Shown here: one piece after another, positions 1 to 64,000 of the stretch
Layout: each line of letters opens with the position of its first letter
How positions within the stretch are numbered: the stretch's first letter is position 1
Source: Coleofasciculus sp. FACHB-1120
GTDB taxonomy: Bacteria > Cyanobacteriota > Cyanobacteriia > Cyanobacteriales > FACHB-T130
NCBI RefSeq assembly: GCF_014698845.1
Contig: NZ_JACJTV010000004.1
Span: forward strand, 124,001-188,000
Reading direction: 5' to 3'
Length of the DNA stretch: 64,000 bases
Program-made: the position numbers and the translations under genes
Notes under the pieces: model-generated
Told to the model about the DNA's origin: nothing
The model's database searches: none
What the model saw: the letters and a program-made list of their open reading frames with translations, nothing else

Positions 1-2276
1 ACCTTCTTCTGCATCAATTCATACTGGTCTTCGTTGCCTGAAAGATCGAGAATATACTCGCTGCCGATGTTGCTTGTCATTACAATCACCGTATTCCGGA
101 AATCCACCGTCCTGCCTTGGGAATCGGTAATTCTTCCATCATCCAGCACTTGCAGCAAGATGTTGAACACATCGCGGTGGGCTTTCTCCACTTCATCCAG
201 CAGCACGACCGAGTAGGGGCGACGGCGAATTGCCTCAGACAGTTGACCGCCTTCTTCGTAACCGACGTACCCTGGTGGGGCACCTACGAGGCGCGAGACA
301 GCGTGTTTTTCCATGTACTCGGACATATCAATCCGTACCAGGGCGTCCTCGCTGTCAAACAGGAACTGAGCTAAGGCACGGGCTAGCTCAGTTTTACCCA
401 CTCCTGTTGGCCCCATGAACAGGAAAGAACCAATCGGACGACTGGGATCTTTCATCCCCGCACGGGTGCGACGGATGGCAGCAGAAACGGCGGCAACGGC
501 TTCTTGCTGACCGATCACCCGTTCGTGGAGATGAGATTCAAGCTGGAGTAGTTTTTGCCGTTCCGACTCTAGCAGTCGGTTGACTGGGATGCCCGTCCAC
601 TTGGCGACAATTTCGGCAATATCGTCTTCGCGTACCTCTTCGCGCAACAAGGCAGCACCGCGAGATTGCAGTTCCAACAATTGGGCTTCTTTGGCTTCCC
701 GGTCGCGTCCTAAAACCTCCAACCGTCCATACTTCAGCTGAGCAGCTTTGTTAAGGTCGTAGGCGCGTTCTGCCTGCTCTATTTGTACCCGGAGTTTATC
801 TTCTTCCTCCTTCACCGCGTTAATGTCTTCTAAGAGCTGTTTTTCTGATTGCCACTGAGAACTTAGTTGAACTTGTTTTTCACTCAGGGAGGCAATTTCT
901 TGTTCGATGCGCTCTAAACGCTCCTGAGAAGAACGGAAGGCACCCACAACGGTTGTTAAACCCGTCCGTTGACCTTCTCCTTGCAGGGAGAGCTTTTCCA
1001 TCTCCAGCTGCATCACCCGGCGGTCAATTGCCTCTAGTTCTACCGGCTTGGAAGTAATCTCCATTTTCAGCTTGGCAGCGGCTTCATCGACCAAATCAAT
1101 TGCTTTATCTGGCAAAAACCGCTCGGTGATGTAGCGATCGCTCAAGCTGGCGGCGGCAACTAAGGCAGAATCGGTAATCTTCACACCGTGGTGGACTTCG
1201 TAGCGTTCTTTCAGCCCCCGGAGAATCGAAACTGTATCTTCGACGCTGGGCTGATTGACATAGACTTGTTGAAACCGGCGTTCGAGTGCCGCATCTTTTT
1301 CAATGTGCTTGCGGTACTCGTCTAGGGTCGTCGCCCCAATGCAGCGCAGTTCTCCCCGCGCCAGCATTGGTTTGAGCAAGTTACTGGCATCCATTGCCCC
1401 TTGCGTGGCACCAGCGCCCACCACCGTGTGCATCTCATCAATAAATAGGACAATCTGACCGACTGAATCGATGACTTCTTTTAACACCGATCTGAGGCGG
1501 TCTTCAAATTCTCCCCGATATTTGGCTCCCGCAATCAGACTCCCCATATCCAGGGCAATTAAGCGGCGGTTCTTCAAAGATTCAGGTACGTCGCCGTTGA
1601 CGATGCGCTGGGCTAAACCTTCTGCGATCGCTGTCTTCCCGACACCGGGTTCCCCAATCAGCACCGGGTTGTTCTTACTCCGGCGGGATAGTACCTGCAC
1701 CACGCGGCGGATTTCCTCATCTCGCCCAATCACCGGGTCAAGCTTCCCGGATTTGGCTCGTTCTGTCAGGTCGCGTCCGTACCGTTCCAAGGCTTCATAG
1801 CGTGCCTCTGGATTTTGGTCTTTGACTTTCTGGGTACCCCGAACCTCTTTTATCGTGACTTCCAGCTTTTGGCGATCGAAGTTGAAGCTTTTGAGCAACC
1901 GGCGTCCGATGCGGTCATCTTCAGCGAAGCCGACTAATAGATGTTCTACGGAGATGAACTCATCCTGCAAGCTAGTTCTTGAGGCTTCAGCCTTGTCTAG
2001 CATGACATCTAAGCCCCTACCCAGGTACAACTGGTCAACGACAGCGACTTTGGGCTGGCGTTGGGTGAAGGCTTCGAGTTGCGACTTTAACGCCTGGATG
2101 TCCACATTGACTCGACTCAAAATCCGATTTGTCAGCCCTTCTTCTTCTTCCAGAAGCGCGATCGTTAAATGCTCTACCTCTAGCTGCTGATTTTTGAATC
2201 GACGCGCCACATCTTGAGATTTGATGATGGCTTCCCAGGCTTTCTCCGTAAACTTGGCAGGGTCAGTAGGCTGCAT
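1..2276 (-). CDS. clpB: ATP-dependent disaggregase ClpB (3' end outside window)
   Basis: Hexameric AAA+ disaggregase that threads aggregated proteins together with the DnaK system in the cytosol. Read from ATG at 2276, about 758 codons are present: N-terminal Clp repeats, first AAA module with Walker A GEPGVGKT near residue 205, a long middle coiled coil rich in Glu/Arg/Gln (about residues 400-530), then the second AAA module with GPTGVGKT near residue 605 and the GYVG pore loop. The family is usually about 870 residues, so roughly 110 C-terminal residues lie beyond position 1. The middle coiled coil separates ClpB from ClpC and ClpA. It is downstream of rpsF on the same strand, but a terminator lies between them, so it is probably transcribed separately. 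Cyanobacteria often have two ClpB paralogues; which one this is cannot be decided here. Confidence 0.97.
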
Positions 2277-2362
2277 TTTATAAAACGAATCTCAGTCGAA
2301 TACCGTGTCTCACCCGTCAGTATAACAATCTGGAGTCAATGGCTCATCGCCAGATTGCGAAT

Positions 2363-2393
2363 AAAAAAAAATTCCCTCCCTGGTGTGAGGGAA
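2363..2393 (-). terminator. Rho-independent terminator of rpsF
   Basis: On the minus strand a perfect 7-bp stem (TTCCCTC 2372-2378 paired with GAGGGAA 2387-2393) is followed directly by a run of nine T residues (A-run 2363-2371 on the plus strand). It lies about 70 bases after the rpsF stop codon and 90 bases before the clpB start. Confidence 0.85.
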
Positions 2394-2463
2394 GGAACGG
2401 AGGGTGGGAGGAAAGCCCACCTTGCAACTCAACAAGGGCGGAGAGACTCCACCCCGACAGCAC

Positions 2464-2796
2464 TTAACTGACTGCTTCTGCCTCAACTGGCTCTGGCTTC
2501 GGTTCGCGCACTTCCTGCTTGATGGTGAGGTAGCGGATGACTTCTTCCGACAGACGCATTGCCCGTTCCATCGGCGCTATCTGGCTGCCATTGCATTTGT
2601 AGTTCATCTGAACATAAATGCCTTCCCGATGTTTGCCGATATCTTGAGCTAGACGCCGCCGACCCCGATGCTGGATTTCAATGTCGTGTGCCCCATTGTC
2701 ACTCAAGATACCTTGATACTTGGCGATCGCCAAGTTTACCTGTTCCTCGCCCAAATCGGGACGGAGGATGTACATAGTTTCGTAAACGATCTGCAT
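2464..2796 (-). CDS. rpsF: 30S ribosomal protein S6
   Basis: Small-subunit ribosomal protein that pairs with S18 on the platform of the 30S particle. The product begins [15 protein letters not shown], the usual bacterial S6 start, followed by the single ferredoxin-like S6 domain and a short acidic Pro/Glu tail ([13 protein letters not shown]) as in cyanobacteria and plastids. The open frame continues upstream to 2877, but the start at 2796 is preferred because GGAG lies 9-10 bases before it and the family begins there. Length 110 residues is normal. The gene stands alone, without rpsR or ssb next to it. Confidence 0.97.
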
Positions 2797-3033
2797 TGCT
2801 GTTAATCTCCTTATGGACAAGACGGCTTCTTCTAGCACTGGGACTAGGAAGTTTGGGATTGGAAATGGAAGTCGCACCTTGAAAATCTCAACTCGCTAGC
2901 CTATAGCGTCTAAAGATGAAGAAGCAAGGAATTAAAATCTTACTACCAGTCCATCAATTGTACAAAGTTACCAGGGTAAATTCACCTCAACGTCCAGACC
3001 ACACATCAGCATAATCCAACACCAGTCAACATT

Positions 3034-3825
3034 ATGGCGCAGCGCTACGTCCGAGTCCGAACCGCAAAAGGGCAGACTTATTACGGTTTACTGCAACTAA
3101 GTCGAGGCGTTCAGGTGCTTGATGCGCCTCCCTGGTTACACGGGCAACCTACGGATTTGCAGTTAGAACCCGATACTTATCAGATTTTGGCTCCTTGTGC
3201 CCCGTCTAAAATTATCGCGGTGGGCAAAAATTATGCCAGCCACGCCGCTGAAATGGGGACGGATGTGCCAAAAGAACCGCTACTATTTCTCAAGCCGCCT
3301 ACTTCTGTCACCGCAGCGGGGACAGAAATTCAATACCCCCCGCAGTCGCAGCGAGTGGACTACGAGGGCGAATTGGCTTTAATTATTGGCGATCGCGTTT
3401 ATTGCTGTACGCCAGAGGAGGCACAAACCAAAATTTGGGGTTACACCATTGCCAATGATGTCACCGCCCGCGATTTGCAAAAGCAGGATCTTCAATGGAC
3501 GCGGGCAAAAGGATTTGATACTTTCTGTCCTTTAGGGCCGTGGATCGTCCGCGAGTTGAGTCCTGCTGCCCGCTTGCAAACTTTTCTCAATGACGATCCC
3601 CAGCCGGTACAGTCAGCACTGATTAATCAGATGGTGTTTGCGCCCGATTTTCTAGTGTCTTACATCTCTCAGGTGATGACGCTGTTACCGGGAGACGTGG
3701 TGCTGACTGGAACGCCCCAAGGGATTGGTCCGATGCAGGTGGGCGATCGCATTCGCATCGAAATTGAAGGCATTGGTCACATGGAAAACACAATTGTGGC
3801 ACGCTCCACACCAGCCGCACCCTAA
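3034..3825 (+). CDS. Fumarylacetoacetate hydrolase family protein
   Basis: Soluble metal-dependent hydrolase, isomerase or decarboxylase of the FAH superfamily; related enzymes act on acylpyruvates, oxaloacetate or hydroxyheptadienedioate. A short N-terminal domain (residues 1-60) precedes the FAH barrel, which shows KNYASHAAEMG, the metal-binding DYEGELALIIG segment, NDVTARDLQ and the C-terminal GDVVLTGTPQGIGP. Length 263 residues is typical. The substrate cannot be read from sequence; the common annotation 2-hydroxyhepta-2,4-diene-1,7-dioate isomerase should not be taken literally. It ends 25 bases from the convergent Tic20 gene. Confidence 0.9.
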   Translation: MAQRYVRVRTAKGQTYYGLLQLSRGVQVLDAPPWLHGQPTDLQLEPDTYQILAPCAPSKIIAVGKNYASHAAEMGTDVPKEPLLFLKPPTSVTAAGTEIQYPPQSQRVDYEGELALIIGDRVYCCTPEEAQTKIWGYTIANDVTARDLQKQDLQWTRAKGFDTFCPLGPWIVRELSPAARLQTFLNDDPQPVQSALINQMVFAPDFLVSYISQVMTLLPGDVVLTGTPQGIGPMQVGDRIRIEIEGIGHMENTIVARSTPAAP

Positions 3826-3850
3826 CGAAGACTCCGCCTGCGGCAAGAAA

Positions 3851-4324
3851 CTAGGGAACTTGGCTGTAAACTGCCTCTGAAATCCCAGGAATTTCTGCGT
3901 AACGTCCGATCGCAGACTGAACAACTGAATAGGCGCAGGCAGCAACCGTTCCTAGAAAAACAACATTAAATAGGGTTTGTGCTACCAAGCCAGTTTCTAG
4001 CGCTGGAGTCAAAATCTGCAATGCCATAGTACACAAAAATAGAGCAATGTTTATTAGGAGTGCCTGCATCGTGTTGAAACGAATGAAATGGCTAATTTTT
4101 TCGTTTCTAACTACGCCTAAGAACAAGACAAAGAAAATGATTAAACTGGCAAACCGTATACGGTAAATTGCTAGTAACGGTTGTAGCGGTAATAAAATCA
4201 GCGTCAAGACAGGAAACTGTCCAAACAGATACACCCCAAAAGGAAGCACAGAAAGCAAAGGGAGTAAATAAGGAAGGCAAGCGAAAACCCGGTCTTTCGC
4301 TGTCGCTGAACCACGCCAAGTCAT
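3851..4324 (-). CDS. Tic20 family membrane protein
   Basis: Polytopic membrane protein of the Tic20 family, whose plastid members form part of the inner-envelope protein import channel; the cyanobacterial role is not settled. The 157 residues start MTWRGSATAKDR, contain about four hydrophobic segments, and carry the diagnostic VVRNEKISHFIRFNTMQA segment near residues 70-90. ATG at 4324 has AGGAGA eight bases upstream. It converges on the FAH gene and stands alone on this strand. Confidence 0.88.
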   Translation of the reverse strand: MTWRGSATAKDRVFACLPYLLPLLSVLPFGVYLFGQFPVLTLILLPLQPLLAIYRIRFASLIIFFVLFLGVVRNEKISHFIRFNTMQALLINIALFLCTMALQILTPALETGLVAQTLFNVVFLGTVAACAYSVVQSAIGRYAEIPGISEAVYSQVP

Positions 4325-4552
4325 CGTGCGTTCTCCTGAAATAATGTATTTATCGCAAGTTATTACTAAGTTCAGGATAACGCAGATGCTATGTCAACCA
4401 AGACACGCCTGATCCAGGGGTGTCCCACCAAAGGTATAGAGCTTGTAGCGTTGCTCCCCTTAGAAAAAGTAGCGATCGCCATTAAGCCGCAAATCGCAGA
4501 TAGCGCCTCAGCAGACTTTAAACTTCAGCAAATAAACTTGCTCAATACAGGA

Positions 4553-4750
4553 TTACTCAATATTGGCAATCCGGAAGCCCATGAGACACTCATATTGATC
4601 GGGTTGATTTTCGGTAAGCTTGTGAATCGCTTGAGCGCAGCGGAGCCGCCCCTGACGCCAGCGGGGTTGACCACTTTGATCGGCAAGTAAACAGGTCTGA
4701 CAAACTTGTTTGGGGGAGAGTATCTGCTCATCCGTAAGAATGACTAACAT
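4553..4750 (-). CDS. Small Cys4 protein, conserved-looking, function unknown
   Basis: A 65-residue protein with four cysteines arranged as CQTC near residues 17-20, then RC and EC further on, which could bind one zinc. Other visible features are the CLLADQSGQPRWRQG stretch and the ending CLMGFRIANIE. The start at 4750 has a strong Shine-Dalgarno, GGAGGT, five bases upstream. An overlapping plus-strand frame (4391-4690) has no good ribosome site and a composition unlike a protein, so the minus-strand reading is preferred. No function is assigned. Confidence 0.65.
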   Translation of the reverse strand: MLVILTDEQILSPKQVCQTCLLADQSGQPRWRQGRLRCAQAIHKLTENQPDQYECLMGFRIANIE

Positions 4751-5358
4751 TTAATACCTCCGCGAGAGCTTTAATCCGCCCGCATTCATTCTAAGTCAGC
4801 TTTTCGGCGAGATATGGTAAATTAACATACAGCTTAATGTCCTCTCCTAAAAGTAGGAGTAAGGAGCGTTACTAAAGCGACGCTTTGTGTGTGTGCCAAG
4901 AGAGGAGGGCAGGAAATAAATTTGGCACCTAACTTTAGGAATCTGAACAGTATGGGCGTCTAATCCCTCTAAAGTCTTGCAGTTTGTAATTGCATCGGTT
5001 GCCAAGTTGGTAAGGTGAATGTCATGGGCAACTTTTTCTAAGCCCCAATGTATCCGGGGTTGGGGATTAAATGTAAAGCAAATTTTTCCAGATCCTCTAG
5101 CCCCTGATGAATGGGCGAGAGAAATACAGCAAAATTGCATACTGCGCCAGGTTAGCTAGTTTGAATGAAAGGTTGCAAAAAATTGTTCACTTCAAGTGTT
5201 AACAGGAAAGTTGGAATAGACACGACTCCAACAGCGTTAAGATTGAAGACTCCCGAAAATACTGGCGTGGGCTAGTAGCGCGGACATGGCGTTGACCGAA
5301 AGCGCACCCGAATCAGAGTTTGAAAGGAAGACTGACACTATTTCTAGGGGTTCACTTT
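4751..5358. other. Long intergenic region upstream of glyA
   Basis: About 600 bases with no gene I can defend. A minus-strand open frame at 4847-5140 (97 codons) lacks a ribosome site and resembles no family I know; it might be a decayed gene. A small hairpin (GTTGGA/TCCAAC) lies near 5212-5235. The glyA promoter is probably in the last 150 bases, but no convincing -35/-10 pair was seen. Confidence 0.4.
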
Positions 5359-6642
5359 GTGAGTAAAACAAACTTAGATTTTCTAGCCGAAACCGATCCT
5401 ACCGTTGCCAGCTTTGTCCAAGAAGAACTCCAGCGCCAACGCGCCCACTTGGAGCTAATTGCCAGTGAAAACTTTACCTCCGCAGCAGTGCTGGCAGCAC
5501 AAGGCTCGGTATTAACAAATAAGTATGCCGAAGGTTTGCCGGGGAAACGCTATTACGGCGGCTGTGACTTTATCGACAAAATTGAGCAATTGGCGATTGA
5601 CCGCGCCAAACAGCTATTTGGAGCAGCTCACGCGAACGTGCAACCGCATTCGGGGGCGCAGGCGAATTTTGCCGTTTTCTTGACCCTGTTGCAGCCAGGA
5701 GACACGATTATGGGGATGGATTTGTCCCACGGGGGGCATTTAACCCACGGTTCGCCAGTAAATGTGTCGGGGAAGTGGTTTAAGGTTTGCCACTATGGAG
5801 TCAGTCAGGAAACAGAACAGCTAGACTACGATCAGATCCGGGATTTGGCGCTACAACACCGTCCTAAGTTAATCATTTGCGGCTATTCAGCTTATCCGCG
5901 CATCATTAACTTTGAGAAATTCCGCGCGATCGCTGATGAAGTCGGAGCTTATCTATTAGCCGATATCGCCCATATTGCGGGTTTAGTTGCCACAGGTCAT
6001 CACCCCAATCCTCTACCCCACTGCCACGTCGTCACCACTACCACCCACAAGACCCTGCGCGGTCCTAGAGGTGGCTTAATTATGACCAGCGACCCAGAAC
6101 TCGGCAAGCAACTCGATAAAGCCGTGTTCCCCGGTACTCAAGGGGGTCCTTTAGAACACGTCATTGCCGGTAAGGCGGTGGCATTTGGAGAAGCATTGCA
6201 ACCTGCATTTAAAACTTATTCGGCGCAAGTGATTGAAAATGCTCGTGCTTTGGCAACTCAGTTGCAAAAACGCGGCTTCAAGATTGTTTCTGACGGGACT
6301 GACAATCACTTGATGCTAGTAGACTTGCGCTCTATCAGCATGACGGGAAAGAGAGCCGATCAGCTAGTAAGCGGAGTGAACATTACCGCGAATAAAAATA
6401 CCGTACCCTTCGATCCAGAGTCGCCATTTGTAACCAGTGGCTTGCGGCTGGGTTCGCCAGCCATGACGACGCGCGGGATGTCCACTAATGAATTTACAGA
6501 AATTGGGGATATTATTGCCGAACGGCTGCTAAATCCAGAAGAGGAAGCAGTGGCGGCGGAATGTCGGCGACGAGTGGCTGCATTGTGCGATCGCTTCCCC
6601 TTGTACCCCCACCTGACAATTCCCGTACCAGCCTTGGCATAG
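5359..6642 (+). CDS. glyA: Serine hydroxymethyltransferase
   Basis: PLP enzyme interconverting serine plus tetrahydrofolate with glycine plus methylene-THF; cytosolic, feeding one-carbon metabolism and photorespiration. GTG at 5359 is chosen over the upstream ATG at 5320 because AGGGG lies eight bases before it and the protein then begins [14 protein letters not shown], as cyanobacterial homologues do. Visible motifs: [25 protein letters not shown], the DIAHIAG aspartate region, and the PLP lysine in [14 protein letters not shown]. Length 427 residues is normal. Confidence 0.97.
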
Positions 6643-6646
6643 AAAT

Positions 6647-6681
6647 AGTAGGGGCATAGCCGCCCTTAATATACCCCTACT
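6647..6681 (+). terminator. Hairpin after glyA
   Basis: Perfect 8-bp inverted repeat AGTAGGGG (6647-6654) and CCCCTACT (6674-6681), starting four bases after the glyA stop. There is no T-run, so it may stabilise the mRNA 3' end or be a repeat element rather than a classical terminator. Confidence 0.4.
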
Positions 6682-6852
6682 CCCCATTCCCCCGCTGAAT
6701 TCCCCATCCCCCTCTGCCTCTTCCCGTCTGAAATGTAGTAGACTCTGCCTGACGATTGTTTTGAAGGATGAAAGATCAATAGCGATTAGCAATCAGCTAA
6801 CAGCTTTTTTTGATTTCTCCCTTCTGATGTCTAGTACCCTACTTAATTTCAG

Positions 6853-7911
6853 ATGCCCCCCCAGCTGTATCACCTGGTTGCCTTTCTCGTATCTGCCTGT
6901 GTTGTCCTCTGGGCAACACCCGTTGTGAACAAAATTGGCCTCCAAAAGGGACTGGTTGATTTACCCAGTGAGCGCAAAGTCCATAAGCATCCTATCGTGC
7001 GGGTGGGAGGTGTCTCTATCTTTGCAGGCACCATTATTGCCCTACTGATTGTTTGGGGAACCGGGGGATTTGGCGCTTTGAGCGCGGAGAAATCCCTAGA
7101 AGTTTGGGGCGTTATCTTGGGTGGTCTTGGTTTTTTCCTAGTTGGCTTAGCCGATGATTTGTTTAGTTTGTCGCCTTTCTTGCGGCTGTTTCTGCAAATT
7201 ATCATTGCCAGCTGGGCTTGGCACCTCGGCGTCCAAATTGACTTCCTCACCGTTCCCTTCGCTGGACTGGTCACATTGCCAGACACCATTAGCTGGCCCA
7301 TTACTGTCATTTGGCTGGTCGGTCTGACTAATGCCATCAATTGGATAGATGGTCTAGATGGTCTAGCTGCCGGTGTTTCTGGTATCGCTGCCGTGGTGAT
7401 GCTGATTGTGAGTTTGTTTATGCATCAACCGGCAGCAGCACTGATTGCCGCAGCGCTTGCTGGTGGTTCATTGGGATTTCTGCGATATAATTTCAACCCC
7501 GCTCAGATTTTTATGGGGGATGGCGGAGCCTATTTTATGGGCTTTACGCTTGCCGGTGTCGGGGTGATTGGCTTAGTAAAAAGCACCGCAGTGACAGCAG
7601 TGCTGCTACCTTACCTGATTCTGGCTGTGCCCATTGTGGATATGTCAGCGGTGATTGTGCAACGCCTGTTGCGTGGTAATTCGCCTTTTATTGGCGATAA
7701 ATTCCATCTGCATCATCGGTTGCTGCAAGCGGGTCTGCCGCAACGTTTGATAGTTTTGTTTATCTACGCTTTGACTCTCTGGGTGGGAAGTTTAGCCCTA
7801 GCTTTGGCTAAAATACCAAGCGGATTGGCTTATGCGATGGGTGCAACGTTATTGCTGGGGTATACCAGCTGGCAAGTTTGGCGAAATTCGCGTGTGAGGA
7901 GTGAGGAGTGA
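6853..7911 (+). CDS. WecA/TagO-type undecaprenyl-phosphate sugar-1-phosphate transferase
   Basis: Integral membrane enzyme of the MraY/WecA superfamily that transfers a sugar-1-phosphate from a UDP-sugar to undecaprenyl phosphate, the first step of many surface polysaccharides. The 352 residues form about ten or eleven membrane helices. Diagnostic motifs are GLADDLFSL, NAINWIDGLDGLAAG, FMGDGGAYFMGF and the His-rich FHLHHRLLQAG loop, which points to WecA/TagO rather than MraY. The last codons and the stop lie in a heptamer repeat (GTGAGGA three times, 7894-7914). cinA follows 36 bases later. Confidence 0.93.
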   Translation: MPPQLYHLVAFLVSACVVLWATPVVNKIGLQKGLVDLPSERKVHKHPIVRVGGVSIFAGTIIALLIVWGTGGFGALSAEKSLEVWGVILGGLGFFLVGLADDLFSLSPFLRLFLQIIIASWAWHLGVQIDFLTVPFAGLVTLPDTISWPITVIWLVGLTNAINWIDGLDGLAAGVSGIAAVVMLIVSLFMHQPAAALIAAALAGGSLGFLRYNFNPAQIFMGDGGAYFMGFTLAGVGVIGLVKSTAVTAVLLPYLILAVPIVDMSAVIVQRLLRGNSPFIGDKFHLHHRLLQAGLPQRLIVLFIYALTLWVGSLALALAKIPSGLAYAMGATLLLGYTSWQVWRNSRVRSEE

Positions 7912-7914
7912 GGA
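7894..7914. repeat. Heptamer tandem repeat GTGAGGA x3
   Basis: Three exact head-to-tail copies of GTGAGGA cover the final codons and the TGA stop of the WecA/TagO-like gene. This matches the short tandemly repeated heptamers known from cyanobacterial genomes. Confidence 0.8.
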
Positions 7915-7947
7915 AAAATACAAAATTAAAAAATAAAAAACTTTTGC

Positions 7948-9219
7948 ATGAGTGCTGAAATTATTTGTGTTGGTACGGAACTGCTACTCGGCGATATTCT
8001 CAATAGCAATGCCCAATTTTTGGCGCAGCAACTAGCCTCTCTGGGAATCCCCCACTACTATCAAACGGTGGTGGGAGATAATCCTGGGCGTCTCAAACAG
8101 GTGTTGGAAATTGCCTGCAATCGCTCCCATCTGCTGATCTTTACCGGCGGTTTGGGTCCAACTCCCGATGACCTGACAGTGGAAGCGATCGCTGATTTTT
8201 TTGGCGTTCCCTTAGTAGAACAACCGGAAATCGTCGAAGACATTACTCGCAAATACGCTATGCGAGGGCGTCAGATGACCCCCAGCAATCGGAAACAAGC
8301 GCTCATTCCCCAGGACGCCTCAATTTTGCCCAATCCAGGCGGTACAGCCCCCGGTATTATCTGGCAACCCCGCACGGGTCTGACAATTCTGACTTTCCCC
8401 GGCGTCCCTTCAGAAATGAAGCGGATGTGGCAGGAAACCGCCGTTCCCTTTCTCAAGAGTCAAGGCTGGGGCAAAGAAATCATCTACAGTCAGATGTTAA
8501 AGTTCTGGGGAATTGCGGAATCGGCTCTGGCTGAAAAAGTCGCGCCCTTCCTCGACCTCCCTAACCCCACCGTTGCTCCTTACGCCCTTCATGGAGAGGT
8601 GCGGCTGCGAGTCTCGGCAAGAGCGGCGTCAGAACCGGAAGCGCTAGGACTGATTGAGCCAGTGGCGCAACAACTGCGGCAGATAGGAGGGCTGGATTAT
8701 TACGGCACTGACACTGACACCCTTGCTTCCGTTGTCGGCTTTTTGTTGCAAGAAGCCGGGGAAACGCTTTCGGTGGCAGAATCTTGTACGGGTGGAGGAT
8801 TAGGGCAGATGCTAACCAGTGTCGCCGGGAGTTCCAATTATTTTTTGGGCGGCGTCATTTCTTATGACAACTCGGTGAAAATTTCCCTTTTGGGCGTCAA
8901 TCCAGAAGACTTAGCCCAAGTCGGTGCGGTGAGCGACGCGGTCGCCAAGCAAATGGCAATCGGTGTAAAGACACGTCTCTCAACAACCTGGGGACTCAGT
9001 ATCACAGGGATTGCTGGGCCGGGAGGTGGTACGGAAACCAAGCCGGTGGGATTAGTCTATATTGGTCTAGCAGGGCCGGATGACACGGTAGAAAGTTTTA
9101 AGCACCAGCTGGGTCAAAATCGAGAGCGAGACTCGATTCGGTACGCCAGTGCTTTAATTGCCCTTGACCAACTGCGGCGAACAATGTTGAAGAAAAAGTT
9201 AACGGCGGATGTGTCTTAA
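7948..9219 (+). CDS. cinA: CinA family protein, putative nicotinamide-nucleotide amidase
   Basis: Two-domain CinA protein of 423 residues. The N-terminal molybdopterin-binding-like domain (1-170) includes the start motif EIICVGTELLLGDILNSNAQ and FTGGLGPTPDDLT. The C-terminal CinA domain (about 260-420) carries AESCTGGGLGQMLTSVAGSS and ISYDNSVKISLLGV, the fold with NMN deamidase activity in characterised homologues. The role would be pyridine-nucleotide salvage; a link to competence in the gene name comes from other bacteria. Probably co-transcribed with the upstream transferase gene. Confidence 0.95.
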   Translation: MSAEIICVGTELLLGDILNSNAQFLAQQLASLGIPHYYQTVVGDNPGRLKQVLEIACNRSHLLIFTGGLGPTPDDLTVEAIADFFGVPLVEQPEIVEDITRKYAMRGRQMTPSNRKQALIPQDASILPNPGGTAPGIIWQPRTGLTILTFPGVPSEMKRMWQETAVPFLKSQGWGKEIIYSQMLKFWGIAESALAEKVAPFLDLPNPTVAPYALHGEVRLRVSARAASEPEALGLIEPVAQQLRQIGGLDYYGTDTDTLASVVGFLLQEAGETLSVAESCTGGGLGQMLTSVAGSSNYFLGGVISYDNSVKISLLGVNPEDLAQVGAVSDAVAKQMAIGVKTRLSTTWGLSITGIAGPGGGTETKPVGLVYIGLAGPDDTVESFKHQLGQNRERDSIRYASALIALDQLRRTMLKKKLTADVS

Positions 9220-9386
9220 GACGGATAGACGCCGCTTGGTCACACACATCCATAGTGAGATTCCTCACCTATTTCGTCATGTGCTAGGGTTAGAATAAAT
9301 CTTAACTACAATAGGATTCATAAACTCTCACGTTTGCCCTGTTGTTAAGTACTCATCCTGGTCGTATTGCAGGAGTTTTCAATTCA

Positions 9387-9530
9387 ATGGACTATATAGA
9401 AAAGGTTTTGGAAAAGCTCAAAGAATGGGCCCGCAAGCTCATCGAAACGCTCCTGGGGCCGGAAGCTGAGCCGGAACCCGAACCAATTCCAATTCCCGTG
9501 AATGAGAGAACGTCGCGCCGTCGTAGTTAG
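9387..9530 (+). CDS. Small acidic/proline-rich protein (47 residues)
   Basis: Begins MDYIEKVLEKLKEWARKLIE, an amphipathic helix that could sit on a membrane or form a coiled coil, followed by a Glu/Pro-rich linker (PEAEPEPEPIPIPV) and a basic RTSRRRS tail. The ATG at 9387 has AGGAG eleven bases upstream; the longer frame from 9342 has none. It lies 36 bases before aroQ and is likely in the same transcript. Function unknown; the order helix, acidic linker, basic tail looks designed rather than random. Confidence 0.7.
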   Translation: MDYIEKVLEKLKEWARKLIETLLGPEAEPEPEPIPIPVNERTSRRRS

Positions 9531-9548
9531 TCTGTGTAGTTAGTCTGT
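9523..9548. repeat. 13-bp direct tandem duplication
   Basis: GTAGTTAGTCTGT occurs twice in tandem (9523-9535 and 9536-9548). The first copy contains the stop codon of the 47-residue gene, so the duplication lies between that gene and aroQ. Confidence 0.8.
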
Positions 9549-9566
9549 TGAGTTGCTGCTGAAACC

Positions 9567-10025
9567 TTGGGCACAGTTAGTATTCTGGTGCTGCACGGGC
9601 CAAACTTGAACCTGTTGGGACTCCGAGAACCAGGGATTTATGGCTCTGTGACGTTGGATGAGATTAATCGCCTGTTAGAACAAGAAGGGCAAACGCTCGA
9701 CTGTAAGGTGTTTACCCTACAGTCAAATCATGAAGGTGTTCTAGTAGATGCGATTCACGATGCCTTTGGGCAGCACCAGGGAATTTTAATTAACGCTGGA
9801 GCATATACTCATACCAGCGTAGCGATACGGGATGCGATCGCGGCTGTTAACCTTCCGACTGTAGAAGTGCATCTGAGTAACATTTACCGACGCGAAGCTT
9901 TCCGACATCATTCTTATATCGCACCCATTGTAATTGGACAAATCAGCGGCTTTGGTGCAGAAAGTTACCGCTTGGGGTTAAACGCTCTAGTTAACCATTT
10001 GAGACAAAAGAGTAGCAGTGAATAA
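9567..10025 (+). CDS. aroQ: 3-dehydroquinate dehydratase, type II
   Basis: Shikimate-pathway enzyme that dehydrates 3-dehydroquinate; a dodecameric type II enzyme. Motifs visible: [17 protein letters not shown] with the catalytic Tyr, [28 protein letters not shown], and [17 protein letters not shown] with the catalytic His. The start is TTG at 9567: an in-frame TGA at 9549-9551 excludes anything further upstream. Length 152 residues is normal. A hairpin terminator follows about 125 bases later. Confidence 0.95.
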
Positions 10026-10151
10026 AATTCGTGGCGAGTGATTGTCCCTGCCTGTTTGAGGGACTGATGACCGATCCGATTCGGCATTGCTGCTTGGCGC
10101 AACAAGCGATCGCCTAAAAATGAGCTTCATTAAACGCATAGCATCTTGGCT

Positions 10152-10182
10152 CGGTCGTCTTAGCAGCGACCGGGTTTTTTTT
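10152..10182 (+). terminator. Rho-independent terminator of the aroQ transcript
   Basis: Stem CGGTCG (10152-10157) and CGACCG (10167-10172) with a nine-base loop, followed after GG by eight T residues (10175-10182). It is correctly oriented for aroQ and its upstream neighbours. Confidence 0.85.
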
Positions 10183-10277
10183 GGAGTTTATTCCCTCCCC
10201 TTTAGGGAGCTATTTACTGCCAAACTTCTTATGTATGGGTGTTTTGAGTAACAAGTGCTGTTGCTTGTTGCTGAATA

Positions 10278-10329
10278 GTTCTTAGCTTAAATTTTTAGCT
10301 CAAGTTCTTAGCTCAAATTCTTAGCTCAT
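10278..10329. repeat. 13-bp tandem repeat x4 at the 3' end of the TPR gene
   Basis: Four imperfect 13-base units (10278-10290, 10291-10303, 10304-10316, 10317-10329) with core TTCTTAGCTCAA. The last unit contains the stop codon of the TPR gene on the minus strand, so the array may have altered its C terminus. Confidence 0.75.
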
Positions 10330-10791
10330 CTGTGCCGTACACTCAAGAATCAATCTTTGATTTTCTAAGGCGTAAGGCTGAATTTCCAGTGCTTGTCGAA
10401 AAGCTTGAATGGCAGCGCTGTAGTCTTCGAGTGCGACATGGCACAACCCCATCCCATGCAGCGCCCCAAAATGAAACGGGATGAGCTTAACCGCCATTTG
10501 GCAGTCTTGGAGCGCCTTTTTGTACTCCCTGAGAATATAGTAAAGAACGGCTCGTCTATTCCAGGCTTCCGCGAAATTGGGTTGAGTCTCGATCAGGTCG
10601 GTGAGTAATGCCTCAGCTTGGGCAAGCTCTCCTGCCTCCAGCATTACCTGCGATCGCTGAAGTAGTTCAAACCCTACCACTCCCTTTTGATGAAACCAGA
10701 CGCGCCACAGCTCTGCTGTAGCCTCATAACGGACGGTTTCATCAGGATTTTTTAGGTCTTCGAGTAACGAATTGATAGAAAATTCATTCAT
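10321..10791 (-). CDS. Tetratricopeptide repeat protein
   Basis: Soluble 156-residue TPR protein. After an N-terminal helical segment (MNEFSINSLLEDLKNPDETV), TPR-like units run from about residue 45 to 150, with AEAWNRRAVLYYILREYKKAL and ALHGMGLCHVALEDYSAAI as clear repeats. ATG at 10791 is supported by GGAAGTG about ten bases upstream and by the end of the recognisable domain; the frame remains open to 10920. It is divergent from the DUF1499 gene and the two ATG codons overlap by two bases. Likely a protein-interaction module; partner unknown. Confidence 0.85.
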   Translation of the reverse strand: MNEFSINSLLEDLKNPDETVRYEATAELWRVWFHQKGVVGFELLQRSQVMLEAGELAQAEALLTDLIETQPNFAEAWNRRAVLYYILREYKKALQDCQMAVKLIPFHFGALHGMGLCHVALEDYSAAIQAFRQALEIQPYALENQRLILECTAQMS

Positions 10792-11296
10792 GAATATCAC
10801 TTCCAATCGGTCGCGTTGGCTTCTAATCTCTCTATCCTTATGTTTAGCAGCTATCTGTTGGATAGGGGCAACTACCGCTTTGTCAGGAGGAACGATCGTG
10901 TTTGCCGGAAAACAACCCACTAATCTCGGTGTCCAGTCAGGTCAACTAGCGCCCTGCCCGAGTACGCCCAACTGTGTCAGCAGCCAAAGCCAAGATGCCC
11001 AGCATAAAATTGAGCCTTTGACCTACAACTCTTCATCAGGGGAAGCGATCGCTAACCTCAAGACAGTTATCAAGTCCCTCCCGAAAACCAAAATTATCAC
11101 CGAAACTGAGAATTACCTCTACGCGGAATTCACCAGTGCCCTGATGGGGTTTGTCGATGACGTAGAATTTTATCTCGATGAAGGCGCAAAAACGATCCAT
11201 GTCCGTTCAGCCTCCCGCCTAGGACAGTCGGATTTGGGCGTGAACCGTAAAAGAATAGAGACAATCAGAGCCAAACTCAACGAACTGAGAAGCTAG
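10790..11296 (+). CDS. DUF1499 family exported protein
   Basis: A 168-residue protein with an N-terminal hydrophobic segment (about residues 10-28, LLISLSLCLAAICWIGAT), likely a signal peptide or anchor, then the DUF1499 domain: LAPCPSTPNCVSSQS at its start and the pattern ending VRSASRLGQSDLGVNRKRIE. The function of DUF1499 is unknown. ATG at 10790 is preferred over 10772, though neither has a strong ribosome site. Its ATG overlaps the ATG of the divergent TPR gene within CATG. Confidence 0.85.
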   Translation: MNITSNRSRWLLISLSLCLAAICWIGATTALSGGTIVFAGKQPTNLGVQSGQLAPCPSTPNCVSSQSQDAQHKIEPLTYNSSSGEAIANLKTVIKSLPKTKIITETENYLYAEFTSALMGFVDDVEFYLDEGAKTIHVRSASRLGQSDLGVNRKRIETIRAKLNELRS

Positions 11297-11344
11297 GTGT
11301 AAGTAATAAAACCCCTTCAATCGGTTCGCCCCCACAGAGAAGTT

Positions 11345-11395
11345 CCTCTTCGCCCCCTCCTTGCTTGCGGGGAGGGTTGGGGGTGGGGTTCTTGT
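11345..11395. repeat. GC-rich palindromic repeat
   Basis: A C-rich block (CCCCCTCC near 11353-11360) faces a G-rich block (GGGGAGGGTTGGGGGTGGGG, 11369-11388) and can fold back. It resembles the inner part of the MITE at 56286-56407, suggesting one dispersed repeat family. Confidence 0.5.
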
Positions 11396-11425
11396 CATCC
11401 TAAAAAAAGAATGGAGATGTGCGCG

Positions 11426-12937
11426 ATGCCCACAGAAACACAAACCTCAAAAATAGTCGTCGTTGGTGCTGGTTGGGCAGGGTTGGGGGCTACCTACCAC
11501 CTAGCGAGGCAAGGCTATGACGTAACTCTTCTAGAAGCTGGCCCCTATCCGGGTGGCTTGGTGGCAGGCTGGAAGACCGCAGGGGGACGATCGGTAGAAG
11601 CGGGGATTCATGGTTTCTGGTATCCTTACCGAAATATCTTCTCCCTGGTAAAAGAATTAGGGCTGAATCCGTTTACGCCTTGGACTCGTTCCTCCCAGTA
11701 TTCTCCAGCCGGTTTGGAAGTTGAATCACCCATTTTCCAAGACTTGCCGCGACTTCCCACCCCTCTTGGGACTTTTCTCTACACGCAATTTAAGCGATTG
11801 CCATTAAGCGATCGCCTCTCAGCTTTACCTCTACTCTACGCAGTTATTGATTTTGACAATAGCGACGAAGCTTGGCGACGCTATGACTCGGTAACAGCAC
11901 GGGAACTCTTCAAAGATTTTGGGGTTTCGGCACGGCTTTACCGCGATTCCTTTGAGCCGATGCTCTTAGTAGGCTTATTTGCACCAGGCGAGCAGTGTTC
12001 CGCCGCCGCCGCACTCGGTATGCTTTATTACTTCATTTTGGCTCACCAACCCGATTTTGATGTCGTCTGGTGTCGCGGAACGGTTGGTGAGATGATATTT
12101 CGCCCTTGGGTAGAGCGCATCGAACAAGCAGGGGGAAAATTACTCGCTAATCGACGAGTCAGTGATGTAATTGTTGATAGTAATAATCAAGCGACAGCAG
12201 TTGTTTGTCGTGATGAAGTTTTTGAGGCAGATGCGATTATTTTTGCCGTTGGTATCAGCGGTATGAAGAAGATTGTGTCTGGTAGCCCCAGCTTACAAAA
12301 CCGTAAAGAATTTCGGGATATTCACAACTTGGGCGCGGTTGATGTGTTGGCAACCCGCCTCTGGTTTGACCGCAAAATTAATATTCCCCGTCCTTCTAAT
12401 GCCTGTTTTGGTTTTAATGCTACAACTGGATGGACGTTTTTCGATTTAAATGCCATACATGATGAGTACCGCGATGAACCAGGGACGGTTATTGAGGCAG
12501 ATTTTTATCACGCAAATCAGTTTCTTCCCTTAAGCGATGAGGAAATTGTGCTGCTGGTTCAGCAAGATTTAGCAACTTGTATCTCGGCTTTTCGAGATGC
12601 AAAAGTAATCGATAGTAGTGCAATCCGCTTACCGCGTGCAGTGACTCACTTTTTCCCTGGTAGCTATCAGTATATGTTACCCGGAGAGACAAGGATCAAG
12701 AATGTATTTATGAGTGGCGATTGGATTGTTACCCGTCACGGTTCTTGGTCGCAAGAAAAGGCTTATATAACTGGTTTGGAAGCGGCAAATTCGGTTATTT
12801 CTCACTTTGGACGTGGGAGTAAGGCTTTGATTCTACCCATAGAGGCGGATGAGCCGCATATTCAAGTTGGTCGAGCAATTAACCAAAGCCTACGTAATTT
12901 CGGTAAAACATTCTTACCTAATATTTGGCTCCCTTAG
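11426..12937 (+). CDS. FAD-dependent oxidoreductase, carotenoid desaturase-like
   Basis: Flavoprotein of the amine-oxidase/phytoene-desaturase superfamily, 503 residues. It opens with the dinucleotide-binding motif VVVGAGWAGLGATYHLA, followed by LLEAGPYPGGL, and ends with a second FAD contact near FMSGDWI and a C-terminal GLEAANSVI helix. The closest named relatives are zeta-carotene desaturase-like proteins, but substrate is uncertain. ATG at 11426 is favoured because GGAG lies nine bases upstream. The last 20 bases overlap the convergent PEP-CTERM hydrolase gene. Confidence 0.85.
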   Translation: MPTETQTSKIVVVGAGWAGLGATYHLARQGYDVTLLEAGPYPGGLVAGWKTAGGRSVEAGIHGFWYPYRNIFSLVKELGLNPFTPWTRSSQYSPAGLEVESPIFQDLPRLPTPLGTFLYTQFKRLPLSDRLSALPLLYAVIDFDNSDEAWRRYDSVTARELFKDFGVSARLYRDSFEPMLLVGLFAPGEQCSAAAALGMLYYFILAHQPDFDVVWCRGTVGEMIFRPWVERIEQAGGKLLANRRVSDVIVDSNNQATAVVCRDEVFEADAIIFAVGISGMKKIVSGSPSLQNRKEFRDIHNLGAVDVLATRLWFDRKINIPRPSNACFGFNATTGWTFFDLNAIHDEYRDEPGTVIEADFYHANQFLPLSDEEIVLLVQQDLATCISAFRDAKVIDSSAIRLPRAVTHFFPGSYQYMLPGETRIKNVFMSGDWIVTRHGSWSQEKAYITGLEAANSVISHFGRGSKALILPIEADEPHIQVGRAINQSLRNFGKTFLPNIWLP

Positions 12938-13994
12938 AACTATTTAGCTGTGTTTTTTTCTTCAGTCCAAACACTGCACCAAAACCACTTACCAAGATCA
13001 ATGCAGATGTCAAAGAGGATTCAGGAACTGGCTTTGATTGGCTAGTTACATTCACATTTGCATCCAGAGCATCCCCTCTAGAATACACATAATTAAAAGC
13101 ATCTTTGTCATTGAGAACGCTGGCACGTAAGAAAAGTGCGCTCCAGCGAGCTACAGTTTCTACTGCTACATCTTGAGTTATTGTTGGAGTGTTGCTGTCT
13201 GGTCTTGCACCTATAGGGTTGTTCGTATTTGTGATGCCATAGTGGTTAGCACCCAAAATGGTAATCAATGTTTTAGGAGGGTTTTGGATCTGATTGTAGG
13301 TTTTTTGGGCGTTAACAGGAAGAGCAATACTATCAAGATTTCCCTGTAAGAGAGCAGTGGAAATTTTTGAATTGTTGATGGGAATAAACTCTTGAGTATT
13401 GAAGTTCCGTAAATTTGCACCGAAAAACGCTCCTGCTACGAGTTCATTAGGTCGGCTGAAGGAGCCTTCACATAAAATAGGAAGGCAGAGGTTGGCAATA
13501 GCAGATAGTCCGACAGCACCCCCTTGGGAGTGACCGAGTAAAGCTAGTTTCTGTGTATTGATAACGCCAGCAACGGGTGAAGTAGAGTTAGAGTTTTCTT
13601 TCACCATTTGTGACAGAACGGCGTTTAATTGTGACGTTTCGGGTAGAAGTCCCGTAAATCCGAACTGTGGCAGTGACTTCTGGTGATTGGGTACAACTAC
13701 TACGAATCCGTAGCTTGCTACTGTACTAGCAAAATTTGTGTAATTTGATTTATCGACATTCGCACCTTGCAATAGCAGCGCAATGGGAAACGAATAGTTG
13801 CCAGTTTTAAGGTTTGATGGGTTTGGAAAGTAGATATCGGCTAAGTCATTATTAGCGGAGATTGTTGTGCTGTAGCTACCTACATCGTTGAATAAAGGAG
13901 CATCGCTGAACCTTGCAGCGGCAGTTTCCCCAATACCACAGATAATAAATGCTGCACCAACAGAAGCGAGTGACAATGCTTTTAATCTAGCCAA
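12918..13994 (-). CDS. Secreted alpha/beta hydrolase with PEP-CTERM sorting signal
   Basis: A 358-residue exported hydrolase. TTG at 13994 is the likely start: AGGAG (14003-14007) lies eight bases upstream and the product then begins with a clean signal peptide (ARLKALSLASVGAAFI, cleavage near ETAAA). The nucleophile elbow is GHSQGG, and GANHYG probably supplies the catalytic His. The C terminus is a PEP-CTERM cassette: PVPESS, a hydrophobic helix, then KKK, which in other bacteria directs exosortase/archaeosortase-type processing. It may be a lipase or dienelactone-hydrolase relative; substrate unknown. The longer frame to 14033 also begins with TTG but has no ribosome site. Confidence 0.85.
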   Translation of the reverse strand: MARLKALSLASVGAAFIICGIGETAAARFSDAPLFNDVGSYSTTISANNDLADIYFPNPSNLKTGNYSFPIALLLQGANVDKSNYTNFASTVASYGFVVVVPNHQKSLPQFGFTGLLPETSQLNAVLSQMVKENSNSTSPVAGVINTQKLALLGHSQGGAVGLSAIANLCLPILCEGSFSRPNELVAGAFFGANLRNFNTQEFIPINNSKISTALLQGNLDSIALPVNAQKTYNQIQNPPKTLITILGANHYGITNTNNPIGARPDSNTPTITQDVAVETVARWSALFLRASVLNDKDAFNYVYSRGDALDANVNVTSQSKPVPESSLTSALILVSGFGAVFGLKKKTQLNSSKGAKY

Positions 13995-14169
13995 AGAACT
14001 TACTCCTTTACTAAATGCGTCTGCTGGTTGCAAAGCTACTCAATAACATCACTGGCAACAACTACTTTTAGATAGAGAAAGCGCGACGCTGAAGACAGCC
14101 GCTTCGGTTCACGCATCCTCATTACCCACTCAACTTGATATCTTGGTAGAAAACGCGGGGTTAAGTCCT

Positions 14170-14823
14170 ATGGTGACGGCAACGAAAACCACTCAAGGGC
14201 GGGGTGTACTTAGAAACATTAGTTGGCTGACTTTTGAAACAATACTTGCAGAGATGGGGGAAGATCGTAACACTCGGCTGGCTTACGATCGCGGAACGCT
14301 AGAAATTATGACTCCTCTGATGCCTCATGAGCATAACAATAGGCTGCTGGAACACTTGGTGTTCGCTTTAGCTGAGGAACTGAACCTCAACCTCAGAAGT
14401 GCTGGATCTCTCACTTGTAAGCGTCCAGACTTACAGCGGGGAGTTGAACCGGATTCTTGCTTTTATATTCAAAATGAACCGCTAATCAGACAGAAAAGGG
14501 ATATTGACCTAACAATTGACCCACCTCCTGACTTAGCAATAGAGGTGGACTTCACCAGTTCGTCTGTTGACAAACTTTCAATTTATCTCGCTTTGGGTGT
14601 TCCGGAAGTTTGGCGTTATGACGAACCTGTGATGCAAATTTATCAATTGCAAGAAGGTGTGTATGTCCCGTGCGCTGTTTCTCCTACTTTTGCAAATCTA
14701 CCCTTAACAACAGAAATTCCAGGTTTTTTGGAAGAAAGCCTAAAAATTGGGGAAATCCCTATGATTCGGTCTTTTCGCGCTTGGGTAAGACAGCAAATAG
14801 AGCATCGTGGCGACAATTGTTGA
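14170..14823 (+). CDS. Uma2 family endonuclease (DUF820)
   Basis: PD-(D/E)XK-like protein of the Uma2 family, which is strongly expanded in cyanobacteria. Motifs: HNRLLEHLVFALAEEL, EPDSCFYI with the active-site acidic residues, PDLAIEVDFTSSSVDKLSIYLALGVPEVWRYD. Length 217 residues. ATG at 14170 is chosen over TTG at 14143. These genes often behave as solitary mobile genes; no transposon ends are visible here. It precedes the CcbP gene by 71 bases. Confidence 0.9.
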   Translation: MVTATKTTQGRGVLRNISWLTFETILAEMGEDRNTRLAYDRGTLEIMTPLMPHEHNNRLLEHLVFALAEELNLNLRSAGSLTCKRPDLQRGVEPDSCFYIQNEPLIRQKRDIDLTIDPPPDLAIEVDFTSSSVDKLSIYLALGVPEVWRYDEPVMQIYQLQEGVYVPCAVSPTFANLPLTTEIPGFLEESLKIGEIPMIRSFRAWVRQQIEHRGDNC

Positions 14824-14894
14824 GGAAAATTGAGAACGCGATCGCTCGAAAGATTTATTATATTCAAAGTTTAATTATCCGGAGCTAATGTCTT

Positions 14895-15275
14895 ATGCCT
14901 AACGTTGAGGAAGACGAAATCCGAGAGAATCGCATTGCAATGGAGATAATCGTCGATGCCTATGACGAAGAAGAACAGGCGATGGGATGGTACTACTACC
15001 TTGAAAACAATCTCAACTTCCCCTTTAAAGCTAAGTGGGTGAGAAAGGGACGCAAATCATCCTCACCTGAAGGCAAAGAAGTTGAGGTGGTGGAAATGTC
15101 ATCGGAGGATGAATGCTCGCACGATATGTTTGTAGAAGTGCTTTACAAAGATGCTACAGGTGAAGATACGTTCTCAGCACGTTTATCTGACATAGAACCG
15201 ATTGATGCTGATAGCAAAACCTTGGAAGCAATCGCCGACTGGCACTATTGGCTTGGCAGAGGATACGAGTTTTAA
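14895..15275 (+). CDS. CcbP-family calcium-binding protein
   Basis: Acidic 126-residue protein matching the cyanobacterial calcium-binding protein CcbP: VVDAYDEEEQ-type N-terminal region (here IIVDAYDEEEQAMGWYYYLE), FPFKAKWV, and SSEDECSHDMFVEVLY. In Anabaena, CcbP sequesters Ca2+ and is degraded as heterocysts form; whether this organism makes heterocysts cannot be told. It shares the acidic surface expected for low-affinity Ca2+ sites. It is 13 bases upstream of a ferredoxin gene and probably co-transcribed, which suggests a link between calcium and electron transfer, although this is inference. Confidence 0.85.
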   Translation: MPNVEEDEIRENRIAMEIIVDAYDEEEQAMGWYYYLENNLNFPFKAKWVRKGRKSSSPEGKEVEVVEMSSEDECSHDMFVEVLYKDATGEDTFSARLSDIEPIDADSKTLEAIADWHYWLGRGYEF

Positions 15276-15288
15276 AGGAGTCGTTTTA

Positions 15289-15630
15289 ATGGCAGTTTAT
15301 CAAGTCCGGCTAGTGAATCCAGTGATCGCGCTTGACCGTACCATCTCAGTGCCAGACGATCAGTATATTCTAGATATAGCTGAAGATGCTGGCATTCGAT
15401 TACCTTCTGGGTGTAAACAAGGAGAATGTTCAGCTTGTATTGCCAAGCTGGTGAGTGGTGAAGTCGATCAAGGCGAACAAAAGTTTCTACGTCTAAAAGA
15501 ACTAGAGGCTGGGTACACTGTTACCTGTGTGGCTTATCCTCTGTCGGATTGCACTTTGGAAACCCACCAAGAACAAGTTTTATATAAATCGGCTCTTTAC
15601 TTTCAGCCAGATTCTGCTAAATCCGAATAA
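15289..15630 (+). CDS. Plant-type [2Fe-2S] ferredoxin
   Basis: Soluble electron carrier of 113 residues. The cluster ligands follow C-x4-C-x2-C in SGCKQGECSACIAK, with the fourth Cys in TCVAYP about 37 residues later. The C terminus is longer than that of PetF (ending about 20 residues after the normal stop), which is typical of minor ferredoxin isoforms. ATG at 15289 has AAAGGAG eight bases upstream. Donor and acceptor are unknown. Confidence 0.93.
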   Translation: MAVYQVRLVNPVIALDRTISVPDDQYILDIAEDAGIRLPSGCKQGECSACIAKLVSGEVDQGEQKFLRLKELEAGYTVTCVAYPLSDCTLETHQEQVLYKSALYFQPDSAKSE

Positions 15631-15883
15631 TTCTTGTGCGAATGCTTGCAATATTTCGCAACTAGCAATTAGTCAGTTTTAACTAAAGGTACAGATGGTC
15701 TTGCTGCCATGTTCTTAGGTGGCAATTTGGTTAAACTTGCCGCTACACGAGTATTTACAGGGAAGATTTTTGAGTGCGATCGCGCTGATGTATATGAAAA
15801 AGCCGAATGGTACAATTCCTTATAAGAAAAAATACACTCTTTTGAAGAAATGAAGGGTGAAATAGTTAGTGCAGAGGATAAAA

Positions 15884-16321
15884 ATGAGCCGGTTACTCTA
15901 CGAAAATTCAGTTTCTTATAAAGGATATCTGATCATCCCATTTGTTTTTGGAATAGCGGATGGTCAAAATATTTACTCTTATGCTTTACTTTCTGAATTA
16001 GGGCATAAAGGTAAATTTCATAAATTGGAAAATCCGGCTGGTTTTTATTCAAGTTGCCTTGAGACGATTATTAAGGTTGCAAAAGAACATCTAGAGGAGA
16101 AGTCAGATGTTGCCAGTCAACACGATTATTTTAAAAATAGATATATCTATCAAGATAATTTGATTATTGTTTATCAATTAGCAAGTAAATATTTTTACGA
16201 TCATTATAAACCGGAGATTTTAAATAATGTTGCCGCGCCAAAAATATTTGAGACTGAACAAGAATGTATTAACTGGATAAAAGAGGGACTAGATAAGTCG
16301 CGGATTAATCAACAAGTTTAA
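15884..16321 (+). CDS. Hypothetical protein, AT-rich
   Basis: A 145-residue soluble protein without a recognised domain. ATG at 15884 has AGAGG about six bases upstream. The sequence is rich in Tyr, Lys and Ile and the DNA is clearly more AT-rich than its neighbours, suggesting later acquisition. The 250 bases upstream contain another short frame (15709-15825, ending EKAEWYNSL) that looks like a fragment of a decayed gene. Confidence 0.6.
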   Translation: MSRLLYENSVSYKGYLIIPFVFGIADGQNIYSYALLSELGHKGKFHKLENPAGFYSSCLETIIKVAKEHLEEKSDVASQHDYFKNRYIYQDNLIIVYQLASKYFYDHYKPEILNNVAAPKIFETEQECINWIKEGLDKSRINQQV

Positions 16322-16382
16322 ATTGTACGCAGATAGAAGTAAGGTGGACAATGCCCACCCTACTCGACGTGCTATTCTGGTA

Positions 16383-16667
16383 CTATTTCGAATGAGAACG
16401 CGCTTGTTTTACCATTGCAATGAGCGTATGGTGAGCATCTTCGGCATCTTTGAGAATATGATCGAAGTGAATGCGTATCGGCACATCTGAACCTTTGACT
16501 TCTGCCATTAAATTCATGCCTTCTGGGTCTATTGAAACCATTTCTGCCTTTACAGCATCAGGAGAATTTCCGTAAGTTTGGGCGTAAAGAACGACAGCAC
16601 TCGCGTGATCGTCGTTCATGTGAGCGCAAATGCGATCGCTTATTTCAGACGTTATTGCATCGGACAT
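16383..16667 (-). CDS. DUF2470 domain protein
   Basis: A 94-residue stand-alone DUF2470 domain, the module that forms the C-terminal part of HugZ-type haem-degrading and related flavin-binding split-barrel proteins. Visible pattern: ICAHMNDDHASAVVLYAQ near the start and IRIHFDHILKDAEDAHHTLIAM near the end. GAGGG lies nine bases before ATG at 16667. It follows the alpha/beta hydrolase gene by 26 bases and is probably in the same operon. Function of the stand-alone form is unknown. Confidence 0.88.
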   Translation of the reverse strand: MSDAITSEISDRICAHMNDDHASAVVLYAQTYGNSPDAVKAEMVSIDPEGMNLMAEVKGSDVPIRIHFDHILKDAEDAHHTLIAMVKQARSHSK

Positions 16668-16693
16668 TAGATAGCACCCTCTGATGTAATTAA

Positions 16694-17641
16694 TTAAGAA
16701 TGTTTAGCGACAAAATTGCTAACTACATTGACAAATTCACCCGTTGACTCATAGGGTAGAACATTACGACCTAACATTTTAATTCCCTCAGCATTGGGTA
16801 AAGACTTCTGATAGTCAGCCAAGCGTTCATTGGGAGTTTCGCCTTTACCAGCTTGACTAATGCTGGATGCCGTGTCGCCGACAACTACCAGAGTGGGTTG
16901 AGAGATAGATGCGATCGCGTCTCGATAATCTTGCCGCCAAAACCCTGCTAGAAAGGAAAAAACAGCATGGCGAGTCTCTGGATCTGTCGCACCTTTCTCC
17001 AGCGTTTCCAGCCACTCCCGATCGACTGAATCAGCCTTTTCAAAGAGTTGTTTAGTTGAGAAAGAACGTAAGAACTGTTCGCGCCGCGCATAGCGATAAA
17101 AGGCACTCCCAAAAGGAGAGTCTAACAGATTCCAGGTGAATTTTTGCCGCCAATTTGCTCTAGGTTTAGCAAGCAACGTCAAAGCGGGAGGGCCAGCCAG
17201 CACCAAGCCTCGAATAAAATTAGAATTCGTTTCTAGACGAACTAACTCAATTGCTACCGGCAGCAAGGCACCTTGCACCACTACAATTACAGGTTTTTGA
17301 ACTACAGTTTGCAAAAAATGTTGCAATTGCTGTGCCCAATCAAGAGGAGTATAAGCCACATGAGGCATATCGCTCTCTCCACATCCTAGTAAGTCTGGAT
17401 TGTAAATTGGATTCCGGCGACCCGCTTCATACCATTCTCGACAGAATCGCTGCCAAAATTTTCGGGATAATCCTACCCCAATGGGATGAATCAATAGTAG
17501 GGGAGTCCCGTCATTTGTATTCGGATTAATTGCAGTATGAAACTCGTAGGCGCAGCGATAGTTTTTCCAAGTGTAAAACTGCGTAGGATTTACGGTTTCA
17601 GTTTCAGTGGGTGAATTTTGAGTTGAAGATAATGGTTGCAT
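16694..17641 (-). CDS. Alpha/beta hydrolase-fold protein lacking the usual nucleophile
   Basis: Fold-type protein of about 315 residues with the strand-turn LLLIHPIGVGLS (oxyanion region), NPDLLGCGESDMP, and PTLVVVGDTAS. At the place of the nucleophile elbow it reads VVVVQGALLPVAIEL, so the canonical G-x-S-x-G is absent and no Ser sits at the turn. It may be non-catalytic or use a different chemistry. ATG at 17641 begins MQPLSSTQ; the frame extends to 17674, which would add a hydrophobic start. Likely in an operon with the DUF2470 gene. Confidence 0.8.
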   Translation of the reverse strand: MQPLSSTQNSPTETETVNPTQFYTWKNYRCAYEFHTAINPNTNDGTPLLLIHPIGVGLSRKFWQRFCREWYEAGRRNPIYNPDLLGCGESDMPHVAYTPLDWAQQLQHFLQTVVQKPVIVVVQGALLPVAIELVRLETNSNFIRGLVLAGPPALTLLAKPRANWRQKFTWNLLDSPFGSAFYRYARREQFLRSFSTKQLFEKADSVDREWLETLEKGATDPETRHAVFSFLAGFWRQDYRDAIASISQPTLVVVGDTASSISQAGKGETPNERLADYQKSLPNAEGIKMLGRNVLPYESTGEFVNVVSNFVAKHS

Positions 17642-17855
17642 AATTATCCAGAAAGCAATTAAGGTTAGGAGCATCCCAATCAGAGTAAAAACGCCTGATA
17701 GCTAAAATCGCAGCTATACAATGAAGCCTGACGAGAGCAGGTTTCAGCCTGTAAGCTTATTTTTAGAAAAATGGGATGCACTTTGCTCGTTTTTTGGGTT
17801 GATGAGCTAAATTTTGAGTTAACTTAACAGTGCCTCCTGGCAAAGCTCAGCTCAT

Positions 17856-18791
17856 CTATCGCTCGTAAGAATAAATATCTCCCGGTTGCTTAAATAGGGT
17901 AGATGAACGATCTGAAAGCAATTGCAGATCGTCCTTGTCTAGTTGGAAACTTAAAGCTTCTACATTCTTTTGAATCTGCTGACGATCTAGAGTAAAGCCT
18001 GATATGACAGCAGCAACACCAGGCTGTTGTTTAACCCAGTTTAAAGCTACCTGAGAAATTGTTTTCTCATATTTTTTTGCCACCTGTGCCAACGTGTCTA
18101 GCATCTCTAGGACAAGTTGCCAGCCGCCGTGAGCGCGGATCATACTGTTGTAGTAGAAGCCACGAGCGTGAGAGCCTTCGCTTGGGGCTGATGCAACACC
18201 CCGGAACTTATCTGACAAGAAGCCGCCTGCTAGAGGACCGTAGGGCAACAAAGCAATATTATGCTGGAGACATAGACTTTGCATTGAGTTTTCTACTCGT
18301 CGGTCAATTAAGCTGTATTGAACTTGATGAGTGCTGATTGTGGCGTATTGCAAAGCTTTTTCCAGCATCGGCGTGTTGAAATTAGTAACGCCAAGTTTGC
18401 AAATTTTACCTTGTTCTAAAAGTTCTGCGAAAACACTAAAAGTAGAGGCAAAATCTAATCCTGGATTATGCCAGTGGATTTGTACGCAATCGAGAGTATC
18501 GCGCTGCAAATTGCGAAGAGAATTTTCAATTTTGCTGCGAATTTGTGTTGGATTCGGAATATTGCCGAAAAAGACAGCTTTGGTCAAAATGGTGCAGTCG
18601 CTACCTTTGAGCAAGCGACCGAGAACACTTTCGCTGCGTCCATAGATGTCTGCGGTATCAAAATGAGTAATACCCAGCGCTAAGTAAATATCCAAAGCAC
18701 GGGCGATGTCGGCTTCTGAAATTCGTTTCCAACTGCGATCGTCAAGTTGCCAGCAGCCGACAATGAAAGAGGATTTTTCTTGGCTATTCAT
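17856..18791 (-). CDS. Aldo/keto reductase family protein
   Basis: NADPH-dependent TIM-barrel oxidoreductase, 311 residues. The catalytic tetrad is visible: Asp in THFDTADIYG, Tyr in the same segment, Lys in TILTKAVF and His in VQIHWHNP. The C-terminal cofactor loop reads AAVISGFTLDRQQIQKN. ATG at 18791 (MNSQEKSS) is preferred to a TTG at 18815. The substrate is unknown. It lies 70 bases downstream of the aminotransferase gene on the same strand. Confidence 0.9.
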   Translation of the reverse strand: MNSQEKSSFIVGCWQLDDRSWKRISEADIARALDIYLALGITHFDTADIYGRSESVLGRLLKGSDCTILTKAVFFGNIPNPTQIRSKIENSLRNLQRDTLDCVQIHWHNPGLDFASTFSVFAELLEQGKICKLGVTNFNTPMLEKALQYATISTHQVQYSLIDRRVENSMQSLCLQHNIALLPYGPLAGGFLSDKFRGVASAPSEGSHARGFYYNSMIRAHGGWQLVLEMLDTLAQVAKKYEKTISQVALNWVKQQPGVAAVISGFTLDRQQIQKNVEALSFQLDKDDLQLLSDRSSTLFKQPGDIYSYER

Positions 18792-18861
18792 GCTTTCGGT
18801 CAATATTCCTTGCAATTCATGGCAAAAAGGTGTATTTCTCTGCTAAATGCCCCCTTGACGA

Positions 18862-20031
18862 TTATGCGCCTAAAATCGTCTGCAAACCCTTCACGAATCG
18901 CCCAATCCCCTCGGCTGCAGTTTCTTTTTGCAGGGCACCATAGGCAACGCGCAGATAGCATCCATCTTCCATGCCAAAGGCGGTACCTGGAATGACAGCG
19001 ACGCCATGTTCGCGGATGAGTCGTTCTACCAAGTCCATCGCGGGCAATTTTGTATGAACTCTCAGCAGAAAATAAAAAGCACCATCTGCTGGGGGGATGG
19101 TGCATAAATATTGGATGCGATCGCATTCGTTGAGGACAATTTCTCGCACAGAGGCGATCGCTTCTAGCTTTTCTTTGCAGTAGCCTACTCCCGCTTGCAA
19201 TGCCCCCAAGGCGGCATACTGGGAAATAACTGGGGGACAAATCAAAATCGTATCCTGAATCTTCTTGACGGCGGTGAGTAGGGATTTTGGGATGACCATA
19301 TAGCCGATGCGCCAGGATGCGAAACCGTAAGCTTTAGACAGCGAGAAGAGGGAAATTGTATGGAGGTGGCTGTCTAGAATCGCTGCTGGGGAAAAATGCT
19401 GCACGCCGTTATAAGTGAAGTATTCATAGGCTTCATCGCTGATGTGATAGATGCCGCGATCGCGACAAATTTGATTCACTTCCTGCAATGCGGCTTCCGA
19501 ATACACGGCTCCTGTGGGATTATTGGGTGAAATTGTGACAACTGCCCGCGTTTTTTCGGTAATTGCTTGCCGAACCGCCTCCGGACGGAGTTGATAATTC
19601 TCATCCGTTGCGACCAGAACCGGACGACAACCCGCCATTGTAATTGCCATCTCTTGGTTGAAGTAATAAGGCGTTTGGAGAATAATCTCATCTCCGGGAT
19701 TCGCGATCGCTAACATCACATTCACGAACGCCATGTTACTGCCAGCAGTGACTACAATGCAGTTCTCAGCATTCATGTCAATTGCGTTCTCAAATTTTAA
19801 TTTTTGAGCGATCGCCTCCAGCAACGGCGAGATACCTTGCACGGGTTTGTACTTGTGATTCTCTGGATCTGCCAGGAAATCGGACAGTTGTGCGATCGCT
19901 TCTGGCGGCGGACTATAATAAGCAACGCCTTGTCCCAGAGAAATCGTTCCCGGACAGCTACGAATCAATTCCCCCACAACGGGAATAATTGGCGACTGCA
20001 CCACCTGTATTCGAGAAGATTCGGTAAGCAT
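18862..20031 (-). CDS. PLP-dependent aminotransferase, class I/II
   Basis: Fold type I aminotransferase of 389 residues. Motifs: SLGQGVAYYSPP, the PLP contact AGSNMAF, SPNNPTGAVYS with the Asn and Pro of the family, ISDEAYEYF with the Asp contacting PLP N1, and SLSKAYGFASWRIGY with the Schiff-base Lys. It resembles enzymes annotated as aspartate or kynurenine-type aminotransferases; substrate not decidable. A second class I/II aminotransferase lies at 37523-38689 and is only distantly similar. Confidence 0.92.
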   Translation of the reverse strand: MLTESSRIQVVQSPIIPVVGELIRSCPGTISLGQGVAYYSPPPEAIAQLSDFLADPENHKYKPVQGISPLLEAIAQKLKFENAIDMNAENCIVVTAGSNMAFVNVMLAIANPGDEIILQTPYYFNQEMAITMAGCRPVLVATDENYQLRPEAVRQAITEKTRAVVTISPNNPTGAVYSEAALQEVNQICRDRGIYHISDEAYEYFTYNGVQHFSPAAILDSHLHTISLFSLSKAYGFASWRIGYMVIPKSLLTAVKKIQDTILICPPVISQYAALGALQAGVGYCKEKLEAIASVREIVLNECDRIQYLCTIPPADGAFYFLLRVHTKLPAMDLVERLIREHGVAVIPGTAFGMEDGCYLRVAYGALQKETAAEGIGRFVKGLQTILGA

Positions 20032-20242
20032 ACAAAACTCATCATTCAGGGTTTATTGTGCATTTTTCATAATATTTAAAAATCGAAAATTACTTTTTTT
20101 TCGCCCTTTTTTCTATTGAGGCAGAGCGTTAGGGCGAGGTTTAGGGGAGAAAATTTCAATTGCACAAACTTAAATCCCCCGAACACAGTTTAAAAGCGAG
20201 AACCCAAAAAGTTTCGCAGAACGTCAATCACAAGCTTTCCAT

Positions 20243-21064
20243 TCATATCGTTTCCGGATGACTCAATTGAAATCCAGCAGCTTTTAGCTTGTAATTTGAC
20301 ACTCGCGCATTGTAAGGTCGAACACTTTTCTGGGATTCATCCCAAGAAACTTTGGGTAGATTATGTTGGTCGCACACTCGGTCAAGAAGTTCTCGATAGG
20401 TCAAATGTGCATCATCCACTAAATTGTAAATTCCTTGCAGTTGGTGCTTGCGGACAAACTCAATAGCCGCAACAATGTCATCCAAGTGAATCCAGTTTGT
20501 TGAGTCCTCGCCGTTTCCAGGGCGAGTTGTACCAACAACTCGACTGAATATTTTAGATAATTCACGACCTGACCCATGAATTCCGCCTAAACGGAGGATA
20601 CAAACGCTTAGATTTTCAGTGGAAGCTGATAGCAATACTTGCTCAGTATCGCAGAGAATTTGACCATTCTTGTTAGCAGGTGCAACGGGTGATTCTTCAT
20701 CCACCCATTCCCCATTTCTATCTCCGTAGACAGCATAACTTCCCGTATAGATTAGCTGTCGTACCGAAGGAGTTTGTTTCAAGGCTGTGACTAAGCTATG
20801 GGCAGTTTTTAAATAAGTTTCTTCGTAAACATCGGCATTTTTTGCTCCAATACTTAGCAGTACAGTATCCTGATTTTCCAGCACCGATTGTAGACCTGCC
20901 AAATCATCACCTTTTACCAGGAAGACTTGTTGGACAACTGCTTCTAATTCTGAAATTCGTTCGGAAGAAGTTGTGGTTGCGGTAACAGTAAATCCTAACT
21001 CTTGACGCCAATATTGGGCAATTGGCTTACCCACATAACCACAGCCAATGATTGCAACGTTCAT
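20243..21064 (-). CDS. NAD(P)-dependent epimerase/dehydratase-like SDR protein
   Basis: Extended short-chain dehydrogenase/reductase-like protein of 273 residues. It starts with the nucleotide-binding motif IIGCGYVGKPIA and contains LIYTGSYAVYG with the Tyr of the active site and TNWIHLDDIVAAI; the classical YxxxK lysine is not clear. It overlaps the upstream DUF1824 gene by four bases (21061-21064), indicating translational coupling. Substrate unknown. Confidence 0.88.
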   Translation of the reverse strand: MNVAIIGCGYVGKPIAQYWRQELGFTVTATTTSSERISELEAVVQQVFLVKGDDLAGLQSVLENQDTVLLSIGAKNADVYEETYLKTAHSLVTALKQTPSVRQLIYTGSYAVYGDRNGEWVDEESPVAPANKNGQILCDTEQVLLSASTENLSVCILRLGGIHGSGRELSKIFSRVVGTTRPGNGEDSTNWIHLDDIVAAIEFVRKHQLQGIYNLVDDAHLTYRELLDRVCDQHNLPKVSWDESQKSVRPYNARVSNYKLKAAGFQLSHPETI

Positions 21065-21489
21065 GAAGATTCCGATGTAAATAAATCTAGAGGCAAATGA
21101 CCATACATCTCGTTAATTCCGTCTTCACTCGCAGACTGGCAGGACACCAAAACTCCGCGATGTTCTCCTATGTACGGATTGAGATAACATAAGTTAGTCT
21201 GAGGGTTGAATTTAATATAAACAGAGCCATCAATCGTCGCTAAATCTTTATTGACTTCATAACCCAAAGCAGTTGCATAGGTTTTTAAAGCTTCAATCCC
21301 TTGCTCGGCTGTATCGGCACAAACCCCTAGTATTTGGTTATCAGAAAGCTCTGTTACCAAAAGTAGCGCTTGACGAATTGAATTTTTATCCGGTGTATCT
21401 TCACTGGAATCTATCTTCAAGCAGTCGAAAATTTTGAGAATTTTATGTGCTTCTTGAACGGTTAAGCTGGATGAATTCTGGACAGACAT
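21061..21489 (-). CDS. DUF1824 family protein
   Basis: A 142-residue soluble protein with the DUF1824 pattern, including IKFNPQTNLCYLNPYIGEHRGVLVSCQS and the ending NEMYGHLPLDLF. The family is largely cyanobacterial and of unknown function. Its stop overlaps the start of the SDR gene; the glutathione peroxidase gene lies 12 bases upstream, so the three probably form an operon. Confidence 0.9.
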   Translation of the reverse strand: MSVQNSSSLTVQEAHKILKIFDCLKIDSSEDTPDKNSIRQALLLVTELSDNQILGVCADTAEQGIEALKTYATALGYEVNKDLATIDGSVYIKFNPQTNLCYLNPYIGEHRGVLVSCQSASEDGINEMYGHLPLDLFTSESS

Positions 21490-21501
21490 AAATTCCTAGG
21501 C

Positions 21502-21987
21502 TTACTGGGCTAATTCCCGCTCAATCGCTGCAATCAATTCTGGTGAATCTGGCTTTATGCTGCTATTAAATCGAGCCACTACTTCACCTTGCTTACTGAT
21601 TAAGAATTTCTCAAAATTCCAAGAAACATTTCCCGTAGGCTGTACTGCACTGGTAAGCCGAGCATAAAGCGGGTGCTGTTCTTGACCTTTTGCATGAACT
21701 TTGTCAAACATCTCAAAGCTGACGCCATAGTTGGTCGTGCAGAAATTCATAATCTCTTCATTGCTACCGGGTTCTTGCGCTCCAAAGTCGTTGCAGGGGA
21801 ATCCTAGAACGCGCAATCCCCTATCCTGATACTTTTGGTTTAACTGCTCCAATCCTTTGTATTGAGGCGTGTAGCCGCACTGGGAAGCGACATTTACGAT
21901 TAAAAGTACGTTTCCGCCGTACTCGGAAAGTTGTTTATCTTCACCGTTGATAGTTTTTACGGCGATGTCAGAGACTTTGCTGCTCAT
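21502..21987 (-). CDS. Glutathione peroxidase family protein (Cys type)
   Basis: Thioredoxin-fold peroxidase of 161 residues. The peroxidatic Cys is in NVASQCGYTPQYKGL, the Gln in GFPCNDFGAQEPG and the Trp in NVSWNFEKFLI; the second Cys in GFPCND is the expected resolving site of thioredoxin-dependent members. Reduces lipid and other hydroperoxides, probably with thioredoxin. ATG at 21987 is eight bases after AGGAG; the frame also has GTG at 21996. Confidence 0.94.
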   Translation of the reverse strand: MSSKVSDIAVKTINGEDKQLSEYGGNVLLIVNVASQCGYTPQYKGLEQLNQKYQDRGLRVLGFPCNDFGAQEPGSNEEIMNFCTTNYGVSFEMFDKVHAKGQEQHPLYARLTSAVQPTGNVSWNFEKFLISKQGEVVARFNSSIKPDSPELIAAIERELAQ

Positions 21988-22028
21988 TAATTTCACTCCT
22001 ATACACCCTGATTTAGGTGCGTTTTCCC

Positions 22029-22784
22029 TTATCTGCGGTTAGTGATATTGGATTCTTCTTCGTTAGGGACGGGCGTTTTTTGAAGGGCTGGCTTGTAATA
22101 TTCTTGCCAAATTTCTAGGCTGAGGATACAGGTCATCAACCACACAATCCCTGCTGCATAGCCAGCGACGACATCTGTAGGCCAATGGACGCCGAGATAA
22201 AGGCGACTCAGACCAATACCCGTAACCAATAGCAGTGTCCCGGTAGCGATCGCGATGTGCCATCTACCCAACTGCTTGACCAGTAAATAGCCCAGTGCGC
22301 CGTAAACAACCATTGAAATCATCGCATGACCGCTGGGAAAGCTGTATTGACCCACATCAATCACCCGATCCCAAAGTGCCGGACGGGCGCGACCAAATAC
22401 CACCTTGAGTAAATAGTTTAAGCCAACCGCACCCACTCCAGCGATCGCAAGTGTTATAGCTTGCCCTCGCCGACCGCCTCGGTACAGCCAAATCCCGAAG
22501 CCCAAGCAAATGACCAGCAACACCGTAGGTTCTCCCACAAATGTGAATCCCAGCATTAGCCGATCGAGCAGCGGCGCGTGCAGGCTTCTGATAGCCACTA
22601 GAATTGCCGTGTCAATGGCTTGGGTTTCTTTGTCTAAAACTTCGTCAGCAATTTGGGCAAATCCCCACAGCCCCAGAGCAGCAACAAACAGACCCGCCGC
22701 TGGAATCGTAAATAACAAGGGCAATATGTGCGATCGCCACCACTGCGGCAACGCGGAGATAACTCGCTTGGCAATTTCGCGCAT
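22029..22784 (-). CDS. PAP2 family phosphatase
   Basis: Integral membrane phosphatase of 251 residues, about six helices. The three phosphatase motifs are present: KVVFGRARP, YSFPSGHAM and SRLYLGVHWPTDVVAG. It may act on undecaprenyl pyrophosphate or phosphatidic acid; sequence alone does not tell. A charged tail (residues 228-251) ends in NRR. It follows a small gene on the same strand by 20 bases. Confidence 0.93.
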   Translation of the reverse strand: MREIAKRVISALPQWWRSHILPLLFTIPAAGLFVAALGLWGFAQIADEVLDKETQAIDTAILVAIRSLHAPLLDRLMLGFTFVGEPTVLLVICLGFGIWLYRGGRRGQAITLAIAGVGAVGLNYLLKVVFGRARPALWDRVIDVGQYSFPSGHAMISMVVYGALGYLLVKQLGRWHIAIATGTLLLVTGIGLSRLYLGVHWPTDVVAGYAAGIVWLMTCILSLEIWQEYYKPALQKTPVPNEEESNITNRR

Positions 22785-22804
22785 GATTTGGCGGTTCTAA
22801 TTTG

Positions 22805-23035
22805 CTAGAGGCTAGCCCAAGCTTGGGCAACGATGTCGCTAAGCCAGTGTCTTTGTGCCTGATCCAGCAGACTATCTTCTTCTAGCACTTGGGCGGTTAA
22901 TTCGTCTAAAGACTGCCCCTCTTGACGGGCAATTTGAACGACTCCAGCGATCGCTGCCGCAACTAATTCTTCATCAACGGGCTTTTGCCGTAGGGCAACA
23001 ATTTCTTGGGGACTGGCTGGGATGGGATAATTCAT
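22805..23035 (-). CDS. Small helical protein, function unknown
   Basis: A 76-residue acidic protein, mostly helical, beginning MNYPIPASPQEIVALRQKPV and ending in a Trp-rich helix (RHWLSDIVAQAWASL). No domain is recognised. An in-frame ATG four codons upstream (23047) is an alternative start. It precedes the PAP2 gene by 20 bases and may be co-transcribed. Confidence 0.65.
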   Translation of the reverse strand: MNYPIPASPQEIVALRQKPVDEELVAAAIAGVVQIARQEGQSLDELTAQVLEEDSLLDQAQRHWLSDIVAQAWASL

Positions 23036-23249
23036 GGCGTAGGTCATAGTCTATGGGCGGGTTTAAAGGATTCATCGCTCAGGGCTTTCGTCGTGAGCGG
23101 TTCCCCGCCCGTCCAACAGTTGCACCCCTGTACATTAAGAAAATGAGAATTGTGTAAAGTTTTTTAATCAATTCTAAGCAATTCGTATCCGGAAGTTTAG
23201 CGTACTTTGACCCCGGTTCACTCTGTCTTTCTCAGGAATAGGTTCCCTA

Positions 23250-25421
23250 ATGCAGATCGCCAATATGAGAGAAATACTTTACTTAGAAGTTCCTACCCCG
23301 GATATAGTCGCCGTCCGCACCTGGTTGCAACAGGAGTACAATCCAGCAGCAGGGGAGAAACTGCTCACGCCCGACGGTATCAGGCTGCAATTTTCCGATC
23401 CTGGGAGCCTTAGGAAAACGGATACAGCCCGAAATCCCGCGATTCCGCAACCCGAACTCTCCATTTTTCTTTGGTCGGTGCAGCGAACCACGTATCTGAA
23501 GGTCTTCCGTTGGACACAGAAGGCTGTCCCCGGTGAAAGAGAAATCCTGAAACAACTTACTACCAATCTGAGAAGCCGGTTTGCCCAACAATATCCAGAA
23601 CCACCGGCGATTGATTTGTCAAAGCAGTCTATTTTTGAAGCTTTGGCTCACGATTACCCGGAAACAGTCCGCTTCTTTCAAAAAATGCCGAACGGGGAAT
23701 ATGACCTGAATCGTGTCTATTGGTGGGAGAAACGTTGGCGCGAGAGCGTTCGCAATCCGAAGCAGCCAGCACAGGTTATCTTCCGAGGAGACGGGGACAG
23801 GGGGAATAAAAAGGGAGATGAAGCCTTTACTGATTCCTCAGTCCTCCCCCCTCAGTCCTCTTCCTACGACCTGATTTATGTAGGTGGTGCCTTGGGCGTC
23901 ATCCACGCTGCTGTCATGGCTCAACTCGGCTACCGGGTTCTATTGCTGGAACGGCTACCTTTCGGGCGGATGAACCGGGAGTGGAATATTTCCCGCGATG
24001 AATTTCAAAGCTTGATTGATTTAGGCTTATTTACTCCGGGGGAGTTTGAAAGCCTGATTGCAGCCGAATATGTAGACGGATTTCACAAATTCTTCGATGC
24101 CAATAATCCACCCAAGCTAAAAGCACAGGTATTGCATACCCCAACGGTGCTGAATGTGGGATTGGACGCCGAGAAACTACTGCGTCTGTGTGGGGAAAAA
24201 CTCACCAAAGCGGGCGGGGAAATTTGGGATGAGACGGAGTTTATCCGGGCGGATATTGAGCGATCGCAAGTTACTGTGCAAGCGAAACATCTGCCCAGCC
24301 AAGCTCAACGCCAAGCCAGCGGACGTCTGCTGGTAGATGCGATGGGAACCGCTTCGCCGATTGCATGGCAGTTGAATGGAGGCCGCACTTTTGATAGTGT
24401 TTGCCCAACCGTCGGAGCTGTGGTTGCTAGCGGGTTTGAGCCGGGAGTATGGGATTCCAAATACGGGGATGTACTGAACAGTCACGGCGATATTTCGCGG
24501 GGACGCCAGCTGATTTGGGAGTTATTCCCGGCTGAAGGTGAGGAAGTTACCTTCTACTTGTTCCACTATCATCAGGTGCATCCTGAGAATCCCGGCTCAT
24601 TATTAGAAATGTATGAAGATTTTTTCAACATTTTGCCAGAGTATCGCCGCTGCGATATGGAGAAGCTGGTGTGGAAAAAGCCGACATTTGGGTATATTCC
24701 GGGTCACTTTAGTGTTGGAAGTGGCGATCGCACGGTCGCCTTCGATCGACTGATTGGCATTGGCGATGCTGCCTCTCTCCAATCTCCCCTCGTCTTTACC
24801 GGCTTCGGTTCCCTGGTTCGCAATCTCTCCCGTTTAACCAACCTTCTCGATACCGCTCTCAAACATGACTTGCTCCAAGCCCGCCATTTAAACCAGATTC
24901 GCGCTTATCAAAGTAACGTCTCCGTTACCTGGCTATTTTCTAAAGGCATGATGGTTCCCACCGGCACCTATTTACCGCCGCAGCGAATTAACTCGATGCT
25001 GAATACCTTTTTTGGGCTTTTGGCGACAGAACCCCCAGAGGTGGCAGACACGTTTATTAAAGACCGAGTGAATTGGCTAACCTTCAATCGGCTGGCGCTA
25101 AAAGCCGCTTGGATCAATCCAGCTTTACTGTTATGGATTTGGGAACTCGCTGGTGCGAAGGATATCCTGCGCTGGTTGGGCAGCTATTTCAGCTTTACAC
25201 GCTATGCCCTTGTTGTTTGGTTGCTGGGAGGTTGGTTTCCGAGCGCTATCCGGCGTCTACAACCCTCGCTAGAAAAACGCTATCCCGCTTTGTGGTTGTG
25301 GCTGCTGACTCAAAGCTATGCCCTCACTGCTGGGATGCGGCGTCCTCAAAAGAACCGTCAACTTTCCCCACGGGAAGGGCAGAGGCAAAAGCCATCGGAG
25401 AGGGTCGCGATTAAAAATTAA
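23250..25421 (+). CDS. cruA: Lycopene cyclase CruA/CruP-type flavoprotein
   Basis: FAD-dependent protein of 723 residues in the CruA/CruP lycopene cyclase family, which closes the beta rings of carotenoids in cyanobacteria and green sulfur bacteria. After an N-terminal domain (1-170) comes the Rossmann motif LIYVGGALGVIHAAVMAQLGYRV, then LLERLPFGRMNREWNISRDE and GDAASLQSPLVFTGFGSL near residue 510, and hydrophobic C-terminal helices. The length favours CruA over CruP, but this is not proven. Between domains (about residues 175-205) sits a low-complexity linker that looks like a repeat insertion. The stop lies inside the left arm of a 29-bp inverted repeat. Confidence 0.75.
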   Translation: MQIANMREILYLEVPTPDIVAVRTWLQQEYNPAAGEKLLTPDGIRLQFSDPGSLRKTDTARNPAIPQPELSIFLWSVQRTTYLKVFRWTQKAVPGEREILKQLTTNLRSRFAQQYPEPPAIDLSKQSIFEALAHDYPETVRFFQKMPNGEYDLNRVYWWEKRWRESVRNPKQPAQVIFRGDGDRGNKKGDEAFTDSSVLPPQSSSYDLIYVGGALGVIHAAVMAQLGYRVLLLERLPFGRMNREWNISRDEFQSLIDLGLFTPGEFESLIAAEYVDGFHKFFDANNPPKLKAQVLHTPTVLNVGLDAEKLLRLCGEKLTKAGGEIWDETEFIRADIERSQVTVQAKHLPSQAQRQASGRLLVDAMGTASPIAWQLNGGRTFDSVCPTVGAVVASGFEPGVWDSKYGDVLNSHGDISRGRQLIWELFPAEGEEVTFYLFHYHQVHPENPGSLLEMYEDFFNILPEYRRCDMEKLVWKKPTFGYIPGHFSVGSGDRTVAFDRLIGIGDAASLQSPLVFTGFGSLVRNLSRLTNLLDTALKHDLLQARHLNQIRAYQSNVSVTWLFSKGMMVPTGTYLPPQRINSMLNTFFGLLATEPPEVADTFIKDRVNWLTFNRLALKAAWINPALLLWIWELAGAKDILRWLGSYFSFTRYALVVWLLGGWFPSAIRRLQPSLEKRYPALWLWLLTQSYALTAGMRRPQKNRQLSPREGQRQKPSERVAIKN

Positions 25422-25480
25422 AAATTAAAAAAGCAAAATTTAAAAGAACAATTTTAAATTTTGCTTTTTTAATTTTTAAT
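25417..25480. terminator. Perfect 29-bp inverted repeat, bidirectional terminator
   Basis: Left arm 25417-25445 and right arm 25452-25480 are exact reverse complements, with a six-base loop GAACAA. The arms are AT-rich, so both strands end in T-rich tails. It lies between two convergent genes and contains the stop codon of the CruA-like gene (25419-25421), while the coiled-coil gene stops three bases beyond its right end. Confidence 0.85.
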
Positions 25481-25482
25481 GT

Positions 25483-27021
25483 CTATGCGCCAGTTTTTCT
25501 GGGAAACGTTGGCAATTCTATCGCCGCCAACGATTTCCGCCCTTTGGGGGGACGTGTCGGATAAAGCAGGGGTGAGGGCCAGTTGGGTTGGGAGAGGATG
25601 GGGTCAGGGCGCTGGGCTGGCACAGCAGCCGGAAATTCTCTCCGGGATACCGTTTCCGTTTCTTCCTCAGCAGTGACTCCAGCATCTTCTGATGAGACTT
25701 CTGGTTCAGAAGGCTCAAAGATGAACGAGGATGAAGAAGTTAATTCGACCTCTTCTGGAAAATACCTCGTGCCCGGTTCATCGTTCTCATCTGGATCGAA
25801 ACTGACAGCCAGCAGCAGCTCTTCCAATTCGTTCTCAATTGCGATATTTTCCTGGGCAGAAGCGATCGCTAATTCATCGCTGAAATCTTCATTGCCAGAA
25901 ATTTCCAGCTCAGAGGGCATCAGAAAATCATCCATAAGTGGATCGGAGTCTGAGTCTAGCATTCCCCATTGCCATATCTCCTCTTCATCGGTGGCTCCAA
26001 GGCTCTCAGAGGCAGGTATTTCTTCTAAAGGCTCCCATTCCGTCGAAACGAAGGAGGTAGCGTCTGTAATCGGTGAATAAGCCGGAGGCGGTACTGAAAT
26101 CTCCCAATTTTCCTCACTCTGGGCGGGTTCTTCTTGGAATGCTGATTGTGCTGACCAAGGTTGAATCGGCGGCGCTTTGGGGAGGAGGGATTGGGAATCG
26201 TGGGCGCTTTTGAGATGGCGGCGCGCCCAGGTAGGAGAAGGTCTGGTATCTGAATTGATTTCAGTAGGGGGAGGCATTTCCAGACACTTTTCTAACGCCG
26301 ACTTGAATTGCAGGGTTTGGCGCTGCTGGCGTTGCAACCGGGTGCGGAGTTCGCGGATTGTATTTTCGCTTTGCAACAGTGCGTGAGATTGTTCGTTATA
26401 GCGTTGCTGGGTGAAGGCACATTCCCGTTCTAGCTGGGCGATGCGTTCTTGGCTGTTTTCCAGCTGTTCTGTGACGGTTTCAATTAAGATTTGTTGGCGC
26501 TGGGCAGCTTGATGAGACGATTCTAGTTCTCGGAACATCCGGGTGACTTGTTCTTGCGTCCCGTTGAGTTCTTGGGTTGTAGAGGTGAGGATATTTTCTT
26601 GAGCTTGCGATCGCTGTCTTTGCAATTGCAACGCCTCCTGACAATCCCCCAGTGCCTTCTCTAAGTGATTCACTCGGCTGACTAAGTCCCGATTGCGCTG
26701 ACGCAACTCAGCCATCAGTGGAAACAAATTTCCCGCCTCTACAGACGATGACTGCGGCTCAGACTTTTCCCGATGCACCCTATCCCCATCATCAGTTGTC
26801 TTTGCGGCACCCACCTCATCGTCCACTAGCGCGGGTGGGCGATGAACTAAGCTGACGACTTCTATTACTTCCAGGATCTCGTCCTGTGCGGGTGCTGTCT
26901 CCTGTACAAGATGAAGGTTAGAATCTGTTTCATCCTTTACAGGATCGTCTATGGGAGGATCGGTTGATTCGGGGAAGGACTGGGACTGGTTAGCTTCTTG
27001 GGGGGTGTCAGCTTCACTCAT
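25483..27021 (-). CDS. Long coiled-coil protein, function unknown
   Basis: A 512-residue soluble protein. Residues 1-100 are acidic and Pro/Glu-rich, about 100-245 form an extended coiled coil (MAELRQRNRDLVSRVNHLEKAL and following heptads), and the rest is a disordered acidic region with many Ser/Glu/Pro. The last 30 residues are basic (RPPKGRKSLAAIELPTFPRK). No domain is recognised. It could be a structural or septum-associated protein, but nothing in the context supports a particular role. Confidence 0.75.
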   Translation of the reverse strand: MSEADTPQEANQSQSFPESTDPPIDDPVKDETDSNLHLVQETAPAQDEILEVIEVVSLVHRPPALVDDEVGAAKTTDDGDRVHREKSEPQSSSVEAGNLFPLMAELRQRNRDLVSRVNHLEKALGDCQEALQLQRQRSQAQENILTSTTQELNGTQEQVTRMFRELESSHQAAQRQQILIETVTEQLENSQERIAQLERECAFTQQRYNEQSHALLQSENTIRELRTRLQRQQRQTLQFKSALEKCLEMPPPTEINSDTRPSPTWARRHLKSAHDSQSLLPKAPPIQPWSAQSAFQEEPAQSEENWEISVPPPAYSPITDATSFVSTEWEPLEEIPASESLGATDEEEIWQWGMLDSDSDPLMDDFLMPSELEISGNEDFSDELAIASAQENIAIENELEELLLAVSFDPDENDEPGTRYFPEEVELTSSSSFIFEPSEPEVSSEDAGVTAEEETETVSRREFPAAVPAQRPDPILSQPNWPSPLLYPTRPPKGRKSLAAIELPTFPRKTGA

Positions 27022-27158
27022 TGCTCTGATTTAAGAGAAGGTCATGGGTGCTTGAAATGGACTGGCTGTCGCTCGATCAATTCACAGCTTTAGAAAGCGC
27101 CTAGATTGCAATAATTCTAATTAAGATTATTCCACGACGCTCTCGGAGTCACTCTACC

Positions 27159-27350
27159 ATTTTCAAATTTCGCATCGACGAGGAAATCGAACTCAAATTG
27201 CTTGAGATGCAACGTCTAGAAGAAGTTTATGCCTTGGTTGATTCTTGCCGCACCTCCCTTCGGGAATGGCTTCTTTCATCGAAAAGTCCTGAAGATACCA
27301 AGATTTTTCATTTAGGGTGTTGTGTCCCGACAGAGCTATTCTGGCGCTAA
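27159..27350 (+). pseudogene. Truncated GNAT (RimL-type) acetyltransferase relic
   Basis: In frame from 27159 the DNA reads IFKFRIDEEIELKLLEMQ, then LVDSCRTSLREWL and SPEDTKIF, the N-terminal third of RimJ/RimL-type N-acetyltransferases (about 180 residues in full). After 63 codons the frame stops at 27348-27350, and the acetyl-CoA site is missing. The expected start codon is ATT instead of ATG, although GGAG lies about a dozen bases upstream. The last 15 bases overlap the 3' end of csaB. It is a gene remnant. Confidence 0.7.
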
Positions 27351-28388
27351 AGCGTCATTCAACAAATCCCGATGCATCAGTGCCCGATCAACTAAGGACT
27401 GTATTTGATGGGGTGACAGGGGGTCGCCGTTGACGTAGTGTTCTAACCAAGTTTGACTAATCAAGTTGGGGTCGTCAGGCAATTGAGTTAAGTCCCACCC
27501 CGGCAGATTGAGTTCTTCCATCAGCAAGCTAACTTTGGGGTCGTAGCTGAGGGCGAAACAGCGACATTCTTGTGCTGCCGCCATAATTAAGCTGTGGTAG
27601 CGCATCCCGATTGCCATTTCGACGCCCTGGAATAATCCTTTCAATTCTCTAGGGTCATTGAGAGAAAAGATATGGCTGGCACCTGGTAATTGCGGTTGAA
27701 TAGACTGAGCGATCGCTAGATCCTGACTTGCTTGAAATGGCACCAGTAAAATGCAGGTCTGAGTGGCTTTTTGAAAGTCAATCAAGGCGTGAGTTAAGTT
27801 GGCAAGTCGCGCGGGAGTCAGTTGGGGATGCGATCGCAAGGTGACGGCGACTCTCGGTGCCGGTAAATCCCATAGTCCCTTTACTGGCTTCGCGTCTAAC
27901 GCCCAAACCGGGTCTGGGGCTTGGATATAGGGGATTTTCCAATTCATCAGCAGGGCAGCAGAGGCGCGATCGCGCACGCTGACGGCTTGGCAACCTGCGA
28001 TCGCTTTTCGCGCAATCCAGCGAGTCAAATTGCGGTTCAAGGGGCCAATTCCCTGCGCCCAGGCAATGGTTTTCAATCCCCGCTTCTGGGCTAATCCCAT
28101 CAATCCCCCGTAGTAGAGGGGACTTAGGGCACTGGTAGCATCTTGTATCAGACTCCCGCCCCCCCAGATGAAAACATCCGATTTGCGGAGTGCTTGCTGC
28201 ACTGGTAAGAAAGCCTTGCGCGAACAACTTTCTACGCCATAGCGATCGCGCGTCTTTTTGGGATTCCCAGAAAGCACAATCGGCGTCACATCAGCTGGTA
28301 ACATTTGCAGCAACGATGCCAGCAATGCTTCATCGCCTGCATTGCCCTGCCCATAATATCCACACAAAACCGCTCGAATCTGTCCCAT
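27336..28388 (-). CDS. csaB: Polysaccharide pyruvyl transferase CsaB
   Basis: Transfers pyruvate from PEP to a cell-wall or exopolysaccharide sugar, making the ketal bound by SLH domains. The 350 residues show the family start LCGYYGQGNAGDEALLASL, IWGGGSLIQDATS, AQGIGPLNRN, and GMRYHSLIMAA near residue 270. ATG at 28388 follows a TTG at 28394. It is probably needed for S-layer or envelope anchoring; no SLH gene is in the window. Confidence 0.92.
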   Translation of the reverse strand: MGQIRAVLCGYYGQGNAGDEALLASLLQMLPADVTPIVLSGNPKKTRDRYGVESCSRKAFLPVQQALRKSDVFIWGGGSLIQDATSALSPLYYGGLMGLAQKRGLKTIAWAQGIGPLNRNLTRWIARKAIAGCQAVSVRDRASAALLMNWKIPYIQAPDPVWALDAKPVKGLWDLPAPRVAVTLRSHPQLTPARLANLTHALIDFQKATQTCILLVPFQASQDLAIAQSIQPQLPGASHIFSLNDPRELKGLFQGVEMAIGMRYHSLIMAAAQECRCFALSYDPKVSLLMEELNLPGWDLTQLPDDPNLISQTWLEHYVNGDPLSPHQIQSLVDRALMHRDLLNDALAPE

Positions 28389-28532
28389 GCTCAAACTTTA
28401 CCAGCAAAGCCGAGCGGTACTATAAGAAAAAGAGTGATGAGTTTTGAATTTTGTTAGCGAAGCGATGCCTAGCACGGGTTGAGTTAAGACTTCTAATTCA
28501 AAACTTCAACCTTAACCCTCAAAAACTTCTTT

Positions 28533-28874
28533 ATGCACGCACTCTCAATTCCTACCTGGATTATTCACGTTTCCAGCGTCATCGAGTGGATTGCCGCTAT
28601 TTGGTTGATCTGGATCTACGGCGAAGTAACTCGCAATCGGGCTTGGTGGGGATTATCCTTTGCCATGCTACCGGCATTAGTCAGCGCCATGTGTGCCTGC
28701 ACTTGGCACTATTTTGACAACCCAGAATCCTTAGAATGGCTGGTGACGCTTCAGGCGGCGATGACTTTGCTGGGTAACTTCACCCTTTTAGCGGCTGCTT
28801 GGTGGATTTGGCGTTCATCACCCGCTGCCAATCAAAAAGACGATGCGCCAATTATCTCTCCAAAGTCACGGTAA
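28533..28874 (+). CDS. DUF2499 membrane protein
   Basis: A 113-residue membrane protein with about three helices and the family start MHALSIPTWIIHVSSVIEW, plus AMCACTWHYFDN. DUF2499 is shared by cyanobacteria and plastids and has no assigned function. The stop codon TAA overlaps the ATG of the DUF3593 gene by one base (TAATG), so the two are translationally coupled. Confidence 0.9.
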   Translation: MHALSIPTWIIHVSSVIEWIAAIWLIWIYGEVTRNRAWWGLSFAMLPALVSAMCACTWHYFDNPESLEWLVTLQAAMTLLGNFTLLAAAWWIWRSSPAANQKDDAPIISPKSR

Positions 28875-29164
28875 TGTCTAAAGAAACCCTTTTTGCACTC
28901 TCTCTATTCCCCTATTTAGGCTTTCTTTGGTTTCTGACTCGAAGTGGGCAGATGCCGCGTTTAGCTTTAATTGGTTTCTACATGACGTTAGTTTTCGTGG
29001 GGGTCACGATTCCGGCTGGAATTTATGCCCAAGTTGGCTATGAGGAGTCCTTAGCAAATGTCGATTGGCTGCACGGGGGCGCAGAGGTTTTTCTGACGCT
29101 TTCTAATATTCTGATTGTGCTGGGATTTCGACAAGCGGTGATTCAAAAAAAGGCAAGTCTTTAA
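28874..29164 (+). CDS. DUF3593 membrane protein
   Basis: A 96-residue membrane protein with about three helices, starting MSKETLFALSLFPYLGFLWFL and containing GIYAQVGYEESLANVDWLHG. DUF3593 also occurs in plastids and usually sits next to DUF2499, implying a complex. Start from the TAATG overlap. Its stop overlaps the stop of the convergent cyclase gene by four bases (29161-29164). Confidence 0.9.
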   Translation: MSKETLFALSLFPYLGFLWFLTRSGQMPRLALIGFYMTLVFVGVTIPAGIYAQVGYEESLANVDWLHGGAEVFLTLSNILIVLGFRQAVIQKKASL

Positions 29165-30666
29165 GTCAGGGAAACTTCACGCTTTCTGCCCTTGAGAAGA
29201 TAAGTTTGCATTTCCCCTTTGCCTTTGACCTGAATCGAGCCTCTTTGCTCTAACGCATATCGACTCTGTAAGTATTCGTAAGTTGTAGCCGTTACTTGAA
29301 TTTCACCGGGCAACCCGTGAGATTCCATCCGGCTAGCAATGTTCACGGTATCTCCCCAAAGGTCATAAATGAACTTTTTAGTGCCAATGACTCCAGCAAC
29401 GACTGGGCCAGTATTAATCCCAATGCGGATGCTGAGTGCTTGGTTATGCTTGGCGTTGAATTGGGCAATTTCTTGTTGCATATCGATTGCCATTTGGGCG
29501 ATCGCTTCTGCATGGTCGGGTCGGGGTTCGGGAAGACCTCCTACTACCATGTAGGCATCGCCAATTGTCTTAATTTTCTCCAAGTTATGCTGTTCGGTGA
29601 GGCGATCGAACCCAGAGAAGATTTCGTTCAGCAACCAGACAAGTTCTTTGGGTGATATTTTTTCTGAAAGCTGAGTAAAATTAACCAAATCAGCAAATAA
29701 AATCGTGACTTCGGCAAATCCATCGGCAATGTTACTTTGCCCATCTTTGAGCTGTCTAGCAATCGGCTCTGGCAAGATATTCAGGAGCAGGTTTTCAGAC
29801 TTTTCCTGTTCCACCGTCAGTTCCTGATTTGCCTCCTGTAATTGCATCGTGCGTTCAATGACGCGCAACTCTAGCTCCTTGGAAGTTTGACGCAGTCTAC
29901 CAATCACGAGGGCAATTCCTAATAGCCCTAGTAGAGACAGTAGCGCTAACATTACGAAAGTTCCTTGCAGTCCTGTTTGAGTCTTTGCCATGAACTCATC
30001 CAGCGGACTAGAGATTTCCAAAACTCCTCGAACATCCCCCACTTTCCAGTCTTTTTTGGGACTATCAACGTGGGTATTGTGGCAAGCAACGCAGCTAGCC
30101 TTCATGAGATCGGCTTGTGCATATCGCAATGACAAACGCCCTTGAAACTTCTCTAAACGAACAAAGGGTCGATCGGGATGTTGCCTCAAGGCGCGAAGCG
30201 CTTCCCACTCAAAATTGTCTCTGGGGCCGCCTGTCGCTTGCCGCTGGCGAAAGGGATACTCACTATAGAGTCGGACTGACATCCCAGGATTTTTTTGGGC
30301 GAGGCGCTGACTGAGTTCTATCAAGAATGTTGCTGGTACGGGAATTGCCTTTTCTTGAGTGGCGTAGTTGTCAGTAATCGTAATTTCAGGAACTGCTTCT
30401 ATCCGCGGTATGATCTCGGAGCTGTAGAGGGTGCGTGCTTCCTCTATCGCTTGGGCATACAAGGCTGCATTCTGAAGTGCTTGTGATTGAATTAGGTTTG
30501 ACGAGAGATGGGACATATTCCACAAAGCTCCCGCTATCCCAGCACATAATAGGAGTGTCAAAACCAGAATCGTCTGTTTATTCAGCAGTTGAATGATTTT
30601 TGCTAGACTTTTCGCAATTAACTGGCGAATTGTACGCCTATCTCCAGGGGAGCCTTGCAGATTCAT
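29161..30666 (-). CDS. DUF3365 haem-sensor class III adenylate cyclase
   Basis: Membrane-bound sensor cyclase, 501 residues. After a TM helix (about 33-50), the extracytoplasmic DUF3365 domain ends with a covalent c-type haem motif, Cys192-Val-Ala-Cys195-His196 (SCVACHNTH). A second TM (about 235-256) leads through a coiled coil to the cyclase domain (about 315-495). Catalytic features: metal Asp in TILFADLVNF, EKIKTIGDAY with the adenine-reading Lys and the second metal Asp, and YDLWGDTVNIASR with the adenine-reading Asp, Asn and Arg. These predict cAMP rather than cGMP. AGGAGAG lies five bases before ATG at 30666, and a promoter plus structured leader lies upstream (30742-30849). Haem binding would need a c-type cytochrome maturation system. 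Confidence 0.9.
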   Translation of the reverse strand: MNLQGSPGDRRTIRQLIAKSLAKIIQLLNKQTILVLTLLLCAGIAGALWNMSHLSSNLIQSQALQNAALYAQAIEEARTLYSSEIIPRIEAVPEITITDNYATQEKAIPVPATFLIELSQRLAQKNPGMSVRLYSEYPFRQRQATGGPRDNFEWEALRALRQHPDRPFVRLEKFQGRLSLRYAQADLMKASCVACHNTHVDSPKKDWKVGDVRGVLEISSPLDEFMAKTQTGLQGTFVMLALLSLLGLLGIALVIGRLRQTSKELELRVIERTMQLQEANQELTVEQEKSENLLLNILPEPIARQLKDGQSNIADGFAEVTILFADLVNFTQLSEKISPKELVWLLNEIFSGFDRLTEQHNLEKIKTIGDAYMVVGGLPEPRPDHAEAIAQMAIDMQQEIAQFNAKHNQALSIRIGINTGPVVAGVIGTKKFIYDLWGDTVNIASRMESHGLPGEIQVTATTYEYLQSRYALEQRGSIQVKGKGEMQTYLLKGRKREVSLT

Positions 30667-30741
30667 TGAATCTCTCCTACTGTTTCATCTAGCGATACCT
30701 TTGTTCCAAGCAGAACACCCTTTAGTTTCTTTTCATCTTCT

Positions 30742-30796
30742 AAGCTACGACAAGTTTAACTGGGCTACCACAGTTAAACCAGGTTTCCAGTAGCTT
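30742..30796 (-). promoter_or_regulatory. Nested hairpin in the leader of the haem cyclase gene
   Basis: Outer stem AAGCTAC (30742-30748) and GTAGCTT (30790-30796) encloses an inner 8-bp stem GTTTAACT (30754-30761) and AGTTAAAC (30772-30779). Both stems are perfect. It lies between a promoter-like sequence (30823-30849) and the cyclase start at 30666, so it would be in a leader of about 150 bases. No known riboswitch was recognised. Confidence 0.5.
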
Positions 30797-30822
30797 GGTA
30801 AAAGTGTGAGGCTTGTTCTAGC

Positions 30823-30849
30823 GCTATAAAGAAAAAAGTCTCATGTCAA
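30823..30849 (-). promoter_or_regulatory. Promoter-like sequence for the haem cyclase
   Basis: On the minus strand TTGACA (30849-30844) and TATAGC (30828-30823) are 15 bases apart, slightly short for a sigma-70 type promoter. The order fits transcription into the structured leader of the downstream cyclase gene. Confidence 0.4.
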
Positions 30850-30868
30850 GGTTTTACAACCTTTTTTT
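30848..30868 (+). terminator. Terminator-like hairpin (plus strand)
   Basis: AAGGTT (30848-30853), loop TTAC, AACCTT (30858-30863), then five more T residues. No plus-strand gene precedes it closely, so it could end an unseen transcript or be incidental; it overlaps the putative -35 box of the cyclase promoter. Confidence 0.35.
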
Positions 30869-31031
30869 ATCTAAATATTAGGTTTTACTGACTAAAGGTT
30901 GATGCTGTTCAGGATTTATTTTAATAATAGAAATTTCTCACTGGGTTATTAATACTTAGTTCTTCCTTCTCCGTATAGCGGCGCTCTCTTCGCGGGGTGC
31001 AAGGGTTATCTCTATCATTTTAGCGTCTCAA

Positions 31032-31643
31032 TTACGACTTTTCAGACATTCTCTTATACCCACCAAATAGAAGTAACCAGACGACTACAATTAGCCAATG
31101 GATTGCTACTGGCAGCCATAGAGAACCACTTTGAAAATAGGCAAGAGTACAAATAACACCTAGAAGTGCTGCCAAGAATAGAAAAACTGGATTAAAAAAA
31201 GTCTGGAGTCCATCTGGGTAGAAAGTTACGGCATTGAGTGGATGATAGATAATAAACATTGCTAAACTGATACCTCCCCACAGCCACAGAGTAGCAGGAG
31301 TAGCATTTTCTGTAGGATGAGGGAGTAGTAAAATGCGAAAGAATAACTCTTCAGATATCGCGGGAGAAAAGAAACAACGGGCGATTACGCCGACAATGAT
31401 TTCCCAGGATGTTTCTATATCAAGTTTTAGAAAACCCAAGTTGAATCCGATAGGGAGTGAAATTAGGGCATATATCAGTACCAATGCAGCGGAATACAGC
31501 CAAGCTTGGGCATTAGGAAGTGTAGAGGTAGATGCAATCAAGCGATGGACGATTCCCAGGTTTTGCGAAAGCGCGATCGCATTTATTGAAAGCTCAAATG
31601 TGGCTGCGATCGCTGGCACATTACTAATATACGCATCAACCAT
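31032..31643 (-). CDS. CPBP family intramembrane metalloprotease
   Basis: Polytopic membrane protein of 203 residues, about six helices. The ABI/CAAX protease motifs are visible: SEELFFRILLLP with the metal-binding Glu pair and Arg, YHPLNA, and the terminal IHWLIVVVWLL with His. The role is likely protein processing or maturation, substrate unknown. AAGGAA lies eight bases before ATG at 31643. Confidence 0.8.
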   Translation of the reverse strand: MVDAYISNVPAIAATFELSINAIALSQNLGIVHRLIASTSTLPNAQAWLYSAALVLIYALISLPIGFNLGFLKLDIETSWEIIVGVIARCFFSPAISEELFFRILLLPHPTENATPATLWLWGGISLAMFIIYHPLNAVTFYPDGLQTFFNPVFLFLAALLGVICTLAYFQSGSLWLPVAIHWLIVVVWLLLFGGYKRMSEKS

Positions 31644-32036
31644 TAAAGATATTTCCTTAGATAGATACTTTTCAAAATTTAATTTTACTACTGAGAGCCT
31701 TTCTCGCTACGTAAAGTAATCTTCTAGTGTCATTTACTATCGACTAGATAAATATTTCTCAGGAAGGGCAAAAATTACCAACGATAGAAAAATTTTTTCT
31801 GAATAAAAAAGGTAGCACGAGAAGTACATACGGTTAAGTTTAAACTCCTCTTCCTGCTGCGTAAACCTTTGAAAGCTTGGTGTTCAAAAACATATTGTTA
31901 CGCAAGTTTACGAAACTTTCTCTTGATGAGAATCTCTACCTGCTGGAAGAGATATTTGTCAAATCCCTGTGACAAACTTCGAGAATTAGCACAGCTTTAA
32001 TAACAAAAATTCTCAATTTGACTTTGGAGGGACATT
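31644..32036. other. Intergenic region with operator-like palindrome
   Basis: No gene supported. A dyad TTTGTCA (31955-31961) and TGACAAA (31970-31976) lies about 80 bases before the Asp/Arg repeat gene and could be a repressor site. The sequence is AT-rich and probably carries divergent promoters for the CPBP and Asp/Arg repeat genes. Confidence 0.4.
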
Positions 32037-32327
32037 ATGGGAATCGGCGATATGTTCAGAAACATACCCGGTTTGAATAGGGAAGGAGGCGATCGAGATC
32101 GGGAGTACCGCGATCGCAATGAAGATCGGGAATATCGCGATCGCAATGAAGATCGGGAGTACCGCGATCGCGATAGGTATCGTGGCAGTAATGACGATGA
32201 TGATGACGATGATGATCGCAGAGATAGATATCGTAGTGAACATCGCGATGATGATGACGACGATGATGACGAACATAAGCGCAGCCATCGCCGCAAACAC
32301 CATGATGATGATGATGACGACGATTAA
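32037..32327 (+). CDS. Asp/Arg-repeat protein, highly charged
   Basis: A 96-residue protein. An N-terminal 16-residue segment (MGIGDMFRNIPGLNRE) is followed by three nine-residue repeats of type NEDREYRDR (27-base units in DNA, each with a HIP1 octamer), then long Asp runs mixed with Arg and a His/Lys-rich end. It looks intrinsically disordered and might bind metal, nucleic acid or mineral. GGAGGGA lies seven bases upstream of ATG, a strong ribosome site, which argues that it is expressed. No homologue is recognised. Confidence 0.7.
   Translation: MGIGDMFRNIPGLNREGGDRDREYRDRNEDREYRDRNEDREYRDRDRYRGSNDDDDDDDDRRDRYRSEHRDDDDDDDDEHKRSHRRKHHDDDDDDD
32107..32186. repeat. 27-base HIP1-bearing coding repeat
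   Basis: Consecutive copies of a 27-base unit containing CGCGATCGCAATGAAGATCG encode repeats of the Asp/Arg protein. The HIP1 octamer seems to be the seed of the unit. Confidence 0.7.
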
Positions 32328-32373
32328 AATAGTCGGGTTGGATTAACCATCCACACAATCTGTTAAAGGATTA

Positions 32374-32403
32374 AATGGCGTTAGCTCAATAGCTGACGCC
32401 ATT
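32374..32403 (+). terminator. Hairpin after the Asp/Arg repeat gene
   Basis: AATGGCGTTAGCT (32374-32386) pairs with AGCTGACGCCATT (32391-32403) through 13 positions with one G-U pair and a CAAT loop. The T-run is weak (ATTCCTGCTT), so termination is likely but not certain. It lies 47 bases after the stop and 65 before acyP. Confidence 0.55.
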
Positions 32404-32468
32404 CCTGCTTAAAATGAACCCAGGCAATACTTTTGAGCTAAAAAGCTGTTGTAGACAAGAAAAAACAG

Positions 32469-32765
32469 ATGCAGAATTCATCACCCCCGGCGGGACAAAT
32501 CCGCGCTCATGTAATCGTTTCAGGAACTGTTCAGGGAGTTGGCTTTCGGTTCTCAACGTTGGATGAAGCGATCCAGTTAGGCGTCAGCGGCTGGGTGCAG
32601 AATCTCCCCGATGGGCGTGTAGAAGCTGTTTTTGAAGGAAGTAAGGTAGATGTTGAAGAGGTAATTCAATGGTGTCACAAAGGGCCACCTGCTGCTATGG
32701 TGAAAGCGGTGGCGGTTGAGTACGAAACGCCGGAAGGACTGCGCGGATTTGAAATGTGGCGATAG
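32469..32765 (+). CDS. acyP: Acylphosphatase
   Basis: Small cytosolic enzyme that hydrolyses carboxyl-phosphate bonds. The 98 residues contain VSGTVQGVGFRFST with the catalytic Arg and GVSGWVQNLPDGRVEAVFEG with the catalytic Asn, and end in RGFEMWR. Length is normal. The stop codon lies eight bases from the convergent GGT gene. Confidence 0.95.
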   Translation: MQNSSPPAGQIRAHVIVSGTVQGVGFRFSTLDEAIQLGVSGWVQNLPDGRVEAVFEGSKVDVEEVIQWCHKGPPAAMVKAVAVEYETPEGLRGFEMWR

Positions 32766-32773
32766 AGGCAATT

Positions 32774-34330
32774 TTAACAGGTAGCAATGACTCCACTTCT
32801 ACGGCGATCGCCAGCGCCGGTTATGACTCCTTGCGAATTTTCCATGACGCTATGAACGCCACCGAAAAACATATTCTTCTGTTTCCAGAAAATTAATTCA
32901 TTACTACCCGGAAGCATCAGGTTTTTAAGTTCTTCTTCGCTAAAGCCTGGTTCAAGATTGAAAATATCACTTTCCCAGTGAACGCGAGGATTATTCACCG
33001 CTGCATCAACGTCCATTTCAAAATCAATAATATTGGAAATCACCTGTAAAATTGCGGTTCTAATGCGGTTCGATCCACCGGAACCTAAGACAATCTCTGG
33101 TTGATTATTCTTCAGTACGATAGTCGGAGCCATCATTGAAGAAATTCGCGTATTCTCTTCCCAGTTATGAAATCCATGCGGATTTAAATCGGCTTCTCCT
33201 AGCATATTATTAAGCATGATGCCAGTTCCCGGAATCACATAAGAAGACCCCTCACCGTTGGAAGTGGTAACACTCGCCGCATTGCCTTCGCTATCAACCA
33301 CACTGATATGAGTAGTGCTTCCCCATTTATTGACAACTTCAGTTAATTGATTTTCATAAATAGCTAAATGTTCAGATGATAAAAAAGTTTGGGCAATATC
33401 TTCTGTATGAGTATAAGCGTTATATCCATCCTTTCTAGCTTCATTAGTTAGACGCATCACATGAGCTAATATTTCTAAATGGCGAGAACTGCCAAACTCC
33501 ATATCAGCTAAATCAACTTTTGAAAGCAGCTCTAAAGCAAAAGCAATCAAAATGCCGCCAGAGCTGGGTGGCGGATTTGTTAAAAAGGTGTTCCCCCGGT
33601 AATTCATAACCAGAGGATTTCTCTCAATCACTTGATAATTTTTAAGGTCTTCTAAGGTTAAATAACCTCCATAATCTTGGCAATCATTAACTAAGCATTG
33701 GGCAATTTCACCCTCGTAAAATTCTCTAATTCCACTTTCAGCTAAATAAGTTAACGTATCAGCAAAATCCCTCATCAAGACGGTTCCTCCAGGCTGGACA
33801 AGTTTCCCCTCTGGGGCAAAAACTTGCTGCATCTCTTTAGAGCCAAGCAGCATGGGGCTGAGGATTGTCAAACAGTAATAGGTAAAATCGTTTAGTTCAA
33901 CACCCGTTTTTGCATAACGGATTGCCGGTTCAGCAACCACATTAAAAGGTAATCTACCTAATTTTTTATGAACGTGGAAAACGCCCTTGAGGTTTCCTGG
34001 GACAGCCATTGAGCCAAGCCCAATATGGAACTCTTGAACTGCATCGCCAAAATTAATCCCGACTGGATAAAAATTAAGCTGTTCCTGGCTCTTTTTCTGT
34101 CGTGGCGTTTGAGAAAAAAAGTCAAACAAAATATTTTGATTATCCTGAGTATGAGCTAAAAGAAACCCACCACCCCCGGCAGATGTCAGCGCAGTTTCAG
34201 TAACGCAAGATGCTAGGATTGCAGCCGCCGCCGCATCAAATGCATTTCCCCCTAATTGGAGCATTTCAATTCCAGCTTCGGCAGTTTTTTGATGTCCAGC
34301 GGCGATCGCACCGTGAGTTTTTTTATGCAT
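32774..34330 (-). CDS. ggt: Gamma-glutamyltransferase family protein
   Basis: Ntn-hydrolase of 518 residues that self-cleaves at a Thr; it hydrolyses or transfers gamma-glutamyl groups. The cleavage Thr is in NKWGSTTHISVVD near residue 340, supported by SNGEGSSYVIPGTGIMLNNMLGE and GSGGSNRIRTAILQV. There is no signal peptide (it starts MHKKTHGAIAAGHQKTAEAG), so it appears cytosolic, which is uncommon for glutathione-degrading GGT. The coding DNA is AT-rich compared with its upstream neighbours, suggesting transfer. Confidence 0.9.
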   Translation of the reverse strand: MHKKTHGAIAAGHQKTAEAGIEMLQLGGNAFDAAAAAILASCVTETALTSAGGGGFLLAHTQDNQNILFDFFSQTPRQKKSQEQLNFYPVGINFGDAVQEFHIGLGSMAVPGNLKGVFHVHKKLGRLPFNVVAEPAIRYAKTGVELNDFTYYCLTILSPMLLGSKEMQQVFAPEGKLVQPGGTVLMRDFADTLTYLAESGIREFYEGEIAQCLVNDCQDYGGYLTLEDLKNYQVIERNPLVMNYRGNTFLTNPPPSSGGILIAFALELLSKVDLADMEFGSSRHLEILAHVMRLTNEARKDGYNAYTHTEDIAQTFLSSEHLAIYENQLTEVVNKWGSTTHISVVDSEGNAASVTTSNGEGSSYVIPGTGIMLNNMLGEADLNPHGFHNWEENTRISSMMAPTIVLKNNQPEIVLGSGGSNRIRTAILQVISNIIDFEMDVDAAVNNPRVHWESDIFNLEPGFSEEELKNLMLPGSNELIFWKQKNMFFGGVHSVMENSQGVITGAGDRRRSGVIATC

Positions 34331-35003
34331 AAATATTGAGTACGGAAAGCTAGAGGTAATAGAAGCTAGGTAGTCAGTATGTAGGACGCTGGCGCTATAT
34401 TCATTAAAGCTCGTTTGATGCTGCTGTGAGTATTAATCAAAAAATTGGCTAAGGGCGATCGCGCTTTCTTATATTTGCATGATGAGAGTACCACGAGCGT
34501 CGGATCGCGATTGGATACAATAAAATTGGTAGGAAAAACGAAATGATATTCCCGACTTTACTAGAAATCAAGGATTCTATCTGTGCCTTATGCCTCGAAA
34601 AACAACAGTGCTTGCTGAAACGGATGACTCCGTAAGGGTAGAAGAGGCAACATACACAAGATAAACTTGCTAATTTTAAATGCAGGGAAAACTACCTGAG
34701 ATACTTGGAGTGCTAAGCATCCTAGCAGAAATCGCTGAAATCAATGAGGAATTACCGTTGCTGAAATGAATGGCTTAGCTAGCAACCCTAGGAGAGTCAG
34801 CGAAGCGATCGCTCTCAGCTTGGGTCAGGGTGCATTCAGGTAGCGATCGCTTCGCCAAGATTTGCTGTGGGGAATGCTTGCAGCTAGGGTTCAGCGTTTT
34901 TATTAATTTTTTTATCTAAGTTAGATGAATTTTTTCACCCTGTCTATAACATTACATTTGGACTTCAATCCCTAACGCATACAAAAACCAGGAATCATAC
35001 CCG
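34331..35003. other. Long intergenic region
   Basis: About 670 bases with no gene supported. It has several HIP1 octamers (for example near 34450, 34805 and 34840) and two very short frames (34591-34665 and 34680-34769) without ribosome sites that may be fragments of a lost gene. The last 60 bases contain a possible -10 (CTATAACAT) for the DAHP synthase gene. Confidence 0.4.
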
Positions 35004-36050
35004 ATGGAAACCCAATTATTCAACACTCATATTGAAGAGTCGCATATTCTCTTAACTCCAAATGAAGTTAAATCAAAATTACCTTTAACAGATGAGGCGG
35101 AAAAAACCGTTTTAAACTTTAGGAATGAAATAGAGGATATCCTAGATGGGAAAGATAGTCGAAAATTTATTGTAGTTGGCCCTTGTTCTATCCATGATAT
35201 AAAGTCGGCTGAAGAATATGCTTATAGGCTAAAAAATCTCTCCGACCGAGTGAATGATAAGCTGCTGCTGATCATGAGAGTGTATTTTGAAAAACCAAGG
35301 ACTACCGTGGGATGGAAAGGATTAATTAACGATCCGGATATGGATGATTCTTTCCAAATAGAAAAGGGTTTATTAACTGCACGGAATTTGCTAATCAAAA
35401 TAACTGAATTGGGATTACCCGCTGCTACAGAAGCTCTCGATCCTATAGTCCCTCAATATATTGGCGAATTGATTGCATGGTCTGCGATTGGGGCACGCAC
35501 AACCGAATCGCAAACTCACCGCGAAATGGCAAGCGGACTTTCAATGCCTGTGGGTTTTAAAAATGGTACTGATGGTAGCGTTCAAGTCGCTTTAAATGCT
35601 CTGGAGTCAGCTAGAAAACCTCACCATTTTCTAGGAATTAATGCAACGGGACAGGTGAGCATTTTTAAAACAAAAGGAAATGCTTACGGTCATATTATTT
35701 TACGGGGCGGTGCTAAACAGCCTAACTTTGATGCTGCGAATGTAAAAATTGCGGAGGAAAAATTAAAAGCGGCTAATTTACCTCCAAAAATTGTCATTGA
35801 CTGTAGTCACGGAAATTCAAATAAAGACTATAAAAAACAGTCGGCAGTTTTTGAAAATGTTATTCAACAAATAGTGGAGAAAAATTTATCTATCGTTGGC
35901 ATGATGCTGGAATCAAATTTGTATGAAGGCAGTCAACCTATTCCTAGCCAATTAGAGGAATTAAAATATGGTGTTTCGGTAACGGATAAATGTATTAGTT
36001 GGGAGGAAACCGAAAAAATTATCTTAGCTGCTTACGAAAAATTAAAATAA
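35004..36050 (+). CDS. 3-deoxy-7-phosphoheptulonate synthase, class I (AroG type)
   Basis: First shikimate-pathway enzyme, condensing PEP and erythrose-4-phosphate. The 348 residues show the type I-alpha signature: FIVVGPCSIHDIKSAEEY, MRVYFEKPRTTVGWKGLINDP, GARTTESQTHREMASGLSMPVGFKNGTDG, DCSHGNSNKDYKKQ and ESNLYEGSQ. Such enzymes are normally feedback-regulated by Phe, Tyr or Trp; which one cannot be read. The DNA is AT-rich, similar to GGT. It stands apart from aroQ. Confidence 0.93.
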   Translation: METQLFNTHIEESHILLTPNEVKSKLPLTDEAEKTVLNFRNEIEDILDGKDSRKFIVVGPCSIHDIKSAEEYAYRLKNLSDRVNDKLLLIMRVYFEKPRTTVGWKGLINDPDMDDSFQIEKGLLTARNLLIKITELGLPAATEALDPIVPQYIGELIAWSAIGARTTESQTHREMASGLSMPVGFKNGTDGSVQVALNALESARKPHHFLGINATGQVSIFKTKGNAYGHIILRGGAKQPNFDAANVKIAEEKLKAANLPPKIVIDCSHGNSNKDYKKQSAVFENVIQQIVEKNLSIVGMMLESNLYEGSQPIPSQLEELKYGVSVTDKCISWEETEKIILAAYEKLK

Positions 36051-36111
36051 AAAAGCAGTTTCTTGAGAGTAAGAACTGACAAGTTTGCACTTCACTACCA
36101 CAGGCGCTTTT

Positions 36112-36141
36112 AGTATCGGTGAAAGTAGTTTCACCGATACT
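36112..36141. terminator. Perfect 13-bp hairpin between convergent genes
   Basis: AGTATCGGTGAAA (36112-36124), loop GTAG, TTTCACCGATACT (36129-36141). It lies between the DAHP synthase stop (36050) and the convergent small gene ending at 36148. A T-run is lacking on both sides, so its terminator function is an inference. Confidence 0.5.
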
Positions 36142-36147
36142 GACAAA

Positions 36148-36405
36148 CTAACTGTTTTCTTGCCCTGATTGGAAAGGATGCCCGCCCACACCCAGTTGTT
36201 CTTTTGAATCTTCCAACTGTTTCCAAAGCATTTCAATGTCTTGGAAAGCTTTCTCTAGAGGAATTTTGCCATTGCTTGCCAGACAACTGATATAAGTTAC
36301 TCGTTGGGCAAATTCTTGTAGATTTGCATTAAAAACCAAATTTTCTGGTTTTACATCACCGTTATAGCGGCTGTGAGAGTATAAAAAATTAGAAGTCGCT
36401 AACAT
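36148..36405 (-). CDS. DUF7219-like small protein
   Basis: An 85-residue soluble protein with FLYSHSRYNGDVKPENLVFNANLQEFAQRVTYIS and EMLWKQLEDSKEQLGVGG, resembling the cyanobacterial DUF7219 family (my recognition, not searched). Function unknown. It converges on the DAHP synthase gene. Confidence 0.7.
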   Translation of the reverse strand: MLATSNFLYSHSRYNGDVKPENLVFNANLQEFAQRVTYISCLASNGKIPLEKAFQDIEMLWKQLEDSKEQLGVGGHPFQSGQENS

Positions 36406-36578
36406 TTAATTTAGCTCCGCTTATGAGATTCTGTATCTTATTCTTACTATGCACTGCAACCTCTGTCGGGATAAGTGATAGCTGTCTACAAAAAAAGTGA
36501 CACCTATCAGCCTGAAGAGTGATGAAACTAATAAATAAGAGTGAAAGTCCTATGCTGAGTGACGACAAGCTAAATAGA

Positions 36579-36614
36579 ATGCGATAGCGAAGCGCTGACT
36601 TGTCAGTTCGCACT
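36579..36614. repeat. Dispersed repeat copy 1
   Basis: Resembles 62561-62597, sharing the pattern AGCGAAGCGCYGACYTGTC and the following RGTTCGCRCT. A third, partial copy lies at 38757-38779. The repeat occurs only in intergenic DNA in this window. Confidence 0.65.
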
Positions 36615-36617
36615 CTT

Positions 36618-36649
36618 GCGTTGCTTGTGATTTGCATCACAAACAACGC
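36618..36649. promoter_or_regulatory. Palindrome with TGTGA-N6-TCACA core
   Basis: TGTGATTTGCATCACA (36626-36641) matches the CRP-type operator pattern TGTGA-N6-TCACA exactly and is embedded in a longer palindrome (GCGTTG 36618-36623 with CAACGC 36644-36649). It could be an SyCRP1-type cAMP receptor site or simply the end of the neighbouring repeat. The nearest gene starts are 36405 (minus) and 36874 (plus), about 220-235 bases away. Confidence 0.4.
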
Positions 36650-36873
36650 CCTTGGATTTTGCGCGTATCAACTGCTATAGCGGTTCTAACGTTCAGTAGA
36701 GGCTTTTTGATTGCCATGCCCATACTGATGTATGACACCCAAACTAGAATTCCTATAGACAAAGGGATCGCTTTTAGAGCTTAAATTGCCGAACAGGGTT
36801 GATGCTCTCCGGACGCGATCGCGTTAGTCGTCTACAGTAAAATTGTCAGGAAATATTTGAGGAAAGATCAACA

Positions 36874-37104
36874 ATGTCTTTGCAAGAATTAAAAAATCAA
36901 GCAGATCAATTATCGGTGAGCGATCTCTTGGAATTAGTGAGTGCGCTCATCGAGTCGCTTCGACACGAACTCCACCCCCCCCGCCCTCGTAAAGGCGCAG
37001 CGGAACGATTGATGGGACTAGCGAAAACGGATCGAACACCGCCAACAGATACGGAAGTTGAGGCAATGTTAGAAGAAAGGTTGGTGGAGAAATATCTGAA
37101 ATGA
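36874..37104 (+). CDS. VapB-like antitoxin
   Basis: A 76-residue acidic and helical protein (MSLQELKNQADQLSVSDLLELVSALIESL) with a C-terminal Lys/Glu segment. Its stop overlaps the start of the PIN gene by four bases (ATGA). The order small protein then PIN domain, with overlap, is typical of VapBC modules; the DNA-binding fold was not identified. Confidence 0.75.
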   Translation: MSLQELKNQADQLSVSDLLELVSALIESLRHELHPPRPRKGAAERLMGLAKTDRTPPTDTEVEAMLEERLVEKYLK

Positions 37105-37526
37105 AGGTATTAATAGATACCAACATTATGCTGGATGGGCTGCTGGAAAGAGAACCATTCAATGAGGATGCTAGAGCTTTATTCCAGGCTATCGACTTAG
37201 GGCAGATTCAGGGGTATGTCACAGCAACCACCTTAACTGATATCTTCTACATTGTTAGAAAGCAGACACAGAGCCTTGAACGGGCGAGACTTGCTGTAAT
37301 TGAGACACTAGAAGTTATGGAAGTGTGCCTTGTTGACCATTTGAGATTGGAGAGAGCGATCGCATCTAATTTGAGAGATTTTGAAGATGCACTCCAATTA
37401 GCTTGTGCGATCGCCGATCGTCTTGATGCCATTGTGACCCGCGATTCTCAGGGTTTCGCGGGTGCTACTTTGCCGATTTTGTTCGTCAGTGAGTTACGAG
37501 ATCGTCTGTCGCCAGCCTTGGACTAA
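37101..37526 (+). CDS. PIN domain ribonuclease, VapC-like toxin
   Basis: A 141-residue PIN domain protein. Conserved acidic residues are in [14 protein letters not shown] (first Asp), [13 protein letters not shown] (mid-protein), and VTRDSQGF near residue 115. The predicted function is RNA cleavage that is blocked by the partner. The stop overlaps the stop region of the convergent aminotransferase gene (37523-37526). Confidence 0.88.
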
Positions 37527-38689
37527 AGTAGCGCTCGCATAAATTTATCTAATCTGTCCATGCCTTTCTCAATCGAGTTCATATCCGTCGCGTAGGATAA
37601 ACGGATGTGGTCATCGGCACCAAAAGCAATTCCTGGAATGGCAGCAACTTGCTGAGATTCTAGTAAAGCATCACAGAATTCTAGAGAAGTTAAACCCGTC
37701 TTGCCGATATTAATAAACAAATAGAAAGCACCGTCAGGCTTGGCGCAACTGAGTCCAGAAATGGCGTTAAGACGTTCTAACATTACCTTTCGCCGTTCGG
37801 CAAAGGCAAGGCGCATTTGTTCCACACACTCTTGAGAACTTTCCAAAGCAGCGATCGCGCCAAATTGTGCAAAAGTACACACATTTGAGGTGCTGTGTCC
37901 TTGGATGGTACTCATTGTTTTAATCAATTTTTCGGGACCTGCGAGATAACCAATTCGCCAACCCGTCATTGAGTAAGCTTTCGCAAACCCATTGCTAATG
38001 AGGGTGCGCTCAAAAATCTCTTGCCCCAGCGAACCAATACTAATCTGTTGCACTCCTTCATAGATAATCTTTTCGTAAATCTCATCAGAGACAACTAGAA
38101 TATCTTTCTCCACCACCACCTCTGCCAATGCTGCCAACTCTGCTGGCGTATAGACGATGCCGGTGGGATTAGAAGGGGAATTGAGGACAAAGAGCTTCGT
38201 CCGTTCGGTACAAGATGCGCGGAGTTGATCCGGCGTAATTTTGTAGCCGGTGGAGGCATCTGTCTGGACAATCACCGGAGTCCCACCCGCCAGAACCACC
38301 ATATCCGGATAACTGAGCCAGTAGGGGGCGGGGATAATCACCTCATCTCCCGCCTCAATCAGCGCCATGTGCAGGTTATAGAGGGAATGTTTGCCACCAT
38401 TGGTAACGATGACATTTTCAGCCATGTAGCTGAGTCCATTATCAGTTTGTAGCTTGCGAGCGATCGCTTGCCTTAACTTCGGTTCCCCAGCCGCTGGGCC
38501 GTACTTGGTCTTGCCCTCGTCTAACGCTTTTTGGGCAGCGACTTTGATATGCGTCGGGGTGTCGAAATCCGGTTCCCCAGCACTGAAACTACAAACATCC
38601 ATTCCTTCCGCCTTCATCGCCTTGGCTTTAGCTGCGATCGCCAATGTTAAAGAAGGCTGTACTTGCTCCACTCGTGCTGCCAGCTTCAT
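37523..38689 (-). CDS. Aspartate aminotransferase-type class I enzyme
   Basis: PLP aminotransferase of 388 residues. Motifs: [69 protein letters not shown] and [18 protein letters not shown] with the Schiff-base Lys. It is of the aspartate/prephenate aminotransferase Ib group, which may act on both. Its start at 38689 is preceded by a GGGG/AAGG-rich ribosome site. Confidence 0.93.
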
Positions 38690-39006
38690 CCTTACCCCAC
38701 TCGTGAGACTAACTTAGAGAGCCATTGCCAAAGTAACTTAGCTTGTGTGATCGCGTTGCGCTGACTTGCCAGTTCGCACTTGGTAACTCTCTAGTCTTTC
38801 AGAGTATCCTGCAATCAGACTCCAGGTTGGCATTTTTTTTACTTTTTCAACTGAATTCCTGGTTCTTACCCATATTCTGACGATTCACACCCAGGCACAA
38901 AGCCACCAAGGAAACACAAAATTTTCCATTTTAGTGTCTTTGTACCTTAGGGGTTCTTAAAAAACACGCTTTGGGGCTTATCCATCTGGAGAAACAGACC
39001 CCGCGC
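38690..39006. other. Intergenic region with partial dispersed repeat
   Basis: About 317 bases, no gene supported. It contains a degenerate copy of the dispersed repeat (38757-38779). The region is otherwise AT-rich. Confidence 0.5.
38757..38779. repeat. Dispersed repeat copy 2 (partial)
   Basis: GCGCTGACTTGCCAGTTCGC followed by ACT matches the core of the copies at 36579-36614 and 62561-62597, with one or two changes. Confidence 0.6.
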
Positions 39007-40089
39007 TCAAGCAATGGTTACATCTGGTGACAGATAAACATCTTGGATGGCGTTAAATAGCTTCACTCCCTCCTCAAACGGACGCTGGAAGGTTTTGCGA
39101 CCGGAAATTAATCCAGTACCCCCAGCCCGTTTGTTAATGACGGCGGTGCGAATTGCTTCGGCAAAGTCGTTTTTCCCCGATGCACCTCCGGAATTAATCA
39201 ATCCAGCGCGACCAGAGTAGCAATTCAGCACCTGGTAGCGGGTAAGGTCAATTGGATGGTCGGTCGTCAGGTCAGTGTAAACCCGGTCGTGGGTTTTGCC
39301 GTAACTTTCACCTGCGGCTTTGGCAACCGCAGCATATCCGTTGTTACATTCAGGCAGCTTTTGTTTAATGATGTCTGCTTGAATGGTCACGCCCAAGTGA
39401 TTTGCCTGAGCCGTGAGATCCCCTGCCAGGTGATAGTCTTTGTCTTGCTTAAAAGCATTGTTTCGGAGATAACACCAAAGGATGGTTGCCATCCCATATT
39501 CGTGGGCGAGTTCAAATGCTTGGCTGACTTCCTGAATTTGGCGCGTGGATTGATCTGAACCAAAGTAAATCGTTGCCCCGACCGCAGTTGCCCCCAAATT
39601 CCAAGCTTGCTCGATCGAGGCAAACATTATCTGGTCAAATTGATTGGGGTAGGTGAGCAGTTCGTTGTGGTTAATCTTGAGAATGAAGGGGATTTTGTGG
39701 GCATACTTGCGAGAAACCATGCCCAAAACGCCCAGCGTGGTAGCAACGGCATTGCAACCGGCAGCGATCGCAAGTTTGACGATATTCTCAGGATCGAAAT
39801 ACATCGGGTTGGGTGCAAAAGAAGCACCAGCTGAGTGTTCGATGCCTTGGTCTACTGGCAGGATGGAAAGATAGCCAGTATTGGCTAAACGCCCGGTTGA
39901 ATACAGTTGCTGGAGACTTCGCAGCACTTGCGGGTTGCGATCGCTACTGGCAAAAATTCGGTCTACGAAATCAGGCCCTGGCAGATGCAGTAAATTTTTG
40001 GAAATCTTCGCTTTGTGAGTCAGAAGGTCTTCTGCTTCTTGACCAAGATTCGACTCTAGAAAACTGGGCATAGATAGCGTAGTAGTCAT
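39007..40089 (-). CDS. Class I fructose-bisphosphate aldolase (DhnA/FbaB type)
   Basis: Schiff-base aldolase of 360 residues in the DeoC/LacD/DhnA superfamily, acting in glycolysis and the Calvin cycle. The sequence shows [54 protein letters not shown] and [14 protein letters not shown]. It complements the class II aldolase that cyanobacteria usually carry elsewhere. AGGAAA lies upstream of ATG at 40089. Confidence 0.92.
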
Positions 40090-40293
40090 AGCCGTTTTCC
40101 TGAAAACTTTAATTTTGGTGGGCAGTACTGATGCACAGAAAAGGGATAATCAATCGAGAGTTTTGTTAGGGTAGCGCGTTTTTCATTTTGAGTTTTGTGT
40201 TTAAAATGCTTTATTCAAAACTCAGCACTCCAATTCCAATTACCGCCTGTCTTTACTTAACGAGAGAACATCCATAAAACCTAGCGTACCGCT

Positions 40294-41412
40294 TCAAGTT
40301 TCAACTTGCTCTTTAGGTGGAAATCCGTGCTGTTCTCTACCCGGTGATCCGTCGTACTTCTTTGATGTTTTGTAAAGTTCAAAGCGCCCATCAGCAGCAT
40401 AGGTTGCATAACGCGATCGCACTGCTTGCATTTCCTCTGGAGTCATCGGCGTGAAACCCCTGGCAATATTCAAGTTTTGGCGCAGCACTTGTAGCGAGTC
40501 AATCCCACTCACCGTGGTCGCCACGGGAAGACTCATAGCATAGCGTAGCGCTTCTTGAACGGTGACAACGCCTGCTTTAATCGGTTCGCCCTCACCGCCG
40601 AGACTTTTCATCCCAATAGCGGCAATCCCACGCTTGTTGAGTTCTGGGAGAACTTGTTTCTCAAAGCTGCGAAAGCTGGCGTCAAAACAATTCAGCGGCA
40701 GTTGCACAGTATCAAAGGGATAATCATAGGAAAGCATTTTCAGGTGAATTGCCGGATCTTTGTGACCTGTAAAGCCGACAAACCGAACTTTACCCTGCCG
40801 CTTGGCTTCATCTAAAGCCTCCATAACGCCCCCTTTCGCGAAATGTCTTTCCGGGTCGTTGTCGTAAACAACTTCATGAACTTGCCACAGGTCGATATAA
40901 TCCGTCTTCAGACGCCGCAAAGATTGCTCTAGTTGCTGCATGGCGACTTTGCGATCGCGTCCGTGGGTACAAACTTTTGTCATCACAAAAGCTTTATCCC
41001 GTCTACCTTGCAGCGCCTTACCCATCCGTTGTTCGCTAACGCCTTCGTTATATTCCCAGGCGTTGTCCATAAAGGTGACGCCAGCATCCAGCGCTTCCTG
41101 AACAATCCGGATCGCTTCTGGTTCGTTTGGAACCCCCAAGTGAAAGCCGCCAAGTGTCAGCGCCGAAACTTCTACGCCAGTGCGTCCGAGTTTTCGGCGC
41201 GGGATTTCGCCTGGTTTTATTGGCGTTGCCTGAGAGGTTGGCGATAGATTTGTCTCAGCATTGACTTGTAGGTGTGGGTGTAGCAAGATGCGATCGGCGA
41301 TCGCTACTCCGGCTCCCAAAACGCCAAGTCGTTGCAGAAACTGCCTGCGCTTCCAGTTCAGAATCTCTGGGCGACGATTCTCGGCTGCGTTATCATCATG
41401 TGCATCTGGCAT
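40294..41412 (-). CDS. Tat-exported aldo/keto reductase
   Basis: Aldo/keto reductase of 372 residues with a twin-arginine N-terminal segment (WKRRQFLQRLGVLGAGVAIA), so it is likely exported folded with its cofactor. The barrel shows RKLGRTGVEVSALTLGG, TFMDNAWEYNEGVSE with the catalytic Asp and Tyr, MTKVCTHGR with Lys, and DLWQVHEV with His. Substrate unknown. A start at 41412 precedes the Tat motif by about 20 residues. Confidence 0.88.
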   Translation of the reverse strand: MPDAHDDNAAENRRPEILNWKRRQFLQRLGVLGAGVAIADRILLHPHLQVNAETNLSPTSQATPIKPGEIPRRKLGRTGVEVSALTLGGFHLGVPNEPEAIRIVQEALDAGVTFMDNAWEYNEGVSEQRMGKALQGRRDKAFVMTKVCTHGRDRKVAMQQLEQSLRRLKTDYIDLWQVHEVVYDNDPERHFAKGGVMEALDEAKRQGKVRFVGFTGHKDPAIHLKMLSYDYPFDTVQLPLNCFDASFRSFEKQVLPELNKRGIAAIGMKSLGGEGEPIKAGVVTVQEALRYAMSLPVATTVSGIDSLQVLRQNLNIARGFTPMTPEEMQAVRSRYATYAADGRFELYKTSKKYDGSPGREQHGFPPKEQVET

Positions 41413-41562
41413 CGGCTTACCCGGCTGATTTCACTCATTTCTTCTTCAGAATTAATATTTTTGTTAGTTTATTTTCACCTGTCTCTAGATAGGTTATTGA
41501 CTATCTCTCAAAAATCCAATTTATAAAAATTTAATCTTTTATCCAAGCGATTAATAACAAAT

Positions 41563-41940
41563 ATGATTTTCCAATGCACCACTGCACTTGTCACTTTGGC
41601 AACCGTTGACCTTGAACTTTTGGTGCCTTTCTATACCAATTTGCTCAACCAAAATCCGAATCCATACATTCCAACTATTTACGCTGAATTTCAATTGTCT
41701 GGATTGCGATTAGGAATCTTTCGACCTAAAGAAACGCACGTTTCCGAGTTTGAATCTACTAAAAGTGGAATGAGTTTGTGTTTAGAAGTGACTGATTTGG
41801 AAGGGGCAATTTCTCACCTAACTGCCCTCGGATACCCACCACCTGGAGAAATTTTTATCGCTTCTCACGGTAGAGAAATCTATGCTTACGATCCCCTCGG
41901 GAATCGGTTAATTCTTCACCAGGCATTTGCTATTTGTTAG
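41563..41940 (+). CDS. VOC family (glyoxalase-fold) protein
   Basis: A 125-residue single vicinal-oxygen-chelate domain: LATVDLELLVPFYTNLL at the N terminus, SGMSLCLEVTDLEGAISHL and REIYAYDPLGNRLILHQ at the end. Metal ligands are not all obvious, so it may bind small ligands rather than catalyse. Function unknown. Confidence 0.85.
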   Translation: MIFQCTTALVTLATVDLELLVPFYTNLLNQNPNPYIPTIYAEFQLSGLRLGIFRPKETHVSEFESTKSGMSLCLEVTDLEGAISHLTALGYPPPGEIFIASHGREIYAYDPLGNRLILHQAFAIC

Positions 41941-42154
41941 GATTTATGACTCTCAGGGCATTGCCTAACCGATGCATCTGTTGTTTTTTCTAGAGTTTTC
42001 CCAACTTCCAAACATCTTTAATTTCATTGCTTCTACCTACGTAGCTAATTTTTCAAGGATGTAGATACATTGCTTGATAATTTATTTAAAATCATTAGAT
42101 AGTGTGAAAATTTAGATTTTATTCAGATTCCAAAATCCAAATTTAAAAACAGGA

Positions 42155-42454
42155 TTACTGTAGGTAAACGGCTAAATCCGAAAAGCTACAAAAACTATAA
42201 ATGAGTAAGAGGATGGAGAGAATCTGCATGATTCGCAAATGGGGCGAGGGCATGAGAGTTTCACGTACCCACATTGACGTCGCAGCTCCGATTGCGAAGC
42301 TTGAACTTAAAACTAGATAAGGCCAATCTCTGGTAACTTCCCAGCTCATCAGTAAACCGATAGATAACCCGGTCATTAGCAACTCGATAAACAAAGGTGG
42401 ATTGTATTGACTAGAAAAAACTAAGGTGCGCCACCAAAATTGTAAAGGTCTCAT
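42155..42454 (-). CDS. Small membrane protein, function unknown
   Basis: A 99-residue protein with about three hydrophobic segments (LLMTGLSIGLLM, YLVLSSSFAIGAA and IMQILSILLLIYSFC). No domain or motif recognised. It lies alone on this strand between intergenic stretches. Confidence 0.55.
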   Translation of the reverse strand: MRPLQFWWRTLVFSSQYNPPLFIELLMTGLSIGLLMSWEVTRDWPYLVLSSSFAIGAATSMWVRETLMPSPHLRIMQILSILLLIYSFCSFSDLAVYLQ

Positions 42455-42574
42455 CGATCAGTTGTTAGTTGTTAAAAGAGCCATTAACGATGAGGCATTA
42501 ACTGTTAGTTCATCGTTAATAAAAAATATCAATACGGGACTATAGCTTAAGATAATCAAAATTAAACCGTTTGG

Positions 42575-43294
42575 CTATCTGCTCAGAGGCGCATCTGGCG
42601 GGGGAGTTCCAGGGAAAATCTGCCGATTGTGCTGTTGCAAATCAGCGATCGCTTCTTGTGTCTCAACTTGGGGAAACTCCTCATAGAAGCGGCTGACACT
42701 GAGGAATGGATCGGGAGTCTGGAGGATAATCACGCGATCGCTCCAAGATAATAGCCAATCGCCCAATCCTATCGGTGCTACCGGGCTGCAAACCCAAACC
42801 GCAGCGGGTTCTTGGGCTTTCAAAGCATAAGCGGCGGCTGCCATTGTCATGCCGGTGGCGATGCCATCGTCAATTAAAATAGCGATCGCACCGCGAGGAC
42901 TCACAGATAAGCAACTAGGGGAAAGCTGACTGTATAGCGCCGCCGCTTTTTCTTGGGCTTGGTGCAGCGCCGCTTCCCGTAGCTGATTATTTTCTTGATC
43001 TTTACGCGATCGCTTTGCCTGGTACCAGATAACGTGCCCATCTGACGTCACGGCACCAATCGCTAGTTCTGGGTTTTCGGGACGGGTAATTTTTTTAGCG
43101 ACAACGATATCCACCGGGCAACCGAGACAGCGTGCTACCGGCACAGCCACCGGAATGCCGCCGCGAGGCAGTGCATAAACGATAGGCTGAACGCTCAATC
43201 CTTGAGCCTGGAGCTGCTTAATCTCTGCCAGAATAAGTTGAGCTAGCTGCTCACCGGCAGTAATGCGATCGCGGAAAATTGGAACAGATGACAT
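42575..43294 (-). CDS. Phosphoribosyltransferase family protein
   Basis: A 239-residue PRTase-fold protein with the PRPP-binding motif ILIDDGIATGMTMAAAA near residue 145 and the GGIPVAVPVA region near 45. Proteins like this are often stand-alone, of unknown substrate, sometimes fused to hydrolases. GGAGGG lies five bases before ATG at 43294. Confidence 0.9.
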   Translation of the reverse strand: MSSVPIFRDRITAGEQLAQLILAEIKQLQAQGLSVQPIVYALPRGGIPVAVPVARCLGCPVDIVVAKKITRPENPELAIGAVTSDGHVIWYQAKRSRKDQENNQLREAALHQAQEKAAALYSQLSPSCLSVSPRGAIAILIDDGIATGMTMAAAAYALKAQEPAAVWVCSPVAPIGLGDWLLSWSDRVIILQTPDPFLSVSRFYEEFPQVETQEAIADLQQHNRQIFPGTPPPDAPLSR

Positions 43295-43530
43295 GGCACC
43301 CTCCAGAAGTTGGCAGTGCGCTCGCCTCTATAATGGCTGATTTTCGCCAGATAAGGCAGGAATCGAGAGTCCATCCAAAGTATGAACTATCCAAGGCAAA
43401 GTGTGAAGCTACTTGCAGTCTGAGAGTAACCGGAAGCTTAGAGAAGCAAAAATCCTTTAGCTTCTAGCCGTGGGGAGTGTCAATATTGTTAGGATTATTT
43501 CGGAAAAACAATAGACTAGCTGCCAAATTC

Positions 43531-44238
43531 ATGCCCAGCGAAGACCAACTCAGCCTTTTTGACACCTCAGGGATTAGCGAATCTGCCACCCCCCAGCCTC
43601 AAGCACTAGAACTGATTCCAACAAGTGCCAAAATTCCCATTCCTGCTGGCACTTATCAAACAATGGCTCAGATGGCTGAGCATTGCAACCAATGCTATCG
43701 CTGTCGATTGGGAGAAACCCGCACAAACGCCGTAGTTGGACGTGGCAATCTCCAGGCACCCATCATGATTGTGGGGGAAGCGCCCGGTCAACATGAAGAC
43801 GAAAAAGGCGAGCCATTTGTCGGTAAATCGGGTCAGTTGCTAGATAAAATACTCGCGTCGGTGCAGCTAGATGTAGAACAGGATGTCTACATCGCCAATA
43901 TTAATAAGTGTCGTCCTCCCGCCAATCGGGTTCCCACTCCCGATGAAATCGCCGCTTGCAAACCGTATCTGTTGGAACAGATTCGCATGGTAGACCCGAA
44001 AATTATCCTATTAACGGGCGCTACAGCAGTGAAAGGATTAACTGGCGATAAAAGAGGCATTACTAAAATTCGCGGCACCTGGATGGAGTGGGAAGGACGC
44101 CTGTGTATGCCGATTCTGCACCCAGCCTACCTGCTACGGAATCCTGCCCGTGAAGCGGGCAGCCCCAAATGGTTGATGTGGCAGGATATTCAAGCAGTAC
44201 GGGCAAAGTTGGATGAAATCCGCAGTTCTCCAGCGTAA
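43531..44238 (+). CDS. Uracil-DNA glycosylase, family 4
   Basis: Fe-S containing glycosylase that removes uracil from DNA. The 235 residues show GEAPGQHEDEKGEPFVGKSGQLL, the cluster cysteines in CNQCYRCRLGE, NKCRPPANR and CKPYL, and LHPAYLLRNP near the end. ATG at 43531 (MPSEDQLSLFD) is preferred over GTG at 43477, whose ribosome site is too close. Confidence 0.93.
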   Translation: MPSEDQLSLFDTSGISESATPQPQALELIPTSAKIPIPAGTYQTMAQMAEHCNQCYRCRLGETRTNAVVGRGNLQAPIMIVGEAPGQHEDEKGEPFVGKSGQLLDKILASVQLDVEQDVYIANINKCRPPANRVPTPDEIAACKPYLLEQIRMVDPKIILLTGATAVKGLTGDKRGITKIRGTWMEWEGRLCMPILHPAYLLRNPAREAGSPKWLMWQDIQAVRAKLDEIRSSPA

Positions 44239-44248
44239 TTTTGTCGGT

Positions 44249-45013
44249 TTACACCAGTCCTTCCTGTTCTAAGGTTTCAATCAGCTGAAGACCTCTGGGA
44301 TCGCCGACTCTCAAAAGCGCAGCTTTTGCATCTTCTCGGACACCCATCTCTTCATCCTCTGCGAATGCCTCAATTAATCCATCAATGGCACCGGCGTAGA
44401 CAGCATTAGAAGGCATTTCGCGGCAGAGTTGTCCTAACGACCAGGCACAGTTGCTACGGACTGCGGCGATCGGGTCTTGCCTTAAAGCTTCAATCAAAGG
44501 TGGAATGGATGCCACAATGGCTTCGTAGCCCAGTTCAGCCATTTGAGCTAACCCACTAGCGGCCCACAGACGCACGGCAGAAATATCGGTTTTCAAGGCG
44601 TCGGTAAGGGGTTCTAACGAGCGGCGATCGCGGCAGTTTCCCAAAGCCCAAACAACGCCTTTGCGGACGTAACCATTCCAATCGTTGTTGAGCTGGGTAA
44701 TCAATGGCACTACAGCGGTAGAACTGGGATTGCGCCCTAGCCCATAAGCAGCACTGACCCGCACCAACGGGCAAGGGTCACTCAGCAAGCGAATTAAATG
44801 AGGAATCGCCCGTTCATCCTGGAGTTCGCAAAAGGCTCGGGCTGCTAGCATCCGTTGCTGCGTTCCAGGAGCCGTTAACAGTGCCAGCATTGCTTCTGGA
44901 TCTGGTTTAGGCTGGCTCTCCTCGTCGGCATCAAGCGGCTCTATTTGATCCAGGGGGCTTTCTAGGTCTATCTCTGGATCGAGTAAGCTCAAATCGTCAT
45001 CGTCGTCATACAT
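44249..45013 (-). CDS. HEAT repeat protein
   Basis: Soluble protein of about 254 residues. After an acidic start (MYDDDDDLSLLDPEIDLESP), HEAT-like helical repeats run from about residue 55 to the end, for example RMLAARAFCELQDERAIPHLI and VRKGVVWALGNCRDRRSLEPL. Related cyanobacterial proteins include bilin lyase chaperones of the CpcE/F type, but the fit is not specific. ATG at 45013 is used; TTG at 45064 is an alternative. Confidence 0.85.
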   Translation of the reverse strand: MYDDDDDLSLLDPEIDLESPLDQIEPLDADEESQPKPDPEAMLALLTAPGTQQRMLAARAFCELQDERAIPHLIRLLSDPCPLVRVSAAYGLGRNPSSTAVVPLITQLNNDWNGYVRKGVVWALGNCRDRRSLEPLTDALKTDISAVRLWAASGLAQMAELGYEAIVASIPPLIEALRQDPIAAVRSNCAWSLGQLCREMPSNAVYAGAIDGLIEAFAEDEEMGVREDAKAALLRVGDPRGLQLIETLEQEGLV

Positions 45014-45199
45014 ATTTGAATAAAGTACCACTACCGCTCCCATTCCTCTAGTCTCTACTGGCAATGCCTGCTTGAGAGAGGCTCGAAAGTTAAGAAAACT
45101 AACATTATGAGTTGCTTGACCCGATCAAAAAGTTGAATTTGGTATAGTACACGACACCAAGAGCCTTCTATTGTGATGCTTGATAATCGGGGGAATAAT

Positions 45200-46579
45200 G
45201 TGACAGACCACCTAGAGCCATATCGCCGGATGGTTCGTTCCATTCGATTCGTTCCCGCCTTGGGACCAACCCATCCATCTCATCAGCAGCCGGTGATGCC
45301 ATTGCCGCCGGTCAATTTATCACTGTCAGTGCCATCTGCCCCTCTGCCTGCTTCTGAAGTTGCCCCCGATCCGTCGGAACACGTTACCGGGTTAGTGCAA
45401 GAGGCAGTGTCGAAACCGACGGTGCTTCCCGTGACCTATGCGATCGCGGAAAATCTCGGCGATCGCATCAGCCGACTGGCTCCTGCCAAACCCACGCGAT
45501 CGCAACCGCCGGAAATTATAGCATTCAAAATTCCCCAGCCTGACCCCAAATGGAAGCCTGCCCCTCCAGTACCTGGTTGGGAGAAGCCAGTAGACGCGAG
45601 TTCTACGGCTCCAACCTCTGTCGCGGCACCGGAAGTTGAGCCACCGTCCAGTTCGGTTCCAGAGAGGGAAGTTGCCCCCGTACCCGAACCCGTTGAGGAG
45701 ACGCCCAGCGCCCTTCCAGAAGCCATCTCTAAAGCTCCAACGACGGCACCGGAAGTATCAGCTCCGACTGAGGAGACGCCTGTTGCTGAGGCTGGGTCGC
45801 CAGAGGAAGCGATCGCGCCGATAGAGGAACCAGAAGATACCCAAAAAGATACCCAACAACCCTCTCTATTAGACAGGGCGGCGGCGGCGCTTCAGGCAGT
45901 AGTATCTGTTTTCGACCAGGCAGATGCCGAGCAAAAAGAGCCTGCTGTAGAACCAGCTCCTCCAGAAGTCGAAGCCGAAACATCAGCGGCTACACCCGCT
46001 CCCGTCGAACAGATCCCCAGGCAATCGGAAGTCGAAACCGAAACTCCAACCGCCGAAACTCCAGTGCCAACCCAACCCGCTGAGGAGACGGCTGCTGAGT
46101 CGTCGGAGGAAGCGATCGCTCCCAAAGATGAACCAGACGCCCCTCAGCCGACTCTATTAGATAGAGCCGCATCGGCGCTTGAGGCGGTGGTATCTGTTTT
46201 TAACCAGCAACCAGAAGCAGACGACCAGAACGAACAGGCTGTAGAATCAGCACCAGAATCAGCACCAGCACCTGCCCCATCTGTCCCAGAATTGGAGACA
46301 CCTCAGATTATCTGTCCCAAATGCGGCGCTCCTGAGATTCGGAAAAATGGGCACTATAAAAACAAGCAAAGATATGTTTGTAAAGACTGTGGGAAACAGT
46401 TTGTTGCCGCTGATGCTGTTGAAGAAGCCGAGGCGCAGAAGCAGGCTTCTGTAACGTCTGAAGCTCAGGAATCGCCAAAGACAGAAAAGACGGACAGCGT
46501 GCCTACCGTACCTGAAAAAGCTTCTAAGGGGAAAGGTAAGAAACCGGCAAAAGGTTTTGGACGACCCAACAAAAAATAG
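45200..46579 (+). CDS. Pro/Ala/Glu-rich protein with C-terminal transposase-like zinc ribbon
   Basis: About 459 residues starting at GTG 45200, which has GGGGG six bases upstream. Most of the chain is disordered Pro/Ala/Glu-rich and carries a tandem duplication: a block with EEAIAPIEEPEDTQKDTQQPSLLDRAAAALQAVVSVF and again EEAIAPKDEPDAPQPTLLDRAASALEAVVSVF. Near the C terminus is a zinc ribbon with CPKCGAPEIRKNGHYKNKQRYVCKDCGKQF, like the InsA/IS1-type transposase N-terminal ribbon. It is followed by a Lys-rich tail (KGKGKKPAKGFGRPNKK). This looks like a domesticated fusion with a nucleic-acid binding tail; no function is assigned. Confidence 0.75.
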   Translation: MTDHLEPYRRMVRSIRFVPALGPTHPSHQQPVMPLPPVNLSLSVPSAPLPASEVAPDPSEHVTGLVQEAVSKPTVLPVTYAIAENLGDRISRLAPAKPTRSQPPEIIAFKIPQPDPKWKPAPPVPGWEKPVDASSTAPTSVAAPEVEPPSSSVPEREVAPVPEPVEETPSALPEAISKAPTTAPEVSAPTEETPVAEAGSPEEAIAPIEEPEDTQKDTQQPSLLDRAAAALQAVVSVFDQADAEQKEPAVEPAPPEVEAETSAATPAPVEQIPRQSEVETETPTAETPVPTQPAEETAAESSEEAIAPKDEPDAPQPTLLDRAASALEAVVSVFNQQPEADDQNEQAVESAPESAPAPAPSVPELETPQIICPKCGAPEIRKNGHYKNKQRYVCKDCGKQFVAADAVEEAEAQKQASVTSEAQESPKTEKTDSVPTVPEKASKGKGKKPAKGFGRPNKK

Positions 46580-46593
46580 CTTTGTTGGTCTTC

Positions 46594-46623
46594 CTTATGG
46601 CTCCGGTTCTTATGGCTCCGGTA
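46594..46623. repeat. 15-bp tandem repeat
   Basis: CTTATGGCTCCGGTT (46594-46608) is followed by CTTATGGCTCCGGTA (46609-46623). The second copy encodes the C terminus and stop of the GNAT gene on the minus strand. Confidence 0.8.
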
Positions 46624-47164
46624 TCGCAGGAAACAGCGGTTTCAGCATCCACAACGACTGGGTTTGGTAGCCGAGGCTGCGGTAGAGATTCAACGCGGGT
46701 TGATTGGTTTGAAAGACTTGCAGACCCATTTGGCGATCGCCTCTTGCCCTCGCCCAGTCTTCGGCATAATTGACCAAAGCTTTTCCTATACCACGTCGCC
46801 GGTATTCTGGCAAAACATAAAGTAAAAAAATGTGGGCATGGCGATCGCCTGTCACCTGATCCACGGCATTCCCCAGCCAAAGACAAGCTACTTGGGAAGG
46901 ATGAATTGAAGGATGATGAACGGATGAGCCAGGGATTGAAGAATCTGTTTCTTCCTTTTTTATTCCTCCTTCTTCCTTTAGTTCAACCCACCACAAAGGC
47001 GTTTTTTTAGAAAAGTATTGCTCAACCGTTTCAGCGAGATGAGAAAAATCTTTTTGTTCTGGAAAAAGTTCCTGGTAAGTCAGCTGCATGAATTTCACGA
47101 GACTTGCTCGATTCAGACTCGATCCTTCGCGCAGCTGATACCCCGGCAATAACAGACAAGGCAT
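46610..47164 (-). CDS. GNAT family N-acetyltransferase
   Basis: Acetyl-CoA dependent acetyltransferase, 184 residues. The acetyl-CoA loop is LPEYRRRGIGKALVNYAEDWA and the C-terminal motif is NQPALNLYRSLGYQ. A Gly/Glu/Ser-rich insertion (about residues 65-85) separates the N-terminal part. The substrate is unknown. It starts one base after the preceding gene on this strand. Confidence 0.88.
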   Translation of the reverse strand: MPCLLLPGYQLREGSSLNRASLVKFMQLTYQELFPEQKDFSHLAETVEQYFSKKTPLWWVELKEEGGIKKEETDSSIPGSSVHHPSIHPSQVACLWLGNAVDQVTGDRHAHIFLLYVLPEYRRRGIGKALVNYAEDWARARGDRQMGLQVFQTNQPALNLYRSLGYQTQSLWMLKPLFPAIPEP

Positions 47165-47165
47165 T

Positions 47166-47390
47166 TTAGACTATCGATTTTAGATCGGAGATCAATCCTA
47201 AATCCATCATTCCCAAGCCAAAATCAGATGCCGGTGCCTGAGCGTGTTCCCCAGGGGGATCAACTTCCTCAATAGGTGCGGGTGCTGCCATATCAGAGGG
47301 TAAAAAGATGCGGGCGCTAACTGCCACCAGCGCCACAAAAAAGATTAACACCGCGATCAAGGGAGCAATATACTGACGAAAGATAGCCAT
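47166..47390 (-). CDS. Single-pass membrane protein, function unknown
   Basis: A 74-residue protein with one hydrophobic segment (IAPLIAVLIFFVALVAVSARIF), then a Pro/Glu/Asp-rich cytoplasmic or lumenal tail. One base separates it from the GNAT gene; the two are likely co-transcribed. No family recognised. Confidence 0.7.
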   Translation of the reverse strand: MAIFRQYIAPLIAVLIFFVALVAVSARIFLPSDMAAPAPIEEVDPPGEHAQAPASDFGLGMMDLGLISDLKSIV

Positions 47391-47444
47391 AGCAAAAGAT
47401 TCTAAGAATTGTGCTTAAGATTTGTTAAGCTCTCTATTTCTATC

Positions 47445-48758
47445 CTACAACTGTTGAGAGTCATCGTCTTCATCATCTAGTACCTCTCGAGGGATTTCTG
47501 GCACGGAACGCGGATTCCAGGGAGCAAAGATGGGCAGCAGAAGTAATCCAGGCAAGGCAGCAGCGATGCTAATTAGGAAAAAGGAAGGCCAACCTGTGGC
47601 TTCTGCGATTCGACCCGCGGGAGCAACTAAAATATCACGGCTGACTGCCATCAAACTAGAGAGTAAAGCATACTGGGTTGCTGAGAAGCGCTGGTTACAA
47701 AGACTCATCAAAAAGGCTACAAAAGCGGCGTTTCCGAGTCCAGCACAAAAGTTTTCAATATTAATGGTCAGTACAAGTAACTGATAATTTTTCCCGACTT
47801 GTGCAAGGAGGAAATAAGTAAAATTACTCACTGCTTGCAAAGCACCAAATACCCAAAGTGAGCGATTAATACCGATTTTGCTGAGAATTGCACCGCCTGA
47901 AAGAGCGCCAACAATGCTTGCCAGTAATCCCATGCCGCCCTGAATTGCACCAACTTCTGCGGAAGAGAAGTTTAAGCCAGTCTTCTCCAACAAAAAGGGC
48001 GTGGACATATTATTAACGAGCGCGTCACCCAGTTTGTAGAGAACAATAAAAACTAGAATCAAAAATCCTTGGCTCTGACCATTGCGTTGGAAGAATTCAA
48101 TAAATGGCAAAGACACCGCTTCTGATAAGGAATCGGGTGGGCGATCGCGCTGTATGGGTTCCGGTGCCCAAATTGAACTCACGAAGCCAATTGCCATCAA
48201 CAGCGACATCAACAAGTAAACTGTAGGCCAAGACAATTTTTCTGCGAAAATCAGCGCCAAACCACCCGTAATCAGCAAGGCAACGCGATACCCTAAAACA
48301 AAAATCGCTGCCCCGGCTCCCATTTCCCGTTCTTCCAAGACATCAGTGCGATAGGCGTCAACGGCGATGTCTTGAGTCGCACTGAAAAAGGCAATGAGTA
48401 AAGCATTGACGGCTAACAGTTGCAAAGCTTGCGAGGGCTTTTGGAGCGCCATTGCTGCGATCGCTAACAACAATGCCCCTTGCGTTAGAACTAGCCAGCC
48501 ACGACGACGCCCCAGAAACGGCGGCACAAAGCGGTCGAGTAAGGGCGACCAAATAAACTTGAGCGAATAGGGCAAACCTACCAAGCTGAACAACCCAATC
48601 GCGCTTAAATTCACGTTCTCGACTGTCATCCAGGCTTGCAAAGTCTTACTCGTCAAGAACAAGGGCAAACCTGACGCAAAGCCCAGAAACAAAAGAGCCG
48701 CCATCTTGCGGCTTTGAAAAACTTGAAAAAAAGATTGGGTTGCTTTCACGGCTGACAA
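47445..48758 (-). CDS. AmpG-like muropeptide MFS transporter
   Basis: Major facilitator of 437 residues with about 12-14 helices. It matches the AmpG permease pattern: GFASGLPLFLTSKTLQAWM, LPYSLKFIWSPLLDRF, SATQDIAVDAYRTD and a C-terminal acidic tail (DDEDDDSQQL). In other bacteria it brings anhydro-muropeptides into the cytosol for recycling. The start used is TTG at 48758 with AAGGAG three bases upstream; GTG at 48749 is an alternative. Confidence 0.85.
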   Translation of the reverse strand: MSAVKATQSFFQVFQSRKMAALLFLGFASGLPLFLTSKTLQAWMTVENVNLSAIGLFSLVGLPYSLKFIWSPLLDRFVPPFLGRRRGWLVLTQGALLLAIAAMALQKPSQALQLLAVNALLIAFFSATQDIAVDAYRTDVLEEREMGAGAAIFVLGYRVALLITGGLALIFAEKLSWPTVYLLMSLLMAIGFVSSIWAPEPIQRDRPPDSLSEAVSLPFIEFFQRNGQSQGFLILVFIVLYKLGDALVNNMSTPFLLEKTGLNFSSAEVGAIQGGMGLLASIVGALSGGAILSKIGINRSLWVFGALQAVSNFTYFLLAQVGKNYQLLVLTINIENFCAGLGNAAFVAFLMSLCNQRFSATQYALLSSLMAVSRDILVAPAGRIAEATGWPSFFLISIAAALPGLLLLPIFAPWNPRSVPEIPREVLDDEDDDSQQL

Positions 48759-48804
48759 AGGCTCCTTACGAACTTTTAGTCATTAGTTTGTTGTCCTTGC
48801 TAGT

Positions 48805-48860
48805 GGGTAATCGGTAATCGGTAATGCCTTGTATGAATTACCAATTACCAATTACCAATT
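48805..48860. repeat. Heptamer tandem repeats facing each other
   Basis: About three heptamer units of type TAATCGG (48805-48825) face about three units of type ATTACCA (48837-48860) and form an imperfect hairpin. It lies between the AmpG start and lexA end. Typical of cyanobacterial short tandem repeats. Confidence 0.75.
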
Positions 48861-48973
48861 GCCGTTTCTCCAATCCCTAATGACTCAGGAGAATGGCTCT
48901 TTTAGTATTGAGACATCATCCCATAGAGAGAAACCTTTTCCCGGAGACTTCGATAAGGGGAACACGAAGAATG

Positions 48974-49612
48974 TTATCGCCTTCGAGATCCCGATTTCAT
49001 GGCAGCAAACTCATAGCCGCGCCAGACACCGACCAATATACCTTGTACCTCCACTTGGTTCGCCTTTACCTTAATGGGGTCGTATTTGGTATTCGCTGGT
49101 TTGAGCGTAATTTGCTCTCCCTGACGGTGATAGCGTTTCAAAGTCGTCCCGTGTCCTTCGACTCGTGCTGCCACAATCGTGCCATTTTTCACCCGATCCG
49201 GTTCGGGTACGGGTCGCATGATGACCATATCGCCTTCGGCAATTTGGTCATCAATCATGCTGTCTCCGATCACCCGGAGAGCATAATAATCTGGCTGACG
49301 AAACAGGGAAGCCAAATCCAGCTGTTCGACCGTATCAGTAAAAGGTTCAACAAGACCACCGGCAGCGATCGCTCCTAAAACCGGCACTCCACCCGTACCA
49401 GAGCGTACAATCCTAATCGTGCGGGCTTTTCCTTCCGTCCAGTCAATATAGCCTTTCGCACGCAAGTGTTCCAGGCGGCTCTGAACTGGCGCAGGCGACT
49501 TCAGTTCCATTGCCCGCATCATCTGCCGAATTGAAGGCGCGTGTTGATATTGACTGATATATTCCACCAGCCAATTATAAAGTTGCTGCTGAGCATCAGT
49601 TAAGGGTTCCAT
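48974..49612 (-). CDS. lexA: LexA repressor
   Basis: SOS-type repressor of 212 residues. Residues 1-65 form a winged HTH; cleavage would occur at Ala84-Gly85 (AIAAGG), with catalytic Ser118 in VIGDSM and Lys159 in TTLKR. All three are intact, unlike the LexA proteins of some cyanobacteria. ATG at 49612 starts MEPLTDAQQQLYNWL. A LexA box lies 34 bases upstream (49646-49659), so autoregulation is likely. Confidence 0.94.
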   Translation of the reverse strand: MEPLTDAQQQLYNWLVEYISQYQHAPSIRQMMRAMELKSPAPVQSRLEHLRAKGYIDWTEGKARTIRIVRSGTGGVPVLGAIAAGGLVEPFTDTVEQLDLASLFRQPDYYALRVIGDSMIDDQIAEGDMVIMRPVPEPDRVKNGTIVAARVEGHGTTLKRYHRQGEQITLKPANTKYDPIKVKANQVEVQGILVGVWRGYEFAAMKSGSRRR

Positions 49613-49645
49613 AAAACAATAGGGGAATACTAATCTACGTCCTAT

Positions 49646-49659
49646 AGAACATTCGTACT
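49646..49659 (-). promoter_or_regulatory. LexA box upstream of lexA
   Basis: Minus strand AGTACGAATGTTCT fits RGTACNNNDGTWCB, the LexA operator consensus reported for Anabaena, at every position. It lies 34 bases before the lexA start, where an autorepressing operator would be expected. Confidence 0.75.
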
Positions 49660-49748
49660 ACTAAAATCTTCGTCTGTCCAGTAGCTAATGACGAATGATT
49701 TTGAAACAATTAGTCATTCGCCATTTGTCATCCGTAATTAGCAAATTG

Positions 49749-50669
49749 TTAATCTGCTCCTAAAAGACTCACCAACAAAGCTTTCTGCGCGTGCATTCGG
49801 TTTTCTGCCTGATCCCAAACCCGCGACTGAGAACCTTCCATGACAGCATCGGTAATTTCTTCCTCCCGATGAGCCGGTAAACAATGCAGTACAATTGCAT
49901 CAGGATCGGCAATACTTAACAGCTGCTCATTCACCTGGTAAGGTTGAAAAATTGGAATTCTGGCATTCGCCTGTTCCTCTTGTCCCATACTTGCCCAAAC
50001 ATCGGTATAAAGCACGTGGGCACCTTTAGCGGCAGCTTCGGGATCGTTAGTAATTGTCACCTCTGTGTTCCCCTGAGCAATCTTTTTCGCTTGCTCGACA
50101 ATTGCCTCATCGGGTTGATACTCCGCAGGTGTAGCAATTCTCACATTCATCCTCATCAACGCGCAGCCCAAAAGCAGCGAGTTCGCCATATTATTGCCAT
50201 CTCCCAGATAAGTCAAGGTCAGCCCATCTGGCGTTCCAAAGCACTCTTGAACAGTTAACAAATCAGCTAAAACCTGACAGGGATGTTCTAAATCTGACAG
50301 CGCATTGATAATCGGAATTTTGGCATAGTTCGCAAAAGATTGCAGATCCTCCTGCTCAAATGTCCGAATCGCTAGGATGTCTAGATAGCGATCCAACACC
50401 CGTGCTGTATCCACCAACGGTTCTCCCCGGCTCACCTGGGTAACATTAGGATTAAGGTCTATCACCTGACCGCCTAGCTGGTACATTGCCACTGAAAAGC
50501 TGACGCGAGTCCGTGTAGACGCTTTATAAAACAACAGCCCTAACACCTTATTACAGCGCAAACTGAGCTGATGCGTCTTCAGCTGGGCTGCCAAATCCAA
50601 AAGTTCTTTCATTTCCTCAGCACTGAGGTCTGCCAGACTTAGGAGATCTCGTCCTTTCAATGCTTCCAT
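49749..50669 (-). CDS. argF: Ornithine carbamoyltransferase
   Basis: Arginine biosynthesis: carbamoyl phosphate plus ornithine to citrulline. The 306 residues show the carbamoyl-phosphate motif FYKASTRTRVSFS, SDLEHPCQVLADLLT, YLGDGNNMANSLLLG with the ornithine Asn, and VLHCLPAHREEEITD. Length is normal. Confidence 0.97.
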   Translation of the reverse strand: MEALKGRDLLSLADLSAEEMKELLDLAAQLKTHQLSLRCNKVLGLLFYKASTRTRVSFSVAMYQLGGQVIDLNPNVTQVSRGEPLVDTARVLDRYLDILAIRTFEQEDLQSFANYAKIPIINALSDLEHPCQVLADLLTVQECFGTPDGLTLTYLGDGNNMANSLLLGCALMRMNVRIATPAEYQPDEAIVEQAKKIAQGNTEVTITNDPEAAAKGAHVLYTDVWASMGQEEQANARIPIFQPYQVNEQLLSIADPDAIVLHCLPAHREEEITDAVMEGSQSRVWDQAENRMHAQKALLVSLLGAD

Positions 50670-51467
50670 TTTTATCCCCGATGAGTGAAGTGAAATGCGT
50701 TCCCGCAGCGTGAGTCCTAACAGATCGCGTCGTTTTGACTCTACTTAGCTCTTGTTATACCGTTTTAAAACCCTACCAGATTTTTATCGACTTATCTGTG
50801 GCAGAGGATTGTAGCTGAAAGACTATCTAAATCTCGGATGTGTAAGCTAGGTTAATTTCACCAAACCCAGCACTGGTAAAGTTTTTTGGGTTTTGTCAAC
50901 TTAACCAAACCTACGATTTTTCAAGGGTTTCAGGAGCTTTGGATAGCCTTTGAGGAATCGTAGAGACAAGTCCATGAGTCACTAGGAGTGTTTTCAACCA
51001 CATCAGGAGGAAAACCTTCCGGTCAGCAACCCATTTTTGCAGAAGTTAACGAGTTTCAAGGGTAAATGTTTTTTCTGCTCCAGCAGCTTAATAAAGAGTT
51101 GCAAATTCCAAATTATATTTTCCCAGTCTCTTTTACCCCTAACTCTCGAAAAATCTTTTTTTAAACGAGAAATAAACCGCAATAAAGACAAAACAAACCA
51201 TGATAAAGGTGTCGGTATGCTGAAGGTTCCCTTTCTCTCATCCTAGGAAAAAATTGAGCGAAATGCTCAGCCTGGTCTCCCTACCCAGAAAATAGGTTGC
51301 AAGAATTAACAAACTCATATATGCCGCTTAGGTTTGTTACACTTAAAATTTTTAGTAGAACCTTAAGCTGATCAATTAAGCTGAACAAGTATATTTACCA
51401 AAGTAATCGTTTAGCCAGGAAAATGGTTGGAAATATTACAGAAATATAATTTTATAGAATTGTGAAT
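50670..51467. other. Long intergenic region with possible structured RNA
   Basis: About 800 bases with no gene supported. Two overlapping short frames near 51003-51246 on opposite strands lack ribosome sites. The clearest feature is a set of inverted repeats at 50849-50963, listed separately. The promoter of the downstream cyclase gene is probably in the last 150 bases. Confidence 0.5.
50849..50963. other. Two adjacent inverted-repeat structures
   Basis: First structure: GGTTAA near 50850 pairs with TTAACC near 50900, and inside it CCAAACCCA with TTGGGTTTTG. Second: CTACGATT (50911-50918) pairs with AATCGTAG (50956-50963). No known RNA family was recognised, and the stems can be read on both strands. 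Confidence 0.35.
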
Positions 51468-54400
51468 ATGAAATTTCCCTTCGCGGTGAAAATAGGGCTA
51501 GCTATCTCGCTTCTTTCAGTTGGAGTCACTAGCACTAGCGTTTATTTTTTCTACTCAAAAACAAACCAAATTGTTTTAAACCAGATGTCAGAGCGACTTA
51601 AAGATGTAGGTCGTCAAGGAGCATCTCTGTTGGAGCAAGACAAACAAGAAACGATTCAACGGCTTCGCCAGTCTATTGAAAAAAAGTCTCTGCCTAGTAG
51701 CCAAAAAATCGGCACGCTAGAATCTGGAGAAATCACTGCTTCCTTACTGCCTAAAATTGCCCAAGAAGCTATGCAATCTCAGGATTATCAAGACCTTGTG
51801 CAAGTTTTGACAAAAATTAGAAGTAGTAGCCGAAGAAAAGTATTTCCAGTGAGATTTCTGAGACAAGCACCGGAAGTTAAAGAGAAGATTCCGCTTATTC
51901 GCTCAACCTACCTTATCGTTAGTATCCCAGAATCACCAGAATATCAAATTGTCAAATTTCTGGCTCATGCCAATTCCAAAAACACACTAGATCATAAAGA
52001 AAAATCAATTGGAAATTTATATGCGACTGACCAAAAAGAACTACAACAAGCTTTTGAGGGGGAGGCACAAGCGGGCAGAAAATTCTATACGGATGAAATG
52101 GGGACTTTTCTAAAAGCAGCTATTCCTATTAAAGATGAAGCAGATAATGTTATTGCGGTTTTAGTTTTAGAGTATGACGGTACTAACGAAATCAATCAAA
52201 TCTATAAATTACAATCCATTTGTATCAGTATTATTGGTATTAGTTTAATCATGTCAATGCTGGTCGCATTTTTGCTGGCGCGGTGGTTGGGAAGCCCTAT
52301 CGAAAAATTATTAGAAGGTGCCCAAAAAGTATGCGATCGCAACTTTGACATTTGTATAGATGTTAAAAGCAAAGATGAGCTAGGACTGCTGGCCGATGCC
52401 TTTAATTCGATGGTAGCGGAAATACGAGATTATGCCCAAAGTCTAGAATCTAAAAACAAAGATTTATTACAAATCAATCAACTAAAGGATGAATTTTTAG
52501 CCAATACTTCTCAAGAACTAAAGAATCCTTTAGATGGAATAATCGGTATTGCTGACTCTCTTGTAGAGGGAGCTGCTGGACAACTATCGGAAATTCAAAA
52601 GCAAAACTTGTTAATGATTTTGCAAAGTAGTCAGCGTCTAGCAAGTATGGTTAACGATATTGTTGATTTAGAAAAAATTAAGCATAAAACACTGGAGTTA
52701 AAACTCAGACCAGTAGGAATGCAAGAAATTGCCGATGTAGTTTTAACCCTTGCTAAACCTTTTGCAGATATCAAAGGTTTGCGCTTGATTAATCGGATTG
52801 AACCTACTGCCCCACTGGTACATGCTGATGAAAATAGAGTTCAACAAATTCTGCATAATTTAGTTAGTAATGCGATTAAATTCACTAATACAGGTTGTAT
52901 AGAAGTCTTTTCCTCGGTTTCAGATGATTACATGGAAATCACGGTTGCAGATACCGGAATCGGCATTCCAATCAGTAGATTAAATACCATTTTTGATGCT
53001 TTTGAACTTACCGAAGAATCTATTCTTAGACCTTACGTGGGGATGGGTATTCGCCTTGCAGTTACCAAACAACTGGTGGAGTTGCATGGCGGCAAAATTC
53101 AGGTAGAATCCACTCTAGAAAAAGGTTCGTGGTTTACTTTTACACTACCGATGTCAGGAAATTTGGAAATTTTACAACAAACGCTTTCTCAAGAAGTCAG
53201 TTTAAAGGAGGTTGAAATTAAAAATTTTCAGTTTGAAAGGTTACAAGATTATTTACAACCTGCACCCCAAGAGGGAAAATTTAAAATTTTAATTGTAGAT
53301 GACGATCCAGTTAATCTTCAGATCCTTAACAATTATCTCTGTTTAGAAAATTATACGGTTTATCAAGCGAGAAATGGAATCGCTGCTTTAGAAGCCATTG
53401 AGCAAGGTCTAAAGCCTGACTTAATTTTACTTGATGTAATGATGCCAAAAATGTCAGGCTATGAAGTTTGCAAAAAAATTCGCCAAACTTTTCCTGCGAA
53501 TGAATTACCAATTGTGATTGTGACAGAAGCGCATAGCGTTGCTAATTTATTAGAAACTTTTGGTTCTGGAGCCAATGATTATCTAACTAAACCTATTTCA
53601 AGACACGAACTAATAGCGCGAATAGAGACTCATCTTGAACTTTCTAAAATAAATATTGCTTATGGTCGATTTGTGCCTCGGCAATTTATTAGTCTACTGG
53701 GAGAAGAAAGTATTGTTAATGTAAAACTTGGCGACCAGGTGCAGAAAGAAATGACAATCCTCTTTTCTGACATTCGCAACTTTACTAGCCTTTCAGAAGT
53801 GATGTCACCCAAAGAAAATTTTAATTTTATTAATTCTTACTTGAGTCGGGTAAGCCCAGTTATCCGGAATAATAATGGCTTTATAGATAAATATATTGGA
53901 GATGCGGTGATGGCGCTTTTTCCGGAAAGCGCTGAAGATGCTTTGCGGGCAGCGATTGAAATGCAAAAACAAGTCTCGCAGTACAATATGGAACGCCGAA
54001 GAAGCAATTTACCTCCTATCGCTATCGGCATTGGCATCCATAGTGGCAGTTTGATGCTAGGCACGATTGGAGATGAACAGCGTATGGAAGGAACCGTGAT
54101 TTCAGATGCTGTGAATCTGGCGTCTCGTCTGGAAGATTTGACCAAAGCCTACGGAGCTTCTATTATTATTAGTGAAAAGACTTTGCTGGGTTTAGCAGAT
54201 CCCACTCGATACAATTATAGATTTTTGGATAAAGTTAATATTAAAGGCCGTAAAGATTTATCGCCTATTTTTGAAGTTTTTGATGGTGTTATCTTAGAGA
54301 GTTTAGAGCTAAAGAGCAAAACTAGAAGCTCTTTTGAATGGGGAATTCATCTCTATTACAGCAAAAAATATGCCTCTGCGGAGGAAATTTTCAAGAAGGT

Positions 54401-54521
54401 CTTAGAGCAAAATAATCAAGATAAAGCGGCCAGCCTTTATGTTAAACGTTGTCAGAGATTTCAAAAACGGGGAACCGATGAAAGATGGGATGAAATTGAG
54501 TCTTTCGAGGAAGTATTTTAG
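51468..54521 (+). CDS. Hybrid kinase-like / receiver / class III adenylate cyclase
   Basis: About 1017 residues. Order: short TM (7-27), sensor region (about 30-240), second TM (245-265), HAMP (about 266-330), a histidine-kinase-like HisKA/HATPase (about 335-560), receiver (about 605-720), class III cyclase (about 755-935), C-terminal TPR-like helix. In the H-box the usual His is Gln: FLANTSQELKNPLDG (Gln at about residue 349, codon CAA at 52512). The ATP lid G2 box is altered too (YVGMGIRLAVTK). The receiver is intact (LILLDVMMPKMSG, VDDDP, LTKP). The cyclase has FSDIRNFTSLSE, KYIGDAVMA and DAVNLASRLED. It looks like a cyclase regulated by a receiver that must be phosphorylated by another kinase. 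ATG at 51468 is chosen over GTG at 51462. Confidence 0.9.
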   Translation: MKFPFAVKIGLAISLLSVGVTSTSVYFFYSKTNQIVLNQMSERLKDVGRQGASLLEQDKQETIQRLRQSIEKKSLPSSQKIGTLESGEITASLLPKIAQEAMQSQDYQDLVQVLTKIRSSSRRKVFPVRFLRQAPEVKEKIPLIRSTYLIVSIPESPEYQIVKFLAHANSKNTLDHKEKSIGNLYATDQKELQQAFEGEAQAGRKFYTDEMGTFLKAAIPIKDEADNVIAVLVLEYDGTNEINQIYKLQSICISIIGISLIMSMLVAFLLARWLGSPIEKLLEGAQKVCDRNFDICIDVKSKDELGLLADAFNSMVAEIRDYAQSLESKNKDLLQINQLKDEFLANTSQELKNPLDGIIGIADSLVEGAAGQLSEIQKQNLLMILQSSQRLASMVNDIVDLEKIKHKTLELKLRPVGMQEIADVVLTLAKPFADIKGLRLINRIEPTAPLVHADENRVQQILHNLVSNAIKFTNTGCIEVFSSVSDDYMEITVADTGIGIPISRLNTIFDAFELTEESILRPYVGMGIRLAVTKQLVELHGGKIQVESTLEKGSWFTFTLPMSGNLEILQQTLSQEVSLKEVEIKNFQFERLQDYLQPAPQEGKFKILIVDDDPVNLQILNNYLCLENYTVYQARNGIAALEAIEQGLKPDLILLDVMMPKMSGYEVCKKIRQTFPANELPIVIVTEAHSVANLLETFGSGANDYLTKPISRHELIARIETHLELSKINIAYGRFVPRQFISLLGEESIVNVKLGDQVQKEMTILFSDIRNFTSLSEVMSPKENFNFINSYLSRVSPVIRNNNGFIDKYIGDAVMALFPESAEDALRAAIEMQKQVSQYNMERRRSNLPPIAIGIGIHSGSLMLGTIGDEQRMEGTVISDAVNLASRLEDLTKAYGASIIISEKTLLGLADPTRYNYRFLDKVNIKGRKDLSPIFEVFDGVILESLELKSKTRSSFEWGIHLYYSKKYASAEEIFKKVLEQNNQDKAASLYVKRCQRFQKRGTDERWDEIESFEEVF

Positions 54522-54591
54522 GCAAAACGACAGGAGGGGATGTTTAGAGAGTGGGTTGCCAAGGCAACCTGCATCGCCGATTACCAATTCC

Positions 54592-56421
54592 GTGATTAAA
54601 CGCTTACTTTTAAGCCTTCCAGGTCTCTGTCTGGGAATGGTTTTACCTTCTGTAACGACTTTGATGCCGATTCGAGTTTTGGCTGCTGAAAAAATATTTA
54701 TTTCCTATGGACCGATACAGTTATCCCTTCCGATTTCGGCGCTGGAAGAATATGCCAGGGAAGGCAAAATTAATCAGGATTTAGGGTTTTATGCTCAATT
54801 TTTCAAGCCGGAACAGCTAGAGCAGTTACGGAAGATTTTGCAAACTCGTGCGAATGTTAGTCCGGTGGCAGTGGCTCAATTTCTCTACACGCCGCAGGGG
54901 GAAATTCTGCTGCGGCGTGTCGGCGAAGTTATTCAAACAAAAGCGTTTCAACCGGGTTTTTATGCAATTCGAGCTGCTTTAATTCAAGCTGCTGCCGATC
55001 CCGCAGGGCTGACGCCACTGAATGTACTGCGTAAGTTTCCGACTTACGCAGTTCGGATTAATTCGGATCGGGGCTTTGAGATTATTGATGAGCTGAGCAA
55101 CCTGATCGAGAAAACTCAAGGAGCGATCGCTGCCGTTGAACAGGAAGCTTTGGCTGAAATCTCAGCTCAGTCATCCACTCAGCTGCCCTTTCAGCCATCA
55201 CCAATGGCAACACCGTCTAATATTCCCGCAGGGCGAGATTTACAGCAACCAGGGCCGCTAAGCTGGGAAATGCAGACCCTGACGCTCAATGACCTCAGCC
55301 GCAGCCGGACCTTCCCAGTTGATGTTTATCTGCCTCAGTTGAGCGGACGAGCTGCACCCGTGATTGTAATTTCTCATGGGTTGGGAAGCGATCGCTTGTC
55401 CTATGCCTACCTGGCGAGACACTTAGCTTCTCATGGATTTGCAGTGGCTCTACCAGAGCATCCAGGCAGTAATTCCCAGCAGTTGCAGGCTCTAATTAGC
55501 GGTCTGACAAGCGATGCGGCTCCTCCCAGCGAGGCGGTTGACCGTCCTCTGGATATGAAGTATTTGCTAGATCAACTGGCAGCTACTTATCGAGGACGAC
55601 TAGATATGCAAAACGTCGGCGTCCTTGGTCAATCGTTTGGCGGCTACACAGCGTTGGCGCTGGCGGGTGCAGAAATTAATTTTGAGAACCTGGAAAAAGA
55701 TTGCACTGCTATCAATAGTTCGTTAAATCTGTCGCTGTTGCTCCAGTGTCGGGCGCTGCTGTTGCCGCAAATTGATTATCAATTGGGGGATGACCGAATT
55801 AAGGCAGCGATCGCGATCAATCCAGTTGATAGTAGCATCTTCGGAAAAAGTGAGATGAGTGGTATCAAAGTCCCGATAATGTTATTTTCCAGCAGTAACG
55901 ATACCGCCGCACCCGCTTTATCAGAACAAATTAAACCCTTCACCTGGCTGACAACTCCCAACAAATATCTGGTTTTAATGAAAAAGGCAACGCATTTTTC
56001 CACTTTGGGAGAAGCATTTGAAGGCACTGGTGTAGTTAAAATTCCGCCGCAAGTTGCGGGACCAAATCCCGTGACTGCGTTCGGATATGTGAAAGCATTG
56101 AGTCTAGCTTTTTTTAAAACCTATGTTTCTAACGAGCCAGAATATCAAGGCTACCTGAATGCTTCTTACGCTCAATATATCAGTCGAGATGAGATTCCTT
56201 TAGTTTTAATTGAGTCTTTGACAGAGGAACAATTGCAGGGAATCATCAATACTTCTGCCGCTCAGCCAATCCCATCTCCCACACCCAATACTTTTCGGTT
56301 AACCTCTCCCCCATCCCCTCCCCTGCAAGGAAAGGGGAGGAATTCTCCCCCTTTTCTGCCAGGGGAAGGAGCAGAGGGGTTAGGTCTGCCTTACCCGAAA
56401 AGTATTGCTCCTACACCTTAA
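54592..56421 (+). CDS. DUF1400 alpha/beta hydrolase, extended by a MITE
   Basis: Secreted hydrolase of about 609 residues. GTG at 54592 starts a good signal peptide (IKRLLLSLPGLCLGMVL); the longer frame would overlap the cyclase gene. DUF1400 (about 30-190) is followed by the hydrolase domain with GQSFGG as nucleophile elbow, HGLGSDRLSYAYLARHLASHGF and KKATHFST. The last 45 or so residues (from NTFRLTSPPSP) are encoded by a 122-bp MITE at 56286-56407; without it the protein would end after SPTP. Related secreted hydrolases are often annotated as lipases or dienelactone hydrolases. Confidence 0.85.
   Translation: MIKRLLLSLPGLCLGMVLPSVTTLMPIRVLAAEKIFISYGPIQLSLPISALEEYAREGKINQDLGFYAQFFKPEQLEQLRKILQTRANVSPVAVAQFLYTPQGEILLRRVGEVIQTKAFQPGFYAIRAALIQAAADPAGLTPLNVLRKFPTYAVRINSDRGFEIIDELSNLIEKTQGAIAAVEQEALAEISAQSSTQLPFQPSPMATPSNIPAGRDLQQPGPLSWEMQTLTLNDLSRSRTFPVDVYLPQLSGRAAPVIVISHGLGSDRLSYAYLARHLASHGFAVALPEHPGSNSQQLQALISGLTSDAAPPSEAVDRPLDMKYLLDQLAATYRGRLDMQNVGVLGQSFGGYTALALAGAEINFENLEKDCTAINSSLNLSLLLQCRALLLPQIDYQLGDDRIKAAIAINPVDSSIFGKSEMSGIKVPIMLFSSSNDTAAPALSEQIKPFTWLTTPNKYLVLMKKATHFSTLGEAFEGTGVVKIPPQVAGPNPVTAFGYVKALSLAFFKTYVSNEPEYQGYLNASYAQYISRDEIPLVLIESLTEEQLQGIINTSAAQPIPSPTPNTFRLTSPPSPPLQGKGRNSPPFLPGEGAEGLGLPYPKSIAPTP
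56286..56407. mobile_element. MITE with 13-bp terminal inverted repeats
   Basis: CAATACTTTTCGG (56286-56298) and CCGAAAAGTATTG (56395-56407) are perfect terminal inverted repeats flanking a GC-rich foldback core with an inner stem CCTCCCCT (56317-56324) and AGGGGAGG (56333-56340). The flanks CTCCCACACC (56276-56285) and CTCCTACACC (56408-56417) match at nine of ten positions, which looks like a target duplication. Insertion of 132 bases (element plus duplication) keeps the frame and adds 44 codons. Confidence 0.75.
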
Positions 56422-56428
56422 ATAGAAT

Positions 56429-57172
56429 ATGCAATCGGATGATTTGAAATTAGCTCAACTGAAACAAAAACTAAATGGTGTTAGGCGTTCGGCTTGGAAA
56501 CCTATCGTTCAAGAAGGTGATGGAGATTTAACTGCATCAAAGTTTGCTGGAAAACCTTGGCTGAGTGCCGATGAGACTTGGCCTACTTGTCCTAATTGTC
56601 AAAAGCCAATGCAGTTTTTTCTGCAACTGAATCTTGACAAGTTGCCTGAAAGCTTGAATGGAAAGTTTGGCAGTGGTTTATTACAATTTTTTTATTGTAC
56701 CAATTATGAACCACCTTATTGTCATTGTGAGGTTGATTGTGGTGCATGGGAAGCCTTTGTAAACACTCAGCTTGTAAGAATTATTCAACCAAATACGGCA
56801 CCATTACACGTAGAAATACCTGGAATAGAAGATTTGTTCGATTCTAGATTAATTTTGAACTGGGAAGAAATATATGATTACCCCGATTGGCAAGAATTGG
56901 AAATATATGGAATTAACCTAAATAAGGAAGAAGACGATGTTTTTTTTCAAAATAAATTATATCAATTAGGAGATAAGTTAGCAGGGTGGCCTATATGGGT
57001 ACAAGGTTTGGAATATCCCAATTGTCCTCATTGTAATCAAGCAATGAATCAGTTTGTTTTTCAACTAGAATCAGACGGAAATGTTCCTCATATGTGGGGA
57101 GATGCAGGTATAGGATATCTCATTCAATGCCCCGAACATAAGGAACAACTTGCTTTCTTGTGGCAGTGCTAA
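56429..57172 (+). CDS. DUF1963 (YwqG-like) protein
   Basis: A 247-residue soluble protein with WPTCPNCQKPMQFFLQLNLD, GDKLAGWPIWVQGLEYPNCPHCNQAM and WGDAGIGYLIQCPEHKEQLAFLWQC, matching the DUF1963 pattern. The CxxC pairs may bind zinc. Function unknown. It follows the hydrolase gene closely. Confidence 0.88.
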   Translation: MQSDDLKLAQLKQKLNGVRRSAWKPIVQEGDGDLTASKFAGKPWLSADETWPTCPNCQKPMQFFLQLNLDKLPESLNGKFGSGLLQFFYCTNYEPPYCHCEVDCGAWEAFVNTQLVRIIQPNTAPLHVEIPGIEDLFDSRLILNWEEIYDYPDWQELEIYGINLNKEEDDVFFQNKLYQLGDKLAGWPIWVQGLEYPNCPHCNQAMNQFVFQLESDGNVPHMWGDAGIGYLIQCPEHKEQLAFLWQC

Positions 57173-57192
57173 TTAAAAACTTATAGGATTAA

Positions 57193-58104
57193 ATGCAAGG
57201 ATTTCTTAACTTAAATAAACCTGTTGGATTCACTTCTCACGATTGTGTCGCCAAGGTGCGAAAACTCCTGCGCCTCAAGCGCGTGGGACACGCGGGAACC
57301 TTAGATCCGGCTGCGACTGGCGTGTTACCAATCGCGCTGGGTAAGGCGACGCGGCTGTTGCAATATTTGCGGCAGGATAAGTCTTATCGGGGGACGATTC
57401 GGCTGGGGGTAAGGACAACGACTGATGACTTGGAAGGGGAAATTATCAGCGCCCAGCCAGTGCCAAAATTAACTTTAGAACAGGTGCAAGCAGCGCTAAG
57501 GCAATTTGAGGGAAAAATTCAGCAGGTACCGCCCAGTTACAGCGCCATTCAAGTTGAGGGAAAACGCCTGTACGATAGGGCACGGGCGGGTGAAATCATT
57601 GAAGTTCCGGCGCGAGAGGTGGAAATTTATAAGCTAGAAATATTGGAGTGGCGAGAAGGAGATTTTCCCGAATTAGATGTAGCGATCGCTTGTGGTCCTG
57701 GAACTTATATTAGAGCGATCGCTCGCGATTTAGGTTCGGCGTGTGCAACTGGCGGCACGCTTACTGCCTTGACTCGCACTGAGAGTAGCGGCTTCCAGCT
57801 ATCAGATAGCCTGACTTTTGAAGAATTGGAAGAACAGCTCAAACAAGGAACGTTTCATCCAATTCTAGCGTCGGCAGCTTTGGGGCATCTCCCAGCTGTC
57901 ACCTTACAAGCAACAGACGCTAAAGCCTGGTGCCAAGGTCAGCGCATTCCTTTTCGCCCCCTTTCCTTTCCTGCCTTGACGGACGCTGAAGAGGGAAAGT
58001 TGCGGCTTCACGATGAAGATGACCGTTTTTTGGGCATAGGCTGCCTGCTTGCCTCAGAAACTGGCTATCTGCTGGTTCCTCTGATGGTATTTGAGCCACT
58101 TTGA
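57193..58104 (+). CDS. truB: tRNA pseudouridine(55) synthase
   Basis: Converts U55 to pseudouridine in the T loop of tRNAs. The 303 residues begin [20 protein letters not shown] and carry the catalytic Asp in [18 protein letters not shown], then [18 protein letters not shown] and [14 protein letters not shown]. Length is normal. The stop overlaps the next open frame but the true start of that gene is later. Confidence 0.96.
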
Positions 58105-58253
58105 GCCACATTTATCGGAACACCCGTTTTCTCGTGTGCGCGATCACACCGATGCCTTTGCCATCCGATTGTCAGGATAATCGTTTTAGAGTTAGAACTG
58201 GCAGCATGATAGCCGTCTGCGAACGACTTAGCTGCTTTTGGAGAGAATTTCGG

Positions 58254-59036
58254 ATGCGATCGCTAAAATCAACGTTAATTTATATTGCAATTACTCTGGG
58301 ATTTGTTTTGAGCTATATTAACAAATCATCGGCTCAAGATTCCGATTTCGCTACTTTAAGTCGGGAAATTATTACCAGATTGAATGGAAATTGTCGGGGT
58401 TCTACGCAAGTTCGCTATCAATCCCAGAAGTTGACCTCACCGAATGGTCTTAATTCAGTTTATCTGAATATGAATATTCGGAGATTTGGTCAAGTCAACA
58501 GCCGAAAAAATGATAACTTTATAATAAAATGTAATCCCAATACGGCTGATAAAATTATTGGAGAATTAGTGATTGAAAAGAATGGAGTATCAAGTACAAC
58601 AAGGCTGGAAGATATTCTAGGCTTAAGTAACAATATTCATAACTACGTTATTGCCAATCCAGTTTCTTTTTCTCCCGATGATAGATATTTAGTGCTAAGA
58701 TTAGATGTTTTTGATGGATTAAATAACTCTTGGGTCAATCATCTGGTTATAGATACCCTCAATCGCTATAAAATATTGGCTTTTTCCAATTGCGAAGGAT
58801 TTGAAAGCAATTCCTATTTAGGATTTATTTCATCTTCTGAGATAGTGTTTGCCTGCGAGAATCCTAGCGAACCAGGCCCCATAGAAGTGTTTGATTTTCA
58901 AAAAAGGTCTCGTCAGAAGATTTCTACCCGGAAAGCTTCAAGAGAATTAGTGAGGATTCTTGATAAGGTTCGCTCTTACGGCTCAGTTTCTTCGGAATTT
59001 GCTATTGTCGATGAGCAGCACTTTCCTCCTCAATAG
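58254..59036 (+). CDS. Secreted hypothetical protein
   Basis: About 260 residues starting at ATG 58254, with GGAGAG eight bases upstream. The N terminus (RSLKSTLIYIAITLGFVLSY, cleavage near SSAQ) is a signal peptide. The rest has no recognised domain; SFSPDDRYLVLRLDVFDG resembles a beta-propeller or WD-like blade. Function unknown. Confidence 0.7.
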   Translation: MRSLKSTLIYIAITLGFVLSYINKSSAQDSDFATLSREIITRLNGNCRGSTQVRYQSQKLTSPNGLNSVYLNMNIRRFGQVNSRKNDNFIIKCNPNTADKIIGELVIEKNGVSSTTRLEDILGLSNNIHNYVIANPVSFSPDDRYLVLRLDVFDGLNNSWVNHLVIDTLNRYKILAFSNCEGFESNSYLGFISSSEIVFACENPSEPGPIEVFDFQKRSRQKISTRKASRELVRILDKVRSYGSVSSEFAIVDEQHFPPQ

Positions 59037-59402
59037 AACTTAATCTATTGCCTATAAAATATCACTATATTATTTTAGGAATATAGAATTTTGTATAACA
59101 ATCCTAAATGATTTGTGACGAGATACTCGCCTCCTTAGAGAAGCTGGATATCTGAACCGCCAGCCTCTCAAAACCAAAATAAAATGGCGATAGAGATACC
59201 ACGTTTCACTCGATACAAACTTTATTTGTGCCCAAAATTACTGAATCCGTAGCTTGGTTTTAAATATGCAGGAACCAAAACCTTGTATCGGGTTAAAGAA
59301 CGAAAACTAACTGACTAAACTCCAATAATCTAATCCTAGGAAGCAAGTAATTTAACCCTAAAGTAGATACATTCATTAATATTTCCCTATAAGAGTAAAT
59401 AA
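59037..59402. other. Intergenic region before the S9 peptidase
   Basis: About 365 AT-rich bases with no gene or clear structure. AAGAG lies about eight bases before ATG at 59403. Confidence 0.4.
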
Positions 59403-61364
59403 ATGATCCAAGCACAAGTAGCACCTTTTGGTTCCTGGAAATCGCCCATCACCTCTGACTTAATTGTTTCTGAAACGATTGGAGTGGGGCAGATTGCCCT
59501 TGATGGCGAGGATATTTACTGGATTGAGGGGCGACCCGCAGAAGCCGGACGGAGTGTCATTGTGCGACGTACCCCAGAGGGGAAAACCATTGATGTCACC
59601 CCACCTCCCTTTAACGTCCGAACCCGCGTCAATGAATACGGCGGCGGTGCCTTCTGCGTCGCTGATGGCACTATTTATTTTTCCAATTTCGCGGATCAGC
59701 GCCTTTATCGGCAGACTCTAGGTGCAGAACCGCAACCGCTGACACCAGAAGGAATCTTCTGCTATGCAGATGGAGTAATTGACCAGAAACAGCAGCGGCT
59801 GTACGTTGTGCGCGAAGACCATACTACAGGCGATCGCGAACCAGTCAATACCTTGATTAGTATCAACTTGAAAGATGGTGACGATATTCGGGTGCTAGTG
59901 TCTGGAAACGACTTTTATTCATCTCCACGCCTCAGTCCTGACGGTTCTCAACTGGCTTGGTTAACTTGGAATCATCCGAATCTGCCGTGGGATGGGACGG
60001 AATTATGGGTTGCAAACGTGACGGCGGATGGTTCCTTGGGTGAAAGCCAACGGGTTGCTGGTGGCGTTGATGAGTCTATTTTTCAACCAGAATGGTCGCC
60101 GGATGGCATTTTACACTTTGTTAGCGATCGCAGTGGCTGGTGGAATCTCTACAGATGGCAATCCCAGCCTTACCTAGAAAAGGGGGGAAAAGACGTTGAA
60201 CCGCTGTGCGAAATGGATGCTGAATTTGGGCTTCCGCAGTGGATTTTTGGGATGTCTACCTATGCCTTTGAATCTGAAGAACGCATTATCTGCACCTACA
60301 CTCAGCAAGGCATTTGGCATCTGGCAAGTCTCGACACGGAGACAGGACTGGAGCAAATTGAGACGGACTACACTGAGATTTCGTCTCTCAAAGCATCTGC
60401 GGGTCGTGTAGCGTTCATTGCTGGCTCACCGACCAAATTTAGCTCGATTATCCAAATGGATATGGCGACGCGGCAGATAGAAGTGTTACAGCGTTCCAGT
60501 AAGTTAGAAATTGACGCCGGGTATTTGTCTGTCCCGCAACCAATTGAATTTCCGACCGAGAACGAATTAACCGCTCACGCCTTCTTCTATCCGCCCCAAA
60601 ATCGCGACCATACGGCACCCGATGGTGAGTTACCACCCTTAGTCGTCAAAAGCCATGGAGGGCCGACAGCAGCCACCTCTAGCCAGCTGAACTTGCGGAT
60701 TCAATACTGGACAAGTCGCGGATTTGCTTATCTAGATGTCAATTATGGCGGCAGCACCGGCTATGGACGCGCCTACCATCAGCGGCTGGATGGGCAGTGG
60801 GGGATTGTGGATGTAGATGATTGCGTCAATGGAGCGCGGTATCTGGCGCAGCAAGGCTTGGTGGATGGAAACCGGATGGCGATCGCTGGTGGGAGTGCGG
60901 GTGGCTACACGACACTATGCGCCCTGACTTTCCGAGATGTCTTCAAGGCAGGTGCGAGTTACTACGGTGTTAGCGACTTAGAGGCGCTAGTCAGAGATAC
61001 CCACAAATTTGAATCGCGCTATCTAGATCGGCTGATTGGTCCTTACCCACAGCGGCAAGATATTTATCAGGAGCGATCGCCTATTTACTTTACAGAGAAT
61101 CTCTCTTGTCCGGTTATTTTCTTTCAAGGGCTAGAAGATAAAGTTGTCCTGCCCAACCAAGCTGAAATGATGGTAGAGGCGCTACGTGCCAAAGGGTTGC
61201 CCGTCGCTTATGTTCCTTTTGAGGGCGAACAGCATGGTTTCCGCCGTTCAGAGAATATCAAACGTGCCATTGATGGGGAGTTTTACTTTTATTCTCGCGT
61301 CTTCCAGTTTGAGCTTGCCGATCCTGTGGAGCCAGTTGCGATCGCGAATCTTCCTGAATCATGA
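59403..61364 (+). CDS. S9 family serine peptidase (prolyl oligopeptidase-like)
   Basis: Cytosolic peptidase of 653 residues with an N-terminal beta propeller (about 1-380) and a C-terminal hydrolase domain. The catalytic Ser is in [15 protein letters not shown], Asp in [10 protein letters not shown] and His in GEQHGFRR. No signal peptide. It overlaps the start of the Rpn nuclease gene by four bases (ATGA), so the two are translated together. Confidence 0.93.
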
Positions 61365-62329
61365 CCAACCCCCAGGCTGATTACGACAGCCCTTGGAAGG
61401 AAGCCTTGGAGATTTATTTTACAGATTTCATGGCTTTCTTCTTCCCGCAAGCTTATGCTGACATCAACTGGTCGCAGGGCTACGAATTTCTCGACACCGA
61501 ACTGCAACAGGTCGTCCGCGATGCAGAACTTGGGCGGCGTCGGGTCGATAAACTGGTAAAAGTCTGGCGACAAAACGGCGAAGAAACTTGGGTACTGATT
61601 CACATCGAAGTTCAAAGCAAAGTCGATGCTAATTTTGCTGAGCGGATGTATGTCTATAATTACCGGCTTTTTGACCGATATCGACGGCAAGTTGCCAGCT
61701 TAGCCGTGTTGGCAGACGAGCAAGCGTCATGGCGTCCGCAGAGCTATGACTACGAAATTTGGGGCGCAAGAGTTAGTTTGCAGTTTCCCACTGTCAAACT
61801 GTTGGACTATGAAGCGCAGTGGCAAAGCTTAGAGCAAAGCGCCAATCCCTTTGCCGTCATCATCATGGCTCATCTGAAAGCACAGGCAACGCGCCGCAAT
61901 CCCGAAGGGCGGTTACAGTGGAAATTGAGCCTAGTTCGGGGGCTATATGGACGAGGCTACAGCCGGGAAAACATCCTAGAGTTGTTCCGGTTGATTGAGT
62001 GGATGATGGTGTTGCCAGAGGAATTTCAGTTTGGGTTTGAAGAGACACTAAGCCGTTACGAGGAGGAAAGGAGAATGCCGTTTATCACGCCAATTGAGCG
62101 CAGAGGCATCCGCAAGGGAATCGTACAGAATTCTAGAGAGAATGTCATCGAAGTTCTGGAGACGCGGTTTGAAACCGTGCCTAGCCCAATTGTCGAGAGC
62201 GTCAACGGAATAGACGATCCCGCTTTGCTAAAACAGCTTTTGAAGCAGGCAATTACCGTTAGCTCAGTGGAAGAATTCCAGCAAGCGATCGCGCTACTTA
62301 GCTCTCAGGGAGAATCGGGAACAGTTTAA
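61361..62329 (+). CDS. Rpn family recombination-promoting nuclease-like protein
   Basis: A 322-residue protein of the Rpn/DUF4351-type PD-(D/E)XK nuclease group. The nuclease core is about residues 20-130, with [25 protein letters not shown] as the E-x-Q-x-K-like signature, and the C-terminal region has [16 protein letters not shown], typical of cyanobacterial members. Such proteins are expanded and may be mobile. It overlaps the S9 peptidase gene; the following 62-residue gene starts 29 bases later. Confidence 0.85.
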
Positions 62330-62358
62330 AGCCACAATTTTTAATTGGAGAGTAATTC

Positions 62359-62547
62359 ATGCCAGACGAACCAATATTCAACATTAACGAAGAAATGTAT
62401 GAGACGCTGCTAGAATTTCAGCAGCAAATTGAAGAAGGCGAAGTCGAATCGTCAGCGGAAACGACACAAGAGCAGCTCGACACAACTAGAGAATCTCTAG
62501 AAAATGTTTACTTGGCCCAGAGCGGTCCAAAACACCCACTTGAGTAA
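62359..62547 (+). CDS. Small acidic protein, function unknown
   Basis: A 62-residue acidic, helical protein (MPDEPIFNINEEMYETLLEFQQQIEEGEVESS). GGAGAG lies about seven bases upstream of ATG. It follows the Rpn gene by 29 bases. No homologue recognised; it could be an accessory protein or a nuclease inhibitor, which is only a guess. Confidence 0.6.
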   Translation: MPDEPIFNINEEMYETLLEFQQQIEEGEVESSAETTQEQLDTTRESLENVYLAQSGPKHPLE

Positions 62548-62840
62548 AGCCAGTCGCAGAATGCGATAGCGAAGCGCCGACCTGTCGGTTCGCGCTTGTG
62601 AGGCATGGGGAGAGCGAACCGACAGGTCGGCGCTAGGCTAACGCCTCGCTTCGCTGTTTTTATGCCCAAAGGGCTGTACGTGATCGCACCCTTCCCGGCT
62701 TCATCCGTCTGTTGCTTGCATAAAATTAACAGCAAATTTGTTCCAATGACGCCGTGCAAAAACGCCGAATTCAGAAGCGCTAAAAAATTAGCAAGATGAT
62801 TGGGTGGATTTTGCGAAAAAAATATTTAATTGAATCGGAA
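62548..62840. other. Intergenic region with large palindromic repeat
   Basis: Contains the inverted-repeat element 62568-62655 and AT-rich spacer before the TIGR02450 gene. No gene supported. Confidence 0.5.
62568..62655. repeat. Dispersed repeat copy 3 as 88-bp palindrome
   Basis: A perfect 21-bp inverted repeat (62573-62593 and 62614-62634, 20-base spacer) is flanked by AGCGAAG (62568-62574) and CTTCGCT (62649-62655), which also pair. The left half matches the copies at 36579-36614 and 38757-38779. Confidence 0.75.
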
Positions 62841-63128
62841 ATGCAGAAAAAGCAAAAGTTCCCCTACCTAGTTGGTTCCAAATGGACAGCCCAGCAGAAA
62901 ACGTGGGGATGGCGACATTTTCAGGTAGTTAATCGCAAAAACCAAGGCAAGTTTGTCTTTGCCGAGATGGTCGCTTCCTGTGACCCGAACGTGCGTTTTT
63001 GGATTAACGCCAAGCTGCTAAAAAACTCCTCTCAGTGGCAAGCAGGCTGGCAAACTCTACAAGAAATGGAAAAAAATGAGGAAAACAGTGAATTAGATAT
63101 AGAAAACTTAATTATCCATAATTTTTGA
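62841..63128 (+). CDS. TIGR02450 family Trp-rich protein
   Basis: A short soluble protein of 95 residues with the family pattern KFPYLVGSKWTAQQKTWGWRHFQV and RFWINAKLL. ATG at 62841 is preferred; ATG at 62796 would add 15 residues. Function unknown; mostly in cyanobacteria and algae. It precedes the ABC ATPase by 16 bases. Confidence 0.85.
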   Translation: MQKKQKFPYLVGSKWTAQQKTWGWRHFQVVNRKNQGKFVFAEMVASCDPNVRFWINAKLLKNSSQWQAGWQTLQEMEKNEENSELDIENLIIHNF

Positions 63129-63144
63129 TTGTTAATCATTACGT

Positions 63145-63993
63145 ATGACTGCTGTTTCCCTTCAGAACGTCCGCAAACTCTATAACAAAGTCCCCGTCGT
63201 TAACGACCTCTCCTTTACGATTAAATCTGGAGAGATTTTTGGACTCCTTGGTCCCAATGGTGCGGGAAAATCCACCACAATTCGGATGCTGACTACATTG
63301 ACAAAACCCAGCGAGGGTCAAATTGAGGTCGCTGGTTATGATGTAGTACGACAACCTTTGCAGGTGAAACAAAATATTGGGGTGGTATTGCAACAAATCA
63401 GCGTGGATGCCGATTTAACAGTTTGGGAGAACATGGAACTGCATGGGCGGATGCACCATATTCCCCATCGTCAGCGACAGCAGGAGATCGAGCGATGGCT
63501 GGAATACATGGAACTGGCAGACAGGCGAGATAGCCTGGTAAAAACCCTCTCTGGCGGTATGAAGCGCCGATTGCAAATTGCCAGAGCCTTATTGCATAAT
63601 CCTTCTATTCTTTTTTTGGATGAGCCAACGGTGGGACTAGATCCGCAAACGCGCCGCCGTCTCTGGGAAATTATCCGAGATTTGAATAAGCAAGGGATGA
63701 CGATGCTGCTGACGACGCATTACATGGATGAGGTGGAATATTTGTGCGATCGCATTGGTATCATGGATGCCGGTCAGTTGATTGAACTTGGCACCTTGCA
63801 ACAGCTGCGGTCTAAACACGGCGAAGGGTTGGTGATGAAACAACAAGGAGATCGCTGGGAATATAAATTCTTTCCCAATCTGGAACAAGCCAACGCTTAT
63901 CTTGACGCTGCACCGGATAAAACTGGTATGATGGTTCGCCCGTCCAATCTAGAAGATATTTTCGTTGAACTCACAGGACGCCAGCTAGACTAA
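63145..63993 (+). CDS. ABC transporter ATP-binding protein (DrrA-like)
   Basis: ATPase subunit of 282 residues. Walker A GPNGAGKSTTIRML, signature LSGGMKRRLQIARALL, Walker B ILFLDEPTVGLDP and switch His in LLTTHYMDE are intact. The C-terminal extension (about 215-282) is typical of the DrrA/CcmA type used for drug or lipid export. The permease gene is presumably downstream of the window end. Starts at ATG 63145. Confidence 0.94.
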   Translation: MTAVSLQNVRKLYNKVPVVNDLSFTIKSGEIFGLLGPNGAGKSTTIRMLTTLTKPSEGQIEVAGYDVVRQPLQVKQNIGVVLQQISVDADLTVWENMELHGRMHHIPHRQRQQEIERWLEYMELADRRDSLVKTLSGGMKRRLQIARALLHNPSILFLDEPTVGLDPQTRRRLWEIIRDLNKQGMTMLLTTHYMDEVEYLCDRIGIMDAGQLIELGTLQQLRSKHGEGLVMKQQGDRWEYKFFPNLEQANAYLDAAPDKTGMMVRPSNLEDIFVELTGRQLD

Positions 63994-64000
63994 CCCATTC

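Follow-up and report, generated by a model that had tools for sequence, protein, structure and literature searches.

A short foldback element lies near the 3' end of an alpha/beta hydrolase gene in the 64,000-nucleotide stretch of DNA analysed here (the window), and it is very probably a non-autonomous IS4-type MITE that inserted before this species diverged from its sister species, kept the reading frame, and left the protein with a tail that has since been unconstrained. Under this reading, a transposase of the IS4 family, supplied in trans, would have made staggered cuts 10 bp apart in the final hydrolase codons of an element-free allele ending ...CTCCTACACCTTAA, and repair of the insertion, in the common ancestor of the window species and its sister, would have duplicated CTCCTACACC. 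The reading frame survived because the added 132 bp are a multiple of three and because the element is open in three of the six frames; the tail would then have evolved as an unconstrained appendage while the hairpin began to decay. The case represents a clean and relatively dated lengthening of a protein by a mobile element, for which the duplicated target and the transposase family are identified, together with the inferred protein ending before insertion.

The host gene (54439-56421, + strand) encodes a hydrolase with an N-terminal DUF1400 domain, 660 amino acids long when the element-encoded tail is counted. Its listed start overlaps the preceding ORF, and the true start may be further downstream; putative secretion of the enzyme is read solely from a signal-like N-terminus. 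A DUF1963 gene (window positions 56429-57172) starts 7 bp past the hydrolase stop, and the insertion could affect the coupling of the two genes. The element itself occupies 122 bp (56286-56407, + strand), and is recognized by its ends, its fold, and its relatives. An earlier note on this DNA had described perfect 13-bp terminal inverted repeats, and these are exact in the sequence: CAATACTTTTCGG at 56286-56298 recurs as its exact reverse complement at 56395-56407. Allowing one mismatch lengthens the repeat to 17 bp, the left copy reading CAATACTTTTCGGTTAA (56286-56302, + strand; first 13 bp perfect) and pairing with a right copy that reads CAATACTTTTCGGGTAA on the - strand (56391-56407). Between them, at about 56302-56385, lies a GC-rich palindromic core of the ACCTCTCCCC...GGGGTTAGGT type. 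The element is flanked by two copies of a target-site duplication, CTCCCACACC on the left (56276-56285; ancestrally CTCCTACACC) and CTCCTACACC on the right (56408-56417), which agree at 9 of 10 positions.

Element and duplication together (122 + 10 bp) amount to 132 bp, or 44 codons, and the ORF at 54439-56421 runs open through them to a TAA directly after the second 10-mer. The insertion adds the C-terminal tail NTFRLTSPPSPPLQGKGRNSPPFLPGEGAEGLGLPYPKSIAPTP (56286-56418, + strand) and reuses the original TAA at 56419-56421. In-silico removal of the element and one 10-mer yields a hydrolase ending ...AAQPIPSPTP followed by the stop, so that the earlier note's account of a 44-codon, frame-preserving addition to a protein that formerly ended in SPTP is borne out. 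A short element (122 bp) with terminal inverted repeats, no transposase gene, and a flanking 10-bp duplication that is now 9/10 and, by comparison with the sister species, was ancestrally 10/10 has the defining features of a MITE, and elements with the same ends are IS4-type. Inverted 13-mers no more than 150 nt apart account for 33 overlapping words in the window, compared with none in 18 of 20 shuffles and 1 and 3 in the other two. The terminal 13-mer, allowing up to two mismatches, occurs 4 times in the window against a chance mean of 2.2, which is no clear excess; genome-wide, the 17-bp end is enriched (15 occurrences versus 2 for a reversed-pattern control). The element is also repeated in the window's genome, with one full-length copy (L003, 76% identity), one near full-length copy (L002, 80% identity), and many partial or core-only copies. 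Further copies, which the earlier note had proposed to seek, are thus found for the ends and for the whole element, both in the genome and in the order.

The RNA fold predicted for the element is very strong (-62.5 kcal/mol, z -5.5, with none of 200 shuffles equally good), and five terminator-like matches lie inside it where 0.4 are expected. These properties could indicate an RNA or DNA element, such as a 3'-end stabiliser, an attenuator, or a terminator before the DUF1963 gene 7 bp downstream, with coding capacity that is only incidental. We consider this unlikely, given that Rfam holds no match to the element, that the hairpin is within an open frame and would be unwound by ribosomes if translated, and that the structure is not maintained in the sister species. 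There, the copy folds at -39.6 kcal/mol, 23 weaker than in the window, and six of the 15 sister differences inside the element disrupt pairs of the window fold. By this comparison of two sequences, the predicted hairpin is decaying since insertion.

The age of the insertion is bracketed by comparison with relatives. In the sister species (G001, the one same-genus genome compared), the hydrolase is 94% identical and the element stands at the same place, flanked by CTCCTACACC and CACCTACACC. The target duplication is imperfect today in both species; since the flanks are CTCCCACACC/CTCCTACACC in the window and CTCCTACACC/CACCTACACC in the sister, the simplest ancestor had CTCCTACACC on both sides, with one copy changed in each species. 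An aged target duplication is what the earlier note had suspected from the single difference between the flanking 10-mers, and the sister flanks point to just such a perfect ancestral copy. Tail-less homologues, which that note had asked after, are found outside the genus: the tail is absent from the hydrolase homologues of other genera in the family and of the wider order, which end, for example, in ...SLTAEQLNMRTNRRQRTENRVSPTPQATP and a stop, and the hydrolases of G002 and G005 end in ...SLTAEQLN...SPTPQATP and a stop. With one same-genus relative compared, no element-free allele of the species itself was met. An element common to both species and missing from other genera places the insertion, among the genomes compared, before the species split and after the genus left the rest of the family. 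In G002 and G005, a core copy a short distance downstream of a hydrolase paralogue (L404, L405) is intergenic and without recognisable IS4 ends, and its position is probably coincidental.

Whether the added residues are of any use can be judged from their substitutions. Between the window species and its sister, the 44 codons of the tail differ by 14 nonsynonymous and 2 synonymous changes (pN 0.146, pS 0.056), distributed 5:7:4 over the codon positions, whereas the hydrolase body differs by 31 nonsynonymous and 55 synonymous changes (pN 0.022, pS 0.124), distributed 21:16:49. Tail and body thus evolve differently (Fisher p 0.0002), and the tail is compatible with neutrality (binomial p 0.26). 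The frame is open and of equal length in both species, as expected if the Pro/Gly-rich extension had been co-opted (e.g. as a linker or for surface attachment) and were kept by selection. However, only 3.3% of the possible substitutions in the tail create a stop, so that the chance of no stop after 16 changes is 0.59, and an open tail is no sign of selection. Moreover, 14 of the 16 tail changes alter amino acids, the tail pN of 0.146 matches the synonymous rate of the body (0.124), and homologues outside the genus all lack the tail; co-option is accordingly an improbable reading. The tail is best seen, as far as two sequences can indicate, as a tolerated appendage rather than a useful one, presumably without constraint at the protein level. 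The proposal in the earlier note that the hydrolase gains new coding sequence from the element is right for the open frame, not for function, as the tail bears no sign of selection. In this respect the case separates being in frame from being useful, with a tail that drifts neutrally.

The identification of the element as IS4-type comes from its ends. When CAATACTKTTCGGTTAAG was sought as an exact match in 84,980 genomes, it was found at many cyanobacterial loci, in at least 120 stretches. Paired ends among the matches listed mostly enclose 89-160 bp with varied foldback cores, and 27 of the 42 end-paired elements tested among them stand between 10-bp duplications that differ at no more than one position, as compared to about 1 in 2000 random flank pairs. 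Longer elements with the same ends have, or formerly had, a transposase gene. One of 1474 bp (L224) has both ends exact and encodes a 408-aa transposase that scores 199.5 bits against NF033592 (IS4_1; NCBIfam cut-off 115) and also matches PF13006 and PF01609. Its contig is binned as a Tatlockia MAG and also encodes a cyanobacterial-looking kinase, and it is likely misbinned. A 1488-bp element from the same order (G048, L304:1428-2915) has a perfect duplication, CCTTAAGATG, and an open transposase frame 67% identical to that of L224; these two are the autonomous elements with matching ends. A third, of 1.48 kb (G049, L305:836-2314), has the duplication TGATGCCTCT and stops in its transposase frame, and a 910-bp internal-deletion derivative has the duplication CTTCGTGGCT.

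No IS4 transposase of the matching type was found in the window's genome, the sister, or G002, and G005 has a fragment; likewise, none of the 30 DDE_Tnp_1 transposase loci examined across four genomes (the window's and those of three relatives in the family) has matching ends. The window copy is orphaned, in that no partner transposase was found in its genome, and because none was found in the sister either, its mobilisation is inferred from other genera. Several unrelated cyanobacterial palindromes (L202, L199, L188, L222, L185) are surrounded by the same IS4-type ends, which looks as though ends and cores can be swapped as modules. Beyond the cyanobacteria, an Anaerolineae (Chloroflexota) MAG (L203:4350-4560, L259:649-805) contains IS4-type ends that enclose a GC-rich foldback of similar appearance to the core in the window.

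The core has a wider distribution of its own. Matches to the element occur in 32 of 120 genomes of the order, and the core palindrome is repeated through many cyanobacteria, with most copies in the window's genome lacking IS4 ends. On this ground, what inserted might have been a GC-rich palindrome alone, comparable to REPs or Rickettsia palindromes, with IS4-like ends by coincidence. This is highly unlikely, as the 10-bp duplication abuts the IS4 ends and not the core, and the same ends yield 10-bp duplications with many other cores. Insertion as an IS4-type MITE is the reading that we retain. A core with and without IS4 ends, together with the same ends on many cores, is a mosaic pattern; in the open-access literature we found no description of this pattern or of the core in cyanobacteria.

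Copies of the core are often in frame within genes, where we counted a copy as in frame if its frame stayed open over 50 or more codons to each side, and used copies with one or two bases deleted mid-copy as frameshifted controls. In a sample of best matches, biased by a query that was an in-gene copy to begin with, 59 of 88 copies passed, compared with 9 of 176 controls. Among near-full core copies, 7 of 17 passed in the window's genome (control 1 of 34) and 7 of 17 in the sister. The window copy is in frame but lies too near its stop for this test, which L005 passes if shorter flanks are allowed. No spanning frame was found for any of 42 IS4-ended pairs, picked by end pattern alone among the matches listed. 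Three of six frames are open in the window element and 1 to 4 in core copies, versus 0.9 for genome-like random sequence of equal length. From these counts and the lack of an IS4-ended pair in a spanning frame, tolerance within genes seems due to the composition of the core and not to the ends. Core-encoded peptides of the forms TSPPTPPLQGEGS...GKGAGGLG and NLTPQPPSLRGKGE...GEGLGERS recur in unrelated proteins. We tentatively suggest, at slightly less than an even chance, that the core constitutes a large cyanobacterial family of coding-compatible palindromes, which spread both alone and on IS4 ends and are kept largely in frame in protein loops and termini, including repeated NRPS-loop insertions, as a genome-wide source of protein extensions and a counterpart of the Rickettsia palindromes. 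Stop-poor palindromes in frame across cyanobacterial genes provide a natural insertion set with which to explore where proteins tolerate an extra 25-45 residues.

Several known systems are similar in part. The window element resembles the IS4 family and its MITEs in its ends and 10-bp duplications, with NF033592, PF13006, and PF01609 as the domains of the partner transposase, while the transposase gene is missing from the copy and has no relation to its core. Rickettsia palindromic elements (RPEs) are palindromes of ~100-150 bp that stand in frame, and are tolerated, in many unrelated protein genes (PMC10969869). The cyanobacterial core shares with them in-frame palindromes in many unrelated genes, a likeness of size and placement; the window element differs in its IS4-type ends, its identifiable transposase family, its duplication, and its cyanobacterial host. 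REPs of the GTAG/CGTC families occur inside ORFs (PMC3733652), and Coxiella QMITE2, a MITE that has 7-11 nt direct repeats and contains a REP, overlaps ORFs (PMC5896051). The window element is like these as a short palindrome inside an ORF, a likeness of placement; a GTAG or CGTC tag and association with a RAYT transposase are the marks of a REP. Nezha and other cyanobacterial MITEs are short non-autonomous foldbacks, as cited in PMC10969869; by that description they share the host group and foldback form of the window element, whose partner IS family is IS4.

Individual genes contain further copies of the core. In both species, several NRPS adenylation domains that belong to different modules have the core in frame at one shared loop, NPF-[insert]-RLYKTGDLARY (L152:3787-3870, L152:13089-13172, L009, and L005 in the window's genome; L147, L148, and L396 in the sister), a pattern that suggests a hotspot or else spread through duplication of modules or gene conversion. 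A further in-frame copy occupies a variable loop in a gene that, by eye, is 16S rRNA methyltransferase-like (RsmE-like; L008:1501-1584 and L375). The sister core has an internal deletion there, and one orthologous comparison gave no clear duplication beside the core. The core recurs with IS4 ends in a second copy, in frame in a gene that by eye is hydantoinase/oxoprolinase-like, where two genera of the family have it at an identical position (L003:1501-1616, L138:848-960, L140:827-936); it measures 116 bp in the window's genome and 113 bp in G002, a difference of three bases.
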